Shown one piece after another: positions 1 through 64,000 of a DNA stretch of 64,000 nucleotides. A model generated the notes under the pieces. That model did not search any database. It was not told the DNA's origin and was given only the letters and a program-made list of their open reading frames with translations. Every line of letters starts with the position of its first letter. Position 1 is the stretch's first letter. This DNA comes from an uncultured Bacteroidales bacterium (lineage in GTDB: Bacteria; Bacteroidota; Bacteroidia; Bacteroidales; Bacteroidaceae), in assembly GCA_902787555.1 (NCBI GenBank), contig CADAGO010000002.1, positions 1 through 64,000 on the forward strand, read 5' to 3'. The position numbers were made by a program, and so were the translations under genes.

Positions 1-8
1 GTTTCGTT

Positions 9-90
9 TGTGTCTACAGATTCAGTACGACTTCAACAAATGTGTCTACAGATTCAGCTAATGAAGGAAAAAAGTGTCTAGTGAAATCAG
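9..90 (+). repeat. Direct repeat, three units, 32-bp spacing
   Basis: TGTGTCTACAGATTCAG occurs exactly at 9-25 and 41-57. A degenerate third copy starting GTGTCTA lies at 73-90. The starts are 32 bp apart both times, about three helical turns. The 15-bp spacers are unrelated to each other, and the left edge of the window may cut off further units. Only three units, one degenerate, with short spacers, so a CRISPR array is unlikely. Confidence 0.75.
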
Positions 91-101
91 GAAAAGTCAG
101 G

Positions 102-179
102 GAATTGATACTGTGAGAAATTTGAATCGATTCAACTCATCCATTGAATCGATTCAATCGATCGAATGAATCGATTCAA
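102..179. repeat. Phased palindrome array TTGAATCGATTCAA, 22-bp period
   Basis: The perfect 14-bp palindrome TTGAATCGATTCAA lies at 122-135 and 144-157, and a copy with one changed end base lies at 166-179. A decayed copy (GAATTGATAC) sits in register at 102-111. All starts are 22 bp apart, so the same face of the helix is presented each time. This looks like a cooperative operator for a dimeric protein, but the protein is unknown. Confidence 0.85.
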
Positions 180-222
180 ATTTTGAACACCTATATTTAA
201 GAGTTTAAATGTGTAGAGTTGA

Positions 223-275
223 GCGGCGGCCATATTTCGTTATGACGGAATAACTGAATGACGGGAATAACGTGA
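223..275 (+). repeat. Dispersed intergenic element, copy 1 (TTTCGTTATGACG/ATAACG)
   Basis: The stretch starts with a GCGG run, then TTTCGTTATGACGGAATAAC, then further GAATGACG and AATAACG units. The same order of elements recurs at 34748-34809 and 35467-35548, always outside genes. Confidence 0.6.
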
Positions 276-446
276 TAAAGGATAAAGAGGGGATGCCGGA
301 GGTGCTGGAATTTAGAGTTAAGAAAAGCCTGACAAGGCATTGATACTTTAGCATTTTTGTTTCTGAATTATGCATGGAAATGACAAAAATGGCATGGTAT
401 TCCTACTTTTTCGTGGAGAAAGGCCAAATGTTTGCAAAATAAGTAG

Positions 447-454
447 TATTTTTG
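447..454 (+). promoter_or_regulatory. -7 box of the DUF5020 gene
   Basis: TATTTTTG matches the Bacteroidota -7 consensus TAnnTTTG. The expected transcription start leaves about 20 bases before the ATG at 482, and rules out the in-frame upstream start at 452, which lies inside the box. No good -33 element is seen at the usual distance. Confidence 0.6.
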
Positions 455-481
455 CATGATGAAAAGAATAACATTATATAT

Positions 482-1231
482 ATGAGGAAAACTTACCAAA
501 TAAAATCAGTATTAGCTTTTGCTATCGTTTCTTTTATGGCATTGGGAGCTAAGGCTCAGACCAACCTGCAAGTGTTCTATGATTTTGGAAAGGACCGTAA
601 GCAGATCACGACAACGTTTGAGATGTTCAAGCAGGATAAGTGGGGTGATACATTTTTCTTTATTGACCACGACTTCAAGACCCGTACGAAGGACGGTGCC
701 GATGATGCTCCGAGTGGTACGTACTTCGAGATAGCCCGTGGCCTCAACTTCTGGCAGGACACGAAGTTTGCTCCCCTAAGTCTTCACGTAGAATACAATG
801 GTGGTGTGTATAAGGGGTATTCCATCAACAACGCATGGTTGTTTGGCGTGAATTATTTCATGCATAGCTCTGACTTCAAGAACACCCTCACGCTGCAGGT
901 GCTCTTTAAGACGATTGCTCACGGGAAAAGTGACTTGCCCATGCAGTTTACGGCGGTATGGGGCATGAACGATTTGTTCGGCGTTCAAGGTCTTGCTTTC
1001 TCTGGCTTTGCCGACTTTTGGTGGGAAGACCATGTGGGATTCAAGGATGACGGTACAGTCGTTGCTAAATCTACCACCTTCGTCACAGAGCCGCAGCTAT
1101 GGTATAATGTGGGTCGTCACTTCGGCTGTGAGAACCTTCATGTGGGTGGTGAGATTGAGTTGTCAAACGATTTCGGAACCTATGACGGCTTCAAGTGTAA
1201 CCCGTGTCTGGGTGTGAAATGGGAATTCTAA
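482..1231 (+). CDS. DUF5020 family outer membrane protein
   Basis: A 249-residue secreted protein with a clear signal peptide (MRKTYQIKSV... ending AKA-Q near residue 25). The rest alternates short aromatic-rich strands, as in an outer membrane beta-barrel, and ends in the aromatic Phe (KWEF) usual for such barrels. The sequence after the signal (NLQVFYDFGKDRK) is that of DUF5020, a Bacteroidales family related to the Tsx nucleoside channel fold. The next gene, 20 bp on, is a purine permease, so a joint role in nucleobase or nucleoside uptake is a reasonable inference: outer membrane pore plus inner membrane carrier. The start at 482 is chosen because the longer reading frame begins inside the -7 box. 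Confidence 0.8.
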   Translation: MRKTYQIKSVLAFAIVSFMALGAKAQTNLQVFYDFGKDRKQITTTFEMFKQDKWGDTFFFIDHDFKTRTKDGADDAPSGTYFEIARGLNFWQDTKFAPLSLHVEYNGGVYKGYSINNAWLFGVNYFMHSSDFKNTLTLQVLFKTIAHGKSDLPMQFTAVWGMNDLFGVQGLAFSGFADFWWEDHVGFKDDGTVVAKSTTFVTEPQLWYNVGRHFGCENLHVGGEIELSNDFGTYDGFKCNPCLGVKWEF

Positions 1232-1251
1232 GAACAGCAAATTAATAGATT

Positions 1252-2574
1252 ATGTTAAAGCTATTATTCGGCTTCGATTCGTCGAAGCATAAAGTCAAGA
1301 CAGAGATACTGGCTGGCGTCACTACTTTCCTGACGATGGCGTATATACTTGCAGTCAATCCAAGGCTGTTTGGTGAATTGAATAGAGTGCTCGGTGAAGA
1401 CCAAGGTATGCCTGTGGATGCCGTCTTTACGGCAACAGCCTTGGCAGCCATCTTCGGAACGCTGGTAATGGCGGTCTATGCTAAAAAACCTTTCGGACTT
1501 GCGCCAGGTATGGGTCTGAATGCTTTTTTTGTCTATACAGTATGTATAGGCTTGGGGTATTCATGGATGTTTGCACTGACTGCCATTCTGATTGAAGGTA
1601 TCATTTTCATCATCCTCTCAGCCACCAAAGTGCGTGATTACATCGTCAATGCTTTCCCATTAGGGCTGAAGAATGCTATTGGTGTCGGTATCGGGTTGTA
1701 TATTGCTTTTATCGGCCTGCAGACATCGCACTTTGTATCCGTCAACGAAGACGGCACCTCAATGGCTTTGGCAGAATTCAATGATCCAAAAGTGTTGCTG
1801 ACCATTATCGGATTCTTCATTACCGGCGCATTGGTAGTGAAAAACGTGAAGGGCGGTTTGCTCTTGGGTATCCTTATTACCACCGTCATTGGTATTCCGA
1901 TGGGTGTAACACAGCTCAATGCAGTTGTTGCTTCGCCTCCGTCGATTGACCCTATCTTCTGCCATTTCGATTGGAAGCAAGCCTTCTCGCTTGATATGCT
2001 TATCGTGGTGTTCACATTCCTTTTCATCGACATCTTCGACACAATGGGAACGGTTGTCGGAGTGAGTGTGAAGGCTGGTATGATTGACGAAGAGGGAAAG
2101 GTGGATGGCCTGTCAAAGATTTTCATGGCAGATGCAATGGCAACCACCGCAGGAGCATGCTTTGGAACGAATACTACTACCACCTACATCGAGAGCACCA
2201 CAGGAGTGGCAGTAGGCGGACGTACAGGTCTTACATCGTTCACTATTGCTGCCTGTTTTGCTTTGGCATTGTTCTTCTCTCCGTTATTCCTGGCTATCCC
2301 GTCGTCGGCAACAGGTCCTGTGCTTGCCATTGTGGGAGTCATGATGTGTTCTCCTGTCAGGGATATAAAATGGGATGACTATTCAGAAGCAATACCTGCC
2401 TTTTTCACGATGATTATGATGCCACTTGCCAACAGCATCAGCGACGGCATTATGATAGGACTGATTCTGTATGTGTTCTTGAACCTGGTGACAGGACAAC
2501 TGAAAAAGCTCAACATTGCGCAATATATATTGACAGTCCTGTTCATCGCATATTACGTCATGCCTTATATTTAG
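1252..2574 (+). CDS. NCS2 family purine permease (AzgA/PbuG type)
   Basis: A 440-residue inner membrane protein with about a dozen hydrophobic segments. Diagnostic AzgA-type features are GMGLNAFF near residue 88, DTMGTVVGV near 265, and the block TTTTYIESTTGVAVGGRTG at about 306-324. The family moves hypoxanthine, guanine or adenine with protons. Length is normal for the family. It follows the DUF5020 barrel gene by 20 bp, so the two are probably co-transcribed. The exact base transported cannot be told from the sequence. Its stop faces the stop of umuC 47 bp away, with no obvious hairpin between them. Confidence 0.93.
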   Translation: MLKLLFGFDSSKHKVKTEILAGVTTFLTMAYILAVNPRLFGELNRVLGEDQGMPVDAVFTATALAAIFGTLVMAVYAKKPFGLAPGMGLNAFFVYTVCIGLGYSWMFALTAILIEGIIFIILSATKVRDYIVNAFPLGLKNAIGVGIGLYIAFIGLQTSHFVSVNEDGTSMALAEFNDPKVLLTIIGFFITGALVVKNVKGGLLLGILITTVIGIPMGVTQLNAVVASPPSIDPIFCHFDWKQAFSLDMLIVVFTFLFIDIFDTMGTVVGVSVKAGMIDEEGKVDGLSKIFMADAMATTAGACFGTNTTTTYIESTTGVAVGGRTGLTSFTIAACFALALFFSPLFLAIPSSATGPVLAIVGVMMCSPVRDIKWDDYSEAIPAFFTMIMMPLANSISDGIMIGLILYVFLNLVTGQLKKLNIAQYILTVLFIAYYVMPYI

Positions 2575-2621
2575 CAAGCTCACATTCGCCAGGAGGTGTT
2601 GACATACAATAAGCTCTTTGA

Positions 2622-3884
2622 CTATGCCTTCACGACCAAGACATCCTTGATGTTGGTGGTGTAGCAGGGTGATTTGTGCTCCTGTTTCAGATTCCACTTG
2701 CTGAACGACTCGCTTTGAACGGCTAGGTGTACCGTATCTGTACCTTCCTTCTTGTTGATGGCATCGATAGCCCGGGTGAGTTGTTGCTGTTTCACATGGT
2801 CGGTGGTATCGAACAGGTTTTGCTGAATACTTGTATTGGTGCTGATGTTGGTGAGGATGACTCCGCATTTTTTGTAATGGTAGCCTTTGCGCCAGATGAT
2901 GCTCAGAGCGGAAATGGCATATTTCGTAAGGAGGAGGGTGGAGTCGGTGGGTGTGATGAATTGTATGGTAGTACTGTTCATGTATTGCGGCAAGTCTTCA
3001 CGAAATCGGTTTGTGAGGATGAAAACCGTGAGACTGCCAGCCACCGTGTGCTGTGTCCTGAGTTTCCGAGCACATGAGGCGGTGAAGTTGGCTACACTTT
3101 CCACCATCTTGTCCCATTCTGTAACCATCTCTCCGAACGAACGGCTGGTGCAGATACTTTGTTTCTCGGGCAGCTCACTGATGTCTTTGCAGGGTATGCC
3201 CCGCAGCTCTTTCCAGGTGCGAACGCCTGGAAGATTGAAAAGACGGCTTATCCACGATTCCTGCTTGTTTTGAAAATCATAGGCAGTCGTTATTCCGTAA
3301 TACTCGAGTTTCTTTCTGAACTGCCTGCCTATTCCCCACACATCGCCCACAGGGAACAGCTGCAAAGCCTTGAGGCGTTTCTCATCATTGTCGATGATAC
3401 ATACTCCATGATAGCCTGGTATTTTCTTCGCGAAATGTGATGCCACTTTAGCCAATGTGCGTGTGGGTCCCACACCAATCGACACAGGTATTCCAATCCC
3501 TTTGTAAATCTTGCGGCGTAAGTTGACAAGCGATTCATGGAGCATGTCGGGCTTGAATCCGTCTATGCCGAAGAAAGCTTCATCGATGGAATAGATGTCA
3601 ATGTCGCCTGTCTCTTCAGCAATAAGTTGCATGACACGAGCCGATATGTCGCCATAGAGTGTGTAGTTGCTCGAAAAAACGCTGACGTTGTTCTCGCGAA
3701 TGAGGTCGTTAGCTTGAAAAAACGGCATTCCTCGCTTTAGTCCCAGTGCTTTTGCTTCCTTGGTCATTGCCACAATGCACCCATCGTTGTTGCTTAGCAC
3801 AACAACAGGTTTGCCATACAGCTCTGGACGGAACACACGTTCGCAGGAGGCAAAGAAACTGTCACAGTCGCAAAGGGCAAACAT
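2622..3884 (-). CDS. umuC: Y-family DNA polymerase V catalytic subunit UmuC
   Basis: A 420-residue translesion polymerase. The palm carboxylates are present: D6 in FALCDCDSF and D101-E102 in YSIDEAF. They are followed by the helix-hairpin-helix (VGDVWGIGR, about residues 178-186) and a C-terminal little-finger and DUF4113-type tail, as usual for UmuC. It pairs with UmuD' to form Pol V and copies past damaged bases at the cost of mutations. The ATG overlaps the TAA of umuD (TAATG), so the two are translationally coupled. Length matches the family. Confidence 0.95.
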   Translation of the reverse strand: MFALCDCDSFFASCERVFRPELYGKPVVVLSNNDGCIVAMTKEAKALGLKRGMPFFQANDLIRENNVSVFSSNYTLYGDISARVMQLIAEETGDIDIYSIDEAFFGIDGFKPDMLHESLVNLRRKIYKGIGIPVSIGVGPTRTLAKVASHFAKKIPGYHGVCIIDNDEKRLKALQLFPVGDVWGIGRQFRKKLEYYGITTAYDFQNKQESWISRLFNLPGVRTWKELRGIPCKDISELPEKQSICTSRSFGEMVTEWDKMVESVANFTASCARKLRTQHTVAGSLTVFILTNRFREDLPQYMNSTTIQFITPTDSTLLLTKYAISALSIIWRKGYHYKKCGVILTNISTNTSIQQNLFDTTDHVKQQQLTRAIDAINKKEGTDTVHLAVQSESFSKWNLKQEHKSPCYTTNIKDVLVVKA

Positions 3885-4312
3885 TATCGGCGTTTATGGA
3901 TGGAATAGGTGACAATGCCCCAGATGGTGAAATCGCTTTCGGGGTCCACCTTGATGGAAGGGTATTCAGAATTTGCGGGACGCAACCAGATTCCGTCGGA
4001 ACGTACGTCAACATATTTGAGCGTAAATTCACCGTCGATAAAACAGACAGCCAAGTCGTTGTGATGAGGCTCGAGCGAGCGGTCAACAATCAGGTAGTCT
4101 CCATCATGGATGTATGCGTCAATCATTGAGTCGCCCGACACCCGAGTACAGAACGTAGTAGCCTTGTGGGTAATCAACTCACGATTGAAATCGATGGTCT
4201 TGTCCATATAGTCTTGGGCTGGTGATGGGAATCCCGCTTTTACGCCTCCTTCAGAGTAGGCTATTGGTATATGGGCAGAAATGTCTTCTATGTTTAGGAT
4301 TTCGAGAGGCAT
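3884..4312 (-). CDS. umuD: UmuD, LexA-like self-cleaving subunit of Pol V
   Basis: A 142-residue S24 peptidase-fold protein. It has the Ala26-Gly27 cleavage site (VKAGFPSP), the nucleophile Ser62 (SGDSMID) and the general base Lys99 (FTLKYV), so RecA-stimulated self-cleavage should be intact. There is no N-terminal DNA-binding domain, which separates it from LexA. It is the first gene of a umuDC pair. About 20 bp upstream of its start lies an imperfect palindrome at 4334-4356 (CTAA...TTAG ends, TAATGATTA centre) that could be an operator. Confidence 0.94.
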   Translation of the reverse strand: MPLEILNIEDISAHIPIAYSEGGVKAGFPSPAQDYMDKTIDFNRELITHKATTFCTRVSGDSMIDAYIHDGDYLIVDRSLEPHHNDLAVCFIDGEFTLKYVDVRSDGIWLRPANSEYPSIKVDPESDFTIWGIVTYSIHKRR

Positions 4313-4333
4313 AATAAGTATATATAGTGTCTT

Positions 4334-4356
4334 CTAAACTTAATGATTATACTTAG
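4334..4356 (-). promoter_or_regulatory. Imperfect palindrome upstream of umuD
   Basis: Ends CTAA and TTAG enclose TAATGATTA, and ACTTA occurs twice 15 bp apart. It lies between the tRNA-Asp terminator and the umuD start, where an SOS-type operator would be expected. It does not match the E. coli LexA box, and Bacteroidota LexA sites are not well enough known to me to name it. Confidence 0.35.
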
Positions 4357-4365
4357 GTCTGTAGA

Positions 4366-4392
4366 ACAAAAAAAGGAAGCAAAGCTTCCTTC
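4366..4392 (-). terminator. Terminator of tRNA-Asp
   Basis: On the minus strand AAGGAAGC and GCTTCCTT form an 8-bp stem with a TTT loop, followed by a run of T. It lies 7 bases past the tRNA 3' end. Confidence 0.85.
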
Positions 4393-4398
4393 ATCTTG

Positions 4399-4472
4399 CG
4401 GTGCGTACGAGACTCGAACTCGTGACCCCATGCGTGACAGGCATGTATTCTAACCTACTGAACTAACGCACC
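4399..4472 (-). tRNA. tRNA-Asp (GTC)
   Basis: A 74-base cloverleaf. The acceptor stem GGTGCGT pairs with ACGCACC, the discriminator base is G (typical for Asp), the anticodon loop CTGTCAC gives GTC, and the T arm carries GTTCGAGTC. The 3' CCA is not encoded. A -7 box lies 30 bases upstream at 4502-4509. Confidence 0.97.
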
Positions 4473-4501
4473 TTTTTTGCTCCTCTTCCGATTTGCGACT
4501 G

Positions 4502-4509
4502 CAAAGGTA
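4502..4509 (-). promoter_or_regulatory. -7 box of tRNA-Asp
   Basis: TACCTTTG on the minus strand, an exact TAnnTTTG match, about 30 bases before the tRNA 5' end. Confidence 0.7.
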
Positions 4510-4579
4510 GTACATTTTTCTGAACTGACAAAGCTTTTTTCGTTTTTTTTTTACTTTTTCGTGAAAAAAGTTGTAAAAC

Positions 4580-5599
4580 CTAGTTCGCAGCCTCGAATTC
4601 TTTGAGGAATCGGGTGTCATTTTCGCTAAACATGCGCAAATCCTTCACTTGATATTTGAGGTTTGTGATTCGCTCAACACCCATGCCAAATGCGTAACCT
4701 TTGTATTTCTTTGAATCGATGCCGTTGAGTTCGAGTACGGCAGGATCGACCATTCCGCATCCGAGAATCTCTACCCATCCTGTGTATTTGCAGAAACTGC
4801 ATCCTTCGCCCCCGCAGATGTTACAGCTGATGTCCATCTCGGCTGATGGCTCTGTGAATGGGAAGTATGATGGACGGAGACGAATCTGAGTGCCTTCGCC
4901 AAACATTTCACGCGCAAAGAGCAGCAATACTTGCTTCAAGTCTGTGAAGCTGACGTCTTCATCAACATATAATCCCTCAACCTGATGGAAGAAGCAATGA
5001 GCGCGGGCACTGATGGCTTCGTTGCGGTAAACACGTCCTGGGCAGATGATGCGGATAGGCGGCTGAGTGTGTTCCATCACACGGCTCTGCACGGAACTGG
5101 TGTGAGTGCGTAATATCACGTCTGGTTTGGCTTCAATGAAGAAAGTATCCTGCATATCTCGAGCAGGGTGATCATCAGCGAAGTTCATGGCACCGAATAC
5201 ATGCCAGTCGTCTTCTACCTCTGGTCCTTCTGCCAATGAGAATCCAAGACGAGAGAAGATATCCACGATTTCGTTCCTGACGATGGTAAGCGGATGACGT
5301 GTTCCCAACTCAATAGGGTAGGCTGTGCGCGTGATATCAATGTCGTCGGCATCGGTGTCAGTAGAATCGAACGCTGCCTTCAGAGAGTTGATTTTATCGA
5401 ATGCTTTGGTTTTCAGTTCATTGATTTTGATACCTACTTCCTTTTTCTGTTCGGCAGGCACGTTGCGGAAGTCTGCCATGAGAGCAGGTATGCTTCCTTT
5501 CTTACTAAGGTATTTGATGCGCAGGGCTTCGATGTCCTCTGCGCTATGTGCTTCGAGAGTGTCAATCTCTGCCAGCAATGCTTGTATCTTTTCTAACAT
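4580..5599 (-). CDS. pheS: Phenylalanyl-tRNA synthetase alpha subunit
   Basis: A 339-residue class II aminoacyl-tRNA synthetase subunit that charges tRNA-Phe with PheT. An N-terminal coiled coil (about residues 1-85) is followed by the catalytic core with motif 2 (RICPGRVYRNEAISARAH) and motif 3 (GYAFGMGVERI). The start at MLEKIQALLAE is chosen because the longer frame crosses the -7 box at 5616-5623 and because this start gives the usual family length. pheT is not adjacent, which is common in this phylum. The four Cys residues CNICGGEGCSFC match a pair of CxxC motifs seen in many bacterial PheS. Confidence 0.96.
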   Translation of the reverse strand: MLEKIQALLAEIDTLEAHSAEDIEALRIKYLSKKGSIPALMADFRNVPAEQKKEVGIKINELKTKAFDKINSLKAAFDSTDTDADDIDITRTAYPIELGTRHPLTIVRNEIVDIFSRLGFSLAEGPEVEDDWHVFGAMNFADDHPARDMQDTFFIEAKPDVILRTHTSSVQSRVMEHTQPPIRIICPGRVYRNEAISARAHCFFHQVEGLYVDEDVSFTDLKQVLLLFAREMFGEGTQIRLRPSYFPFTEPSAEMDISCNICGGEGCSFCKYTGWVEILGCGMVDPAVLELNGIDSKKYKGYAFGMGVERITNLKYQVKDLRMFSENDTRFLKEFEAAN

Positions 5600-5615
5600 G
5601 TCGTGAAATTTTTTG

Positions 5616-5623
5616 CAAAGGTA
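5616..5623 (-). promoter_or_regulatory. -7 box of pheS
   Basis: TACCTTTG on the minus strand, 17 bases before the chosen start codon. It implies a very short leader and argues against the longer reading frame. Confidence 0.65.
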
Positions 5624-5730
5624 GCCACTTTTTTTGATGATTGAAAGCATTTCTTTGAATTTTGTAATAAAAACACCTTTTTTTCGTCAAATTTTTGTAA
5701 AATGGTATTAAATATGTGAAGTATTATCCT

Positions 5731-5738
5731 TATCTTTG
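5731..5738 (+). promoter_or_regulatory. -7 box of ugd
   Basis: TATCTTTG, an exact TAnnTTTG match, about 70 bases before the ugd start. Confidence 0.6.
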
Positions 5739-5807
5739 CATGTTTTTGTGAAATGTGAATAGCATTGAATAGTAGAAGCAAATAGGTGTATATATAATAA
5801 GGTGCTT

Positions 5808-7133
5808 ATGAAAATAGCAGTTGCAGGAACAGGATATGTGGGTTTATCGATCGCTACCCTCTTAGCACAACACAACGAAGTTGTGGCAGTAGACGTATTG
5901 CCTGACAAAGTTGATAAAATCAATCAGAAGATTTCTCCTATTCAAGACGATTATATAGAAAAGTACTTAGCAGAGAAGGACTTGAATCTGAGTGCTACAC
6001 TCGATGGTGCTGCGGCATATAAGGATGCTGATTTCGTGGTAATAGCTGCACCAACGAACTACGACCCAGTGAAGAACTACTTTGATACATCGCATGTGGA
6101 AGAGGTGATTGATTTGGTGTTGAGTGTGAATCCTGATGCTGTGATGGTTATCAAAAGTACCGTTCCTGTGGGGTATTCGCGTAGTCTATTTGTGAAATAT
6201 GCACTTCAATTTCTTTATAAGCCAGAGCTGAAGGGTAAGAAATTCAACTTGCTGTTCTCACCAGAGTTCTTGCGCGAGTCGAAGGCATTATATGACAATC
6301 TTTATCCGTCACGCATCATTGTAGGTTATCCGAAACTCATTCATATTGATGACAAGAACTTCACAGAGGAGAATGCCGCCATCACCGCTATCGGTAACCC
6401 AGAAGCAGAGAAACATGCCCGGCAATTTGCTGCATTGCTACAGGAAGGAGCCTTGAAGGAGAATATCGATACGCTGTTTATGGGGATGAAAGAGGCAGAG
6501 GCGGTGAAGTTGTTTGCTAACACTTATTTGGCACTGCGAGTGAGTTATTTCAACGAATTGGATACTTATGCCGAAATCAAGGGACTCGATACGAAAGCTA
6601 TCATCAGTGGAGTAGGGCTTGACCCCCGTATAGGCACCCATTACAACAACCCTAGTTTCGGCTATGGAGGCTATTGCCTTCCAAAGGACACGAAGCAGTT
6701 GCTGGCTAATTATCAGGATGTGCCGCAGGACATGATGACTGCTATCGTACAGAGCAACCGTACGCGAAAGGACTATATTGCAGATGCCGTTCTCAAGAAA
6801 GCAGGGTATTATGCAGAGAATAGTCAATGGGACTTGGCAAAAGAGAAAGACTGCGTGATAGGTGTATATCGTCTCACGATGAAGTCGAACTCCGACAATT
6901 TCCGCCAGAGTGCGATTCAGGGTATTATGAAGCGTATCAAAGCGAAAGGTGCAGAGGTCATTATTTACGAACCCACGCTGAATGATGGGGACAGTTTCTT
7001 TGGCTCATTGGTGGTGAACGACCTCAAGACTTTTAAGGAGAAGTCGCATGCCATTATTGCCAATCGATATAATTCATGTTTGGACGATGTGCAAGAGAAA
7101 GTATATACTCGCGATATATTCAGACGGGATTAA
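5808..7133 (+). CDS. ugd: UDP-glucose 6-dehydrogenase
   Basis: A 441-residue NAD-dependent enzyme that oxidises UDP-glucose to UDP-glucuronate in two steps for surface polysaccharide synthesis. It has the N-terminal nucleotide fold GTGYVGLS, the [11 protein letters not shown] and SPEFLRE blocks, and the catalytic Cys290 in [10 protein letters not shown]. The sequence follows E. coli Ugd closely but is about 50 residues longer in the middle and C-terminal parts. The ATG at 5808 begins exactly at the nucleotide-binding strand and is preferred to the GTG two codons earlier. nagB follows 79 bp later. Confidence 0.94.
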
Positions 7134-7212
7134 GGCACATAAGACAGACGAATCAAATAAAAACGGAAGATTTATACTCAACATATACACAAAATGATTA
7201 AATAGAACCTTT

Positions 7213-8034
7213 ATGAGAGTTGTAATTACAAAGAACTACGACGAGATGTCAAGGTGGGCAGCCCACTTCGTCGCAGAGAAAATTTTAGAAGCTAATCCAA
7301 CAGCAGAGAAACCTTTTAAATTGGGATGTCCTACCGGTTCATCTCCACTAGGTATGTACAAGGAATTGATTCGCTTGAACAAAGAAGGCGTGATATCATT
7401 CCAGAATGTTATCACTTTCAACATGGATGAATACGTGGGCCTTCCAGAAGATCACCCAGAGAGCTATCACAGCTTTATGTGGAATAATTTCTTCAACTAT
7501 ATCGACATCAAGAAAGAGAATGTACATATCTTGAATGGTAACGCACCTGATCTTCTCGAAGAGTGTGCTCATTACGAGCAGATGATAGAAGATGCTGGTG
7601 GTATAGACTTGTTCATGGGCGGTATTGGTCCCGACGGACACATTGCCTTTAACGAGCCAGGAAGTAGTTTGACAAGTAAGACCCGCGTAAAGACGCTGAC
7701 AACAAATACATTGCAGGCAAACTGTCGTTTCTTCGATAACGATATTCGCAAAGTGCCAAAGCAGGCGCTTACAGTGGGTGTCGGAACAGTGATGGCAGCT
7801 AGGGAAATCATCATCCTTTGTAGTGGACACACAAAAGCCCGTGCATTGAAGCATGCTATCGAGAACGGTGTGAACCACATGTGGACGGTAAGTATGTTGC
7901 AGATGCATCAGCATGGTAATATTGTATGTGATGAAGAGTGTTGCTGCGACCTCAACGTATCGACTTATCAGTATTTCACAGACAAACAGCGCATCGAAGG
8001 ATTGGTTGAACACTACTTGGGTATGTTCGAATAA
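7213..8034 (+). CDS. nagB: Glucosamine-6-phosphate deaminase
   Basis: A 273-residue enzyme that converts glucosamine 6-phosphate to fructose 6-phosphate and ammonia. The catalytic residues sit at the same numbers as in E. coli: Asp72 (FNMDEYVG), Asp141 and His143 (GPDGHIAF), and Glu148 (NEPGS). The protein is single-domain and of normal length. It lies between ugd and an outer membrane protein, so it may feed amino sugars into central metabolism or adjust precursor supply for the envelope. No nagA is adjacent. Confidence 0.96.
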   Translation: MRVVITKNYDEMSRWAAHFVAEKILEANPTAEKPFKLGCPTGSSPLGMYKELIRLNKEGVISFQNVITFNMDEYVGLPEDHPESYHSFMWNNFFNYIDIKKENVHILNGNAPDLLEECAHYEQMIEDAGGIDLFMGGIGPDGHIAFNEPGSSLTSKTRVKTLTTNTLQANCRFFDNDIRKVPKQALTVGVGTVMAAREIIILCSGHTKARALKHAIENGVNHMWTVSMLQMHQHGNIVCDEECCCDLNVSTYQYFTDKQRIEGLVEHYLGMFE

Positions 8035-8065
8035 TATTTATAACCCTCCAAAAACGGTCTGGTAA

Positions 8066-9103
8066 GTGATAGTAAAGACGATATTCACAATGGTATTAGC
8101 GAGTGTGACTGTCTTGGTTTCGGCTCAAGACAGTCTCCCAGTATCCATTCCACAAACATCAGTTTTGCAGAAGAAGAATTTCCTGAATCATTTGGATGCT
8201 TCTGTTACTGTGGGCTCGACGGGGTTGGGATTCGATTTTGCTATGCCGATTGGTGAGTATGTTCAGATAAGGGCAGGTGCAGCTTTTTTCCCGCATATCA
8301 AGTTGAAGATGACGTATGGACTTGAGATGACTGGCGATAGTGATAATGACAATGGGAATGTACAACCGGCTACTGAAGGTACGACCAGCTTTGAGAAAGC
8401 AGCGCGTGTGCTGAAAGAAACGACTGGCCGTGATGTATCGCCTGAGGTGTCGATGTGGGCTGTGCCGCAATATAATAACTTCAAACTGATGGTTGATGTC
8501 TTCCCATTCAAGAATCGTCGCTGGCATATTACCGCGGGTTTTTACATCGGTAACAGGAATTTTGCTACTGCTTATAACCGTACGGAAGACATGCCTAATC
8601 TTCTGAGCGTGAATCTATATAACCATCTGATTGACAAGCTCAAAGAGGGCGGTGACATCTTTGTATGGGAGGGTGAAGCGGTCAGCATACCCGACCAACT
8701 CAAGCAATCAGCCCTTCGTAACGGCTATATTGCCGTTCCGTTTGGCGTGCTGAAGAATGATGTAGTGAAGGATGACCAGGTGGTTTATCGTAAAGGGGAG
8801 ACATATTTCGTGAAGCCAGCAGAGGACAATATGATTCACTCGGAGGGGTATATCAATAAGTTCAAACCTTACATCGGTTTTGGCTACGGAGGTCATTTAT
8901 TCAAGGGTAGCGAAACGATGATTTCTTTTGATGCGGGTGTGATGTTCTGGGGCGGAAGTCCGAAATTGGTGACGCATGACGGCGTTGACCTCGTTCACGA
9001 CCTGCCGAAGATTCGTGGTTCTGTGGGCAGAACCGTTGATTTTGCCAAGATGTTTACGGTATTTCCCGTCATCAATCTCCGTCTGACGCAGCGCATATTC
9101 TGA
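8066..9103 (+). CDS. Secreted outer-membrane-type protein, unknown function
   Basis: A 345-residue protein with a signal peptide (MIVKTIFTMVLASVTVLVSA-Q). It starts at GTG (8066); the next ATG, at codon 9, would cut the signal sequence short. The mature part has long amphipathic strands, two glycine/aromatic blocks near the end (PYIGFGYGGHLFKG, FDAGVMFWGGS) and a C-terminal Phe, all consistent with an outer membrane barrel. I cannot assign a family. It follows nagB by 31 bp, so it is probably in the same transcript, and a hairpin terminator follows at 9109-9140. Confidence 0.75.
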   Translation: MIVKTIFTMVLASVTVLVSAQDSLPVSIPQTSVLQKKNFLNHLDASVTVGSTGLGFDFAMPIGEYVQIRAGAAFFPHIKLKMTYGLEMTGDSDNDNGNVQPATEGTTSFEKAARVLKETTGRDVSPEVSMWAVPQYNNFKLMVDVFPFKNRRWHITAGFYIGNRNFATAYNRTEDMPNLLSVNLYNHLIDKLKEGGDIFVWEGEAVSIPDQLKQSALRNGYIAVPFGVLKNDVVKDDQVVYRKGETYFVKPAEDNMIHSEGYINKFKPYIGFGYGGHLFKGSETMISFDAGVMFWGGSPKLVTHDGVDLVHDLPKIRGSVGRTVDFAKMFTVFPVINLRLTQRIF

Positions 9104-9108
9104 ATCAT

Positions 9109-9140
9109 GAGGGAGTTCCGACGTGACTTCCTCTTTTTCT
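9109..9140 (+). terminator. Terminator after the outer membrane protein gene
   Basis: GAGGGAGT and ACTTCCTC form an 8-bp stem with one G-T pair, followed by TTTTTCTTT. It closes the nagB transcript and separates it from the fusion gene at 9162. Confidence 0.75.
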
Positions 9141-9161
9141 TTATTATTATAAATAAGGTGT

Positions 9162-10346
9162 ATGATGGACAGCAAGAAGAAAGTTTTTGTGAGTGGCTGC
9201 TATGATTTATTGCATAGTGGTCATGTGGAGTTCTTTCGTCAGGCGGCTCAGTATGGCGACTTGTACGTGGGTATTGGTTCTGATGAAACCATCCTTCATT
9301 ACAAGAATCACAAGACGGTTTATTCGGAGCAGGAGCGTCTGTTCATGGTGAAAAGCATCCGCTATGTGAAGGATGCCTTCATCAATCAAGGGCATGGTGT
9401 GATGGATTTCCTGCCGACGCTGGACATCGTGAAGCCGGATATTCTGGTTGTTAACAGTGATGGCGGAAGTGAGGAGAAACGTAGGGTCTGTGAGGAGCGC
9501 GGTATGGAATATGTGGTTCTTCAGCGTGATCCACACGAGGGACTTGCAGCGCGGAGCAGCACAGAACTGAAGAAGAGTCCGTGTCAGCTGCCTACGCGAC
9601 TTGATATCGCGGGCACTTGGATCGATCAGCCTTATGTCAGCTGCCACGCACCCGGATGGGCCATTACGATTTCGCTGGAACCTTCGTTCGAGATTCGTGA
9701 GCGTTGCGGCCTTTCCACCTCGACGCGCAACATCATCAAGAGCATCTGGCCCTATCAGCTTCCGAATATGGACCCTGAGACATTGGCGCGGCTCGTGTTC
9801 TGTTTCGAGAATCATCCGGAGCGTGAAGACGGTATCATCAGCGGTGCACAAGACGCAATCGGCATCTGTGTTCCCGGTCTTTGTCGCCATTATTATGATA
9901 ACCACTTCTGGCCGTTGCGCATTGAGACCTGTGAGGACGAGACTGTATTGCAGTGGTTGGAGAGCCATCTTTGCATGATTCCCATGGAGCCTCGCCGTCA
10001 TGGATGCTCGGTGGTAGAAGGTAAGGACATTACAAAGTCGAAGGTCGAGGCACTTGCCGCGGCTGCCGCATCGTGTTGGAACGCCATCTTGGCACGCAAT
10101 CTCGACGACTTTGCTGCAACATATCGGGCTTCGTTCGACGCACAAGTAGCGATGTTTCCCGCTATGATTCAAGGCTCTGTTCAGCAGTATATCGACCGTT
10201 ACTCGGCAATGCCCGACGTCCTGGCGTGGAAGATGCCTGGAGCGGGTGGGGGAGGATACCTTGCAATGGTGGTTACTGACACAGACGATTTCTGCCGAAG
10301 ACATCCGGAGGCAATCCCATTGAAAATAAGACGTTCGGGCATGTAG
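9162..10346 (+). CDS. Cytidylyltransferase-GHMP kinase fusion protein
   Basis: A 394-residue protein with two domains. Residues 1-140 are a cytidylyltransferase-like nucleotidyltransferase with the HxGH signature (HSGH, residues 18-21) and the SSTEL block. From about residue 143 a GHMP-type sugar kinase fold begins: LPTRLDIAG (motif 1), SGAQDAIG near 227 (motif 2 position) and PGAGGGGYL near 359 (motif 3). The kinase part resembles HddA-type heptose kinases, and the first domain resembles the nucleotidyl half of HldE. A sugar-1-kinase joined to a nucleotidyltransferase would turn a free sugar or sugar phosphate into an NDP-sugar. The real sugar is unknown. Stop and terminator overlap at 10331-10360. 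Two adjacent ATG codons begin the gene. Confidence 0.8.
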   Translation: MMDSKKKVFVSGCYDLLHSGHVEFFRQAAQYGDLYVGIGSDETILHYKNHKTVYSEQERLFMVKSIRYVKDAFINQGHGVMDFLPTLDIVKPDILVVNSDGGSEEKRRVCEERGMEYVVLQRDPHEGLAARSSTELKKSPCQLPTRLDIAGTWIDQPYVSCHAPGWAITISLEPSFEIRERCGLSTSTRNIIKSIWPYQLPNMDPETLARLVFCFENHPEREDGIISGAQDAIGICVPGLCRHYYDNHFWPLRIETCEDETVLQWLESHLCMIPMEPRRHGCSVVEGKDITKSKVEALAAAAASCWNAILARNLDDFAATYRASFDAQVAMFPAMIQGSVQQYIDRYSAMPDVLAWKMPGAGGGGYLAMVVTDTDDFCRRHPEAIPLKIRRSGM

Positions 10347-10360
10347 TCCGAACGTTTTGT
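10331..10360 (+). terminator. Hairpin overlapping the stop of the fusion gene
   Basis: ACGTTCGG (10331-10338) and CCGAACGT (10348-10355) form a perfect 8-bp stem followed by TTTTGT. The stop codon lies in the loop. Confidence 0.65.
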
Positions 10361-10447
10361 GGCCTTTTTCCTTATATTAGTTGGTTTTCTAATGGATTGA
10401 GGCTGCTGAGGAATTTAAGGGACCATAATATATATAATAAGGTATAA

Positions 10448-10490
10448 CGATTCGGGAGGATGCGCCGTTTGGCGATGTCCTCCCGAATCG
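10448..10490. terminator. Strong nested hairpin
   Basis: CGATTCGGGAGGA and TCCTCCCGAATCG form a perfect 13-bp stem, and CGCC-GTTT-GGCG adds a second stem inside the loop. It lies 20 bases past the stop of the minus-strand gene at 10510, so a terminator for that gene is likely. The stem contains the 11-mer TTCGGGAGGAT that also occurs at 30772 and 35392. Confidence 0.7.
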
Positions 10491-10509
10491 TTTCTATGAT
10501 TGCTGTGGC

Positions 10510-11307
10510 TTACCAAGGTTTGTGTTTACGGAGGAATTCATCCTTTTGTTCCTTAGAGAAACGCTGTGGGCCGAGTACACCTCCTCCATACACAAACGTG
10601 ACTTTGTCGCTATAAGGAATGTACTCTCCATGATCCAATAAGTACTGTTTTTCTTCCTGACTCTTAGGGTAATAATAAAGCTTATATGAGTACTTTCCCA
10701 TACCAACACGCCGGAACCAGATATCTGCCCATTTTTGTCCTTGAGTCATACAGATTCCTATGCATCCCATGTCGTCAAGGCATTCACGGATATGCTCAAA
10801 TTCCTCCTTGGTAAGACCAACAACCCCTCTGAGGGAATCTTGTTTCATTGCGGCATCTAAGTTCCAGTTGCCACAAGCAACAGAATCGTTTTGAGCCTGA
10901 ACATGAAAGATTGATGGTTGCCCATTATAGAATTCCAAAGTGATATATGCACTGTCTTCAAGGGCATTATCTACGTATGCCACCAGTTCGTCCATATCAT
11001 TAGCATATTTCTCGTAATGTTCAGCCATAATATCTGGATTGCATTGGCGGTTAGGACGCCCAAATACAAAGTAAGCAACGAAGAAAAGGATGTTGAAGAT
11101 GCCCCAGAAGAAAATCACCATTTGTCCTGTAGAAGCCAGTTTCCTTGACTTAAACATGAAAATGATGCTAGCGATGATGCAAACAATTAAGAAAGGGATA
11201 AGAAAAAAAAGAAACAAAAAGATTAAAGTATCATCTCCATGTAACCACAGAAGCAATATTGCAGCTGTGATGATCAGCATTGGAATAGATTTCAAGACTG
11301 TACGCAT
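10510..11307 (-). CDS. Hypothetical membrane protein
   Basis: A 265-residue protein of unknown family. The first 90 residues hold three strongly hydrophobic segments (about 8-24, 28-52 and 63-82), so it is anchored in the inner membrane by its N-terminus. The remaining 175 residues are soluble, acidic at first and then rich in Tyr and Lys, with no motif I recognise. It stands alone between a hairpin and the non-coding region upstream of the HU-like gene. It might be a sensor or stress protein, but nothing in the sequence shows this. Confidence 0.7.
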   Translation of the reverse strand: MRTVLKSIPMLIITAAILLLWLHGDDTLIFLFLFFLIPFLIVCIIASIIFMFKSRKLASTGQMVIFFWGIFNILFFVAYFVFGRPNRQCNPDIMAEHYEKYANDMDELVAYVDNALEDSAYITLEFYNGQPSIFHVQAQNDSVACGNWNLDAAMKQDSLRGVVGLTKEEFEHIRECLDDMGCIGICMTQGQKWADIWFRRVGMGKYSYKLYYYPKSQEEKQYLLDHGEYIPYSDKVTFVYGGGVLGPQRFSKEQKDEFLRKHKPW

Positions 11308-11941
11308 AGTTCTTTCAATGTATTTACCATATTAACGAGAAACTTAAGTATTTATTGTTTCATTTTACTATAATTTCGGTCAATTCCAATACAAATATCG
11401 GTGAAAAGTAATAAAATTCAAGCGTTTTCTATAGATTTCTTCCTGTGAATGCTCTGCTTAGCTGTTTTTTCATTACTTTTGCATTCGAAACATATCTTCT
11501 TCGGAAACGAGCCATCAGTTTTTCGCTATTCCATTAAATTACGACAACTAAACGATAAGCGTGATAAACGGAGGCTGCTGCTCACTCTCAATATGAGGCG
11601 TGAGCATTGGCGGTATTCGACAATATCACGCTGGGGTGTGGAATCCCCTATGGATTAGAGTTGTTTATCAGGAGTGCTCATTGCCTCTTTTTCGAAAGGA
11701 TAAATGCTACATTGAGTATGAATCCTCTAATTGATAAGGCATGAACCAAGAGGTGATCAGTATCATTGAATTCGGACATACTTATCGTCGGAATCAGTCA
11801 TACGTATCATTGAAGTCAATCATACGTATGATTCGACCAAATCATACGTATCATCGGAGCAAATCATACGTATCATCTGAACGAATGATACGGATGGCTT
11901 TATAAATCCATTATTATTAACAATTCAAATCTTTAAGAAGT
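11308..11941. other. Non-coding region upstream of the HU-like gene
   Basis: About 630 bp with no believable gene. A 69-codon frame at 11449-11658 has no family features. The first 450 bp are AT-rich and show no structure I can name. The last part carries the seven-unit phased repeat (11755-11898). Confidence 0.6.
11755..11898. repeat. Seven-unit phased array of CATACGTATCAT, 22-bp period
   Basis: Twelve-base units alternate with 10-base spacers in strict 22-bp register. Units start at 11755 (GATCAGTATCAT, degenerate), 11777 (CATACTTATCGT), 11799, 11821 (CATACGTATGAT), 11843, 11865 and 11887 (GATACGGATGGC, degenerate). The core ATACGTAT is a palindrome. Spacers are not conserved apart from a tendency to end in AAT. 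The array ends 43 bp before the HU-like start codon, where an operator or a nucleoprotein assembly site would be placed. Confidence 0.92.
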
Positions 11942-12469
11942 ATGATTTCATTGATTAAGAAAAAGGGTATTAACCCGCAAGACAAGTCCACGCTCTACTT
12001 CCCGCAATGGACACGAGTTTCCACAGTGAACGAGACGCAGTTGGCGAAGCGTATGGCTCGCGGAAGTACGTTCTCGGTGGGCGAAATCAACGGCGTGTTT
12101 GCCGATTTCCCGCAGAGCATCATCGACGAACTGCTGAACGGCAATGCAGTGAGCATTGACGGACTGGGTACGTTCAAGCTGAAGGTGAACGGCAAGAGTC
12201 AGAAGGAAAAGAAGGACGTGACAAGCGCCGGAGCAAAAATCAGCGTGGTGTTCGAGCCTGCCGCAGAACTGACCAGCCGACTGAACGATGAGCGTGAGTT
12301 CCGATTCGTTGAAGTGCCTACTGCTGAAGGTCAGCAAGATGCCGATGCTGACGAAGGCGCATCTGGCGGCGGTGGTGATACAGGTGGCGATGACGATGGT
12401 TCGACAGACTCACCACAAGACGGTGGCGGTACAACTCCTCCAAGCGGCGGTGGTGTTGACCAGAATTAG
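11942..12469 (+). CDS. HU-like DNA-binding protein with acidic glycine-rich tail
   Basis: A 175-residue protein. Residues 1-125 match the HU/IHF-type fold of the Bacteroidetes HU-like family (QLAKRMARGSTFSVGEING, then GNAVSIDGLGTFKLKV). The last 45 residues are a low-complexity tail of Gly, Asp, Ser, Thr and Pro with strong negative charge. The family binds and bends DNA and often lies near mobile or surface genes. The seven-unit phased array directly upstream makes autoregulation or a local scaffold attractive, but this is inference. The tail composition differs sharply from the basic DNA-binding part. A hairpin at 12511-12545 ends the gene. Confidence 0.88.
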   Translation: MISLIKKKGINPQDKSTLYFPQWTRVSTVNETQLAKRMARGSTFSVGEINGVFADFPQSIIDELLNGNAVSIDGLGTFKLKVNGKSQKEKKDVTSAGAKISVVFEPAAELTSRLNDEREFRFVEVPTAEGQQDADADEGASGGGGDTGGDDDGSTDSPQDGGGTTPPSGGGVDQN

Positions 12470-12510
12470 GCCTCTTTACTTTTCTTTCCCGCGGTTGTCG
12501 GTTTATACTT

Positions 12511-12549
12511 ACAAAGGATGCGAAGTTCATGCTCTGCATCCTTTGTTAT
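12511..12549. terminator. Hairpin repeat element, copy 1
   Basis: ACAAAGGATGC and GCATCCTTTGT form a perfect 11-bp stem, followed by TATTGTTAT. Bases 12512-12549 match the reverse complement of 16598-16635 at 37 of 38 positions. It probably terminates the HU-like gene. Confidence 0.75.
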
Positions 12550-12553
12550 TGTT

Positions 12554-12607
12554 ATCTGCCATCAGCATTCGGAAACAATCCCATTGAAAACCAGACGTTC
12601 AGGCATA
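12554..12607 (+). pseudogene. Remnant of the 3' end of a fusion-gene paralogue
   Basis: Read in one frame this stretch gives VICHQHSETIPLKTRRSGI, compared with DFCRRHPEAIPLKIRRSGM at the C-terminus of the cytidylyltransferase-kinase at 9162-10346. Twelve of 19 residues agree, and many codons are identical. Nothing upstream of 12554 matches that gene, and the stop codon is lost. It therefore looks like the surviving end of a second copy. Confidence 0.6.
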
Positions 12608-12659
12608 TTTGGGATTGCCTCGCTAAGTAGAGTTATATAGAAATACGTATGGGTAAGGG

Positions 12660-12694
12660 TATAGAAAAAGGAAGCCCCATGTGAGACTTCCTTT
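12660..12694 (-). terminator. Terminator of tRNA-Arg
   Basis: On the minus strand AAAGGAAG and CTTCCTTT form an 8-bp stem with a 12-base loop, followed by a T run. It lies 25 bases past the tRNA end. Confidence 0.8.
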
Positions 12695-12718
12695 AGCGTG
12701 ATAATTCATTTAAAGCGG

Positions 12719-12792
12719 TGATTCGGTTGGGATTCGAACCCAAGACCCACAGCTTAGAAGGCTGTTGCTCTATCCAGCTGAGCTACCGAACC
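12719..12792 (-). tRNA. tRNA-Arg (TCT)
   Basis: A 74-base cloverleaf. The acceptor stem GGTTCGG pairs with CCGAATC (one G-T pair), the discriminator is A, the anticodon loop CTTCTAA gives TCT (AGA codons), and the T loop has GGTTCGAATCC. CCA is not encoded. A -7 box lies at 12825-12832. Confidence 0.97.
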
Positions 12793-12824
12793 ATCATATT
12801 GTGACTTCTATTGAAAATCGGCTG

Positions 12825-12832
12825 CAAAGTTA
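12825..12832 (-). promoter_or_regulatory. -7 box of tRNA-Arg
   Basis: TAACTTTG on the minus strand, 33 bases before the tRNA 5' end. Confidence 0.65.
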
Positions 12833-12917
12833 CAAAATATTTTATAATTCATCATGCATAATGCATAATTATTTTATCAATACCTAAGTTTTTTGATGGA
12901 TTATGCCTGAAATTGGG

Positions 12918-13913
12918 TTATGTCCAGTGTAAGAAATCGGAGATGAGACTCTTAATCGACTTACGGTTGTTGATGAATGCTTCGAGCACCTTGGTTGTTG
13001 CTTTTGTCGGGATAATATCATAGTCGGCAATGGCTGCCGGAATGAAGCATGATGTTCCTTCAGGTAGAAACACTTCGTCGTTTGTGCTGCGAACGCGAAT
13101 GCGACAGTCACCGCTAAGATTCATCAGGATGAAAAAGGAATCGTACTTGACAACATTGCGATGAAAAGGCACTGATGCTTCGATGATGCGTATACTGAAA
13201 TAAGGCGTATCAAGACACTTGTCACGCTCATTCATCATCTCCTGATGCTCTGTTCGATACTCGGGATAGACGTGATAGTCGATAGCCTGCGCTGCTAATT
13301 CTGTGTGCAGTTCACGAGGCTTTCCGTCAAGCCCAGGACGGTTGTAGTCGAAGATGCGATAGGTGACGTCGCTCGATTGTTGCACTTCTGCCAGACGGAT
13401 GCCTCCGCAAATGGCATGAACACGTCCGGCTGGGAGATAGAATATGTCGCCTTGACGGACTTCATGACGGGCAAGGACATCTGTAATGGTACCGTCGGCT
13501 ACCCGCTGCTTGTATTGCTCGGGACTGACTTTTTCCTTAAACCCTGCATAGAGATACGAGCCTGGTTTGGCATCGAGCACATACCACATTTCACTCTTTC
13601 CTCTCTTCTGATGTTCGCGGTGGGCCATTTCGTCGTTGGGATGTACTTGTATGCTTAGGTCGAGCCGTGCATCAATAATCTTGGTGAGCAATGGCAGTTG
13701 GCAGTCATGCTGACGAGCTACTTCATAGCCAAGGATTTCGTGAGGCTGAAGGCTGATAATCTCTGGGAGCGGGCGTCCCGCACACGGTCCGTTCTCTATG
13801 ACAGACTCGCTGCCCGGCACAGCACTGACGGTCCAGTCTTCTGTTCCCCATACCAGCGTCTTGCGGTTCTGGGCAAACAGCATCGGATAGAGGATATTTG
13901 AATTGTGATTCAT
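12918..13913 (-). CDS. manA: Class I mannose-6-phosphate isomerase
   Basis: A 331-residue cupin-fold zinc enzyme that interconverts fructose 6-phosphate and mannose 6-phosphate, the entry to GDP-mannose and GDP-fucose. Zinc and substrate residues are visible in LSIQVHPNDEMAH and in YLPAGRVHAI. The C-terminal cupin follows (EVFLPEGTSCFIP). The start at MNHNSNILYP is chosen because the longer frame begins upstream of the -7 box at 13936-13943. It is divergent from gmd-fcl, so the two halves of the GDP-fucose pathway share one intergenic control region. Confidence 0.93.
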   Translation of the reverse strand: MNHNSNILYPMLFAQNRKTLVWGTEDWTVSAVPGSESVIENGPCAGRPLPEIISLQPHEILGYEVARQHDCQLPLLTKIIDARLDLSIQVHPNDEMAHREHQKRGKSEMWYVLDAKPGSYLYAGFKEKVSPEQYKQRVADGTITDVLARHEVRQGDIFYLPAGRVHAICGGIRLAEVQQSSDVTYRIFDYNRPGLDGKPRELHTELAAQAIDYHVYPEYRTEHQEMMNERDKCLDTPYFSIRIIEASVPFHRNVVKYDSFFILMNLSGDCRIRVRSTNDEVFLPEGTSCFIPAAIADYDIIPTKATTKVLEAFINNRKSIKSLISDFLHWT

Positions 13914-13935
13914 CGCATGAATTACTTTCGGCACG

Positions 13936-13943
13936 CAAAGATA
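13936..13943 (-). promoter_or_regulatory. -7 box of manA
   Basis: TATCTTTG on the minus strand, 22 bases before the chosen manA start. Confidence 0.7.
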
Positions 13944-13988
13944 CGAATTAATTTTAGAACATAAAAAGAAAAGGGAAGAAAAGTAAAG

Positions 13989-14043
13989 GTTTGATATTAT
14001 TATTGTCAAGTAACGAAAAAGTTTGATATTTTCGTGTCAAGTA
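13989..14043. promoter_or_regulatory. Paired operator-like repeats between manA and gmd
   Basis: GTTTGATATT...GTCAAGTA occurs twice, at 13989-14012 and 14021-14043, with starts 32 bp apart. Each unit is itself an inverted repeat of the TTGA...TCAA kind. The second unit ends 15 bp before the gmd -7 box, over the -33 region, and the first lies on the upstream side of the manA promoter. This placement fits a repressor site for both directions. Confidence 0.6.
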
Positions 14044-14057
14044 TCAGGAATAATTCG

Positions 14058-14065
14058 TAACTTTG
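14058..14065 (+). promoter_or_regulatory. -7 box of the HTH-gmd gene
   Basis: TAACTTTG, 30 bases before the ATG at 14095. It places the helix-turn-helix segment at the start of the transcribed message. Confidence 0.7.
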
Positions 14066-14094
14066 CAGCCGCTAAGTAATAAAAGCATTTTGTT

Positions 14095-15408
14095 ATGAAA
14101 GACGAGACCATCATTAAGAACCTCAAGACGATCATGAATCGCAGGGGAATCAGCCAGCGAGAACTGGCCAGTATGATCGGGAAAGACGAGACCGTTATCT
14201 CGCGCTGGTTTGCCGGAAAAGTCGGAATCTCAGGCAGTTCGATAGGGCTGTTAGAGAAGGCATTAGGAGAAAAGATTCTCATCGTAAACGACATGAAACG
14301 TGCGCTGATTACAGGTGTTACGGGTCAGGACGGCAGCTACTTGAGTGAGTTCCTCATAGAAAAAGGATATGACGTTCATGGCATCATACGTCGCAGCAGT
14401 GTGGACTATCGTGAGCGTATCGCACATTTGGAGGGACACCCGCAGTTCCATCTTCACTATGGCGATCTAGGCGACTCGATGTCGTTGGTGAAGGTGGTTG
14501 GAATGGTTCGTCCTGATGAGATATACAATCTTGCCGCACAAAGCCATGTGCAGGTCAGCTTTGACTCGCCCGAATTTACGGCAGACATCGATGCAACCGG
14601 TGTGCTTCGTGTGCTGGAGGCTGTCCGTGCTTGCGGATTGGAGAAAACGTGTCGCATCTATCAGGCATCGACCTCGGAGCTGTATGGCAAAGTGGAAGAA
14701 GTGCCCCAGAACGAGAACACGCCGTTCCACCCCTACTCACCATACGCGGTGGCGAAACTCTATGGCTTCTGGATTGTCAAGGAGTATCGCGAGGCGTACA
14801 ACATGTTCTGCTGTTCGGGCATCCTCTTCAATCACGAGAGCGAACGACGAGGAGAAACCTTTGTGACACGTAAGATAACGCTGGCTGCTGCACGCATAGC
14901 ACAAGGGATGCAAACGTGTCTGTATCTGGGCAATCTGTCGTCGTTGCGTGACTGGGGTTATGCGAAGGATTATGTGGAATGTATGTGGCTCATGCTGCAG
15001 AACAATAAGCCTGAGGATTATGTCATAGCGACGGGTGTGCAGCACAGTGTCCGTGAGTTTGCCTACTACGCATTCAAGCATGTGGGCATCGAGATTGAGT
15101 TCCGTGGCGAAGGACTACGTGAGGTAGGTGTATGTGTCAAGGTGCGTGGCAATGTCAGCAAGGAACTAGTGGGCAAGGAACTGATACGTGTGAGCGAGGA
15201 TTTCTACCGCCCGACCGATGTAGTGAATCTTTGGGGCGACCCCACGAAAGCAAAAGCGAAACTGGGTTGGAATCCGTCGAAGACTTCATTTGAGGACCTG
15301 GTGAAAATCATGGTGGAAAGCGACATGGCGAAGGTTGCCGGCGAGGGAATTGCAGCGAAAGTACGAACGAATCTAGCTGAATATCTTGAGAAAGGAATTG
15401 TGAAATAA
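14095..15408 (+). CDS. gmd: GDP-mannose 4,6-dehydratase with N-terminal HTH domain
   Basis: A 437-residue protein. Residues 1-66 form a Cro/CI-type helix-turn-helix ([20 protein letters not shown], about 20-39). From Met67 a complete GMD begins: nucleotide fold [13 protein letters not shown], active-site Thr/Glu region STSELYG, and the YSPYAVAK Tyr-Lys pair. GMD makes GDP-4-keto-6-deoxymannose, the substrate of Fcl, which is encoded 11 bp downstream. GMD normally lacks any DNA-binding domain. The open frame joins both parts and a promoter sits just upstream of the HTH. An internal start at 14293 for GMD alone cannot be excluded, though no ribosome-binding signal is seen there. Confidence 0.9.
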
Positions 15409-15419
15409 ATATTTTAAAG

Positions 15420-16595
15420 ATGTTAGAGAAAAGTAGTAAGATATACGTTGCCGGGCATCGAGGGCTTGTAGGAAGCGCGATATGGAACAACCTCATCAGC
15501 CGTGGCTACACGAATCTTGTGGGAAGAACCCATCAGGAACTCGACTTGACCGACCAGTATGCAGTGAAGTCGTTCTTCGACGCTGAACGCCCTGATGCGG
15601 TCGTATTGGCAGCAGCGTTTGTAGGCGGTATCATGGCAAACAGCCTCTATCGCGCAGACTTCATCATGATGAACATGAAGATACAGTGCAACGTCATCAG
15701 CGAAGCATACGACCATGGGGTGAAGAAACTGCTGTTCCTGGGAAGCACATGTATCTACCCGAAGAATGCACCCCAGCCGATGAAAGAAGACTGCCTTCTG
15801 ACCAGCCCGCTGGAGTACACGAATGAAGAGTATGCGATTGCCAAGATAGCAGGATTGAAGATGTGCGAGAGCTACAACCTGCAATACGGCACCAATTACA
15901 TCGCTGTGATGCCGACGAACCTCTATGGTCCGAACGACAATTTCCACTTAGAAAACAGCCATGTGATGCCAGCGATGATGCGTAAGATTTATTTGGCGAA
16001 GCTCATCCACGAAGGAAACTGGGACGCAATAAGCCGAGACATGAATAGTCGGCCCGTAGAGGGTGTCGACGGTAGTGCCGACCGCGAAACCATCTTATCG
16101 GTATTACGACATTACGGTATAACGGATAATAAGGTCATCCTTTGGGGAACAGGCCGTCCGCTACGCGAATTTCTTTGGAGCGAAGACATGGCAGATGCCA
16201 GTGTTCATGTGCTGCTCAACGTGAACTTCAGCGATATTATCGGCATCGAGAAATACTCATCTGTACACTACGGAGCCAGCACTGACGGAGCTGTTGACCG
16301 CAATCACAGTACCGGACGAGGTGGAGCAATCCCATCGCTGGGCGAAATCCGCAACTGCCACATCAATGTCGGCACAGGCAAGGAACTAACAATACGCGAA
16401 CTGGCCATGTTGATAGTCAAGACCATCGGATTCGATGGTGAAATAGAGTTCGACGCATCAAAGCCCGACGGCACAATGCGTAAACTCATCGATGTAAGCA
16501 AGCTACATTCACTTGGTTGGACACACCGAGTAGAGATAGAAGACGGAGTGAAACTACTCTACGACTGGTATCGCTCAACCATCGAACCAAGATAA
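15420..16595 (+). CDS. fcl: GDP-L-fucose synthase
   Basis: A 391-residue NADPH-dependent epimerase/reductase that finishes GDP-L-fucose from the GMD product. The nucleotide fold is [11 protein letters not shown], and the catalytic set is visible as LGSTCIYPK (Ser and Cys) and YAIAKIAG (Tyr, Lys). Compared with the 321 residues of E. coli Fcl it has extra segments of about 25 and 35 residues around residues 200-225 and 275-305, common in Bacteroidales copies. Start is 11 bp after gmd, so it is in the same operon. A hairpin at 16598-16637 follows. Confidence 0.94.
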
Positions 16596-16597
16596 CT

Positions 16598-16637
16598 ATA
16601 ACAAAGGATGCGGAGCATGAACTTCGCATCCTTTGAT
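16598..16637. terminator. Hairpin repeat element, copy 2
   Basis: CAAAGGATGCG (16602-16612) and CGCATCCTTTG (16625-16635) form a perfect 11-bp stem. It is an inverted near-exact copy of the element at 12512-12549. It probably ends gmd-fcl, and it may also act on the opposite strand after the esterase gene. Confidence 0.75.
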
Positions 16638-16733
16638 AATATACAGTTCCCACCATGGGGAAGAAAAGCCAAGAGGACTAATTCTATTCAATACCACCTC
16701 CGTTTGGAGGGATTCTGTCATTCTTTTGTTCTC

Positions 16734-17945
16734 CTATTTGAACAAGTATTGAGCAAATTCGTGTAGTGACTTGCGCCATACTTGCCACTCGTGGTCACCT
16801 GGATAAGAATTGAAGCGGACATCGACTCCTCCATCACGCATCTTCTGAACGATAGTGCGAGTGTACTGGATGCGGGGATCTTGCTCTCCGCAACTGAGGA
16901 AGAACACATCGAACTGCTTATTAAATGTCTTTGTATCGCTCAAAATACCAGGCACTTCTGTTTCAAGGTCGAAGTTAGATGCACCCGAAATGCCTCCGAA
17001 CATACCGGTGGAGAACACGCCCACATTGGCAAAAACATCAGGATCACGCAGGCCGATATAGAAGGACTGTCCTCCTCCCATCGAGAGACCACACATGGCG
17101 CGGCTCTTGCGGTCTTTACGCACACGATAGGTCTTTTCCACAAATGGGATGATGTTATCGATCATTTCACTGCGGAAGGTCTGCATACCTTGCCAGCTAT
17201 ATCCGCCACCCATACCTCCGTTACGCGACTGTACATTACTGTTGGAACTGACGACAATCATTGGAACGGCTTTGCCGGCTGCTATGAGGTTGTCCATAAT
17301 CTGGGCTGTTCGACCTTGTTCCATCCACCCACGATGGTCTTCACCGCCTCCATGTTGAATATAAACCACAGGATACAGCTGACGGCTCTCATTGTAGCCT
17401 GCTGGGGTATAGACCATAAGAGGACGCCATGATTCTTCGACCTTGGAGTAGTAGTAGATGGTACGCACTTCACCATGTGGCACATCCTGCACCTCAAAGT
17501 CATCCATCCCTTTCTCTTTGATTTCAATAGCGCTGGACCATCGGCTACAGCCGAAGAAGGTCTGGCTGGCAGGGTCGGCTACAGACACTCCGTCGATGAT
17601 GATTGAATAATAGTGGAATCCAGGCACTTGGGGACGTGTAGTTACTGTCCATGTGCCGCCTTCCTGTTTCTGCATGTTGTATTTAGTACCACCGAGGTCT
17701 ATTTGCACCTGCTGTGCCTGCGGAGCATTAACTCGAAACATGACGCTACCATCGTTGAGTACACGTGGATAGCCTCCACGATTAATGTTTGTTACGGGGG
17801 AGTATGAACCTTCAGGCATCTGCTCCCTACGAAATCCCTGAGCAGAAAGCTGAGTGTAGCTGATGGAAGTAAGGATGATGGTAAGAATAGTTCCTCTCCA
17901 AATCCCTCGAAGAGGAGAGATAATAGATGATTGATTGTTACTCAT
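16734..17945 (-). CDS. Secreted CE1-type esterase
   Basis: A 403-residue alpha/beta hydrolase with a signal peptide ending LSA-Q. After it comes an E-set/CBM48-like beta domain (about 45-135: VMFRVNAPQAQQVQIDLGG), then the esterase D / feruloyl esterase domain. The nucleophile is Ser288 in GLSMGGG, and the C-terminal DHEWQVW holds the likely catalytic His. Such enzymes remove ferulate or acetate from plant polysaccharides, but the substrate is not certain. It is the last gene of the twelve-gene run and lies 10 bp after the HAD gene. The start MSNNQSS is chosen because longer frames cross that neighbour. Confidence 0.87.
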   Translation of the reverse strand: MSNNQSSIISPLRGIWRGTILTIILTSISYTQLSAQGFRREQMPEGSYSPVTNINRGGYPRVLNDGSVMFRVNAPQAQQVQIDLGGTKYNMQKQEGGTWTVTTRPQVPGFHYYSIIIDGVSVADPASQTFFGCSRWSSAIEIKEKGMDDFEVQDVPHGEVRTIYYYSKVEESWRPLMVYTPAGYNESRQLYPVVYIQHGGGEDHRGWMEQGRTAQIMDNLIAAGKAVPMIVVSSNSNVQSRNGGMGGGYSWQGMQTFRSEMIDNIIPFVEKTYRVRKDRKSRAMCGLSMGGGQSFYIGLRDPDVFANVGVFSTGMFGGISGASNFDLETEVPGILSDTKTFNKQFDVFFLSCGEQDPRIQYTRTIVQKMRDGGVDVRFNSYPGDHEWQVWRKSLHEFAQYLFK

Positions 17946-17955
17946 TGTTTGTTGA

Positions 17956-18660
17956 TTATAGATATTGTAAAATGTCAGAGAATTGTTGGACTTGGATGAC
18001 ATGGTCGTGCTCGTACTCTTCAAGATGTTCGTACTGCCACATTCGCTTGTATGGGATGTAGATGCCATAGCCGCCGAGGGTGACAATGGGGTGAATGTCG
18101 GATTTGAAAGAGTTGCCTACCATGAGAAGCTCGGAAGGATTGATACCAAGTTTTGTGCAGAGATTTATGTAGTCTTGCTCACTCTTATCGGAAGTGATTT
18201 CAATGTGATGGAACAGGTGATAAAGTCCTGAACGTCGGCATTTGTTCTCCTGATCGAGCAGTTCGCCTTTCGTGAAGCAGGCAAGTTTGTAGCGCCCCGA
18301 GTCGTACAAGGTAGTAAGTGTTTCACGAACTCCAGGAAAGGGTGTGGCAGGATTGTTGAGGAGAGAAGTTCCGATGTTGAGTATCTTGTGAAGCACGGAA
18401 GCTGGTATGGTGTCGTGACTCATTTCAAGTGCATTCTGCATGAGCGAAATGACAAAAGCCTTGGTGCCATACCCCATGAGGGGCATGTTGCTACTCTCTA
18501 CTTTGAAAAGTGTGGAACTGATATCCTGACCAAAGGTATATGGGGCAAGAAGTTGCCCATAGTTTTTCTCTGCCTCGTCGTAGAGACTCTGATTGTCCCA
18601 AAGGGTATCGTCGGCATCGAATGCGATAACTCTTATGTTTTCCTTTACGATATTACTCAT
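17956..18660 (-). CDS. HAD family hydrolase
   Basis: A 234-residue haloacid-dehalogenase phosphatase. Motif I is FDADDTLWDN, with both Asp of DxD, a cap domain follows, and motif II is CFTKGE. The Lys is probably the K of SDKSEQDY, and motif III is VGNSFKSDI. The substrate cannot be told. The start at MSNIVKENI overlaps the upstream LOG-like gene by 8 bp. An alternative start at 18684 would enlarge the overlap to 32 bp. Confidence 0.85.
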   Translation of the reverse strand: MSNIVKENIRVIAFDADDTLWDNQSLYDEAEKNYGQLLAPYTFGQDISSTLFKVESSNMPLMGYGTKAFVISLMQNALEMSHDTIPASVLHKILNIGTSLLNNPATPFPGVRETLTTLYDSGRYKLACFTKGELLDQENKCRRSGLYHLFHHIEITSDKSEQDYINLCTKLGINPSELLMVGNSFKSDIHPIVTLGGYGIYIPYKRMWQYEHLEEYEHDHVIQVQQFSDILQYL

Positions 18661-19618
18661 TGGGATTGGAGTTTCTAAAGTCAATGAGAGTTTGAATGAT
18701 TTCTTCGTTACTATCTGTAATCGATAGCAGTAGGTTCTTATATTTTCCCTTCTTGACGAGATGCTTTAGGAGTGGATAGATAGGCATGTCGTAGTTCCAA
18801 AACTGTGTGCCGAGGAAGATCATCGGACTTGCTATGCCATATGAGAGATAGTGATTTTGCACTGCATCCTGGAAAATTTCCTGCATCGTGCCCGCACTTC
18901 CTGGTGAATAGATGATGCCACCGAATGCAAGGGTTAGGATATTATCTTCTCGAATGGCATTCTCGAAGTACTTGGCTATATGGGTAGCAAACGGGGTAGA
19001 TGGTTCGTGCCCGTAAAGCCATGTGGGAAGTCCAAGACTGCGATAACGTGTTTGAGGATAGTCACGAATAATAGCGAATGCACTCTGAAGCCATCCTTCG
19101 TCTCGGAATGTCGGCGCTATACTGAGTCGGCGAATAACTGCTGTTACATCGGCAATGCTATAACCTGCCAGCCAAGCTCCCAAGTGTGTTGCTTCCATTG
19201 CACCGGGACCTCCACCACTGATCATGAGGAATCCTTCCTCTGTGAGGCGTTTACTGACTAACACAATCTCTCGATACATGGGGTCCGTACGTAAGAGACC
19301 GTGTCCGCCCATGATGCCCACAATGCGTTTTAAATCATAGCTTTCGAGGAATGTACTCAAACTGACGTTGATGCCATGATCGTGAAGGTTGCGCGCCAAC
19401 GATTCTTTTGCACTGAAGGCATGTTTGCCTGTCTTCATATAGTATTCGTACACACGAGAATCGTAGCAGTCTGCTATGGTCTCAGGATGTTTGGGTTCGT
19501 AACCTGCGTAGAGTGTCTCTGCATTGTACAATTCTTTGCGTGTAACATCGTATGGCACAAATTCAAAATAATCCGCCAATGCGATGAATTGTTCTCTGGT
19601 AATGTCTTTTGTAATCAT
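18653..19618 (-). CDS. LOG/TIGR00730-like Rossmann protein
   Basis: A 321-residue protein with the core of the LOG (lysine decarboxylase-like) family. GGGPGAMEA lies near residue 145, and SPGSAGTMQEIF takes the place of the usual PGGxGTxxE loop. Typical LOG proteins cleave ribose-monophosphate from nucleotides and are about 190 residues. This one has a long N-terminal extension (about 95 residues) and belongs to a longer, less studied subgroup. The changed PGG loop makes its activity uncertain. It overlaps the beta-helix gene upstream by 4 bp (ATGA), so translation is coupled. Confidence 0.75.
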   Translation of the reverse strand: MITKDITREQFIALADYFEFVPYDVTRKELYNAETLYAGYEPKHPETIADCYDSRVYEYYMKTGKHAFSAKESLARNLHDHGINVSLSTFLESYDLKRIVGIMGGHGLLRTDPMYREIVLVSKRLTEEGFLMISGGGPGAMEATHLGAWLAGYSIADVTAVIRRLSIAPTFRDEGWLQSAFAIIRDYPQTRYRSLGLPTWLYGHEPSTPFATHIAKYFENAIREDNILTLAFGGIIYSPGSAGTMQEIFQDAVQNHYLSYGIASPMIFLGTQFWNYDMPIYPLLKHLVKKGKYKNLLLSITDSNEEIIQTLIDFRNSNPNE

Positions 19619-21168
19619 CTGACTTCGATTTCTTTAAGTATTGATGCACCTGTTCCTACAGTTCCTGTGTGTTGTAGCATAAAGCCGTTTCCGATTCGGT
19701 TGGCAATAATTCTGCAACTGAGAGTCTGTTTTTTCTTTCCGTGCTGTATTACAGCTGTCAGCACGCCTGAGCTTATCATCACTCTTATTTTGCACTCTGT
19801 GAGAAAGAGCTCGCATTTTTCTCCTTTTGTCAAGGCTTTTGTCTCACCGTTCTCATATTGCACGATGGATGCAACAACCGCATGGTCGTAGTCGGGCGTT
19901 CTTTCTAAACGAAGACCATAGCCTGTGAGGTGCTGATTATCCATTGCTACACAAATGTCCATATATTGCCCTGTGGCACTTCCGAACCCCTGTCCTGCTG
20001 ACTTGCAGGGTGCTATGGTGAGCCGGGCACTTGTGATGTTATTGCTTTTTGCGCTTTCGGGTGTGATGCGGATGCGTGCTCCACGTTGTGCCTGTACCAA
20101 TCCCTGATGCCCTTCTGCTCCATCGGGTGCAGTACCCCAGTACCACGCTTCACGTGAGGGGTCGGGTTGCCACGAATACTTACTTGTGTCAATAGGTTTG
20201 TAAGCGTCGAACTCATAAACGTAACCTCCTTCGACTTTCCTGCGGTCTACTCTTTCATGGACTTGTGGAATTGGTGTGTATGGCGTATTGTCAATCTGAA
20301 CCGATTTGCCGTTGAGAGTGATGTTTTCAGCCGTACACAGTTCAGGATGATTTTCTTTACACCATGCAAGCTGAATTTTGTGGTCGCAATGGAAACGCAC
20401 GTTCCTCAGGTGTATAGGTCCTGGGGCTTTGGTAAAGTATTGCGTGCCTTGTGTCATGATATCGATATCGCAATCATCGAACGTGGCTCCGCGAGAAGTG
20501 GAGTAGAATGGCTTGCTGCTGTAAAACGTGAGATGACAATGATGATAAAGACCTTCTGTGAGCGCATCGTCAGTACATTCGAGATGACAGTTATCGAATA
20601 CGGCATTACGTGCTCCGGAGAAGTTGCACAGATTCAGGCGGCTGATGAATCTGCAATTCTTGGCAATCACGCTATCAGTACCTGCACAGATGGCCAATTG
20701 GGCTTGTACGATAGCTTCGGCTCGCTTCTTTCTTGATAGGGATGGATTGCCAGGATAGTCGAGGTCAACATTGCAATAGTTTCCATAGGTGATGTTCTCC
20801 GTATAGATGTTTCTACATCTGAATAGGAACATGGTGAAGTTGCCAATCGCTCCATGCGTTTGTCCGCGATTGACCGCGAGAACGGTTTTCGTTGCATCGG
20901 GGTCGGTTCCAATAATACGGATGTTTCTGCAGTGAATCGTTTGGGCAAAAGGAGTTCCTCCGTTCGAAGTGCGTTCTGTGGGGTCATCTGGATCGTCCAA
21001 CCAGTACACACCTGGATGAATGAATAACGAATAGTCATTATCAGGACTTGCATTCATCGTCTGGATGGCTGCAAGCAGTTCCTCTTGTGTGTTGATTTGG
21101 ATGCTTTTCTGAGCATACGAAATCCCAGCACAAAGAATAGCGCTAACGATTAAGATGATTGGCTTCAT
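19615..21168 (-). CDS. Secreted right-handed beta-helix protein
   Basis: A 517-residue protein with a signal peptide (ending SYA-Q). The core has repeating short strands of the pectate-lyase type (NIRIIG, NIYTENITYGN, SVIAKNCRF, AVFDNCHLEC, ATFDDCDIDI, IHLRNVRFH), about 20-25 residues per coil, over residues 80-300. The last 200 residues are a beta-sandwich-like region. The pattern fits polysaccharide lyases and pectin esterases. It lies next to altronate dehydratase (uronate breakdown) and an esterase, which supports a role on pectin-like glycans. No catalytic set could be fixed by eye. Confidence 0.75.
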   Translation of the reverse strand: MKPIILIVSAILCAGISYAQKSIQINTQEELLAAIQTMNASPDNDYSLFIHPGVYWLDDPDDPTERTSNGGTPFAQTIHCRNIRIIGTDPDATKTVLAVNRGQTHGAIGNFTMFLFRCRNIYTENITYGNYCNVDLDYPGNPSLSRKKRAEAIVQAQLAICAGTDSVIAKNCRFISRLNLCNFSGARNAVFDNCHLECTDDALTEGLYHHCHLTFYSSKPFYSTSRGATFDDCDIDIMTQGTQYFTKAPGPIHLRNVRFHCDHKIQLAWCKENHPELCTAENITLNGKSVQIDNTPYTPIPQVHERVDRRKVEGGYVYEFDAYKPIDTSKYSWQPDPSREAWYWGTAPDGAEGHQGLVQAQRGARIRITPESAKSNNITSARLTIAPCKSAGQGFGSATGQYMDICVAMDNQHLTGYGLRLERTPDYDHAVVASIVQYENGETKALTKGEKCELFLTECKIRVMISSGVLTAVIQHGKKKQTLSCRIIANRIGNGFMLQHTGTVGTGASILKEIEVR

Positions 21169-21916
21169 ATATGATGGTGGCTATGTTTTCACTGAGTTCA
21201 GTCATCGAATGGAAGAGAAGATTGGCTCCTTGGTCGAGGAGAACAGAATCGGGTAGGGGACCTGTGTTGACTGCTATAACAAAACAGCCAGCAGCTACAC
21301 CTGCTTCAACTCCTAACGGGGCATTCTCTATGACCATCGTTTGATAGGGTTGCAAACGCCCAGCTTTCTGCATTCCCATGAGGTAGGGTTCTGGATTGGG
21401 TTTGCCGTATTTGACATCTCGGGCGGCAACCATCCATTCATGATGGAAAAGGGTGGGGAAATTCTGCTCGATACGTTCCAGTAGGCTGACAGTACCTGAG
21501 CCTGTCACGATAGTGGGCGTAACGCCTGACGTTTTCACGGCTTTCACTGTCTCGTAGGCACCCTTCATACGTTCAGCAGTAGGATAGCTGTTGAAGAATT
21601 CGCTCTTTTTCTTGTAAATCTTATCGCACTCGGTTTGGTCGGCACTTCGTCCCAGTTGGCGCTGAGTTACGATGTTAATAGTTCCAAACCCTGTACGTCC
21701 TTCGTGCATATAGGCTTCATCTTCTGGCAGGTCAAGTCCGTAGAACTCCATCGCACGATGCCAGGCTCTTGCATGGTTGGGCATCGAGTTGAACAGCACG
21801 CCATCCATATCGAACATGATGGTTTTCAGTTCGAAGTGCTGAAAGTGGTGGCTTTCGCAGTATTCAGCCAATTGTGGATATTGTAGTTTGCTGTTCATTG
21901 GACTGATTGAATTCAT
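21143..21916 (-). CDS. HAD family beta-phosphoglucomutase-like phosphatase
   Basis: A 257-residue HAD subfamily IA protein. Motif I is MFDMDGVLFNSMP, with both Asp, the helical cap follows, motif II is IVTGSG, the Lys is KYGKPNPEPY, and motif III is VIENAPLGVEAG. The EN-APLG form of motif III is typical of the beta-phosphoglucomutase and sugar-phosphatase branch. It overlaps the beta-helix gene by 26 bp and follows uxaA by 12 bp. Start is 21916 or six codons later (21898). Confidence 0.86.
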   Translation of the reverse strand: MNSISPMNSKLQYPQLAEYCESHHFQHFELKTIMFDMDGVLFNSMPNHARAWHRAMEFYGLDLPEDEAYMHEGRTGFGTINIVTQRQLGRSADQTECDKIYKKKSEFFNSYPTAERMKGAYETVKAVKTSGVTPTIVTGSGTVSLLERIEQNFPTLFHHEWMVAARDVKYGKPNPEPYLMGMQKAGRLQPYQTMVIENAPLGVEAGVAAGCFVIAVNTGPLPDSVLLDQGANLLFHSMTELSENIATIIYEANHLNR

Positions 21917-21928
21917 AGTTTTCTTTTC

Positions 21929-23413
21929 TTACAGCGTGACGCCTGTCTTGAAGATAGCTATTTCCTGATAGTCTTTCTTTTCATTCCAAGTCTGCTCTCC
22001 TGAAGCGATTGCTACGACCTTCGAGCGGAACTCTTCGAATACGGATTGCATCGTCCGCCCCTCAACCAGTGTTCCTGCATTGAAGTCAATCCATGTTGGC
22101 TTGTTGGTAGCAAGTCCTGAATTTGTGCTGATTTTCATCGTTGGGACGAAGGTGCCAAACGGAGTTCCGCGACCTGTTGTGAATAGCACGATGTGGCATC
22201 CTGCAGCTGCTAACGCTGTACTGGCAACGAGGTCATTACCTGGTGCGCTCAGCAGATTCAGTCCTTTGCTTGTCAATCGTTCTCCATAGTCGAGCACGCC
22301 TCTCACAGCGCTCTTCCCGCACTTTTGCGTACATCCCAGCGCCTTCTCCTCAAGTGTGCTGATACCGCCTGCTTTGTTGCCAGGACTTGGATTCTCGCCT
22401 ACTGGCTCCCCATGACTGAGGAAATAGTCTTTGAAGTTGTTGATGAGTTTTACTGTCTGTTCGAACAGTTCACGATTGGCACAGCGGTTCATTAAGATGG
22501 TTTCTGCACCAAACATCTCGGGTACTTCTGTCAGCACGGTTGTCCCGCCTTGACTCACGATATAATCGCTGAAAACGCCCAGCAACGGATTCGCTGTGAT
22601 ACCTGAGAACCCATCACTACCTCCGCATTTCAGTCCTACGCGCAGTTCGCTCAATGGAATCTCCGTACGCACATCCTTCTGTGCAATAGCATACAGCTCA
22701 CGCAAGATGCGCATACCTTCTTCTATCTCATCGCCTTCAACTTCTTGGCTGACCATGAATCTGATACGCTCTTTGTCGTAATCACCCAAGAAATCCTCAA
22801 ACTGACTGGGTTGATTGTTTTCACATCCGAGTCCTACGACAAGTACACCACCTGCATTGGGGTGCAACACAAGGTCGCGTAGTATCTTGCGTGTGTTCTC
22901 GTGGTCTCCGCTCAGTTGACTACAACCATAGTTGTGTGGAAAGGCTACGATGCGCAAATCCTTCACCTCATCCCGCAAACGGTCTCTCAATTGCTGACAA
23001 ACACCATTCACACAGCCTACTGTAGGTACAATCCATATCTCGTTGCGAATGCCCACATCGCCATTCTTACGCCTGTAGCCCATAAAGTGTTCCTGTGGGC
23101 GAGATGCAAATTCATCTTCGGCTATTTGAATGGGTTCGTAGGTATAGTCGAGCAAACCGCTGAGATTGGTCTTGATATGTGTGTGATTGATGCACTCGCC
23201 TGCATGGTGGTCTTCCATAATGTGACCGATGGGGTATCCGTATTTCACTACGTTCTCACCCTGTGCGAGGTCGTTCAACAGAAACTTATGACCTGCCGGC
23301 ACATCGTCTGCAAGACAGATGGCGCGTCCGTCAATCACTACTTGTTCGTCTTTTTGTAGCGGCTCAATAGCTACTGCTACATTGTCTGCTGGATTGATTT
23401 TGATGTATTTCAT
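21929..23413 (-). CDS. uxaA: Altronate dehydratase
   Basis: A 494-residue two-domain enzyme that dehydrates D-altronate to 2-keto-3-deoxygluconate in galacturonate breakdown. The N-terminal SAF domain (about 1-90: VAIEPLQKDEQVVIDG) is joined to the large C-terminal domain with conserved Cys blocks (HNYGCSQLSGDHENT, LGCENNQPSQ, GLKCGGSDGFSGITANP, LGCTQKCGKSAV). Length is as in E. coli UxaA. UxaB and UxaC are not adjacent, so the rest of the pathway must lie elsewhere. It sits between fthC-like and HAD genes in the long minus-strand run. Confidence 0.95.
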   Translation of the reverse strand: MKYIKINPADNVAVAIEPLQKDEQVVIDGRAICLADDVPAGHKFLLNDLAQGENVVKYGYPIGHIMEDHHAGECINHTHIKTNLSGLLDYTYEPIQIAEDEFASRPQEHFMGYRRKNGDVGIRNEIWIVPTVGCVNGVCQQLRDRLRDEVKDLRIVAFPHNYGCSQLSGDHENTRKILRDLVLHPNAGGVLVVGLGCENNQPSQFEDFLGDYDKERIRFMVSQEVEGDEIEEGMRILRELYAIAQKDVRTEIPLSELRVGLKCGGSDGFSGITANPLLGVFSDYIVSQGGTTVLTEVPEMFGAETILMNRCANRELFEQTVKLINNFKDYFLSHGEPVGENPSPGNKAGGISTLEEKALGCTQKCGKSAVRGVLDYGERLTSKGLNLLSAPGNDLVASTALAAAGCHIVLFTTGRGTPFGTFVPTMKISTNSGLATNKPTWIDFNAGTLVEGRTMQSVFEEFRSKVVAIASGEQTWNEKKDYQEIAIFKTGVTL

Positions 23414-23415
23414 AC

Positions 23416-23949
23416 CTAATATATTATTTCGTCAACAGGAACATCGTGCGGCTCATGGGGCACTTCGTCGATGAGTTGGTACGGGTAGCATATTCCGATC
23501 GTATGACACGACAGCTTTGGCAGCAGGCGGTCGTAGTAGCCTTTTCCACGTCCTAAACGATTGCCGTTCAGGTCGAATGCCACTCCAGGGATGATAGCTA
23601 GGTCGATAGTGCCGTATTCCGATTCAGGCAAGACGGGTCCACACGATTCCTGAATATGAAACGCTCCTTCGCGAGTCATCGATGTTGTATCGTAGATATG
23701 CAGTTCCAGTTCATCTCCCACAACTGTTGGCAGGATGATGGTCTTAAGCCCCTTGTAACGCTCGATGAGGTCATGAGTATCTACTTCGTCCTTCAGCGAA
23801 TGGAACAACAGCACCCGTGTTGCCTGTATGAACAGCGGATGATTTTCGACCCGTTCCATCACTATGGCACCCTGACTATGCAGAGAGCCACCCTCTGAGA
23901 GTTGGGTTCGGAGTAGCGTAAGCTGTTTCCTTATCTGTTGCTTGTTCAT
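23416..23949 (-). CDS. 5-formyltetrahydrofolate cyclo-ligase
   Basis: A 177-residue enzyme that turns 5-formyl-THF into 5,10-methenyl-THF using ATP. The family signature GRGKGYYDRLLP is near residue 131, and a basic N-terminal helix (KQQIRKQLTLLR) is present. Its first 74 bp overlap the 3' end of the S41 protease gene in another frame, longer than usual, but the N-terminus is typical for the family, so the overlap seems real. Confidence 0.92.
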   Translation of the reverse strand: MNKQQIRKQLTLLRTQLSEGGSLHSQGAIVMERVENHPLFIQATRVLLFHSLKDEVDTHDLIERYKGLKTIILPTVVGDELELHIYDTTSMTREGAFHIQESCGPVLPESEYGTIDLAIIPGVAFDLNGNRLGRGKGYYDRLLPKLSCHTIGICYPYQLIDEVPHEPHDVPVDEIIY

Positions 23950-25573
23950 CTTTAGGCAGGGTAGGAGTCGTGAGTTGATCGTTGAAGAGCTGAATTGATT
24001 TCAGAATCGTCACATCATCCTTGTTGATAAACTTCAGGTACTCTGACATGTCGAGCAAATTGTAGAGGATGACACCATGGATGACCTTCTCAATCAGTTG
24101 CTGCGACTTGAGAATCATGTTATTGCGGCGTTTCACACCCTTTGCATCGCAATAGTTGATAAACTGCTGAATCACGCGGTCTTTCCGCAATTGTTTGAGT
24201 ACTTCCTCGCCATTATGACAGTTTAAGTATCTTGGGCGGTTGTTGTCTGTAAATTCGAAGCAGAACTGCGACACGAGACCTTTCTGTACAACTTCCTGAT
24301 AATAGGTCGTAAAGAGGGTTGTATCTTCTGCTACGAAATAATCGGGCATGATGCCACCTCCTCCATATACTTTACGTCCGATACTCGTTGTATACACATC
24401 GCCCGTCTGTCGGATGCTGTCTTCATTGAAAAACTCTCCGTGTAGGTATCTGTTTGCTATGTCATACTCATATTCCTTATCTTCACCATTCACATACGGC
24501 TTCTGAATGCAGCGTCCTGATGGTGTGTAGTAGCGCGAAATAGTGATATGGATAAGGCTTCCGTCTGAGAAGACGACAGGCTTCTGAACCAGTCCTTTTC
24601 CAAACGAACGACGTCCGACGATGATGCCGCGGTCGTTATCCTGGATGGCACCCGAGAATATCTCAGCTGCACTTGCAGTCCCTTCGTCTGTGAGAACGAT
24701 GAGTGGCAGTTTCTGATACGAGCCGCGTCCGTCACTCTTGAAATCTTCACGTCTGGCCTTCCTTCCTTCCGTGTAGACAATCAGTTTGTTAGCAGGAAGG
24801 AATTCGTTTACCAGTTGGATGGCACTATCGAGATAGCCGCCTGTATTTCCACGGAGGTCGATCACCAGACCCTTGAAATTCTTCTGCTCGAGTTCAGCCA
24901 AGGCAATCAGCAACTCGGGATAGGTGGTCTTGCCGAATTTATTGATGCGCACATAGCCCAGTTTATCAGTCAGCATATAGGTTGCATCGATACTCTTGAT
25001 GGGAATCTCACCTCTTGTGAGGTTAAACGACAGCAGGTCCTTTTCGCCACGACGCATCACACCGACCTTCACCGTTGAGCCTTCTTCGCCCTTCAAACGG
25101 TGGAGGGTCTCCTCGTTCGTAACCACTTTGCCGACATACGGTTCATCGTTAACACTTACGATACGGTCGCCAGCCATCAGTCCCACCTTCTCGGCTGGTC
25201 CTCCGCTGATAATGCTGGTGATGTACACCGTGTCGTATTTTATCGTGAACTGCACACCTATTCCGCAGAAACTGCCGTCGAGATCATCGTTCGCAGTCTT
25301 TGCTGCCTCGGCTGAGATATACGAACAGTGCGGATCCAACTCAGCCAGAATGCGAGGCATGGCTTGCTCCACAATATCAGCAATGTCAACTGTGTCGACA
25401 TACTGATCATCTATGATATGCAACAGGTCGTTGATTTTGTTCGACGACGTATTGATGATATTCAGACGATTGCCCGAAAACCTGTTTGCAAAGAATGTTC
25501 CGATAATGATACCTATTATAATACTTACTGCAATCAGTATCGGTGCAAACCGTGAATGACGTGGTGAATCCAT
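23876..25573 (-). CDS. S41 family C-terminal processing peptidase
   Basis: A 565-residue periplasmic serine protease anchored by one N-terminal membrane helix (about 10-27). A PDZ domain (about 100-185) binds C-termini of substrates. The catalytic domain has the Ser in DEGTASAAEIFSGA and the Lys in GRRSFGKGLVQ. A C-terminal helical region of about 150 residues extends beyond the catalytic domain, as in other Bacteroidota CtpA-like proteins. It is encoded 7 bp after the dCMP deaminase gene, and its end overlaps the next gene by 74 bp. Confidence 0.93.
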   Translation of the reverse strand: MDSPRHSRFAPILIAVSIIIGIIIGTFFANRFSGNRLNIINTSSNKINDLLHIIDDQYVDTVDIADIVEQAMPRILAELDPHCSYISAEAAKTANDDLDGSFCGIGVQFTIKYDTVYITSIISGGPAEKVGLMAGDRIVSVNDEPYVGKVVTNEETLHRLKGEEGSTVKVGVMRRGEKDLLSFNLTRGEIPIKSIDATYMLTDKLGYVRINKFGKTTYPELLIALAELEQKNFKGLVIDLRGNTGGYLDSAIQLVNEFLPANKLIVYTEGRKARREDFKSDGRGSYQKLPLIVLTDEGTASAAEIFSGAIQDNDRGIIVGRRSFGKGLVQKPVVFSDGSLIHITISRYYTPSGRCIQKPYVNGEDKEYEYDIANRYLHGEFFNEDSIRQTGDVYTTSIGRKVYGGGGIMPDYFVAEDTTLFTTYYQEVVQKGLVSQFCFEFTDNNRPRYLNCHNGEEVLKQLRKDRVIQQFINYCDAKGVKRRNNMILKSQQLIEKVIHGVILYNLLDMSEYLKFINKDDVTILKSIQLFNDQLTTPTLPKDEQATDKETAYATPNPTLRGWLSA

Positions 25574-25580
25574 ATTATTG

Positions 25581-26000
25581 TTATACGTCCATTTGTTTAA
25601 CTTCTATCCCTGCCCGTTTGAGGAGGTCGATTCCGTCGCAGAGGCGGTATTGCTCTCCGTAAATCACACGCTTGATACCCGACTGGATGATCAGTTTCGA
25701 GCATTCCAGGCATGGTGATGCTGTGACATATAGTGTCGCATCATTGCTCGAGTTGTGCGAACGTGCCAGTTTGGTAATTGCATTCGCCTCTGCATGAAGC
25801 ACATAAGGCTTGGTCACATCGTTTTCCTCACACACGTTTTCGAATCCTGAAGGCGTACCGTTGAACCCGTCGCTGATAATCATCTGGTTCTTTACAACCA
25901 AAGCCCCCACTTGGCGGCGTTTGCAATAGCTGTTTTCTGCCCATATCTTAGCCATCCTCAGATAGCGTTGGTCGAGCTGATGTTGTTTCTCTTCTGTCAT
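25581..26000 (-). CDS. dCMP deaminase family protein
   Basis: A 139-residue zinc deaminase of the CDA fold. Zinc ligands and catalytic Glu are in VLHAEANAITK (HAE) and TASPCLECSKL (PCxxC). The family makes dUMP from dCMP for thymidylate synthesis. Length and motifs fit ComEB/dCMP deaminase. It is 5 bp from its upstream neighbour and 7 bp from the downstream S41 gene. Confidence 0.92.
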   Translation of the reverse strand: MTEEKQHQLDQRYLRMAKIWAENSYCKRRQVGALVVKNQMIISDGFNGTPSGFENVCEENDVTKPYVLHAEANAITKLARSHNSSNDATLYVTASPCLECSKLIIQSGIKRVIYGEQYRLCDGIDLLKRAGIEVKQMDV

Positions 26001-26005
26001 TGCTG

Positions 26006-26482
26006 TTATTTTGTCTTGTTTTGTAAGTTTTCTGAACGAAGCTCGATAAACGAGCTGTTGTCACGCTTAATAATCAATACATTCTTGTCTCCGCTGTACG
26101 ATGAGGCATTCTTGAGCACGCTGAACACCTTGCTGTAGATGTCCGATGTCCCTTCTGCATTTCGGGGCGAAGTGAGGTCGAACGACAGCTCTCTGCTGCT
26201 TCCGTCTGCACTCCACGTACCTTCAATCTTCATGCCTTGCTGTAGCATACCCGTCACTGTAGTTCGTGAGAATGCAATCCAGTAACTATCACCGTCATAA
26301 AACTCCTTCACATCCTTCACCGTCTTCTGCCCGTTATAGGTCAGACCTGTGATTTTGAAGCGGTTGCCGATGAATATCTCATCTATATCGTCGTCTGTGC
26401 TGCATGCCGCAAGTAGCGAGATGCCTACAATCGTGCAATGTAATAATGTGACAATTATATAATGTAATAATTTCTGTTTCAA
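26006..26482 (-). CDS. DUF4847-like lipoprotein
   Basis: A 158-residue lipoprotein: signal peptide with lipobox LAAC, Cys27, then an acidic linker (STDDDIDE). The mature part is a small beta-rich domain (FKITGLTYNGQKTV...). I believe it belongs to DUF4847, a Bacteroidales lipoprotein family often found beside dCMP deaminase and an M3 peptidase as here, but I place it from memory of the context rather than a clear motif. No function is known. Confidence 0.7.
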   Translation of the reverse strand: MKQKLLHYIIVTLLHCTIVGISLLAACSTDDDIDEIFIGNRFKITGLTYNGQKTVKDVKEFYDGDSYWIAFSRTTVTGMLQQGMKIEGTWSADGSSRELSFDLTSPRNAEGTSDIYSKVFSVLKNASSYSGDKNVLIIKRDNSSFIELRSENLQNKTK

Positions 26483-26517
26483 TTTTTCAATTCTTTAATT
26501 TTTCAATTCTTTAATTT

Positions 26518-28581
26518 TTACATTTTCCTTTCAGGCCTTATCCCATTCCGTTCGAGCAGCGCATCGATTGTCGGCTCCTGACCGCGGAAGCGTTTGTATA
26601 GTGTCATCGGGTGTTCAGTTGCCCCTCTCGACAAGATGTTCTGACGGAAACTGTCGGCTATTGCTGGGTCGAACAATCCATGTTGCTTGAACATCGAGAA
26701 CGCATCAGCATCGAGCACTTCCGCCCATTTATAGCTGTAGTAGCCTGCTGAGTAGCCGCCTGCCATGATGTGGGAGAACTGTACTGACATACATGTTCCT
26801 GGTACAGTAGGGGTGATAACAGCGTCTTTCCATGCTTCACGCTCGAAGGTCTCTATGTCTGTGTCCAACTCATGATTGAGTGTGTAGTATGCCATGTCGA
26901 GCAGTCCGAAACTCACCTGTCGCAGACAGCCCATTGCTACGCAGAAGTTGCGGCTGTCTATGATGCGCTGAATCAGCTCGTCGGGGAGTGGCTTGCCTGT
27001 CTCGTAGTGGCGTGCAAAGGTTGAGAGGAAATCTTTCTCGATAGCGAAATTCTCCATAAACTGCGAAGGCAGTTCCACAAAGTCCCAGTACACGTTTGTG
27101 CCGCTCAGTTCACCATATTGGCAGTTCGAGAACATCTCATGGAGTGCATGCCCGAATTCATGCAGGAAGGTCTCCACTTCGCCCAAAGTCAGCAGGGCTG
27201 GCTTGGTTTCTGTCGGCTTGGTGAAGTTCATCACCAACGACACATGTGGTCGATGATTCACGCCCTCCTTGTCGATGTATTGGCCTTTGAAGCTTGTCAT
27301 CCATGCGCCCGACTTCTTGCTCTTGCGAGGGTAGAAGTCGCAGTAGAGTAGGGCGAGGAACGACCCGTCTCGATCATACACCTCAAACACATCTACGTCG
27401 GGGTGATACACAGGTATCTCTCGATTCTGGCGGAACGTGATGCCATACAGCCTTGTAGCCAGGCCGAACACACCTTCCTTCACCTTACTCAGTTCCAGAT
27501 ACGGACGCAGCATCTCCGAGTTGATGTGATATAGTTTCTCCTGCAATTTGTTCGTATAGTATGCCATGTCCCAGGGCATCAGTTCAAAGTCTTTGCCCTC
27601 CATCTCGCGTGCCATCTCTCGGATGGCTTCCAGCTCTTTCAGGGCAGTCGGCTTATATGCCTCGATGAGTTTGTACAGCAGGTCGTACACGTTCTTCTGG
27701 TTCTTCGCCATTCGCTCCTCCAGCACATAGTCGGCATAGTTGTCATACCCCATGATTTGAGCCTCTTCGCGACACAAGTCCACAATGCGCTTCACCGTCT
27801 TGGTGTTGTTGTACTTGTTATCGTGCGTGCAGATGGTATTGTATGCCATCCATACCTGCTTCCGCAATTCGCGTTTGCTGCTGTAGGTCATGAATGGCGA
27901 CATGCTTGGGCTGTGAAGAGTGATGACCCATTCGTTTGTTACGCAATCAGCATCACTTTTTGGGTTGCTGGTACTCTTCTTCTCTTTTGCTGCAAGGCGT
28001 GCAGCCTCGATAGCGCTTTCGGGCAATCCTGCCAAATCGGCTTCGTCCGTGATATGAAGGGCGAATGCGTTGATTTCTTTCAGTTTGTTTTGTGAGAACT
28101 GAAGGTCCAGCTTACTCATCTCGTTGCCTATCTGCTTCAGTCGCTGCTGCTTGTCCTCAGGAAGATATGCACCACTGCGCTGAAAGCCCAGATACGTATC
28201 TCTCAACAACTGTCGCTGCTCCGTTGTCAGTTCTTCACCGCTCGCCTCTATCCTCTCATACACCTCTTTTACCCGTTGTGCGAGTTTGGGGTTGAACATG
28301 ATGTCGTTCGCATGATCCGAGAGGATAGGCGACATCTTGTCGGCCAGTTCGTCCATCTCGTCGTTCGTCTCTGCCGATATGAGGTTGAAGAACACCTCTG
28401 TCACATTGCCTAAAAGCTCGCCCGACTGCTCCATCGCTTCGATGGTGTTCTCAAACGTGGGAGCTTCAGGATTATCGGCAATCCTTGCCATCTCCTCGTT
28501 CTCCAGCTCCATCCCCCTGCGCATCGCAGGTTCATAGTCCTCCAACTTTATCTTGTCGAAAGGTATAGGACCAGAAGACAT
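26518..28581 (-). CDS. M3 family metallopeptidase (dipeptidyl carboxypeptidase/oligopeptidase)
   Basis: A 687-residue thimet-oligopeptidase-fold enzyme that degrades short peptides. The zinc site HEFGH is at His474-His478, followed by the expected downstream Glu region. No signal peptide is seen from this start, so it is probably cytoplasmic, like E. coli Dcp (about 680 residues). The frame stays open upstream to an ATG at 28725 that overlaps the Crp stop (ATGA). That extra segment is a run of Glu-Val-Arg/Lys repeats produced by a 6/9-bp DNA repeat, so I prefer the start at 28581 (MSSGPIPFDKIK). Confidence 0.9.
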   Translation of the reverse strand: MSSGPIPFDKIKLEDYEPAMRRGMELENEEMARIADNPEAPTFENTIEAMEQSGELLGNVTEVFFNLISAETNDEMDELADKMSPILSDHANDIMFNPKLAQRVKEVYERIEASGEELTTEQRQLLRDTYLGFQRSGAYLPEDKQQRLKQIGNEMSKLDLQFSQNKLKEINAFALHITDEADLAGLPESAIEAARLAAKEKKSTSNPKSDADCVTNEWVITLHSPSMSPFMTYSSKRELRKQVWMAYNTICTHDNKYNNTKTVKRIVDLCREEAQIMGYDNYADYVLEERMAKNQKNVYDLLYKLIEAYKPTALKELEAIREMAREMEGKDFELMPWDMAYYTNKLQEKLYHINSEMLRPYLELSKVKEGVFGLATRLYGITFRQNREIPVYHPDVDVFEVYDRDGSFLALLYCDFYPRKSKKSGAWMTSFKGQYIDKEGVNHRPHVSLVMNFTKPTETKPALLTLGEVETFLHEFGHALHEMFSNCQYGELSGTNVYWDFVELPSQFMENFAIEKDFLSTFARHYETGKPLPDELIQRIIDSRNFCVAMGCLRQVSFGLLDMAYYTLNHELDTDIETFEREAWKDAVITPTVPGTCMSVQFSHIMAGGYSAGYYSYKWAEVLDADAFSMFKQHGLFDPAIADSFRQNILSRGATEHPMTLYKRFRGQEPTIDALLERNGIRPERKM

Positions 28582-28599
28582 AAACAGTTCTTCTATCCT

Positions 28600-28705
28600 T
28601 CCCCCTTCTCTATCTTCTCTAACTCCTTCCACTTCTCTAACTTCTCTAACTTCTTCCACTTCTTTCACTTCTTTAACTTCTCTAACTCCTTTAACTTCTT
28701 CTACT
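28600..28705. repeat. GA-rich short tandem repeat before the M3 peptidase
   Basis: Units of the type CTAACTTCT and CACTTCT, 6 to 9 bp long, fill this stretch. Because all units are multiples of three, the minus-strand frame stays open without needing selection. A short stretch of the same motif occurs at 35551-35570. Confidence 0.7.
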
Positions 28706-28721
28706 AACTCTCCTTCCCCCC

Positions 28722-29402
28722 TCATAGCTTTTCAAAGTCTTTGATGGTAAAACCATAGCGTCTCAGCTCGATGAGCTGTTGCGCATTCCATTGATTGAGC
28801 ACGTTCGACACATTCAGGCGTGTTTCGTCGATAAGGGTTGCCAAGTCGTTCATCTTCACTCTCACAATTTTCTCCCCGCTGGTTGTCTGGCAGAAACTGG
28901 CGATAGCTGCCTTCATCTTCTCTTCCACACCATTTGCGGGAACAGCTAGGCGCAGGGAATTGCTCTTGCGCAGATTGTTACACAGATAGTTGATGAAGTT
29001 GCTACGCACAATGTTGTTGTGTAGCATGCGTTGCACGAAAAACTCGCGCGAAATGGTGAATGTGGCTCCTTTCGTCCTGAACGTATACGACCGTTCATAC
29101 GTACGTTTCACGCTGAACAGATTGTATGGCTCTATCAGGTAAGGAGTCATTCTTGTATCGAACACCTCAGTGAGAATCAAGGCTGTGTTTTCGTCGTGAA
29201 TCTCCGCTTCGAACGCTCCGTCCATGATATAAATGAGGCTACCCGAGCGTTCACCCTGATTCACAATGACATCACCCTCGTCCCATTGCTGAAAGTCGAG
29301 CTTCAAGTTGATGATCAAGTCGTTAAAATCCTGCAGGCCCAAACCCTGCAAGAGTGGCAACGATTGCATCCTCTCAAACATACTGGTTTCCATACACTTC
29401 AA
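28722..29402 (-). CDS. Crp/Fnr family transcription regulator
   Basis: A 226-residue protein with an N-terminal cyclic-nucleotide-binding-like beta-roll (VIVNQGERSGSLIYIMDG, about 45-62), a long dimer helix, and a C-terminal winged helix (MNDLATLIDETRLNVSNVLNQ). There is no Cys cluster, so an FNR-type oxygen sensor is unlikely; the ligand is unknown. It is the first gene of the run of twelve minus-strand genes and could control them. The start is 29402, or the Met codons at 29393 or 29381 (MFERMQSLP). A -7 box lies at 29461-29468. Confidence 0.9.
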   Translation of the reverse strand: MKCMETSMFERMQSLPLLQGLGLQDFNDLIINLKLDFQQWDEGDVIVNQGERSGSLIYIMDGAFEAEIHDENTALILTEVFDTRMTPYLIEPYNLFSVKRTYERSYTFRTKGATFTISREFFVQRMLHNNIVRSNFINYLCNNLRKSNSLRLAVPANGVEEKMKAAIASFCQTTSGEKIVRVKMNDLATLIDETRLNVSNVLNQWNAQQLIELRRYGFTIKDFEKL

Positions 29403-29460
29403 ACGTCGCTATTTGTCAATAACCAATAACCTTTAACCAATAACCTTTAATAATTTGTTG

Positions 29461-29468
29461 CAAAGTTA
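29461..29468 (-). promoter_or_regulatory. -7 box of the Crp-led gene run
   Basis: TAACTTTG on the minus strand, about 60 bases before the Crp gene start. It is the only clear -7 box I found for the twelve genes that follow. Confidence 0.65.
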
Positions 29469-29558
29469 GGAAAATAAATTGACAAAACAAACACTTCCGA
29501 CTATAAATAATGTTAAAATGGCAGATAAATCACGTTTCAATTCTCCATTCTTCCAATT

Positions 29559-30476
29559 TTATAATGATTCCTCTCTCCTCTTCCCTCTCATCTCACTCAA
29601 ATACATCCCCGTCAGGATGAGCAGGGTGCCGATGATGAAATAGACGGTGATATGTTCCGACAGAATCAACCAGGCAAAGATGACGGTAGTCACAGGATTG
29701 AAATACACATAGTTGGTCACCACTACGGCTCCCAGTTTCTTCATCACCCAGTTCCACGCCAGGAAGCAGAGCATCGAAGCTACACAGCCCAGGAACAGCA
29801 GGTTGAGCACTGTGGGCAGTCGCAGGGTGAACAGCGATGGGCCGAAGATACTTGCTTCGTCAGGGTTTATCATAAAATAAGGAATCATCGACAGCAATCC
29901 GTAGAAAAACACCTTTCGGGTGATGAATAGCGTGTCATAGCGTCGTGTGGCTGGAATCATCAGCAGCGAATACAAAGCCCAGCATAGGCAGGCAGCAAAT
30001 GCCAGCGTGTCGCCCAAAGGTGACAGATGGAGCACAAAACGCCCGTTGAGCACCACGATGACGACTCCTACGGCTGCTATCAGCGTTCCTGCTATCTGGA
30101 TGCCATGCAGTCGCTCCGAGCGGTAAAACAAGGCAATCAGCAGGGCTGCAAATAGCGGACAGAGACAGACGATGAGCGAGGTGTTGGTTGTCGTTGTATA
30201 AATCATCGCGCTGTTCTCCGTCAGGAAATACAGTGAGCCGCCTGTCACTCCCAAGCTCGCCATCAGCAGCTCGTGCTTCCACGATGAAGCCATGAGCCTG
30301 AAACGCTTGCAAGTGAGCGAGTAAGCCAGCAGTAGTACATACGCTACGATGAAGCGCAACACAAATATCTGTGCAGCCGTAAGCCCGTCGTTCAACAGCA
30401 GTTTCGTAAAGACAAACGTAACACCCCAAACTGAAACAACCAGGAATGCCACGATATGATACAGCAACCTATCCAT
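29559..30476 (-). CDS. EamA (DMT superfamily) transporter
   Basis: A 305-residue inner membrane protein with about ten hydrophobic helices arranged as two EamA repeats (first half beginning AFLVVSVWGVTFVFTKLLL, second half near GDTLAFAACLCWALYSL). These transporters export or import small metabolites; the substrate is unknown. It is a single gene with its own -7 box (30505-30512). Confidence 0.92.
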   Translation of the reverse strand: MDRLLYHIVAFLVVSVWGVTFVFTKLLLNDGLTAAQIFVLRFIVAYVLLLAYSLTCKRFRLMASSWKHELLMASLGVTGGSLYFLTENSAMIYTTTTNTSLIVCLCPLFAALLIALFYRSERLHGIQIAGTLIAAVGVVIVVLNGRFVLHLSPLGDTLAFAACLCWALYSLLMIPATRRYDTLFITRKVFFYGLLSMIPYFMINPDEASIFGPSLFTLRLPTVLNLLFLGCVASMLCFLAWNWVMKKLGAVVVTNYVYFNPVTTVIFAWLILSEHITVYFIIGTLLILTGMYLSEMRGKRREESL

Positions 30477-30504
30477 TCTTTTTACCTTCTCTCAATTGCG
30501 GCTG

Positions 30505-30512
30505 CAAATTTA
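30505..30512 (-). promoter_or_regulatory. -7 box of the EamA gene
   Basis: TAAATTTG on the minus strand, 29 bases before the start codon. Confidence 0.6.
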
Positions 30513-30598
30513 CGGCTTTTCTTTCAATTGGCAATCAATACTGACAATACTTTTACCCTTTTGGCAAAACCTTTCGGTAAACACTCTTTTTTGTTACT

Positions 30599-30655
30599 AT
30601 TAATAGTAGCAATTGCGGGCATTAATAGTAGCACCTTTTATTATTAATAGGAGCA
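30599..30655. repeat. Phased array ATTAATAGTAGCA, 22-bp period
   Basis: ATTAATAGTAGCA lies at 30599-30611 and 30621-30633, and ATTAATAGGAGCA at 30643-30655; starts are exactly 22 bp apart. The core ACTATTAATAGT of the first unit is a perfect palindrome. Spacers differ. It sits in the 435-bp gap between the divergent EamA and 1233-residue-protein genes, about 80 bp upstream of the -33 element of the latter. Confidence 0.85.
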
Positions 30656-30732
30656 ATTCTTTCCTCAACAGGGCGCTTTTTTCGCCTTTAGGAAAAAAAA
30701 TGTGTTAAAAAACAGTTTTTTGCTATTGATTG

Positions 30733-30764
30733 TTTGGTTAGTTGGAAAAAAATATGTTACTTTG
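30733..30764 (+). promoter_or_regulatory. Promoter of the 1233-residue secreted protein gene
   Basis: A TTTG -33 element (30733-30736) and a near-consensus -7 box TTACTTTG (30757-30764) are 20 bp apart, the usual spacing. The leader is about 140 bases and holds the 11-mer TTCGGGAGGAT (30772-30782). Confidence 0.55.
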
Positions 30765-30911
30765 CCACGATTTCGGGAGGATTATGTGCTGATGATTGAT
30801 AAATAAGTATTTACTAAAAACCAACTACAAATACCCGATGTGCGATTGAATTGTTTTTTAAACAACATAAATCAAATCATTAAATCATTAACCAATTAAA
30901 AAGTTTAACTC

Positions 30912-33900
30912 ATGAACAAAAAACTACTTTTGCTCGGTGTAGCACTCCTATCGTTTGCTACATCATTTGCGCAGCTTTGGGACATCCCGTCTGCTTCTGA
31001 ATTGAAGTATGTGACTGAGATGAAACCAACTTTGCAGGCAAATGAACCTTATTGGAAAGGTGATTCAGCAGTCTACTATTTGTACAATGTAGAGGCTGAT
31101 GCTTTCCTTTCAAACAACACATGTCCATCTCACGCTCAGTGGGCTACTCATGCAGCTGTTCGTCGTGATCAGGCCAACAAGGTTATGATGGCTCAGTATC
31201 GTCTCGCTCCAATCATCGTGACCGATACTACTTATGTAGAAGAAACGGTGGTTGAGACCGACCCCGACACTACCTACACCCAGACTGTGATGAAGGTCGA
31301 CACTGTCAGCATCACAATCCCTGAATGGGACGGTGTAACCTACAAGTTGCTCGACTTGTATAACGGCAGCTATCGTGGTGTTTTCCCAACATCATCATAT
31401 GCTATGTTCGTTGACCGTGCTGACCAGGCTGACTACATGTGGAATGTGAAGTCAATGGGTGACGGTATTTACCGTATTTACGTATCAGACCTCAACCCTA
31501 CTTACAACTCTCATTTCGCAGACAGTATCTTTGGCGGAAAGGCTGAGACATATCTTGGTTTCAACATGATCGACAATGACTATGATGCAAGTGTAGAAAA
31601 CCCAGTGATGCCTCTTACTCCTATGTTGGATGTCCTTTCCAACAAGGCATACAATCCAAACCCAGGTGAAGGATTTGATAACCTGGAAGATGCAGAGTTG
31701 GCTATCAGCTGGCGCTTTATCCCAGAGGAAGAGTACGACAAGTACTATTCTTATTACAGGGCTTGGCACTACATCGCAAACGGTGAGCTTGACAACTTTA
31801 TTGCCGATGTAGAAGACCATTATGGCAATAAGATTGACCTGAAGGCTCTCTATGCCATCCTCGACTCTCGCACTCCTGTCACTTACGAAGAAGTGATAGC
31901 TGCTCAGAGAGATGCAGAACAGCAGGTTCGCGACTATCTCATTGCTACACTCTTTGTCGGAGCTACCAATGATAATCCTGCAGACGTAACTGCATTGATG
32001 GTTAATCCTAACTTCGACCAAGGCAACAAGGACGGTTGGGACATCACTTCAGGTATCGGACAGAACCTCCAGTACAACTACAATGATGGTGTTCATGACT
32101 ATACATTGCCTGACGGAACTGCCATCCATGGTCACTACAACTCAGAGACTGGTGCATGGATTCAGGGATTCATCGAGGCTTGGCATGCAAGCAACAACCT
32201 TGGTAACGGTACCATCAGCCAGACCATCGTAGGTCTGCCAGCAGGTAAGTACAGCTTCTCTTGCGACGCTATCGCATGTCGTCAGAGTGCTGGCAAGCAG
32301 GCAAACGTAGGTGTTTACCTCTTCGCACAGGGTGGTGATGTCAACATGAAGACCGCTATCTCTACAGCTAACGAACGTCCAGAGCACTTCGAGATGACAT
32401 TCGTCAGCAGCGGTGGTACCATCGTGCTGGGTCTGATGTCACAGAACGCAACTGCTAACTGGATGGCTGCCGATAACTTTGAGTTGTGGTTCTATGGTGA
32501 AGTCGATCCTAACGACGACCCATACAAGGTAATCCTCGAAGGTACGATTGCAAGCCTCGAGAAGAAGTATCCTGACGTAGAAGGCCTCATGGCTAACAAC
32601 GATATCAAGGAAGCATTCACTTCTGAACTCGACGCAGCAAAGGCTTGCGAATCTGACTACCAGACAGAAGACTCTGTGCTCAACGCAGCAGCAAACGCAC
32701 TTGCTAAGTCAATCGAAGACTACATACGTATGGAAGGCTATATGGCTCAAGTACAGGCACAGGCTGAACAGTTCGATGGAACCAGCTTCGAAGAGTTGAG
32801 CGAAATCCTCGGTGAGTGGTACGAAATGAAACTCATGGAAGCATACAACGAAGGTACAGCCGATGAAGTCATGATCGACTCTATCCCAGCTAAGATGAGC
32901 GATATGATTGTCAACCACATCACAGCTAACGTGAAGCCAGGCGATGAGCTGACTCCGCTCATTAAGAACCCGGCATTCGACACAGGCTTTGGTAGTTGGA
33001 CCACTACAGGTTCTACTCCTGCATTCGGCGGTAAGGGTGGAAACGCAGACAACCAGATTGGCGATGTAGCACGTATCGAAGACAGTGGTTGTGCAGAGGT
33101 ATATCACAACACATTCAATATGTATCAACTCGTACGCAACATGCCTAAGGGAGCCTTCCGTCTCACCGCTCAGGCATACGAGCGTAACGATGACCCAAGC
33201 GGTATCTGGGAAACTGAATGGGAAGAAGGTCCTCAGGTAGGTATCCATGCAGTTCTCTATGCTAACGATTACAGTAGCAAGGTGAACCACATCATGGCAG
33301 GCGCTCAGAACGAGTGCATCTATCGTGGAAATGATGCAGACGGATGGCCAACCGATACATACGCTTCATCTTACGACATGTGGGTACCGAACTCAATGGA
33401 CGGTGCTAACTTCTACTTCAACCTTGGTGAAGACCATCAGACTTATCTCGTATCAACTGAGTTCGCTCTCGGAACTCCAGGCGACAGCATCGTGATCGGT
33501 CTGAAGAACGACTACAACCAGAGCTGGGTAATCTTCGACAACTTCCGCCTCTACTACATTGGCGACAATCTCGAATCACTCGAGGCACCAGTCAACAGCG
33601 TATTGGCTAAGCTCGATGCAGTGATTGCCGATGAAGAGTCTATCTTTGGAGCAGACGTGAAGCCAAATGCAGAGAAGGCACGAAAGGAATTGGCTGACAC
33701 ATTCGCTGCAGGCGATACTGAAGGATGTTACGAGAAGCTTGATAACGGTAATGCTGCCGTTGCATACGCTGCTAAGTCAGCTGCTGCTTACGAGTCTCTC
33801 ACGAAGGCATTCGACGACCTCTCTAATGAATATTATTCACATGAAGAGAGCGAATTCTCAGCAGAGCGCAATGCATTGGTTAACGAACTGCTCGACAAGG

Positions 33901-34613
33901 CAGACCTTGCACTTACTACATTCAACCTCACAGCCGACGAAGCAATCGAACTGGCACAGAGCATGAAGGAAGTCAAGTCTGTCCTCTTGTTACCAGAAGG
34001 TGGTTATGTTGACCTCAAGCAAGAAGACTTCTATACTTGGACCGGATGGGACGCAACAGCAGAGAAAGTCAACCAGGCTGGATGTGCATTCGCACTCAAC
34101 CAGAATACACAGATGGTTTATGGTGATGCAAACGTAATGTACAACAACTTCGCAGACCTCTCAGCAGCCGACGTACTCGTACTCGTAGCAACGACAGGTA
34201 CACCTCGTCTCCTCTTCAACCGTCCAGAACCAGCACCAGGTGCAAGTGATTCTCATGGTGGTTCAATCCCTGTAGAATTGCCACGTGACGAAGGTCAGGG
34301 CTGGTGGACAGTTAATGAAAACGAAGACGGTTCTAAGACCTATGTTGTGGACATTAAGCGTATGACAGAAGAATATGGATACTGTCACCTCAACGCCATC
34401 AAGGGCGCTAACTGGGCAGATACAAATGTAACCAGCATCCAGGTTGGCTATGGTATCGGTAGTGAACCAGAAGCCATCGAGACTGTCAATACAGAGAAGA
34501 AGGCAGCAGCAGGCATCTACACCATCACTGGTGCTAAGGTGAACACCCTGCAGCGCGGTATCAACATCCTCGTTGACCAGAACGGTAATACAAGAAAGGT
34601 ATTCATGAAGTAA
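30912..34613 (+). CDS. Large secreted multidomain protein, unknown function
   Basis: A 1233-residue protein with a signal peptide (ending SFA-Q). Domain reading: a unique N-terminal region (about 21-340), a jelly-roll/CBM-like domain beginning NPNFDQGNKDGWD (about 364-540), a helical FIVAR-like region (548-620), a second jelly-roll domain beginning NPAFDTGFGSWTTTG (685-870), more helices (885-1035), another beta domain, and a short beta tail (GIYTITGAKVNTLQRGINIL) of the Prevotella surface type at the end. The pattern suggests a carbohydrate-binding cell-surface protein. No catalytic domain was seen. Codon use is strongly biased to a small set of codons, which suggests high expression. A strong terminator follows. 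Confidence 0.75.
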   Translation: MNKKLLLLGVALLSFATSFAQLWDIPSASELKYVTEMKPTLQANEPYWKGDSAVYYLYNVEADAFLSNNTCPSHAQWATHAAVRRDQANKVMMAQYRLAPIIVTDTTYVEETVVETDPDTTYTQTVMKVDTVSITIPEWDGVTYKLLDLYNGSYRGVFPTSSYAMFVDRADQADYMWNVKSMGDGIYRIYVSDLNPTYNSHFADSIFGGKAETYLGFNMIDNDYDASVENPVMPLTPMLDVLSNKAYNPNPGEGFDNLEDAELAISWRFIPEEEYDKYYSYYRAWHYIANGELDNFIADVEDHYGNKIDLKALYAILDSRTPVTYEEVIAAQRDAEQQVRDYLIATLFVGATNDNPADVTALMVNPNFDQGNKDGWDITSGIGQNLQYNYNDGVHDYTLPDGTAIHGHYNSETGAWIQGFIEAWHASNNLGNGTISQTIVGLPAGKYSFSCDAIACRQSAGKQANVGVYLFAQGGDVNMKTAISTANERPEHFEMTFVSSGGTIVLGLMSQNATANWMAADNFELWFYGEVDPNDDPYKVILEGTIASLEKKYPDVEGLMANNDIKEAFTSELDAAKACESDYQTEDSVLNAAANALAKSIEDYIRMEGYMAQVQAQAEQFDGTSFEELSEILGEWYEMKLMEAYNEGTADEVMIDSIPAKMSDMIVNHITANVKPGDELTPLIKNPAFDTGFGSWTTTGSTPAFGGKGGNADNQIGDVARIEDSGCAEVYHNTFNMYQLVRNMPKGAFRLTAQAYERNDDPSGIWETEWEEGPQVGIHAVLYANDYSSKVNHIMAGAQNECIYRGNDADGWPTDTYASSYDMWVPNSMDGANFYFNLGEDHQTYLVSTEFALGTPGDSIVIGLKNDYNQSWVIFDNFRLYYIGDNLESLEAPVNSVLAKLDAVIADEESIFGADVKPNAEKARKELADTFAAGDTEGCYEKLDNGNAAVAYAAKSAAAYESLTKAFDDLSNEYYSHEESEFSAERNALVNELLDKADLALTTFNLTADEAIELAQSMKEVKSVLLLPEGGYVDLKQEDFYTWTGWDATAEKVNQAGCAFALNQNTQMVYGDANVMYNNFADLSAADVLVLVATTGTPRLLFNRPEPAPGASDSHGGSIPVELPRDEGQGWWTVNENEDGSKTYVVDIKRMTEEYGYCHLNAIKGANWADTNVTSIQVGYGIGSEPEAIETVNTEKKAAAGIYTITGAKVNTLQRGINILVDQNGNTRKVFMK

Positions 34614-34639
34614 TTCACGAAAACCAAAATACAACAATT

Positions 34640-34668
34640 GGGAGTGTCAACCGACACTCCCTTTTTTG
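34640..34668 (+). terminator. Strong terminator after the 1233-residue protein gene
   Basis: GGGAGTGTC and GACACTCCC form a perfect 9-bp stem with an AACC loop, followed by six T. Confidence 0.93.
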
Positions 34669-34747
34669 TTCGACAAGGTCAATCAGACTATGGTTTCTAG
34701 AAAAGAACCCCGAAGAGGTAATGAGAGTTTAGTGTTGAGAGACGAGA

Positions 34748-34809
34748 GCGGTCGCGTTTCGTCATGACGTAATAACGCAATAACGTAATAACGTAATAAC
34801 GCAATAATA
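34748..34809 (+). repeat. Dispersed intergenic element, copy 2, with octamers
   Basis: GCGGTC, then TTTCGTCATGACG, then the octamer TAATAACG or CAATAACG four times in exact 8-bp register (34770-34801). Related to 223-275 and 35467-35548. Confidence 0.7.
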
Positions 34810-34848
34810 AGAATCCGCTATCCAATAATAATTATGAACCCTACAAAA

Positions 34849-34907
34849 GTGTATATATTTTCTGTACACAAAAATTTTCGTGCATTGCAAACCCTACTTT
34901 GCAAATC
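34849..34907 (+). repeat. Hairpin-plus-tail module, copy 1
   Basis: GTGTA and TACAC form a short AT-rich hairpin. It is followed by CATTGCAAACCCTACTTTGC (34883-34902), a tail that recurs with few changes at 35189-35212 after the long AT palindrome. Confidence 0.55.
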
Positions 34908-35054
34908 TGCCCTAATCAAATAAAAACCCAAATAATACGAAAAAAAAGATGAATTCTACGTGTCTTTTTTTGGTGACCCCGACGTCAGGGATAACGCAAA
35001 ATGATGATGCGTTCCGAGGCGTATTTTGTTAATGTATAATGTAGAATGGAAAAC

Positions 35055-35262
35055 GGTGAAATGGTGAAATGGTGAAATGGTGAAACGGTGATTTTGAACT
35101 TTTCCGATTCGTCATTTTTCTTCAATTATGCAAAGCTAAAGTATATATATTATATATATTTTATATATATAATATATATACTTTAGAACATTGTAATCCC
35201 GACTTTGCAATCACACAAAAAAATATGATTTCACCATTTCACCATTTCACCATTTCACCATT
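35055..35262. repeat. Octamer inverted repeat around an AT palindrome
   Basis: GGTGAAAT occurs three times plus two variants in 8-bp register (35055-35094). Its reverse complement ATTTCACC occurs four times perfectly (35228-35259). Between them lies a palindrome with 24-bp arms and a TTT loop (35136-35186), made of CTAAAG then alternating TA. The whole stretch can fold back on itself. Confidence 0.85.
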
Positions 35263-35289
35263 TTTCATTGTCACGTCCCCAGAATTTCG

Positions 35290-35297
35290 TACCTTTG
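35290..35297 (+). promoter_or_regulatory. Orphan -7 box
   Basis: TACCTTTG with a TTG about 19 bp upstream (35268). No plus-strand gene follows before the antisense purM gene, so a short RNA covering roughly 35304 to 35400 is possible. Confidence 0.45.
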
Positions 35298-35466
35298 TAG
35301 TGTCAAAACAGCGGGAAAAGTGCCGGAGTGCCGAGCATACACCGAGCAAGTACTGAGCATACGAAGAAGCCCTCAGGCCCTTTGTGCTTCCTTCGGGAGG
35401 ATAAACCTACCGCCGTCGCAATTACTGTGATGCCTTGGGTGTAGGACTGGGGGTGGGAGGTGAAGG

Positions 35467-35548
35467 GCGGTCCTGTTTCGCTATGATGTTATGGCGGGAT
35501 AACGTTATGACGTTATGACGGAATAGCGGGATAACGGAATAACGGGAT
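35467..35548 (+). repeat. Dispersed intergenic element, copy 3
   Basis: GCGGTCCTGTTTCGCTATGA, then CGTTATGA twice and GGATAACG, GAATAACG units. Same order as copies 1 and 2, ending just before the short CTAACTTCT repeat and the purM stop. Confidence 0.6.
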
Positions 35549-35575
35549 CTAACTTCTCTAACTTCTATTATTCTA

Positions 35576-36742
35576 TTAATAATTAAAGGTGCCGTATTCG
35601 CTCTGGATGGTGAGGCTGCGAGGTCCTTCTTCGATGTGGCCGATGATCTGTGCATCGATATTGAAGGAACGTGAGATGTTGATGACTTGCTGTGCGTCCT
35701 CGGGCGCGAGGTACACTTCGAGTCTATGTCCCATGTTGAATACTTTGTACATCTCTGCCCAGTCGGTGTGGCTCTCTTCGTGAATGGTGCGGAAGAGTGG
35801 GGGCACGGGGAACATATTGTCTTTGATGACGCGGCAGTTGTCGCCCACGAAGTGGAGCACCTTGGTCTGTGCGCCTCCTGTGCAGTGTACCATGCCGTGA
35901 ATGTTGGGACGGAGCTCGTCGAGCAGCTTCTTCACGACGGGGGCATAGGTACGTGTGGGTGAGAGGACCAGCTGTCCTGCATTGACGGGTGAACCGTCGA
36001 TAGGGTCGGTCAGCTTGTAATGACCGCTATACACCAACTCTTCGGGTACTGCGTGGTCGTAGCTCTCGGGGTAGTGTTGTGCGAGGTATTTGGCAAATAC
36101 GTCGTGACGTGCGGAGGTGAGTCCGTTGCTGCCCATACCGCCGTTGTAGCGCTGCTCGTAGGTGGCTTGGCCTGTGGACGACAGTCCTACGATAACGTCG
36201 CCTGGACGGATGTTTGCATTGTTGATTACATCGGCGCGACGCATACGGCATGTGACGGTACTATCGACGATGATGGTGCGCACGAGATCGCCTACATCGG
36301 CTGTCTCGCCTCCTGTGCCATAGATGCCGATTCCCATCTCACGGAGTTCTGCCATCAGTTCATCGGTTCCGTTGATGATGGCCGATATGACTTCGCCTGG
36401 GATGAGCATCTTGTTGCGCCCGATGGTAGAGCTGACGAGGATATTATCGACAGCACCCACGCAGAGCAGGTCGTCGGTATTCATGATGAGGGCATCTTGT
36501 GCGATACCTTTCCATACGGAGAGGTCGCCTGTCTCGCGCCAATACATGTAGGCAAGGCTTGACTTGGTGCCTGCCCCGTCGGCATGCATGATGTTACAGT
36601 ACTCGGGATCACCGCCGAGGATGTCGGGGATAATCTTACAGAATGCTTGGGGGAAGATACCCTTGTCGATGTTCTTGATGGCGTTGTGCACATCTTCTTT
36701 TGCGGCACTTACGCCGCGCATCATATAACGTTGGTTGTCCAT
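35576..36742 (-). CDS. purM: Phosphoribosylformylglycinamidine cyclo-ligase (AIR synthase)
   Basis: A 388-residue enzyme of the PurM/ThiL fold that closes the imidazole ring in purine synthesis using ATP. Conserved blocks are HADGAGTKSSLAYMY near the N-terminus, DALIMNTDDLLCVGA, GGETADVGDL, GDVIVGLSSTGQATYE, and VHCTGGAQTK near the C-terminus. This longer form (about 390 rather than 345 residues) is usual in Bacteroidales. It starts 3 bp after the DUF486 gene, so the two share a transcript. Confidence 0.94.
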   Translation of the reverse strand: MDNQRYMMRGVSAAKEDVHNAIKNIDKGIFPQAFCKIIPDILGGDPEYCNIMHADGAGTKSSLAYMYWRETGDLSVWKGIAQDALIMNTDDLLCVGAVDNILVSSTIGRNKMLIPGEVISAIINGTDELMAELREMGIGIYGTGGETADVGDLVRTIIVDSTVTCRMRRADVINNANIRPGDVIVGLSSTGQATYEQRYNGGMGSNGLTSARHDVFAKYLAQHYPESYDHAVPEELVYSGHYKLTDPIDGSPVNAGQLVLSPTRTYAPVVKKLLDELRPNIHGMVHCTGGAQTKVLHFVGDNCRVIKDNMFPVPPLFRTIHEESHTDWAEMYKVFNMGHRLEVYLAPEDAQQVINISRSFNIDAQIIGHIEEGPRSLTIQSEYGTFNY

Positions 36743-36745
36743 AAT

Positions 36746-37114
36746 CTATTTGTAAAATACGAAACAAACTGCTGCGATGAGGCAGATGAAGGCGGCTACG
36801 TGGTTCCAGTGGAGCTGCTGTCCCTGGAAGCACATCATAGCGATGACGGTAAATACACTGATGGAGATGACCTCTTGGATGACTTTCAGCTGCATGAGGT
36901 TGAACGGACCGCCTGTGATGTCCGACCCTATGTTGTTGGCTGGGATGAGGAAGCAGTATTCCACACCTGCGATGAGCCACGAAAGGAGGATGATCTTGGG
37001 CATGGACCATCCGTCGGAGATGTGACGCTGCTTCATCAGCAGGTTGCCATACCAGGCGAATGTCATGAAAGTGTTTGAGCAAATCAACAGCAGTATTGTG
37101 TATAATCCTTTCAT
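36746..37114 (-). CDS. DMT family protein (DUF486)
   Basis: A 122-residue inner membrane protein with four hydrophobic helices, of the DUF486 family, close to small multidrug-type carriers. Characteristic pieces are FMTFAWYGNL and AGVEYCFLIPANNIG. Function is unknown. It is the first gene before purM and has a -7 box at 37162-37169. Confidence 0.92.
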   Translation of the reverse strand: MKGLYTILLLICSNTFMTFAWYGNLLMKQRHISDGWSMPKIILLSWLIAGVEYCFLIPANNIGSDITGGPFNLMQLKVIQEVISISVFTVIAMMCFQGQQLHWNHVAAFICLIAAVCFVFYK

Positions 37115-37161
37115 CTCGTTCTTTCTGTTTGTTTCGTTGTGGTTTTTACGTTTTCAATTTG

Positions 37162-37169
37162 CAAAGTTA
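37162..37169 (-). promoter_or_regulatory. -7 box of the DUF486-purM operon
   Basis: TAACTTTG on the minus strand, 48 bases before the start. It is divergent from the nadC promoter 75 bp away. Confidence 0.65.
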
Positions 37170-37244
37170 GTGCTTTTTTTGCAATTTATCGCTCGAAATG
37201 GTATTTTTCTTACCTCTTAACTCCTAATTCTTAATTAAATGTCG

Positions 37245-37252
37245 TATATTTG
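37245..37252 (+). promoter_or_regulatory. -7 box of nadC
   Basis: TATATTTG, 30 bases before the nadC start. Confidence 0.65.
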
Positions 37253-37281
37253 CAAAGAAAATAAATAAACAACGCGTAAAT

Positions 37282-38151
37282 ATGCTATCAGTAGAAGAAC
37301 TCAACGACCGATTGATTGACCTCGCCTTTGCTGAAGATATAGGTGACGGCGACCACACCACGCTTTGCTGCATTCCTGCGGATGCAGTGAGTGAATCGAA
37401 GCTCCTGATCAAGGAGGAGGGTATCTTTGCCGGCGAGCAGATTGCCAAGCAGGTGTTCCATCGGTTCGACCCCACGATGGAGGTTGAGGTGTACATCCAC
37501 GATGGTGCGCACGTGAAGCCAGGCGATATCGTGATGAGTGTGAAAGGCAGGATTCAAAGTCTGTTGCAGACGGAGCGTCTGATGCTCAACATCTTGCAGC
37601 GTATGAGCGGTATTGCTACCATGACGAACAAGTATGTGAAGCGGCTGGAAGGAACGAAGACCCGCATACTCGACACCCGCAAGACCACTCCAGGCATGCG
37701 TATGCTGGAGAAGGAGGCGGTGAAGATAGGTGGGGGTGTGAACCATCGCATCGGACTGTTCGACATGATTCTGCTGAAAGACAACCATATCGACTTCGCA
37801 GGCGGAATAGAGAATGCAATCACTCGCTGCCATCAGTACCTGCAGGAGAAGGGCAAGCAGCTGAAGATAGAGATAGAGGTGCGCGGGTTTGACGAGCTGA
37901 ACGAGGTGCTCCGTGTGGGTGGAGTGGACCGCATTATGCTCGACAACTTCACGCCTGAACAGACCCGCAAGGCTGTGGAACTGATTGGAGGGAAGTACGA
38001 GACGGAATCGTCGGGCGGTATCACCTACGACACCATCCGCGACTATGCGGAGTGTGGGGTGGACTTTATCAGCGTGGGTGCTTTGACCCACTCGGTGAAG
38101 GGACTCGACATGAGTTTCAAGGCTGTGGATTCAAGCAAATTGAAAATATAG
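37282..38151 (+). CDS. nadC: Nicotinate-nucleotide pyrophosphorylase (carboxylating)
   Basis: A 289-residue enzyme that makes nicotinate mononucleotide from quinolinate and PRPP in NAD synthesis. Family blocks: EDIGDGDHTT near the N-terminus, RMSGIATMT, ILDTRKTTPGMR (phosphoribosyl-binding Arg and Lys), KDNHIDFAGG, IEIEVRGFDEL, and MLDNFTPEQ. Length is normal. nadA and nadB are not adjacent. Confidence 0.96.
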   Translation: MLSVEELNDRLIDLAFAEDIGDGDHTTLCCIPADAVSESKLLIKEEGIFAGEQIAKQVFHRFDPTMEVEVYIHDGAHVKPGDIVMSVKGRIQSLLQTERLMLNILQRMSGIATMTNKYVKRLEGTKTRILDTRKTTPGMRMLEKEAVKIGGGVNHRIGLFDMILLKDNHIDFAGGIENAITRCHQYLQEKGKQLKIEIEVRGFDELNEVLRVGGVDRIMLDNFTPEQTRKAVELIGGKYETESSGGITYDTIRDYAECGVDFISVGALTHSVKGLDMSFKAVDSSKLKI

Positions 38152-38202
38152 TTTTTTTTTAATACCTAATTAATTTATCCATTTATTAAAATCTTAACAA
38201 TT

Positions 38203-38841
38203 ATGAAAGTAATGAAATCAATTTTGACAGTGCTCATCGCATTGTTCGCAGTAACAGCAAACGCACAGACAGCAAGTGCATTGGTAGCTAAGTACAAGGG
38301 TCAGGACGGCGTGAAGTCTGAAGATATGATGGCCGACGTGAAGCGTATGGTCGATATGTTTGCACAGATGCCTGCTCAGGGTGGTGGCGGAATGCCAGGC
38401 ATGCCTGATATGAGTGAGATGTCTAAGTCGCTCAAGAGCATCAAGACCTACACTGTGCTCACTCCAAATGCTGATAAGGTGGCTGCAATCAAGGCCGACA
38501 TCGAAGCCATGAAGGACTATAAGAGCCTCATTGAGTTCGTACAGACCGACGGAGGTGGCGGTATGGGTGGCTTTGCGATGCCAGAACCCAAAGTAGGTGC
38601 TGATGGTGTTCGTCGTCTGCAGCTTCCTAATATGTTCCAGCAGCAGGGCGGCTCTATGCAGGCTTATGCAAAGGTAACAGACAACAAGTTCAACGAGGTT
38701 ATCTTCTTCACAACCGGTCAGCAGAACGCACTGTCGTATGTGGAGGCAGCCGACCTTACAGTTGACAACCTCATGATGATTATGATGATTCCGATGATGC
38801 GCAACATGGGACAAGGTGGCGGATTCGGAGGAGGATTCTAA
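38203..38841 (+). CDS. DUF4252-like secreted protein
   Basis: A 212-residue protein with a signal peptide (ending ANA-Q). It has low-complexity Gly/Met stretches at about 59-70 and 118-127 and at the C-terminus (GQGGGFGGGF). The layout (an early AKYKGQDGVKSEDM, a middle strand KTYTVLTPN, a late YAKVTDNKFNEVIFFTTG) resembles DUF4252. I place it there with moderate confidence. No function is known. nadC lies 51 bp upstream and a C69 dipeptidase 51 bp downstream. Confidence 0.65.
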   Translation: MKVMKSILTVLIALFAVTANAQTASALVAKYKGQDGVKSEDMMADVKRMVDMFAQMPAQGGGGMPGMPDMSEMSKSLKSIKTYTVLTPNADKVAAIKADIEAMKDYKSLIEFVQTDGGGGMGGFAMPEPKVGADGVRRLQLPNMFQQQGGSMQAYAKVTDNKFNEVIFFTTGQQNALSYVEAADLTVDNLMMIMMIPMMRNMGQGGGFGGGF

Positions 38842-38892
38842 TGCGATGCATCATTGATCGTGCATACATATTAATAATAGTAATAGTAATTA

Positions 38893-40548
38893 ATGAAAAG
38901 AAACATTCTTCTGACAGCATTGGCAATTGTGGGTATGCAGTTGCCAATGCTCCATTCTGTAGCTTGTACGAATCTCATCGTCGGTAAGAAAGCATCGACT
39001 GACGGGAGCGTGATTGTAAGCTACAATGCCGACTCCTACGGCATGTACGGTAATATGTACCGTCATATAGGAGGCACTCACCAAGCAGGTGAGATGCGTA
39101 AGATTTATGAGTGGGATACCAACAAGTATCTGGGCGAGATTCCTCAGGCTGCCCGTACGTATAACGTAGTGGGACAGATGAACGAAAATCAGGTAAGCAT
39201 CTGCGAAACCACATTTGGCGGACGTGAAGAGGTGGTCGACCCAAAGGGTATTATCGACTACGGAAGCCTTATCTACATCGGACTGGAGCGTTCGCGCACA
39301 GCTCGTGAGGCCATCCAGGTGATGACCGACCTCGTGGCGAAGTACGGCTACTGCAGTGAGGGCGAGACCTTCACGATTGCCGACAAGAACGAGGTGTGGG
39401 TGATGGAAATGGTAGGTATGGGACCCGGTTCGCAGAATGCTGCATGGGTGGCTGTACGTGTTCCCGACGACTGTATCTGTGCACATGCCAACCAAAGCCG
39501 TATCACGCGCTATTTCCAACTTTTCCCAAAGCAGGATGTCCTCTATAATAAAGATAATGTGAAGTTTGCACGCGAGAAGGGCTATTTCGACGGCAAGGAT
39601 GCTGATTTCAGTTTCCGCGATGCATTCAATCCGCTCGACTTCAGCGGCATCCGCTATTGTGATGCTCGTGCCTGGAGTTTCTTCAATCATCATGTCAGCG
39701 GAATGGACAAATATCTGCCTTACCTCAACGGTGAGGACCTGAAGGGCGAGATGCCGCTCTATATGAAGCCTGATCATTTGGTTTCTGTAGCCGATGTGAA
39801 GAACGGCATGCGTGACCATTATGAGGGAACAGCTCTCGATATCACGAAGGACCTCGGAGCGGGTGCCTATACGATGCCATACCGTCCAAGTCCGCTGAGC
39901 TTCAAGGTGGACGATCAGGAGTATTTCAACGAACGTCCGACCAGTACTCAGCAGACAGGTTTCACCTTCGTGGGACAGATGCGCAGTTGGTTACCCGATG
40001 CTGTCGGAGGTATTGTGTGGTGGGGTAACGATGATGCGAATATGGTGCCCTACACACCTGTTTATTGTGGTGTGAGCGACATTCCACAGTGCTATGAGCG
40101 CATTGCTGGCGAGCAGGACGAACTGGTCTTCTCATGGAAATCAGCATTCTGGATGCAGAACACGGTGAGCAACATGGTTTATCCATATTATAGCAAGATG
40201 TATCCCGACTTGCGTAAGGCAATCGATGAACTCGAAACGGCTTACGTGAAGGAGATTACGAATATCGACGCGGAGGGTAAGAAGCTGTGCGAAAGTCAGC
40301 CGACAGCCGTAGGTCGCTATCTTGCCAATTATAGCAACCGTGCAGCCGACCAGATGATGGAGCGTTGGGAAGTGCTGTTCCGCTACCTCGTAGTGAAACA
40401 TAACGATATGGTTGTGAAGCGTGAGAAGGACGGGCAGTTTGAGCGTACACCTGACGGATATGCTGCTCCGACCGTACGTCCTGGCTATCCTGCTGAGTTC
40501 GGCAAGCGAATCGTAAAAGAGACCGGTAACCGATATAAGATGAAGTAA
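38893..40548 (+). CDS. Secreted C69 family dipeptidase
   Basis: A 551-residue N-terminal-nucleophile hydrolase. After a signal peptide the mature enzyme should begin at Cys in ACTNLIVGKKASTDGS, the catalytic residue of the U34/C69 family. Other family blocks are TFTIADKNEVWVMEMVG and CICAHANQSRI. It hydrolyses dipeptides in the periplasm or outside. Length is normal for the Bacteroidales form. Confidence 0.92.
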   Translation: MKRNILLTALAIVGMQLPMLHSVACTNLIVGKKASTDGSVIVSYNADSYGMYGNMYRHIGGTHQAGEMRKIYEWDTNKYLGEIPQAARTYNVVGQMNENQVSICETTFGGREEVVDPKGIIDYGSLIYIGLERSRTAREAIQVMTDLVAKYGYCSEGETFTIADKNEVWVMEMVGMGPGSQNAAWVAVRVPDDCICAHANQSRITRYFQLFPKQDVLYNKDNVKFAREKGYFDGKDADFSFRDAFNPLDFSGIRYCDARAWSFFNHHVSGMDKYLPYLNGEDLKGEMPLYMKPDHLVSVADVKNGMRDHYEGTALDITKDLGAGAYTMPYRPSPLSFKVDDQEYFNERPTSTQQTGFTFVGQMRSWLPDAVGGIVWWGNDDANMVPYTPVYCGVSDIPQCYERIAGEQDELVFSWKSAFWMQNTVSNMVYPYYSKMYPDLRKAIDELETAYVKEITNIDAEGKKLCESQPTAVGRYLANYSNRAADQMMERWEVLFRYLVVKHNDMVVKREKDGQFERTPDGYAAPTVRPGYPAEFGKRIVKETGNRYKMK

Positions 40549-40620
40549 AAGCCCCTTTGCTCCCTTGGTTGGGAGTAATGGTTATAGGTTATTAGTTATA
40601 GGTTATAGAACCCTCTCTGA

Positions 40621-40639
40621 CTCCCCCTTAAAGGGGGAG
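40621..40639. terminator. C/G-rich hairpin between the two peptidase genes
   Basis: CTCCCCCTT and AAGGGGGAG flank a single A. There is no T run, so termination is uncertain. The bases just before it (40579-40609) repeat GGTTATAG-type units. Confidence 0.4.
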
Positions 40640-40668
40640 GAGTAAGGGGTATGGATTATTGTGATAAC

Positions 40669-42165
40669 ATGAATAGAAGATTGAGTGTTCTTTTGATGGT
40701 GGTCAGTCTGACGCTTTCTTTGGCGGGACAGACTGTTGTGAGCGAGGCGTATGGAGATATGCCTCGTGGTTGTCGTCGAGACCTATTGTTGAGACAGCGT
40801 AAGGCTGTGAAGGTGCGTCGTGTTCCTGGTGCTAATCGTACGGTGGAGGCTTTCAAGGGGAATCGCCGTCAACTGGTGGTACTTGCTGCTTTTGCTGACC
40901 TGAAGTTCCGGCAGCAAGACCCGTTGCCTGTGTGGAACCGTATCTTCAACGAGGTGGGCTATCAAGAGGGTAGTTATGTGGGTTCGGTTCACGATTATTT
41001 CTATGATCAGAGCTATCATCAGTTCGACCTCGCTTTTGACCTCTATTATGTAGAAGTGCCCGGAAATCGTGTGAAGTATAGGAGTACACAATCAGACGAT
41101 GAGAACTCCAAATATCTCATCTATGATATTGTGGACGAGCTGATTACGCGTAATATCGACTGGAGTCAATACGATTGGAACGAAGACGGCGAAATCGATC
41201 AACTCCTTGTCATCTATGCAGGAAAGGGAATGAATGTAGATGGTGATGCGAATAGTATCTGGCCTCATCAGTGGTGGCTCAGCGAACACGAAGACTGTCA
41301 ACCCCGTACGGTCAACAGTGGAGACGCTTCCTATCTGATAGATTCCTATTGTGTTGTGATGGAAACATCAGAATCTTCTACTGTCAAGACTGCGTTTGGC
41401 ACACTCTGTCATGAATATAGCCATTGTTTCGGTCTGCCCGATTTCTATGCATCAAGTAGTGTTTTGGGTGCCTGGGATATAATGGACTATGGATGTTACA
41501 ACGAAAAGAGCTTTTGTCCTTGCGCCTATTCGGCTTCGGAGCGCATGTTCATGGGGTGGCTCACTCCTACAGAACTTCTGAGGAAGACTTCTGTGAGCGG
41601 TATGCAATCCTTGGACAGGGTGCCTGAAGCATATCTTGTTCGCAACGACGGATGGACTGACGAATACTACATCCTTGAAAACCGTCAGCAAGTAGGATGG
41701 GATGTAGGTCTTCCTGGTAGCGGGCTTATGATTTTTCATGTAGATTTTAATGCAGATGAATGGCTGTCAGGATTCCCGAATGAGGATGAAAAACAACGAC
41801 ACTATCGTATCATTCCTGCAAATAACAAGATGTCTTCATCAATTACGTATAACCTTCAAGGGTGGGGCTATCCCTACACGAATGGTGATCAGGTAAACAA
41901 CGCCCTAACCAATCTCACCCTCCCTGTCGCCAAGGTGAATCATAAAAATACTGATGGTTCGTTCTTTATGTCTAAACCTATCACCAACATATCTGTCACG
42001 GATGGTCTTGCCAGCTTTGACTTTTTTGCTGATGAAACTGGGATTGACGAAATCAGCTGGAAGACGGAAGGTGTCAGGAATGTTTTCAACCTGCAGGGAC
42101 AGCATCTTTCTGTGCCGTCTAAGGGACTTCATATCGTAGATGGGCAGAAGGTCTGGGTGAAATAA
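40669..42165 (+). CDS. Secreted M6 family metalloprotease
   Basis: A 498-residue protease with a signal peptide (MNRRLSVLLMVVSLTLSLA). The zinc site is HEYSHCFGLPDFY (HExxHxxGxxD) near residue 250. The protein ends with a short beta tail (FNLQGQHLSVPSKGLHIV) of the type found on secreted Prevotella proteins, likely a sorting or anchoring signal. The start at 40669 puts the signal peptide in place; an ATG six codons earlier is less likely. M6 proteases of this kind cleave host or dietary proteins. Confidence 0.9.
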   Translation: MNRRLSVLLMVVSLTLSLAGQTVVSEAYGDMPRGCRRDLLLRQRKAVKVRRVPGANRTVEAFKGNRRQLVVLAAFADLKFRQQDPLPVWNRIFNEVGYQEGSYVGSVHDYFYDQSYHQFDLAFDLYYVEVPGNRVKYRSTQSDDENSKYLIYDIVDELITRNIDWSQYDWNEDGEIDQLLVIYAGKGMNVDGDANSIWPHQWWLSEHEDCQPRTVNSGDASYLIDSYCVVMETSESSTVKTAFGTLCHEYSHCFGLPDFYASSSVLGAWDIMDYGCYNEKSFCPCAYSASERMFMGWLTPTELLRKTSVSGMQSLDRVPEAYLVRNDGWTDEYYILENRQQVGWDVGLPGSGLMIFHVDFNADEWLSGFPNEDEKQRHYRIIPANNKMSSSITYNLQGWGYPYTNGDQVNNALTNLTLPVAKVNHKNTDGSFFMSKPITNISVTDGLASFDFFADETGIDEISWKTEGVRNVFNLQGQHLSVPSKGLHIVDGQKVWVK

Positions 42166-42265
42166 TGATTCCCCGTTGAAGAGACAATTGGTATTAAACA
42201 ATGTGAAAATTGCAGGATGATTGTATAAAAATGCAATTTATCTGTTCGGATTCAAATTTATTTAT

Positions 42266-42273
42266 TAAATTTG
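42266..42273 (+). promoter_or_regulatory. -7 box of the PBP1A gene
   Basis: TAAATTTG, 56 bases before the start codon, with TTCG about 18 bp upstream as a weak -33. Confidence 0.6.
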
Positions 42274-42328
42274 CACGATTTTTGAATAGTGATTAGTCTT
42301 TAATTAGGTAATAGGTTAATTAGGAATA

Positions 42329-44695
42329 ATGGAAAAAGAAAAGAAGCAGAGTGTAGCGAAAGGCGTGGCATTTATATGGATTTGCGTGTTGCTGGTGTTG
42401 ATCAGTGGTGCAGGGTTGGTGTATTCTATCGCGCAAGGCTGGTTAGGCAATATTCCTGAGATTGAGGAGTTGCAGAACCCAATCAACAAATATGCATCGC
42501 GTGTGTACTCTGACGACGGGGTGCTGCTGGGCACCTGGAGCTATGCAAGTCAGAATCGTGTGATGGTACCTTATGACTCTATCCCAGAGAATTTGGTGAA
42601 CGCACTGGTGGCTACTGAGGACGAACGATTCTTCGAGCATTCGGGTATCGACTTCAAGGCGCTGGGACGTGCCGTCGTGAAGACGCTGATTATGGGCGAC
42701 CGTTCGGCTGGTGGAGGTAGTACGCTGACTCAGCAGTTGGCGAAGCAGCTGTATACTGATGTTGCTCACGATTTGAAGGGACGTATCTTGCAGAAGCCGA
42801 TTGAGTGGTATATCGCCGTGCAGTTGGAGAAGTTCTATACTAAAGAGGAAATCATTGCGATGTATCTCAACCAGTTCGATTTCCTTTACAATGCCGTAGG
42901 TATCAAGAGTGCTGCGAATACCTACTTCGGCAAAGCTCCTTTTGACCTCAACCTCAATGAGTGTGCGGTGTTGGTGGGTATGTGTAAGAACCCTTCTCTG
43001 TACAACCCTGTTCGTGATAACGAGGAGTGTAAGCAGCGTCGTAATGTGGTGCTGCAGCAGATGCTCAAAGAAGGTTACATTACTAAACAGCAGTATAATG
43101 AGACATCTCAGATGCCTATTGATGTGTCGCTCTTCAAGATTACCAATCACAATGAAGGTATCGCACCTTATTTGCGCGAATATCTCCGTCAGATTATGAT
43201 GGCCAAAAAGCCAAACCGTAGTGACTATGCTTCTTGGCAGTATCAGTACTATTACGACGATTCGCTGGCGTGGGAGAACGACCCGCTGTTTGGATGGTGT
43301 AACAAGAACAAGAAGAAGAACGGCGAAAACTATAATATCTACACGGATGGTCTGAAGGTGTACACCACACTTGATACCCGTATGCAGAAATATGCGGAAG
43401 AAGCTGTGAGGGAACATGTGGCGAAGTATCTGCAGCCTGCGTTTGATAATCTGAGGAACCGTTATTCTACCTTTCCATATATCGGTGTGGATAAAGCCAG
43501 GGTAGAACGTATTATCAACCGTGCCATAAAACATTCGGAACGCTATAGAGTGCTGAAAGAGGCAGGCTACTCGGAGAAAGAGATTGAAGAGGCGTTCAAA
43601 GTCAAGACAAAGATGACGTTGCTGAAATATGAGAAGGACGGTACCTGTTCTGAGTATGAGACAGAGATGAGTCCACGAGATTCGATTCTCTATTACAAGA
43701 AATTCTTGCGTGGAGCGATGATGGCGATGGACCCTCTGACGGGATATGTACGTGCTTATGTGCCAGGCTTGGACTTCAAGCATTTCCAGTACGACAATGT
43801 GATGGGCTATCATGGCGGTCGCCGTCAGGTAGGTTCGACCATCAAGCCCTATCTCTATAGTCTGGCGATGATGAACGGCTGGACTCCTTGCGATGAAATC
43901 AATACAGCACAAGTGACTATCGGAGGCTGGTCGCCAGATGGAGGTGTAGGTGGCTATCGTACGCTTGCCGCAGCATTGGCTGCATCGAGCAATCAGGCGA
44001 GTGTACGTTTGATAGACCAACTGCGTCCAGAGAATTTCATCAATATCTTACGCCAGTTTGGTATTCGTACCGTGAATATAGAGCCAAACCTCACGCTCTG
44101 TTTGGGTACGTGCGACATCAGCGTAGGCGAGATGGTGAGCGGCTATACGGCTTTTGCCAACCAGGGATTGCGTACCGAACCTTTGGTTGTAACCCGCATC
44201 GAGGATGCTGATGGTAATGTGGTGGCAACATTCACTCCGCGTACGAATGAAGTACTGTCGCCTGAAGCTGCTTATCAGATGGTGACCATGTTGCGTGGTG
44301 TTATCAATAGTGGTACGGGTCGTGCATTGCGTTCATCTATTCGTGCTGATATGGGTGGTAAGACAGGTACGACAAACTCTCACGCAGACGGTTGGTTCAT
44401 GGGCTTCACCCCTCATCTCGTTGTAGGTGCATGGGTAGGAGGTGACGACCGCGATATCCACTTTGACTCTATGAGTTATGGTCAGGGTGCGCGAGCAGCT
44501 TTGCCTATCTACCACAAGTTTATGGATAAGGTGTATAGGGATGGCAGGTTTGGAATTGATCAGGATCAGAAGTTTGTAGAACCCGAGGACTTCGACCCAT
44601 GCTATAATGCGTTGAACGAACTCCGCAGTTTGGAGTATAGCGGAGAAGGAGTCGTGGATGAGTATGAGAATCAGATAGACGAGGCATTCCAATGA
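42329..44695 (+). CDS. Penicillin-binding protein 1A, bifunctional
   Basis: A 788-residue class A PBP with one N-terminal membrane helix (about 13-34). The glycosyltransferase (GT51) domain has the catalytic Glu97 in TEDERFFEH and GGSTLTQQLAKQLY. The transpeptidase has Ser503 in GSTIKPY (SxxK), SSNQAS (SxN) and GGKTGTTN (KTG). It builds and crosslinks peptidoglycan. The stop overlaps the kdsB start by 4 bp (ATGA), so the envelope genes that follow are probably in one transcript. Confidence 0.95.
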   Translation: MEKEKKQSVAKGVAFIWICVLLVLISGAGLVYSIAQGWLGNIPEIEELQNPINKYASRVYSDDGVLLGTWSYASQNRVMVPYDSIPENLVNALVATEDERFFEHSGIDFKALGRAVVKTLIMGDRSAGGGSTLTQQLAKQLYTDVAHDLKGRILQKPIEWYIAVQLEKFYTKEEIIAMYLNQFDFLYNAVGIKSAANTYFGKAPFDLNLNECAVLVGMCKNPSLYNPVRDNEECKQRRNVVLQQMLKEGYITKQQYNETSQMPIDVSLFKITNHNEGIAPYLREYLRQIMMAKKPNRSDYASWQYQYYYDDSLAWENDPLFGWCNKNKKKNGENYNIYTDGLKVYTTLDTRMQKYAEEAVREHVAKYLQPAFDNLRNRYSTFPYIGVDKARVERIINRAIKHSERYRVLKEAGYSEKEIEEAFKVKTKMTLLKYEKDGTCSEYETEMSPRDSILYYKKFLRGAMMAMDPLTGYVRAYVPGLDFKHFQYDNVMGYHGGRRQVGSTIKPYLYSLAMMNGWTPCDEINTAQVTIGGWSPDGGVGGYRTLAAALAASSNQASVRLIDQLRPENFINILRQFGIRTVNIEPNLTLCLGTCDISVGEMVSGYTAFANQGLRTEPLVVTRIEDADGNVVATFTPRTNEVLSPEAAYQMVTMLRGVINSGTGRALRSSIRADMGGKTGTTNSHADGWFMGFTPHLVVGAWVGGDDRDIHFDSMSYGQGARAALPIYHKFMDKVYRDGRFGIDQDQKFVEPEDFDPCYNALNELRSLEYSGEGVVDEYENQIDEAFQ

Positions 44696-45453
44696 AATAT
44701 ATAGGTATCATTCCAGCACGTTATGCTTCTACCCGCTTTCCTGCAAAACCATTAGCGATGCTGGGCGGTAAACGTGTGATTGAACGTGTGTACAATCAAG
44801 TTGTAGGTCAGCTGGACGATGTGTTTGTGGCTACTGACGATGAACGTATTGAGCAGGCTGTGAAGGCGTTTGGAGGTAAAGTGGTGATGACCAGTACAGA
44901 ATGTCGCAGCGGTACCGATCGCTGTTGGGAAGCTGCAAGTAAGATGGGATTGTCGGCTAATGAAGTGATAATTAATATTCAGGGTGACGAACCTTTTATC
45001 CAACCACAGCAGATTGCTGCCATCAAGGCGTGTTTCGACGATGAGTCGGTAGGGATTGCTACATTGGTAAAACCTTTCACTCCTGATGACGGATTTGCTG
45101 CTTTGGAGAATGTAAACTCTCCGAAGGTAGTAGTGAACAGCCGGATGGAAGCGCTGTATTTTTCGCGTTCCATCATTCCTTTTACACGTGGAAAAGAAAA
45201 AGAGGAGTGGCTGGCTGGACATATCTATTATAAGCACATCGGAATCTATGCCTATCGCACGAAGGTGCTGAGCGAGATAACCCAACTGCCTCAGTCTTCA
45301 CTCGAACTGGCTGAATCGCTGGAGCAGTTGCGTTGGTTAGAGAACGGCTACAAAATCAAGGTAGGGGTGTCGGACATCGAGACAATCGGTATAGATACGC
45401 CTGAAGACTTGGAAAAAGCTGAACAGTTTCTGAAGAATCGAGAAAACAAATAA
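44692..45453 (+). CDS. kdsB: CMP-KDO synthetase
   Basis: A 253-residue enzyme that activates KDO with CTP for lipopolysaccharide inner core synthesis. Family signatures are IIPARYASTRFPAKPLA at the N-terminus, SGTDRCWEA, IQGDEPFI and LEQLRWLENGY. It overlaps the PBP1A gene by 4 bp and the lipoprotein gene by 1 bp. Confidence 0.97.
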   Translation: MKYIGIIPARYASTRFPAKPLAMLGGKRVIERVYNQVVGQLDDVFVATDDERIEQAVKAFGGKVVMTSTECRSGTDRCWEAASKMGLSANEVIINIQGDEPFIQPQQIAAIKACFDDESVGIATLVKPFTPDDGFAALENVNSPKVVVNSRMEALYFSRSIIPFTRGKEKEEWLAGHIYYKHIGIYAYRTKVLSEITQLPQSSLELAESLEQLRWLENGYKIKVGVSDIETIGIDTPEDLEKAEQFLKNRENK

Positions 45454-45929
45454 TGAATATGATGAAGAAATTAGTGTATGCAGTGATGCTGTGTCTGGGT
45501 GCGACAGGCTTTGTGGCTTGTTCGGTGGACACAGATAGCGAAGCGAGTGTCACCATTCAGTATGAGGGCTACTGCGACAGTGTGGTGTTTGTTCATCCAG
45601 AGGACACAGTGTTTGAAAAGTACATCCGTGAAGTGATTGCTACGAAAACCATCCCACTGGTAGGTGCATATTCGGCATTCAATGAAAGCTATACATCACA
45701 GGATGAGTATATTCAGAATGCGATAGCAAACTGTAACTTGAAGGCTTTGAAGACCTATGAGCAGATGGTAAGAAATGTGCCCTCTAAGCATCTTTTCGAT
45801 ACGATGACAACCCTCTATGGTGATTCTGTCGATTTCACCCCGTTGGGCTACTACACCGTCTATTACAGCCTCTATGGTTTTTTAAATGAACGGATGGTAC
45901 AGATAGGAACAACTTACAAAGAATATTAA
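45453..45929 (+). CDS. Hypothetical lipoprotein
   Basis: A 158-residue lipoprotein with lipobox FVAC (Cys23), then a soluble domain with no family I know. Start codon and the kdsB stop share a base (TAATG), so it is translated with kdsB. Starts at codon 3 or 4 are possible. The envelope context suggests a periplasmic or outer membrane role. Confidence 0.7.
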   Translation: MNMMKKLVYAVMLCLGATGFVACSVDTDSEASVTIQYEGYCDSVVFVHPEDTVFEKYIREVIATKTIPLVGAYSAFNESYTSQDEYIQNAIANCNLKALKTYEQMVRNVPSKHLFDTMTTLYGDSVDFTPLGYYTVYYSLYGFLNERMVQIGTTYKEY

Positions 45930-45941
45930 TCCCTTACAGCC

Positions 45942-47792
45942 ATGAAATACCCCTTTCTGATATTACTGTTGCTGATGAGCTATCCGCTGATGGCGCAACC
46001 CCGTTATGACCTGAAAAGTTTGCAACGTGAACAGTTGGGTAGGGGAGTAGTGGTATGTCGTACCGCCGAAGGTGACAGCGTGAGTGTCTCTTGGCGTTAT
46101 CTGGAAGATGACGATATATCGACAGGTTTCAACGTCTATCGGGATGGGAAGAAGATCAACAAGACACCCGTTACGGCATCCTCCTATCTCAAATTGCCTT
46201 ACGAAGGCGGGGCGACCTATGAAGTAAGGACGGTTGACAAAAACAAAGAATCGCATCGGAAAGACGGACGTTTCGTCTTGAAAGATGATGCCCCTAAGGG
46301 TTATCTGAGTGTTCCATTGGAAATACCTGAAGGTGGAACTACACCTGACGGACGTCGCTATAACTATAGTGCCAATGATGCTTCTGTAGGTGATGTGGAT
46401 GGTGATGGAGAATATGAAATTATCTTGAAATGGGATCCTTCGAACTCTCATGATAATGCACACGACGGTTATACAGGCAATGTGCTCTTCGACTGCTATC
46501 GTCTTGATGGTACACGTTTGTGGCGTATCGACTTAGGTCGGAATATCCGTGCAGGAGCGCACTATACGCAGTTTATGGTTTACGACCTCGATGGTGACGG
46601 AAAGGCCGAGGTGGTGATGAAAACCAGCGATGGAACTATCGATGGAAAAGGAAAACTTATTGGTGATGCAGAAGCCGACTATCGTACCCATACGGGCAGG
46701 CTCGGACGTATTCTTTCGGGCAACGAGTACCTCACCGTATTCAGCGGACAGACAGGTGAGAACCTCTGTACTGTTGACTATGTTCCAGGTCTGAATACAG
46801 GCAATTGGGGCGATGATTATGGAAACCGAAGTGAGCGCTATCTCGCTTGCGTAGCATATCTTGATGGTTGTCATCCGAGTGTGGTGATGTGTAGAGGCTA
46901 CTATGAACGCACTACTTTGACGGCATGGGATTGGGATGGTAAGCAACTCACTCAGCGCTGGGCGTTCGACAGTCAGAATCCTGGCATGAGAGGGTGGGGC
47001 GGACAAGGTAATCACAACCTGCGTGTGGCAGATGTAGATGCAGACGGGAAGGATGAAATCGTCTATGGTGCCATGTGTGTTGATAATGATGGAAAGGGCC
47101 TATGGAACACCCGTATGGGACATGGTGATGCGATGCACCTGATGGGCTTCTTCCCCGATTCCGACCTATTGCAGGTATGGGATGTACATGAGAACCGTCG
47201 TGACGGCTCAACGCTTGTTCAGGCTGCAACAGGTGAAGTCATCTTCCAAATCCCTTCGAATGCCGATGTGGGACGCGGTATGGCAGCCGATATAGATCCT
47301 ACGAATTATGGAGTGGAGATGTGGTCGTCAACCTCAGGAGGTATCTTGAATCTGAAAGGTGAGGTCATCGCACCTGCATTCATATCTACGAATTTCGCAG
47401 TGTGGTGGACAGGCGACTTGAATCGCGAACTGCTTGACGGAGCACGTATCTCAAAGTATAATCCAGCCACGAAACGTGCTGATGTTATCATGGACATGTC
47501 GCGTGAGTGTTCCTTCAATAATGGTACGAAAAGTAATCCGTGTTTGGAAGTCGACCTGCTAGGCGACTGGCGCGAAGAGGTCATCGTACGTACTCGCCGT
47601 AGTGATGAGTTGCGTATTTATGTTACCGACTATACAACCCAGTATAGGTTCTACACATTGATGCAGGACATCCCATATCGTCTAAGTGTAGCAACCCAGA
47701 ATGTCGCCTATAACCAGCCTTCTGAGTTGGGCTGCTACTTCGGACCGGATTTGAAGAAAGGGAAGGCGTTTCGTGGATGTGTTGTAAAGTAA
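45942..47792 (+). CDS. PL11 rhamnogalacturonan lyase
   Basis: A 616-residue secreted lyase (signal peptide ending LMA-Q) that cleaves the rhamnogalacturonan I backbone. A short N-terminal FN3-like domain (about 30-110) is followed by the eight-bladed propeller. The calcium-type repeats typical of PL11 are DVDGDGEYEIILKWDPSN, DLDGDGKAEVVMKTSDG and DVDADGKDEIVYG. It starts 12 bp after the lipoprotein gene. Finding it in an LPS/peptidoglycan gene run, without a SusCD pair, is unusual. Confidence 0.92.
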   Translation: MKYPFLILLLLMSYPLMAQPRYDLKSLQREQLGRGVVVCRTAEGDSVSVSWRYLEDDDISTGFNVYRDGKKINKTPVTASSYLKLPYEGGATYEVRTVDKNKESHRKDGRFVLKDDAPKGYLSVPLEIPEGGTTPDGRRYNYSANDASVGDVDGDGEYEIILKWDPSNSHDNAHDGYTGNVLFDCYRLDGTRLWRIDLGRNIRAGAHYTQFMVYDLDGDGKAEVVMKTSDGTIDGKGKLIGDAEADYRTHTGRLGRILSGNEYLTVFSGQTGENLCTVDYVPGLNTGNWGDDYGNRSERYLACVAYLDGCHPSVVMCRGYYERTTLTAWDWDGKQLTQRWAFDSQNPGMRGWGGQGNHNLRVADVDADGKDEIVYGAMCVDNDGKGLWNTRMGHGDAMHLMGFFPDSDLLQVWDVHENRRDGSTLVQAATGEVIFQIPSNADVGRGMAADIDPTNYGVEMWSSTSGGILNLKGEVIAPAFISTNFAVWWTGDLNRELLDGARISKYNPATKRADVIMDMSRECSFNNGTKSNPCLEVDLLGDWREEVIVRTRRSDELRIYVTDYTTQYRFYTLMQDIPYRLSVATQNVAYNQPSELGCYFGPDLKKGKAFRGCVVK

Positions 47793-47825
47793 AGAGATAA
47801 TTCTAAGTTAGGAATATTAATAAGG

Positions 47826-48707
47826 ATGAACGCAGAAGCAATAGAACAATTATTAGAGAAGAAAGTATTTGGAATCACATTGCTCGATCCCATCATGTTT
47901 TGCTTGAAGGCATTTGCCATCTTTCTGTTGATTCAGATAGCTGTGTGGGTGATTCGTTTCTTTATGAACCCAGAGCGAGCCAAACGAAAGAATCGTAAGT
48001 TCGATGAAACCAGTATGGTGTTTTTCCGCAAATTGCTAGTTACTGTTGTGTACATTTTGGGTCTCGCATGTGTGCTGTATTTGATTCCACCTTTGCGTAC
48101 TTTTGCGACCTCCATCCTTGCCAGTGCAGGTATCATGGCTATGGCGATAGGTTTGGCTTCCCAGGAAGCTCTCTCGAATTTCGTAAGCGGTATCTTCATC
48201 ATTCTTGCCAAACCCTTCCGTATCGGTGATATGGTGTCGCTCGATAGTGGTCAGACGGGTAAGGTGACAGAGATTGCCATCCGTCACACTATCATCACTA
48301 CAGCTGAGAACCGTCAGGTCATCGTGCCAAATTCCAAAATCAACTCAGCTATCATCACCAACTCTACCATTAAGGATACCCGTACTTGTGTATTTGTAGA
48401 GGTAGGTGTGGCATATTCTGAGAACCTCGACCATTGCATTGATGAGATGCGTAAGGTGATTGAAGCCGACCCTCGCGTGTTGGACAAGCGTACAGAAAAA
48501 GAGAAATCCGACGGGGTGGAGAAAGTCATCATTCGTGTCTTGGAATTGGGCAGTTCATCTATCACTCTTCGTGCTTATGTATGGGCACCCAATCCAGCTG
48601 ATGCATTCGTACTGAAATGCGATTTGCTGAAAGCCGTGAAGGATCACTACGATGAGGTAGGTATCGAGATTCCTTATCCGTATATGAATGTGGTTAGGAA
48701 AGCGTAA
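47826..48707 (+). CDS. Small-conductance mechanosensitive channel (MscS family)
   Basis: A 293-residue inner membrane channel. Three helices (about 17-42, 65-86, 95-125) include the pore-lining TM3 region ASAGIMAMAIGLASQEALSNFVSGIFI, followed by the beta domain (IRHTIITTAENRQVIVPNSKI) and C-terminal cage. It opens under membrane tension to release solutes. Confidence 0.94.
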   Translation: MNAEAIEQLLEKKVFGITLLDPIMFCLKAFAIFLLIQIAVWVIRFFMNPERAKRKNRKFDETSMVFFRKLLVTVVYILGLACVLYLIPPLRTFATSILASAGIMAMAIGLASQEALSNFVSGIFIILAKPFRIGDMVSLDSGQTGKVTEIAIRHTIITTAENRQVIVPNSKINSAIITNSTIKDTRTCVFVEVGVAYSENLDHCIDEMRKVIEADPRVLDKRTEKEKSDGVEKVIIRVLELGSSSITLRAYVWAPNPADAFVLKCDLLKAVKDHYDEVGIEIPYPYMNVVRKA

Positions 48708-48716
48708 TCTGAAATT

Positions 48717-49253
48717 ATGGATTATCAACAGATATTTGATAAGTACTATCCCGACGAGAACGAACAGCGTCGCATTCTGCTGACTCATAGCCGTCTGGTG
48801 GCAGACAAGGCTTTGGCGATAGCTCGTCAGCATCCTGAGATGTTGCTCGACATGCCTTTCATCGAAGAGGCTGCAATGCTGCACGATATCGGCATCCGCG
48901 AATGCGATGCAGCCAGCATCTATTGCTTTGGTTCCAAGCCCTATCTTTGTCATGGTATCATCGGAGCCGAGATGTTGCGTGCAGAAGGCTATCCGCTTCA
49001 TGCGTTGGTATGTGAGCGTCACACAGGAACTGGTTTGACTCAGGACTATATCCTCACCAACAATCTGCCCCTTCCTCATCGCGACTTGGTGCCTGTCACT
49101 CTTGAAGAGCAGCTCATCTGTTTTGCCGACAAGTTTTTCTCGAAGACCCGTCCCGATCAGGAGAAATCGGTTGATGCTGCGTTGAAAAGCATTGCAAAAT
49201 TTGGTGATGAGTGTGCAGAAAAATTTCTCCGTTGGTGTCATTTGTTCCTTTAA
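48717..49253 (+). CDS. HD domain phosphohydrolase
   Basis: A 178-residue protein with the HD signature: AAMLHDIG (HD at about residues 59-60), SRLVADKA upstream, and VCERHTG and CFADKFFSKTR later. The family hydrolyses nucleotides or similar phosphoesters. The substrate is unknown. It follows mscS by 9 bp. Confidence 0.9.
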   Translation: MDYQQIFDKYYPDENEQRRILLTHSRLVADKALAIARQHPEMLLDMPFIEEAAMLHDIGIRECDAASIYCFGSKPYLCHGIIGAEMLRAEGYPLHALVCERHTGTGLTQDYILTNNLPLPHRDLVPVTLEEQLICFADKFFSKTRPDQEKSVDAALKSIAKFGDECAEKFLRWCHLFL

Positions 49254-49292
49254 CACGTCACTTTTCCCCTTCTTTAAGATTATTTATGACCA

Positions 49293-49312
49293 AACGAAAC
49301 AAAAGTTTCGTT
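49293..49312. promoter_or_regulatory. Inverted repeat before the LptD-like gene promoter
   Basis: AACGAAAC-AAAA-GTTTCGTT has perfect 8-bp arms and ends 9 bp before the -7 box at 49322, covering the -33 region. An operator is the simplest reading. Confidence 0.55.
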
Positions 49313-49321
49313 ATTTTGTCG

Positions 49322-49329
49322 TATCTTTG
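49322..49329 (+). promoter_or_regulatory. -7 box of the LptD-like gene
   Basis: TATCTTTG, 27 bases before the TTG start at 49356. Confidence 0.7.
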
Positions 49330-49355
49330 CATTTTGAATGTAGGCCGACAACGAT

Positions 49356-52223
49356 TTGAATAGAAGAATCTACATATTGCTGCTGTTTCTGTGCGTGATG
49401 ATTTCCATGGCGCAAGGTTTTGGTGATGTTAGGGGCGTTATCGTGAACGACTCCATCATCACACCTTCCGACACCCTGCCACCATTGAACATCGACACGG
49501 CAGCTGTTCATCAGCTCGACTCTGCCACCCAAGCCCAACTCCAGCAACTTGATTCCATCAAAAGCCGGTTCGACGAGGAACACGGCATAGAGCCAGAAGG
49601 AAATCCGCGTGCCATTCAGTGGAACGACTCTGTTGCTGCTGCTGAAGACTCCATTCGTCGTATGAAGAAGCCCGATGTACTGGATGCTCCTGTATCCTAT
49701 GAGGCATCTGACTCTGTGGTGTTCTTCATGAAGACCAAGGATGCCTATCTCTATGGAGAGAGCGATGTGCAGTATCAGAACATGGACCTCAAGGCTGCCC
49801 GAATCATGATGAATATGGACAGCTCGATTGTGCACGCCACCTATGTGCTCGACACGTTGGGCGTGTCGCATGGCGCCGAACCGACCATGAAGGGAAAGCC
49901 TGTCTTCAAGCAGGGCAATGATGAATATATGTCGGAAAAGATGGACTACAACTTCAAGACTCGCAAAGGTTTCATCACCAACGTGACCACCGAACAGGAG
50001 GAAGGCTTCATCCGCAGTGAGGAATCGAAGAAAGGCGATGGTGATGAGGTCTATCTGCGTCGAGGCACTTACACCACCTGCGATGAGGAGCATCCACACT
50101 TCTATATCCGTATGTCGCGAGCCAAGGTCCACACAGGCAAGAGCGTGTTCTCAGGTCCAGCCTGGCTGGTTGTCGAGGATGTTCCCCTTCCGCTCGTTGT
50201 CCCCTTTGCCTTTTTCCCCCTCACTACGAAGTATTCGTCAGGCTTCATCATGCCGAGCTATGGCGATGAATCCTCTCGAGGTTTCTATCTGCGTGACGGA
50301 GGTTACTACTTTGCCATCAACGACCATGTAGATGCCAAACTGACGGGTGAAATCTTTACGAAGGGTTCATGGTCGGTAGCGCTCCAGACCACCTATCGCA
50401 CTCGCTACAAGTACTCAGGCAACTTCTATTTCAATTATCAGGTGACGAAAGACGGTGAGAAGAACATGCCTGACTATAATGTCGTCAAGAACTTCAAACT
50501 CCAATGGTCACACCGTCAGGACAGCAAGGCTAATCCTAATAGCTCTTTCACAGCAAGTGTCAACTTCGCCACTCAAAGCTATGAGCGCAACAACCTCTCG
50601 AGCCTCTATAATCCAACCTCTTATTCGCAGAGCACACGAACCTCCAGCATCAGCTATTCACGCACGTTCGATAAGTTGGGCCTTACTCTCTCGTCAAGCT
50701 TCAATATTGCACAGAACATGATCGACTCAACCCTGTCGCTCACGCTGCCTAACCTCAGTATTTCCCTCAGCCGCTTCTATCCCTTCAAGCGGAAACATCA
50801 GGTAGGAAAGGAACGCTGGTACGAGAAGATAGCCATGTCATACACAGGAAACCTCTCCAACAGCATCACGACCAAGGAAGACAAGTTGCTCCATTCCAGC
50901 CTCATCAAGGATTGGCGCAACGGTATGCGTCACACCATCCCCATCTCAGCTTCCTTCAACATATTAGGCTATGTGAATGTCACACCTTCGTTCAACTATA
51001 CCGAACGATGGTACACCAACCGTATCGAACAGAGTTGGAATCCTGTAGCACAAGTCGTTGAGCGTGACACCATCTGGGGCTTCAATCGTGTTTACAACTA
51101 CAACCTCAGTCTGTCGTTCAATACGAAGGTCTATGGTATGTACACCCCGAATCCCAAGATATGGGGCAAGCGGATACAGAAAGTGCGACACGTATTCACT
51201 CCGACCATCAGCTTCAGCTATGCGCCCGATTTCGGAGCCAGTCACTATGGCTACTGGAAGACTTACACCAAGACCGACCTTGATGGAAACGTCACCTACG
51301 TCGACTACTCGCCATACTCCAATTCCCTCTATGGTACCGTATCGAGAGGAAAAACAGGCTCTATCACCTTTGATATGTCCAATAATATCGAGATGAAATA
51401 CCTCGACTCGAGAGACTCACTCAAAAAGATACCAATCATTGATGAGCTCGGTGCCAGCCTGTCCTACAACCTCGCAGCAAAGACCCAGCCGTGGAGCAAC
51501 CTATCCACACGTCTGCGACTTAAGTTCGGAAAGACCACGTTCAACGTGAACGCCGTGTTCCATACCTATGCTTACGAGTTCGACAGCCGTGGAAATGTCG
51601 TTGTCGGCAATCGCACAGAGTGGTCATACGGCCGATTCGGACGCTTCCAGGGAATGAGTAAGAATCTCTCATACTCCTTTAACAACCAGTCATGGGACAA
51701 ATTCAAGAAGTTCTTCAATAAGCTCTTCAAGAGGGGAGTAGACGACGAGGAGGAAGAAAACAATGAAGAAGACGATGAGGACGATGATGGAAATACAAAC
51801 AAAAACAAGGCAAAAGCAAAAGACGACCTTGATGAAGACGGCTACATGAAATTCAAGATACCATGGTCGTTCAGCATCTCCTACGGTATCACTATGGCAG
51901 AAGACCGTTCCGCTAAGATCAATGTCAAGAACATGCGCTATCCATATAAGTTCACGCAGAACCTCAACTTTTCTGGTACCATCAAGCTCTCCAATGCATG
52001 GAATGCCAGTTTCTCGTCAGGATATGACTTCACTAACCATGCCATCTCGATGACTACCGCCAATATCTCGCGTGACATGCACTGCTTCAACATCAGCGCA
52101 GGCTTCGTCTTCGGTCCATTCACCTCATATCACATTACCCTCCGTGCAAACGCCAGCACCCTGACCGATGCACTCAAGTACGACAAGAAGAGTAGCTACT
52201 CCAGCTCCATCCGTTGGTATTGA
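49356..52223 (+). CDS. LptD-like outer membrane LPS assembly protein
   Basis: A 955-residue protein with a signal peptide (NRRIYILLLFLCVMISMAQG). Residues 70-260 form an OstA-like beta-jellyroll, followed by a large barrel of aromatic, alternating strands. An acidic low-complexity loop (EEEENNEEDDEDDDG, about 800-815) lies within the barrel, an addition I have not seen in E. coli LptD. LptD inserts LPS in the outer leaflet. The start codon is TTG: the only upstream ATG (49338) is followed at once by a stop, and the next ATG would cut the signal peptide. A DUF4105-type or other barrel is less likely. Confidence 0.85.
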   Translation: MNRRIYILLLFLCVMISMAQGFGDVRGVIVNDSIITPSDTLPPLNIDTAAVHQLDSATQAQLQQLDSIKSRFDEEHGIEPEGNPRAIQWNDSVAAAEDSIRRMKKPDVLDAPVSYEASDSVVFFMKTKDAYLYGESDVQYQNMDLKAARIMMNMDSSIVHATYVLDTLGVSHGAEPTMKGKPVFKQGNDEYMSEKMDYNFKTRKGFITNVTTEQEEGFIRSEESKKGDGDEVYLRRGTYTTCDEEHPHFYIRMSRAKVHTGKSVFSGPAWLVVEDVPLPLVVPFAFFPLTTKYSSGFIMPSYGDESSRGFYLRDGGYYFAINDHVDAKLTGEIFTKGSWSVALQTTYRTRYKYSGNFYFNYQVTKDGEKNMPDYNVVKNFKLQWSHRQDSKANPNSSFTASVNFATQSYERNNLSSLYNPTSYSQSTRTSSISYSRTFDKLGLTLSSSFNIAQNMIDSTLSLTLPNLSISLSRFYPFKRKHQVGKERWYEKIAMSYTGNLSNSITTKEDKLLHSSLIKDWRNGMRHTIPISASFNILGYVNVTPSFNYTERWYTNRIEQSWNPVAQVVERDTIWGFNRVYNYNLSLSFNTKVYGMYTPNPKIWGKRIQKVRHVFTPTISFSYAPDFGASHYGYWKTYTKTDLDGNVTYVDYSPYSNSLYGTVSRGKTGSITFDMSNNIEMKYLDSRDSLKKIPIIDELGASLSYNLAAKTQPWSNLSTRLRLKFGKTTFNVNAVFHTYAYEFDSRGNVVVGNRTEWSYGRFGRFQGMSKNLSYSFNNQSWDKFKKFFNKLFKRGVDDEEEENNEEDDEDDDGNTNKNKAKAKDDLDEDGYMKFKIPWSFSISYGITMAEDRSAKINVKNMRYPYKFTQNLNFSGTIKLSNAWNASFSSGYDFTNHAISMTTANISRDMHCFNISAGFVFGPFTSYHITLRANASTLTDALKYDKKSSYSSSIRWY

Positions 52224-52390
52224 TAGCCCTAAGCAGCCCCAAAAGGAGGAGGGTAACGTTTAGAAGACCCCTCTGTCCTGCGGACATCTCTATCTTTATG
52301 GGGAGAAACTAACGTCTAGCGTCTCTAACAACTAAAGTATAGAACTCACAACTAAAGCCCTTTTCTTATTCATATACACTTCTCCTATAT

Positions 52391-52461
52391 TGTTTCCCTG
52401 AAACCACGCCGTTGTTTTGAACTTCCTATGCTGTTGTTTTAAGCATCATATGCCATGTTTT
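52391..52461 (+). repeat. Phased array with TGTTTT core, 22-bp period
   Basis: TGTTTC at 52391, TGTTTT at 52413 and 52435, and TGTTTT at 52456 (21 bp on). The preceding bases also agree: GCCGT, GCTGT, GCCAT. The consensus is close to ATGCCGTTGTTTTRA. Unlike the other arrays it is not palindromic. Confidence 0.65.
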
Positions 52462-52492
52462 CCCTTCGCTATTACCCTACAAAGGAGGTGCG

Positions 52493-52769
52493 GGGGACAA
52501 AGGGACAAGGGGACAAGCAATTTCTGGCCTCTCACCGTTTGTGTGTCGGACAATCATATCTTATCATAGAAAATTAGCTTCCCAAAATTATACATTATAA
52601 ACATCCCATCAATTATATTCGTATATTATTTTTATTAAATTGTATATACAATATATATTGACTATCTATTATTAAAAATTAGTAGTATAACTATTAATAT
52701 ATAATTAAGGTGTAAAAAAAGGGGTACACCGTAAATTTTTGCTGTCCCCTTGTCCCCTTTGTCCCCTTT
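52493..52769. repeat. Octamer inverted repeat around AT-rich DNA
   Basis: GGGGACAA, AGGGACAA and GGGGACAA stand in 8-bp register at 52493-52516. TGTCCCC/TTGTCCCC units lie in reverse orientation at 52742-52766. The enclosed 225 bp is over 75 percent A+T by eye. The architecture matches the element at 35055-35262, but the octamer differs. Confidence 0.7.
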
Positions 52770-52907
52770 ATTTTATTTAGTGTACGTCATCAAAAGAAGA
52801 CGGAGGCTCATCACCTCCGTCCTTTGCTTCAAGATTAGCAGTAAGCTGTGGGTTTAGTACTCTGCAGTAGTTCCTGCTGAATAGTCCTAAATGTTGTTAC
52901 GTGAATT

Positions 52908-54455
52908 TTATGTCCGCGCAGCCGTCCATCCGCTCGGGATGCCGTTTGCTTTGTTTTTCGGCCATGCTGCACCTGGTGCTGCTGTGAAGGTTCCTTTTGC
53001 TGCAACGTCTTTGAGCCAATCTTTAGTGCAATCAGTTGCACTGATATTTGTGGCCATACATTTCACGCTATTCAGGAGCGAGCAACCATTGAACATTTCG
53101 TAGTAGCAATAATCTGTAAGCGTTGTAGCAGGCAGGTCAGGAGCAGTTGTCAGGTTGCTGCAGCCATTGAACATAGAACCATAGCAAAAAGTTGCCAATG
53201 TAGTAGCAGACAGGACAGGAGCCTTCGTCATGCTGGTGCAGCCGCTGAACATACCGGCATAGCAGTAATCTCCAAGCGTTGTAGCAGGCAGGGCAGGAGC
53301 TGCTGTCAGGCTAGTACAGTTTTGAAACATATAGACATAGCAATAATCTGTAATCGTCGTAGAAGGCAGGGCAGGAGCCTTTGTCAGACTAGTGCAGTTT
53401 TTAAACATTTCTTGATAGCAGCTTTTTGCCAGTGTTGTAGCAGGCAGGTCGGGGGCCGTTGTCAGACCTGTGCAACTATAGAACATATCGCTATAGCATC
53501 CAAAAGCTAGATTCTTGGCAGGCAGGGCAGGGGCTGCTGTCAGGCTGGCACATTCAGCAAACATAGAGCTATAGCAATTAATAGCCAGATTCTCTGCAGG
53601 CAGTTCGGGAGCCTTCGTCAGGCTGGATTGTTTGAACATTTCTTGATAGCAACTTTCTGCAAGCGAATCTGCAGGTAGGACGGGAGCCGTCGTTAGCTCC
53701 GTGCAGCCGTAAAACATGCCCATATAGCAGCGGGATTTCAACGTCGTAACAGGCAGGTCGGGAACCGTTGTTAGGCTAGTGCATTTATAGAACATAGCTC
53801 TATAGCAACTTTCTGCAAGCGTTGTAGCAGGCAGTTCGGGAGCTGTTGTCAGACCGGTTTTTTCGAACATTTCCTCATAACAACTTTTTGCCAAAGTCTC
53901 AGCAGGCAGTTCGGGAGCCTCTGTCAGGCTAGTGCAATTATAGAACATGCCACTATAGCACGATTCGGTCAGCGTCGTAGCGGGCAGAACCAGCGGATTT
54001 TCGGCATGGTTCAGAATATGCGCGTTTTCCTTGAATAGTCCATAGAACGCATAATCTGCTGACAGGCTCGTAAGTTTTGCAAAGCCGGTTGATTGAATCA
54101 GGCTCATGACATTGCCATAGATGTAACAGTCGGCAGAGCAGGAGAATTTGCTGTAATCGGTATTTTTGGCAGCATAGGTAGTATTGTCGCCACGGAACAT
54201 CACCTTGTCACCAGCGGCTGCAAGTGTGATTTCCTGCCCCGAAGTGTAGTTCTCCCATGTAGAACCATCGGTGCTGTATTGTATATTACCAGTCGTTGTG
54301 CTAGCTAGCGTGAATGACACCTTGGCTCCAGCATCTTTAGCCTCAAACGTGAGCGGAGCATCTAGATCGCTCGAACAGCTAATCATCATAGCACCCACCA
54401 ATGCAAAAACTGCCATTCTCAGAAATTTCATACTCATTTTCATTTTCATTTTCAT
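52908..54455 (-). CDS. Leucine-rich-repeat lipoprotein (BspA-like)
   Basis: A 515-residue lipoprotein with lipobox Cys27 (MMISC). After a beta domain (about 30-140) come about twelve repeats of 24-26 residues of the form LPATTLAESCYxxMFxxCTS followed by LTxAP. They end near residue 465, and an ordinary C-terminal segment follows. The repeat has two Cys and a MF pair, a variant of the BspA-type surface repeat, used for adhesion in oral and gut Bacteroidota. The start lies in a run of in-frame ATG codons (ATGAAA units), so the exact first Met is uncertain. It has a -7 box at 54530-54537. Confidence 0.85.
   Translation of the reverse strand: MKMKMKMSMKFLRMAVFALVGAMMISCSSDLDAPLTFEAKDAGAKVSFTLASTTTGNIQYSTDGSTWENYTSGQEITLAAAGDKVMFRGDNTTYAAKNTDYSKFSCSADCYIYGNVMSLIQSTGFAKLTSLSADYAFYGLFKENAHILNHAENPLVLPATTLTESCYSGMFYNCTSLTEAPELPAETLAKSCYEEMFEKTGLTTAPELPATTLAESCYRAMFYKCTSLTTVPDLPVTTLKSRCYMGMFYGCTELTTAPVLPADSLAESCYQEMFKQSSLTKAPELPAENLAINCYSSMFAECASLTAAPALPAKNLAFGCYSDMFYSCTGLTTAPDLPATTLAKSCYQEMFKNCTSLTKAPALPSTTITDYCYVYMFQNCTSLTAAPALPATTLGDYCYAGMFSGCTSMTKAPVLSATTLATFCYGSMFNGCSNLTTAPDLPATTLTDYCYYEMFNGCSLLNSVKCMATNISATDCTKDWLKDVAAKGTFTAAPGAAWPKNKANGIPSGWTAART
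54426..54455 (-). repeat. Hexamer run of in-frame start codons
   Basis: On the minus strand ATGAAA occurs three times in a row, then ATGAGT and ATGAAA. Each gives an in-frame ATG at the 5' end of the lipoprotein gene. Units are six bases, so unit loss or gain would keep the frame and only change the number of starts. Confidence 0.6.
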
Positions 54456-54529
54456 TTAATTTTTGTTTTTGTTATTTATTATTTGTTTGATTTCGTCTAT
54501 TGTAATAGATTATATATTTTATGGGGCTA

Positions 54530-54537
54530 CAAAGTTA
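54530..54537 (-). promoter_or_regulatory. -7 box of the LRR lipoprotein gene
   Basis: TAACTTTG on the minus strand, about 75 bases before the start codons. Confidence 0.6.
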
Positions 54538-54632
54538 CAAAGAATAATCGAATTACACATCAATTTGTTGGAGAAAATGACGGGAATCGTGTGAAAAGGT
54601 CGCCACTAGTGGGCGATTGCCGATTTGTGTGT

Positions 54633-55127
54633 TTACCAACGGGCCGGAACGATGGCTTTGGTCTTCAGTGATTGTTGGACATCGATGATTCGCTGGTTCC
54701 TGCTTCCACGGAATAGGAGTGAGAGGTCTCGTTGAGCAAGGATGAAGGGACCGTCGACCAGCACGTCGATGGTATGGAGCAAGGGCATGAACTCGGGATG
54801 GTTCAGTAGTTGCTCCCATAGATAGCCTGTATAGCACCAGATGTTGTAGTTAAGCTCTTGTTTGATTCTCAGTGCCAGCTGGGTAACTCCTTCCACTTGG
54901 AAGAAGGGGTCTCCGCCTGTGAAGGTGACTGGAAATTCGTTGTAACGAATGACAGCCAGTAACTCGTCGATAGTTACTGGCTTGCCATTGTTGATGTCCC
55001 ATGATTGGGGATTGTGGCATCCTTCGCAATGATGGCTGCATCCTGCAAAATAGATGGATGTCCTCAACCCTGGACCGTCTACAGAGGTTCCTTCTGCTAT
55101 GGAAAGATATTTCAGCTCATGATTCAT
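54633..55127 (-). CDS. nrdG: Anaerobic ribonucleotide reductase activating protein
   Basis: A 164-residue radical SAM enzyme that generates the glycyl radical on NrdD. The CxxxCxxC cluster motif is visible as GCSHHCEGC, and the SAM-binding FTGGDPFFQ follows. It is 56 bp downstream of nrdD on the same strand. Confidence 0.96.
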   Translation of the reverse strand: MNHELKYLSIAEGTSVDGPGLRTSIYFAGCSHHCEGCHNPQSWDINNGKPVTIDELLAVIRYNEFPVTFTGGDPFFQVEGVTQLALRIKQELNYNIWCYTGYLWEQLLNHPEFMPLLHTIDVLVDGPFILAQRDLSLLFRGSRNQRIIDVQQSLKTKAIVPARW

Positions 55128-55183
55128 AATTAATAGTGCTTCATGTTATAGGTTACAAGTCTATACCCCATAATCTATAACCA

Positions 55184-57391
55184 TTATTTATGAACAACAC
55201 GGTCTCTTAACTCAGCTAGCTTTCCGGAGTTCCAGCGATCGGTGGTGCCGACGAGGTAACCCGTGATGCGTTGCAGGGTGTCGATGTTGGTACTTCCGCA
55301 CTTAGGGCAGACGGTCAGACCTTCGGTTGCATCCTCGTATCCGCAATCCATACAGCGGTTGCGGTTGTGGTTCACGGAACCGTAGCCGATATCGTAGCGG
55401 TCCATCAGGTCCACGATGTTCATGATGGCTGCTGGGTTGTGGGTGGCATCACCGTCGATCTCTACATAGAAGATGTGTCCGCCTCGGGTGAGATTATGAT
55501 AAGGTGCTTCGATCTCTGCCTTATGACGTGGGCTGCAGTGATAGTACACAGGCACGTGATTGGAGTTGGTGTAGTAGTCCTTGTCGGTTACTCCCGGGAT
55601 GATACCGAACTTCTTGCGGTCGAACTTTGTGAAGCGTCCTGCCAATCCTTCTGCTGGGGTGGCAAGGATTGAATAGTTGTGCTGATAGCGCTGACTGAAC
55701 TCAAGCACTCTATCGCGCATATATGTCACAATCTTCAGTCCCAGTTCCTGACTCTTGGGATCTTCGCCGTGATGATGACCTGTGAGGGCTATGAGACATT
55801 CTGCCAGTCCAATGAAACCGATACCAAGGGTGCCGTGATTGATAACGCTCTCGATGGTGTCGTTGGGTTTCAGATTCTCTGCATCGACCCAAAGGCGTGA
55901 CATGAGGAGCTGGAACTGCTTGGCAAGGGCTGTCTTCTGGAATTGGAAACGTTCGTCGAGCTGCTGCGCTGTCACTTCAAGCAGGTTGTCGAGTTTGGCA
56001 AAGAATGCATTAATGCGCTCTTCTTGCTTTTCGATTGACATACACTCGATGGCGAGCTTCACGATGTTGATGGTTGAGAACGATAGGTTTCCACGTCCGA
56101 TACTGGTTTTCTCGCCAAAGCGGTCTTCAAACACACGTGTACGGCATCCCATCGTGGCAAGCTCATACTTGTAGCGCTCTGGATCATTGATGTCCCACTT
56201 TTCGTGATGGTTGTAGCTTGCGTCGAGGTTTACGAAGTTGGGGAAGAAACGACGGGCTGTCACCTTGCATGCCAGACAGTAGAGGTCGTAGTTGGGGTCT
56301 TCGGGCAGGTAGCTTACACCGCGTTTTTTCTTCCAAATCTGGATGGGGAAGATGGCAGTAGAACCGCCTCCCACACCTTGGTATGTGGAATTCAGCAGTT
56401 CGCGAATGACACAACGTCCTTCAGCCGAGAAGTCGGTTCCGTAGTTGATACTGCTGAATACGACCTGATTACCGCCACGTGAGTGGATGGTATTCATGTT
56501 GTGGATGAATGCCTCCATGGCCTGATGTACACGCTGGACGGTGCGATTGATGGCATGTTGCTTCGCACGTTCATGGCCTGTGAGTCCGCCAAGGTTGGTG
56601 TAGAGGTAGTCTTTGATGGGAGCATCGTATAATTCTTGTAGATCAAGTCCGCTCATTTGTTCGATGTATTTCACCTCTTCTTTATATGACGCGCGTACGT
56701 AAGGAGCCATGTAGAAGTCGAATGCAGGGATAGCTTGACCTCCGTGCATCTCGTTCTGTGCAGTTTCGAGCGAGATACAAGCAATGACGCTTGCTGTCTC
56801 GATACGTTTGGCTGGACGGCTCTCACCATGTCCGGCACTGAATCCGTTGAGCAGGATGTGGTCGAGCGGATGTTGTACACATGTGAGTGACTTGGTGGGG
56901 TAGTAGTCCTTGTCGTGGATATGCAGATAGTTGTTCTTCACCGCTTCTCGAACATTTTCAGACAGCAAGTAGTCGTCAACAAAAGGTTTGGTGCTTTCGC
57001 TGGCAAACTTCATCATCATGCCGGCAGGAGAGTCGGCATTCATGTTAGCATTTTCACGAGTCACATCGCTACGCTTTGCTTCGATGATTTCCAAGAAGAT
57101 GTCGCGTGTTTTTGCCTTACGTGCGATGCTTCGTTTGTCTCGGTATGAGATGTATTTCTTTGCAACCTCTTTACGAGGGCTGCGCATGAGTTCGATTTCG
57201 ACCATATCCTGAATTTCCTCGACACTCATCTGGTCTTTACCTTGCATACCTATTTTATCAGATATGCGCTGGATGAGAGCTTCGTCCTCACCCTTCTCAG
57301 TTGTTAGCATCGCCTTGCGGATGGCGGCTTTGATTTTCTCTTCGTTGAAGCCGACAATACGGCCGTCACGTTTTAAAACTGTCTGTATCAT
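55184..57391 (-). CDS. nrdD: Anaerobic ribonucleoside-triphosphate reductase
   Basis: A 735-residue glycyl-radical enzyme that reduces NTPs to dNTPs without oxygen. It starts with an ATP-cone domain (TVLKRDGRIVGFNEEKI, about 4-90), followed by the ten-stranded barrel. Near the C-terminus is a four-Cys zinc site (CMDCGYEDATEGLTVCPKC), then RITGYLVGTTDRW with the glycyl-radical region. MIQTVLKRDG is chosen as start because it opens the ATP cone and lies downstream of the -7 box at 57437-57444. Anaerobic life style is implied, with nrdG in the same transcript. Confidence 0.96.
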   Translation of the reverse strand: MIQTVLKRDGRIVGFNEEKIKAAIRKAMLTTEKGEDEALIQRISDKIGMQGKDQMSVEEIQDMVEIELMRSPRKEVAKKYISYRDKRSIARKAKTRDIFLEIIEAKRSDVTRENANMNADSPAGMMMKFASESTKPFVDDYLLSENVREAVKNNYLHIHDKDYYPTKSLTCVQHPLDHILLNGFSAGHGESRPAKRIETASVIACISLETAQNEMHGGQAIPAFDFYMAPYVRASYKEEVKYIEQMSGLDLQELYDAPIKDYLYTNLGGLTGHERAKQHAINRTVQRVHQAMEAFIHNMNTIHSRGGNQVVFSSINYGTDFSAEGRCVIRELLNSTYQGVGGGSTAIFPIQIWKKKRGVSYLPEDPNYDLYCLACKVTARRFFPNFVNLDASYNHHEKWDINDPERYKYELATMGCRTRVFEDRFGEKTSIGRGNLSFSTINIVKLAIECMSIEKQEERINAFFAKLDNLLEVTAQQLDERFQFQKTALAKQFQLLMSRLWVDAENLKPNDTIESVINHGTLGIGFIGLAECLIALTGHHHGEDPKSQELGLKIVTYMRDRVLEFSQRYQHNYSILATPAEGLAGRFTKFDRKKFGIIPGVTDKDYYTNSNHVPVYYHCSPRHKAEIEAPYHNLTRGGHIFYVEIDGDATHNPAAIMNIVDLMDRYDIGYGSVNHNRNRCMDCGYEDATEGLTVCPKCGSTNIDTLQRITGYLVGTTDRWNSGKLAELRDRVVHK

Positions 57392-57436
57392 TTTGATTGC
57401 TTTAGGTAAAAGTTTGTTATAAATTCGTTTTGCCTG

Positions 57437-57444
57437 CAAAGTTA
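57437..57444 (-). promoter_or_regulatory. -7 box of nrdDG
   Basis: TAACTTTG on the minus strand, 46 bases before the chosen nrdD start. Confidence 0.65.
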
Positions 57445-57702
57445 AGCATAATAGTTGATATAAACAAACTTTTTTTACAACTTTTTTTGTGATTATTTTC
57501 GTTTTGGAAAACTTTTCTTGTTTTTAGATTTTGTAACTAATTGTGTTTCAATGATAAGAAATGTTAAAACGGAAAACTAATTTTTTTATTGGAAAAACAA
57601 ACTTTTCTCGTTTTTGCTATTTCTATACTTGCTTTTTGTGTTTTTTTGAGTGTTGAGTGATAAAAAACAGACATGATGCATTGTCGTTTAAGAATAATTC
57701 CT

Positions 57703-57710
57703 TATCTTTG
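57703..57710 (+). promoter_or_regulatory. -7 box of the PAP2 gene, deciding its start
   Basis: TATCTTTG with TTG at 57681, about 19 bp upstream. Transcription would begin near 57717, so the Met codons at 57673 and 57715 cannot be used, and 57739 is the first workable ATG. Confidence 0.7.
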
Positions 57711-57738
57711 CACCATGAAAACAAATAGAGTATATTAC

Positions 57739-59139
57739 ATGCGATTTCGCTCTCTTGGGCTGTTAGCGATGATCGCTGTTTGTGCAACGCTCAATGTGTC
57801 GGCACAGAATTCAGAACGTAGACCCAACAACACCACGTATTTCTCAACCGATGAGTTGCCCGACCCAACTGTTTATTTGCCTGTTCCGCCTGATACAGCC
57901 AATACGCTGTTTGTCGACGATTTCATGCGTTGGATATGGGGAAAGTCCGTTCGTGACTCTGCACGTGGAAAGCAAGCCAGTTGGGAGTCGCTGTATGGGG
58001 TACGCCGAATGGCAACCGTCTTTGGCGAGGCACTCAATATGGATATCACCGAAGAAAGTACGCCTGCCATCTGGCGACTGCTGCAGCGAGTGGGGGAAAC
58101 TGGTAATAAAGCGACAGGAAAGGCCAAGCGCAAGTATATGCGCATGCGTCCATTTGCTCGTATGAACGAACATGTATGGGGTGAGTTTGATAATGAGTGG
58201 GATCTTCGTCACAATGGTTCCTATCCGTCAGGGCATACAGGTTTCGGCTGGAGTACGGCACTTGCCCTTGCTGAGATGGCTCCCGAGTTTCAGGATACGA
58301 TTCTGCGTCGCGGCTATGAATATGGTGACAGCCGAGTTATTGTTGGTGCTCATTGGCAAAGTGATGTCGATGCGGGACGTCTGGCTGCTTCTGCAGCTTT
58401 CGCCCGTATGCATACTTCATCGGAATATACAGAAGACTTGGAAGATGCCCGTGCTGAATACCAGCGTGTGAAAGGCATCAAGGTCCAGCAGACAACAGCG
58501 GGTTATCCACATATAGAGCGCATCATTGATTTCCCTGCCGACACGGCTTCTTATCGTCATTATGGCGATGTGGCCTATTACTGGAATGCCAAGACAGAGC
58601 GTACAGGCACGCGAGGCGAAGAAGCCGTAAGTGATACCTCATGTACTGCCAACTACTTCATGCAGACTTATGGCGCCTGCACCAATATTCCTATTGATCG
58701 TACTTCTACGCCTGATATAGCTGCTTTTGTGGATCGTGTGTTCGATGAACTCTGTAATGCATGTTCACAGGCGAAATCAACAGGGTTCCGCCAGCGTCCC
58801 TTCCTCCGCATGGGTGACCATTCTGCACTACCGGAAAAAGACGAGCGCTACAGCAAATCTTCCAGCTATCCCTCATCCCATTCCATCATAGGGTGGGGTG
58901 TCGCACTTGCTCTTGTGGAAGTGATGCCCGACTGCCAGAACTCGATCTTGCTGCGTGGATACGAATACGGACGTAGCCGCACCATTCTCGGCTTCCATTT
59001 CAAGAGTGACGTCCAGGCAGGAAGGCTTGTTGCATCTTACACACTTGCCCGCCTTCACAACGAACCTGATTTTCGCCGGCTTCTTGCGGCAGCCCAGAAA
59101 GAATATAAAGATGCCAGCGGACCCACACCTGAAGATTAA
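57739..59139 (+). CDS. Tandem-domain PAP2 acid phosphatase
   Basis: A 466-residue secreted protein (signal peptide MRFRSLGLL... ending VSA-Q) with two class A acid phosphatase (PAP2/PhoN-like) domains in tandem. Domain 1 carries KRKYMRMRP (KX6RP), SYPSGHT and SRVIVGAHWQSD. Domain 2 carries KSTGFRQRP, SYPSSHS and SRTILGFHFKSD. Both therefore keep all three catalytic motifs. Members of this family are normally single-domain. The domains differ enough that the duplication is old. Substrates could be phosphomonoesters or lipid phosphates. Confidence 0.88.
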   Translation: MRFRSLGLLAMIAVCATLNVSAQNSERRPNNTTYFSTDELPDPTVYLPVPPDTANTLFVDDFMRWIWGKSVRDSARGKQASWESLYGVRRMATVFGEALNMDITEESTPAIWRLLQRVGETGNKATGKAKRKYMRMRPFARMNEHVWGEFDNEWDLRHNGSYPSGHTGFGWSTALALAEMAPEFQDTILRRGYEYGDSRVIVGAHWQSDVDAGRLAASAAFARMHTSSEYTEDLEDARAEYQRVKGIKVQQTTAGYPHIERIIDFPADTASYRHYGDVAYYWNAKTERTGTRGEEAVSDTSCTANYFMQTYGACTNIPIDRTSTPDIAAFVDRVFDELCNACSQAKSTGFRQRPFLRMGDHSALPEKDERYSKSSSYPSSHSIIGWGVALALVEVMPDCQNSILLRGYEYGRSRTILGFHFKSDVQAGRLVASYTLARLHNEPDFRRLLAAAQKEYKDASGPTPED

Positions 59140-59222
59140 ATAGTTCGTGTTGGTGTTTTAGTGTATTCATACGTTTTGGCTCTTCCGCAGAAAAACAGCC
59201 TTGAACAAAGAAAATGTAGATA

Positions 59223-59261
59223 TTAGAGAAAAAAATAATGATAGTTAGAGAAAAAAATAAT
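59223..59261 (+). repeat. Phased repeat TTAGAGAAAAAAATAAT, 22-bp spacing
   Basis: The exact 17-mer lies at 59223-59239 and 59245-59261. A weak third copy (10 of 17 bases) is in register at 59201. The second unit ends 7 bp before the TTTG -33 element of the kinase gene, a position suited to an activator or to bent DNA. Confidence 0.75.
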
Positions 59262-59268
59262 TAATTAT

Positions 59269-59299
59269 TTTGCAGTTCGCTCTGCTTTTACTATCTTTG
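59269..59299 (+). promoter_or_regulatory. Promoter of the sensor kinase gene
   Basis: TTTG at 59269-59272 and TATCTTTG at 59292-59299 are 19 bp apart: both elements match the Bacteroidota consensus. The GTG start is 30 bases on. Confidence 0.75.
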
Positions 59300-59328
59300 C
59301 AATCAATAACGATATCTATTCAATCCTC

Positions 59329-62300
59329 GTGAAGAAAAAGTGGATCATACCTTGCATTATTCTTTTTCTCTGCAGCTGCTTCATGGGTTGCAGTGATGAT
59401 GTAGATGTATCGCTCCGTCACGAGGTGGATTCTCTTAATTTGTTGGCTTATCGTACCCGTTATGTGGGACTTGACACGACGGCTTATTATTCTCAGAAGG
59501 CTTTCGAGGCATCGATGAAGGCCGATGGTACGTTGTATCGTGAGGGTAAGGCAGATGCTTTGTCGAACTTGGCATTCGTTCAATACATGCTGATGGACTA
59601 TGACAGTGCGACAGCACTCTATAAGCAGAGCGCAGAATTGTCGAAGAACATCATTACGCAGGCAGTAGCTGACGTTGGCCTGATGAAGATTTGCCACATC
59701 ACAGGGCGCAACGACGAGTTTCTGGACTATCGCCACGATGCGGAGACAAAGTTGAAACGCTTGTCGGAATCGCTTGACGAGATGCAGCTATCACCGATGC
59801 AGTTCACGTTCCTCAATTATGCTCAAAGTGAATTTCACTTTGCTTCGGCAACCTATTACAACGGCATTCTGCACCCCGAGTTGGCAGACGCTGAGATGGA
59901 AGCTGTGGCGAATGATATGGGTATTGTGAATTTCGATGTCGCTCAGATGGCACGCTATTACATCTTGCAAGGTGACTATGAGACCGGTCGCGAACTGGGT
60001 ATGAAGTTCAATCTGACATACATGCTGGCGAGTGCCTCGCAACATATTGCGAATCATTTAATGAATAGTGGAGACGCTCCGAATCTGGACCCGATGTCTG
60101 ATGATTCCATTCCTCCTTTTGCATTGTTTATCGCACAGGATGCATTGCGTCTGTTCCGCGAATACGGGTCGCTATACAGCAGGGCTGTGACCTATCTGAC
60201 AATCTCAGACTATTACGCCAAGAATGGAATGCTTGAAGTCGCTCTCGATACAGCCACAAAGGCTCTTGAGTTTGTGAATATCCAACACAAAGGTATTTAT
60301 ACCGACGACATGGATTTTCTCACTCCTTATTCTTCGCAAGACGATATAGAACCCACAGAGATCGCGTGGCTGAAACGTAAGGATATCAGTTGTGCATGGG
60401 AGTGGATTGCCAATATCCGCAATCATCTCGGTATGTTGTTCGACCAGATGGGCATGCATGCAGCAGCAGACTACAATAAGCGTATCTATCTGACGATTCT
60501 GGACAATACCCGTCAGGACAAACGATTGGAGCATCAGATTGAGGAATTGGAAAAGGCAAAAGCCGACCAAACCACGTGGGCATGGATTGTTGCCATCTTC
60601 TCGGTTTTGATGTTTGTTGCCATTTTCCTCTACATCCGTCATCAGAAACGGATGACAGAGCGGTCGTATGCCAAAGATATCAATAATGTAGAGGCATCGT
60701 TCAGAAAGTGGATGGACGAGAATGAAGCTCTCTACAACTCTCTTTCAGAAAAAGAGAAACTCATTGACAGTGAGACATACATTCACGAACAGCATATCGC
60801 AGAGAACAAACGAAGCTACATTGACCGCTGTACCAGCCTCTCACTTGTATATAGCATCACACCGTTCCTTGATCGTGCCATTAATGAACTGAATAAACTC
60901 AAGGCCACACAAGAAACAGAAGAGGTGCGTACGGAACGCATAGCCTATCTCTCGGAACTGATCGACCGCATTAACCTTTATAACGAGGTGCTGTCACATT
61001 GGATAAAGGTACGCCAGGGTATGGTGAACCTGAACATTGAGAACTTCGAACTGCAACCATTGCTTGATATGCTGAGCAAGAACCGCAACACGTTCGCGAA
61101 CAAAGGCCTGACACTCCATGTGGCTGAAACTGATGCGGTGGTGAAAGCCGATAGGGCCTTGACGCTCTTCATGATGAACACCCTGCTCGATAATGCCCGC
61201 AAATATACGCCCGAAGGAGGAGAGGTAGGTATCGATGTGGAATCGACGGATGAGTATGTGGAAATTGCAGTAACGGATACTGGTCGAGGACTTTCGGAAG
61301 AAGACATCCGTACGATCTGTAAGGAAAAGGTGTACGACTCAAGTCAGATTGGTGATGTGGCGCATGACGAAATCCTAAAGCAAAATAAGGGATTCGGATT
61401 CGGACTCATGAACTGCAAGGGTATCATCGATAAATACAAGAAGACGAACTCTGTTTTCTCCGTATGTACGTTCAATATCGAGAGCCAGTTGGGTAAGGGC
61501 AGCCGATTCTATTTCCGTCTGCCGAAGGGAGTTGTTCGTGCCTTGTTGATATTGTTGATGCAGATGCCTGCTTTCACTGCGATGAGTGCCCAAACATCAG
61601 AAGTGGCCGATACAGCGATTGTTTCAATGACCTTACTGTCGAAACAGGAGCAGGTGTCTCAAGAGCAAGCATACGAATCGTTGAAGAAGGACAATGCAGC
61701 GAGTCAGACGTTTATTATCCTTGCGCTGATGCTTGTTACGATTGCATTTGTAGTGTTCCTCGTGATGTATTACCGTATTCACATGCTGCCTGTCTTCAAT
61801 TTGCGACAGCTGATGCAATTCAACAAGCGGTTGTTCGAAAGTGAGAATCCTGACTTACTGGAATTTGTCTATACAGGTATTAACGATATCAAGACAGTTG
61901 ACGGTATAGCACTGGGTATCATGCAGAACGAGGAGTCGCAACTGAGAGTCCGCATATCGAGAGACTGTCCGATGCAGGATGCTGTGGAGTCGATATCGCA
62001 TCATAGTTTTGAGACAGCAAAGGAGATGAAAATGAACGATGGTATTCTGCGTACTTATCTTCTCAAGGTTCAGACAGTTGGTCATGATGGTATCGAGCCG
62101 GCTACGGCCGACACAGTGGTAGGTGTGCTGACTGTCGTGTTCCATAATGCATCGCTGTCGAAGCAGGACGAACGAATCATCCAGCTCATTGCCGAACAGG
62201 TAGCCAAGTATGTGTATTTCTCTGACACAAAAGTTGAGAACCAGAAGGTGGAGCTGCAACTGAAGGAAGACGAGAAACTGAGAGCCGAGAAAGAAGAGAA

Positions 62301-63003
62301 TACTATCCACATTCAGAATATGGTGCTTGATAACTGCCTGTCGGCTATCAAGCATGAGACGATGTATTATCCGAACCGCATCCGTCAGCTGCTCGATGAT
62401 GCACAGGAAAAGCAGGTCTTGCCGGATGAAGAGAATATCGCTCAGCTGTCGGAACTCATCAACTATTATAAAGACGTGTTCTCCTTGCTGAGTGCATGCG
62501 CGGCACGTCAGTTGGATAATGTAATGTTCAAACGCAAGACCATCCCAGTCAGTTCCCTGGCTCAGTATGCTAAAAAGAGCATGAGGCGGATGGCAAAGAA
62601 GTTGGATGTGGATATCGACTTCGTGGTCGATACGGACTCTAACCTGAAAGTGGTGGGCGACCAGCAAATGTTGGAGTATTTGATGGATAATCTGATCTCG
62701 GCAGCGCTGACCAACCGTAAAGACCGACAAATCAGATTGTCGTTCGACCGCTATGATGAGTTTGTCCGCATTACCTTTGCTGATGAAGAAGTGGCTAAGA
62801 CGGATAGCGAACTGTCTAACCTGTTCTACCCTGAACATCTCCGTTATGACGAAGATGCCGATCGGTTGATAGGGGTGGAATACATGGTGTGTCGTCAGAT
62901 TGTACGTGAGCACGATGAATATGGCGGAAGACGAGGATGCCGTATCATTGCTTCGCCTTGCGGAAATGGATATAAGATGGAAATCATGATTAATGGAATG
63001 TAA
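59329..63003 (+). CDS. Two-module hybrid sensor kinase (DUF5112/DUF5113 type)
   Basis: A 1224-residue protein, GTG start. A lipoprotein-type signal (Cys21, CFMGC) leads to a periplasmic TPR-like region (about 30-410, DUF5112 type), TM at 417-438, and a first kinase module: a dimer helix near 495-525 without a phosphoacceptor His, then an intact ATPase (NTLLDNARKY, DTGRGL, GFGFGLMNCKG, 617-695). Two more hydrophobic stretches (736-754, 794-815) flank a short periplasmic loop. Then comes a GAF-like DUF5113-type domain and a second kinase module with a His (His1009, AIKHETMYY) and a degenerate ATPase lacking clear G boxes. The partner regulator starts 1 bp later. Confidence 0.85.
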   Translation: MKKKWIIPCIILFLCSCFMGCSDDVDVSLRHEVDSLNLLAYRTRYVGLDTTAYYSQKAFEASMKADGTLYREGKADALSNLAFVQYMLMDYDSATALYKQSAELSKNIITQAVADVGLMKICHITGRNDEFLDYRHDAETKLKRLSESLDEMQLSPMQFTFLNYAQSEFHFASATYYNGILHPELADAEMEAVANDMGIVNFDVAQMARYYILQGDYETGRELGMKFNLTYMLASASQHIANHLMNSGDAPNLDPMSDDSIPPFALFIAQDALRLFREYGSLYSRAVTYLTISDYYAKNGMLEVALDTATKALEFVNIQHKGIYTDDMDFLTPYSSQDDIEPTEIAWLKRKDISCAWEWIANIRNHLGMLFDQMGMHAAADYNKRIYLTILDNTRQDKRLEHQIEELEKAKADQTTWAWIVAIFSVLMFVAIFLYIRHQKRMTERSYAKDINNVEASFRKWMDENEALYNSLSEKEKLIDSETYIHEQHIAENKRSYIDRCTSLSLVYSITPFLDRAINELNKLKATQETEEVRTERIAYLSELIDRINLYNEVLSHWIKVRQGMVNLNIENFELQPLLDMLSKNRNTFANKGLTLHVAETDAVVKADRALTLFMMNTLLDNARKYTPEGGEVGIDVESTDEYVEIAVTDTGRGLSEEDIRTICKEKVYDSSQIGDVAHDEILKQNKGFGFGLMNCKGIIDKYKKTNSVFSVCTFNIESQLGKGSRFYFRLPKGVVRALLILLMQMPAFTAMSAQTSEVADTAIVSMTLLSKQEQVSQEQAYESLKKDNAASQTFIILALMLVTIAFVVFLVMYYRIHMLPVFNLRQLMQFNKRLFESENPDLLEFVYTGINDIKTVDGIALGIMQNEESQLRVRISRDCPMQDAVESISHHSFETAKEMKMNDGILRTYLLKVQTVGHDGIEPATADTVVGVLTVVFHNASLSKQDERIIQLIAEQVAKYVYFSDTKVENQKVELQLKEDEKLRAEKEENTIHIQNMVLDNCLSAIKHETMYYPNRIRQLLDDAQEKQVLPDEENIAQLSELINYYKDVFSLLSACAARQLDNVMFKRKTIPVSSLAQYAKKSMRRMAKKLDVDIDFVVDTDSNLKVVGDQQMLEYLMDNLISAALTNRKDRQIRLSFDRYDEFVRITFADEEVAKTDSELSNLFYPEHLRYDEDADRLIGVEYMVCRQIVREHDEYGGRRGCRIIASPCGNGYKMEIMINGM

Positions 63004-63004
63004 T

Positions 63005-63727
63005 ATGAACAAGTTTAATGTAATTATCGTAGAGGATGTGATGTTGGAACTGCGTGGAACGGTGGAGATATTCCGTAACGAGATTCCAGAAGCTAACATC
63101 ATTGGTACAGCTCAGAACGAAGAAGAATTCTGGGAATTAATCGCAAAGAACACGCCCGATTTGGTCTTGCTCGATTTGGGCTTGGGCGGGTCAACAACGG
63201 TAGGCGTTGATATCTGTCGGAAACTCAGAGAGAAGCAGATGCCCGTGAAGGTACTCATCTTTACAGGTGAAGTGCTGAACGAGAAACTATGGGTCGATGC
63301 GCTTGATGCTGGTGCAGACGGGATTATTCTGAAGAGCGGCGAGCTGCTTACCCCGGGGGATGTCCAAAGTGTGTTGAGTGGCAAGCGCTATGTGTTCAAT
63401 CAGCCTATCTTGAAGAAACTGGTGAAACGATTCAGGAAGTCTGTCCTCAACGAATATCGCCGTCAGGAAGCATTTGTGCGTTACGACATTGATGAGTACG
63501 ACGAGATTTTCCTTCGCCACTTAGCGTTGGGCTATACCAAAGACATGATTGCAAACCTGCGAAGTATGCCGTTTGGAACAAAGTCGCTTGAAAAACGTCA
63601 GGTGGAACTCATCAATCGTCTGTTCCCAAATGGCGAGAGTGAGCGTATCAATGTGCCACGATTAGTGACCCGTGCATTTGAATTGCGAATCCTCGATGTA
63701 GACAATCTGGAACCGGATGAAGAATAG
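63005..63727 (+). CDS. Response regulator with variant HTH
   Basis: A 240-residue regulator. The receiver domain has Asp57 (LVLLDLGLGG), an acidic pair ED near 10-11 and the Lys of IILKSGE. The C-terminal part (about 170-225: HLALGYTKDMIANLRSMPFG) resembles a LuxR-like HTH but departs from the usual pattern. The ATG lies 1 bp after the kinase stop, so they form a cognate pair. An ATG four codons earlier exists inside the kinase end. Confidence 0.9.
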   Translation: MNKFNVIIVEDVMLELRGTVEIFRNEIPEANIIGTAQNEEEFWELIAKNTPDLVLLDLGLGGSTTVGVDICRKLREKQMPVKVLIFTGEVLNEKLWVDALDAGADGIILKSGELLTPGDVQSVLSGKRYVFNQPILKKLVKRFRKSVLNEYRRQEAFVRYDIDEYDEIFLRHLALGYTKDMIANLRSMPFGTKSLEKRQVELINRLFPNGESERINVPRLVTRAFELRILDVDNLEPDEE

Positions 63728-64000
63728 TCGCATTGTCAACTGGATGCCTATCGGACTACTCTGTCTGATACTGTTGCATGCCGTCGTTTCGTGGATAGGA
63801 GATATCTACGGATGGGGGTTGAACAACCTGTTCAGTCAGGCTGGCATCAGATGGACTGTGACTTATTTCATGTTCAATATTTCCTGTGCTCCGTTTGCAG
63901 AGGTCATGTCGGCACTTATCGCGATCGGCGTGTTGACGGAGTCGGGCTTTTTCGCTGCATTCAGCAAGAAAGCATCGTTGAAGCAAAAGCGTGCACTCTC
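63717..64000 (+). CDS. Inner membrane protein, partial (AbgT-like?)
   Basis: The ATG at 63717 overlaps the regulator's last codons by 11 bp, and the frame is open to the window edge (94 full codons). The peptide has hydrophobic helices (WMPIGLLCLILLHAVVSWIG, TVTYFMFNISCAPFAEVMSA, LIAIGVLTESGF). The WIGDIYGWG piece and layout remind me of Bacteroidales AbgT-family carriers, but too little is visible to be sure. Confidence 0.6.
   Translation, partial: MKNSRIVNWMPIGLLCLILLHAVVSWIGDIYGWGLNNLFSQAGIRWTVTYFMFNISCAPFAEVMSALIAIGVLTESGFFAAFSKKASLKQKRAL

Follow-up and report, generated by a model that had tools for sequence, protein, structure and literature searches.

The window analysed here is a 64,000-nucleotide stretch of contig CADAGO010000002.1 from an uncultured Bacteroidales bacterium (assembly GCA_902787555.1). 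On its forward strand lies a phased array of 22-bp units (11755–11898), built of the core ATACGTAT and a spacer close to YGGARYNAAT, and this array is followed by the gene of an HU-HIG protein (11942–12469). The unit starts (11755, 11777, 11799, 11821, 11843, 11865 and 11887) are exactly 22 bp apart, and units 1 to 7 have 3, 2, 0, 1, 0, 0 and 5 mismatches to CATACGTATCAT. The exact register described in the initial annotation is borne out, but its count of seven is generous, because exact cores occur in only four units (at 11800, 11822, 11844 and 11866) and two to three are decayed: the cores of units 2 and 7 have one base changed each (ATACTTAT at 11778 and ATACGGAT at 11888), and unit 1, with three mismatches, is doubtful. 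Pairs of ATACGTAT offset by 22 bp occur three times in the window, versus none in 100 dinucleotide shuffles of it. A dyad is present as first noted, but its symmetric part is ATACGTAT and not the whole 12-mer. The description of the 10-bp spacers as unconserved does not hold: in six aligned array stretches they converge on YGGARYNAAT, with several invariant positions, so that the repeat unit is the full 22 bp with a symmetric core.

Other repeats are present in the window. A second 22-bp-phased palindrome array, with three copies of TTGAATCGATTCAA, lies at 118–187 in the gap before an ORF starting near 483; three CTATTAAT-bearing units at 22-bp spacing are found on the minus strand at approximately 30540–30640, upstream of a transporter-like ORF (29559–30476); and 78-bp tandem repeats occur in approximately 11 copies at 53091–53960.

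The HU-HIG gene starts 43 bp beyond the array (array end 11898, ORF start 11942), as initially reported, and encodes 175 residues with a Gly/Asp/Pro-rich tail. The HU-like character of its product is confirmed by PF18291 (E = 7e-16, 58.8 bits, curated cut-off 26.2) and TIGR01201 (74.4 bits, cut-off 68.6), making it a member of the HU-HIG/HU_rel family and the proposed reader of the array. The AlphaFold2 model is of low confidence (mean pLDDT 47.9) and too poor to use, and a PDB sequence search with a five-sequence profile gave no match at E ≤ 0.01. The phage DNA-binding protein family phrog_379 is a weak match (3.9e-8). A viral origin is without support, since the viral contig set (viral_contigs) yielded 0 exact matches of the two-core pattern and, by tblastn, no relative of the window protein.

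Directly after the last unit, TATAAA (11901–11906, forward strand) is a possible but weak promoter element in AT-rich surroundings; judged by eye, it follows the array in 7 of 14 orthologue loci. Upstream of the array, a conserved block on the same strand (11380–11754) is shared with the nearest relative, G010, but does not align with G286; identity to G010 is 91% across 11380–12468. The block contains TACTTTTG (11474–11481, forward strand), a candidate -7 box judging by the consensus. It has no Rfam match above the gathering score and is possibly a leader or small RNA. Over 10000–14000, the Rfam gathering score is reached by a tRNA alone. The neighbours at 9–16 kb are, by eye, the HU-HIG gene, a tRNA and metabolic- or membrane-looking ORFs; family-library searches covered the HU-HIG protein, and all other gene names used here were assigned by eye from translations. 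One such ORF (14095–15408) appears by eye to fuse an HTH-like N-terminus in frame to a GDP-mannose-dehydratase-like enzyme, and a locus in G014 (L109) has the same start.

Phased arrays before HU-HIG genes

Relatives of the window protein at E ≤ 1e-20 occur in 6 of 399 genomes of the family. Five of these 6 are among the 16 genomes that match a profile of the array (see below), an overlap with a hypergeometric probability of 3e-7 that is not independent, as the HU-leader arrays are counted in. In the sixth, G062, the frame is truncated, and the upstream stretch examined shows no array. A scan of genome_contigs, seeded by two peptide patterns and thus confined to close relatives, returned 16 loci (13 full-length orthologues and 3 fragments), all from Bacteroidales MAGs and most of ruminant origin where an origin is stated. 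Together with the window, this gives 14 full-length loci (window and L159–L171) in 12 genomes.

A phased array of 22 or 23 bp precedes the gene in all 14 of these full-length loci, with the last clear core starting 52 to 79 bp before the ATG. Eight of them (window and L159–L165) have strict 22-bp steps and a last core start at 52 to 56 bp; in L166, L168, L169 and L171 the steps are 23 bp and the core is CATGTATCATG, in most cases accompanied by CATGANCATG-like neighbours; and L167 and L170 have ATGCGCAT/ATGCGTAT cores, L170 with two clear units only. Of the fragments, L172 keeps the array, and none was seen at L173 and L174. An alignment of G000 with G286 covers the array, unit by unit, and the gene, but does not extend into the flanks. 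The initial annotation had named a lack of conserved spacing or core in relatives as part of what would refute it; the spacing is kept, but the core varies by clade (ATACGTAT, ATGCGCAT or CATGTATCATG).

The close paralogues L160 and L165, both from one MAG (RGIG5177), show how cores differ within a genome. Five of their aligned units differ in the core, each at positions 3 and 6 and nowhere else, which makes 10 core differences in all (position 6 of the last unit changes to G, not C); the sixth, outermost unit has ATGCGCAT in both. The remaining 70 positions of the five units show 22 differences, 1 and 2 per 14 positions in units 1 and 3 and 6 to 7 per 14 in units 2, 4 and 5. Because the spacers of units 1 and 3 are nearly unchanged, replacement of whole units is unlikely. 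The two proteins have ten differences in their first 134 residues, including residues 14–18, with two in the presumed arm. Residues 14–18 fail as the core determinant, given that L164 has the DKST residues of the ATACGTAT group yet carries ATGCGCAT/ATCCGCAT cores. A single shared trans-acting reader would not be expected to select for two cores within one cell, although L160 and L165 possibly represent two strains mixed in one MAG.

Five further paralogues, from G059, are 86% to 91% identical and have five distinct 21-bp arrays. Array sequences vary by gene across HU-HIG genes, with examples being GTTCARAGNCTTGGAAC (L013), TTGTGGCACAA (L256), TATTTCA-TTTGAAATA (L253) and CTGTCAGCTGACAG (L242). 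For the L013 site, a search of its own genome at up to 2 mismatches found its three phased sites, one reverse reading of these and one other place; the reversed pattern used as control gave 4 matches, so there are no dispersed copies beyond control level.

To see how general upstream periodicity is, we analysed the 250 bp upstream of HU-HIG genes picked by protein similarity. Among 54 genes from the own family, periods of 19–24 bp reached p ≤ 0.01 in 26, compared to 3 for 13–18 bp and 4 for 25–30 bp; 22 of the 54 had z ≥ 4 at 19–24 bp, as counted from rounded z values. Nineteen of the 54 come from genomes selected for holding arrays, and two, the window gene and L041, belong to its clade. Excluded were contig-edge loci (L042, L179 and L180), duplicates (L040, L055 and L066), clade orthologues (L155, L175 and L176), a fragment (L187), genes with internal stops (L191 and L197) and matches without a locus; L178, whose array lies beyond the 250-bp limit, was counted as negative. 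A second set of 60 genes (E below approximately 1e-15) was taken from six more HU-HIG-rich genomes of the order, of which five belong to other families, leaving out G432:C27, G018:C14, G428:C149 (partial) and G428:C26 and C8 (internal stops). Here, p ≤ 0.01 was obtained for 28 genes at 19–24 bp, 3 at 13–18 bp and 1 at 25–30 bp, and z ≥ 4 for 25, 1 and 0 genes, respectively. The own-family genome in this set, G018, accounts for 13 of the 60 genes, 7 of them with z ≥ 4; outside the family the count is 18 of 47.

Among 179 other genes from the sequences under analysis, serving as control, 14 had p ≤ 0.01 and 8 had z ≥ 4; for the 81 controls whose intergenic space measures 120 bp or more, the numbers were 7 and 5. 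Fisher tests on z ≥ 4 gave 3e-10 (54 genes) and 4e-11 (60 genes) against all controls, and 1e-6 and 4e-7 against the 81, values that are not independent because the tested HU-HIG genes are related to each other. Dyad symmetry was assessed for 48 HU-HIG arrays (at least 28 matches in 44) and reached p ≤ 0.05 in 28 and p ≤ 0.01 in 15. The periodicity test detected no array at roughly half of the HU-HIG genes, among them the short housekeeping-type HUs L017, L018 and L019; a conserved HU-HIG type of approximately 130 residues is borderline.

Arrays at other sites and alternative readings

A search for the two-unit pattern with up to 3 mismatches gave three places in the genome from which the window comes: the window itself, a site on contig C4 between trpG- and trpD-like genes, and a site on C1 flanked by anti-sigma/sigma-like genes and a secreted-enzyme-like gene (names by eye), where ATGCGCAT and ATACGTAT cores share one common register. 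G010 keeps the HU array and also has one at the anti-sigma-like locus; its trpG/trpD-like junction has none. The junction before the trpD-like gene (L074 and L072) seems repeat-prone, with other tandem repeats in G016 and a short AACATTG repeat in G010.

A sequence-only profile built from four units, with filters that lose weak matches, found arrays in 16 of the 399 family genomes at E ≤ 1e-4. From its matches we took up a subset of 36 arrays located elsewhere than at the HU orthologue and classed 35 by their neighbouring ORFs (L205 has no flank; L010, L037 and L038 are one locus in three genomes): 19 lie between tandem, 12 between convergent and 4 between divergent ORFs. One (L153) is located between murD- and ftsW-like genes, named by eye. 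Avoidance of divergent promoters was considered and set aside: 4 of the 35 arrays do lie between divergent ORFs, and the surplus of convergent sites relative to control lacks significance (Fisher 0.08). Dispersed arrays carry ATACGTAT, ATGCGCAT or mixed cores, ATACGCAT being one example, and perfect symmetry is therefore not absolute. The arrays at the trpG/trpD-like junction, the anti-sigma-like locus and the other sites rule out a feature that belongs purely to HU leaders. Moreover, 11 of the 16 array genomes (62% to 95% complete) have no orthologue at E ≤ 1e-20, which argues against a strict regulon. At E ≤ 1e-5, other HU-HIG matches were obtained in eight of these 11, several of them with arrays of their own that differ in sequence. 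The ATACGTAT-type arrays found elsewhere may represent additional targets, relics, or repeats that are spreading.

One could view the array as a dispersed intergenic minisatellite of the BrickBuilt type, spreading selfishly or through recombination, that some HU-HIG leaders hold by chance. The three arrays in the own genome, of which the trpG/trpD-like one has no counterpart at that junction in the closest relative, would fit such mobility, as would the varying number of clear units at the anti-sigma-like locus (five in G010 and four in G006); BrickBuilt elements are likewise intergenic, imperfect, 23 nt long and strain-variable in number (PMC4596501). Spread of one repeat would not, however, be expected to produce the same period in unrelated sequences before other HU-HIG genes, and in HU orthologues from different genera the array remains just upstream of the gene even as its core varies, so we consider this explanation unlikely. 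A centromere-like or nucleoid-anchoring role, in which the protein would cover the dispersed arrays as well as its own and so organise or partition DNA, with autoregulation as a by-product, has plasmid ParR/parC as its model. The protein does belong to the HU family, and arrays at convergent and apparently intra-operon places would be unlikely for an operator; yet most array genomes (the 11 of 16) lack a close orthologue and the L013 site has no dispersed copies beyond control level, and a role of this kind seems to us distinctly improbable.

The array might also act as RNA, with the dyads in a 5′ leader forming hairpins bound by the HU-HIG protein; HU binds some RNAs. The motif TAnnTTTG, a known -7 box, was looked for within 120 bp of 59 arrays and lies 8 to 34 bp before 13 of them, in line with transcription through the array, but it occurs upstream of 19 and downstream of 9 (antisense rate 0.11 per 120 bp), so that the position of the array relative to the promoter is not uniform; the window clade is mostly without the motif nearby. 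Of five arrays tried, three have sense strands that fold below shuffles (z = -3.1, -7.4 and -5.9), but the other two are unremarkable (-0.3 and -1.9) and the antisense strands fold equally (-4.4, -4.7, -2.7, -5.0 and -1.9). Pairings vary between orthologues without a fold common to the five arrays, a single unit offers no loop space when its palindrome is contiguous, as in ATACGTAT, and a period of 20 to 23 bp over unrelated sequences suits DNA geometry. RNA hairpins were therefore rejected as the main reading and are very improbable; the period near two helical turns despite unrelated sequences, together with the lack of a common RNA fold, favours DNA.

A putative private operator and its known counterparts

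Judging from sequence comparison, we think that the array probably serves the HU-HIG protein of the adjacent downstream gene as a private operator with phased sites. This is favoured because all 14 full-length orthologue loci keep an array, many other HU-HIG genes have their own, and the cores of one paralogue pair shift in concert. The initial proposal of an operator-like array of phased dimer sites, with the HU-like protein as an obvious candidate reader, is thus partly supported by the comparative evidence; that arrays of this sequence also occur at non-HU sites had escaped it. HU-HIG dimers would bind the dyads, one unit per dimer; as a spacing of approximately two helical turns puts the units on one face of the DNA, the dimers could bind side by side, and would then bend or wrap the leader. 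The protein would thereby control its own expression, probably limiting it. After duplication, the specificities of protein and array would change together, giving each HU-HIG paralogue its own address. Binding by the encoded protein, cooperativity and the sign of regulation are parts of this operator reading that we infer.

A broader and more tentative proposal, on which we would not yet insist, is that the expanded HU-like proteins of Bacteroidales may be a set of architectural proteins with sequence specificity, each of them matched to a private dyad array phased at 20 to 23 bp before its own gene. Protein and array would co-diversify after duplication, yielding many orthogonal, self-recognising switches within one cell, some of which might have further chromosomal arrays.

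Several known systems resemble this arrangement. Plasmid R6K has 22-bp iterons and an autoregulated initiator, and such iterons are, like the window array, phased 22-bp repeats beside the gene of their reader, here a presumed one. Unlike plasmid iterons, the units of the window array have dyad cores, and the replication initiator that would mark an iteron origin was not recognised by eye among the array neighbours at 9–16 kb. ParR/parC and the omega heptads are autoregulated centromere arrays that likewise precede the gene of their binding protein (presumed in our case), but the window protein is of another family and no motor gene was recognised by eye beside it. HU itself is an architectural protein with little sequence preference. 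A 2017 study by Burroughs et al. is said to deal with HU-HIG.

The nearest published look-alike that we found is BrickBuilt of Porphyromonas gingivalis, likened here by its description rather than by unit sequence: it is reported to comprise 19 intergenic elements with imperfect 23-nt tandem units (PMC4596501; see also PMC5771137 and PMC10969869). One element, BrickBuilt_14, lies between PGN_0871 (minus strand) and PGN_0872 (plus strand), the latter encoding a PF00216 DNA-binding protein, so that tandem, imperfect, intergenic units upstream of an HU-type gene are shared with the window array (PMC4596501). Unlike the window array, BrickBuilt is described there with a leader and tail, terminal inverted repeats and up to 22.8 units (PMC4596501). 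In the literature searched, from which most subscription papers were absent, we came across no account of private phased arrays preceding HU-HIG genes.

A widespread HU-like family thus appears to have acquired private, changing DNA addresses. The gene–array pairs, some with proteins that are 86% to 91% identical, make up a test set for the gain of specificity in HU-fold proteins and are a possible source of orthogonal DNA-binding parts. Tandem 22- or 23-bp repeats of Bacteroidales that have been described as minisatellites, such as BrickBuilt, might thereby be given a role.
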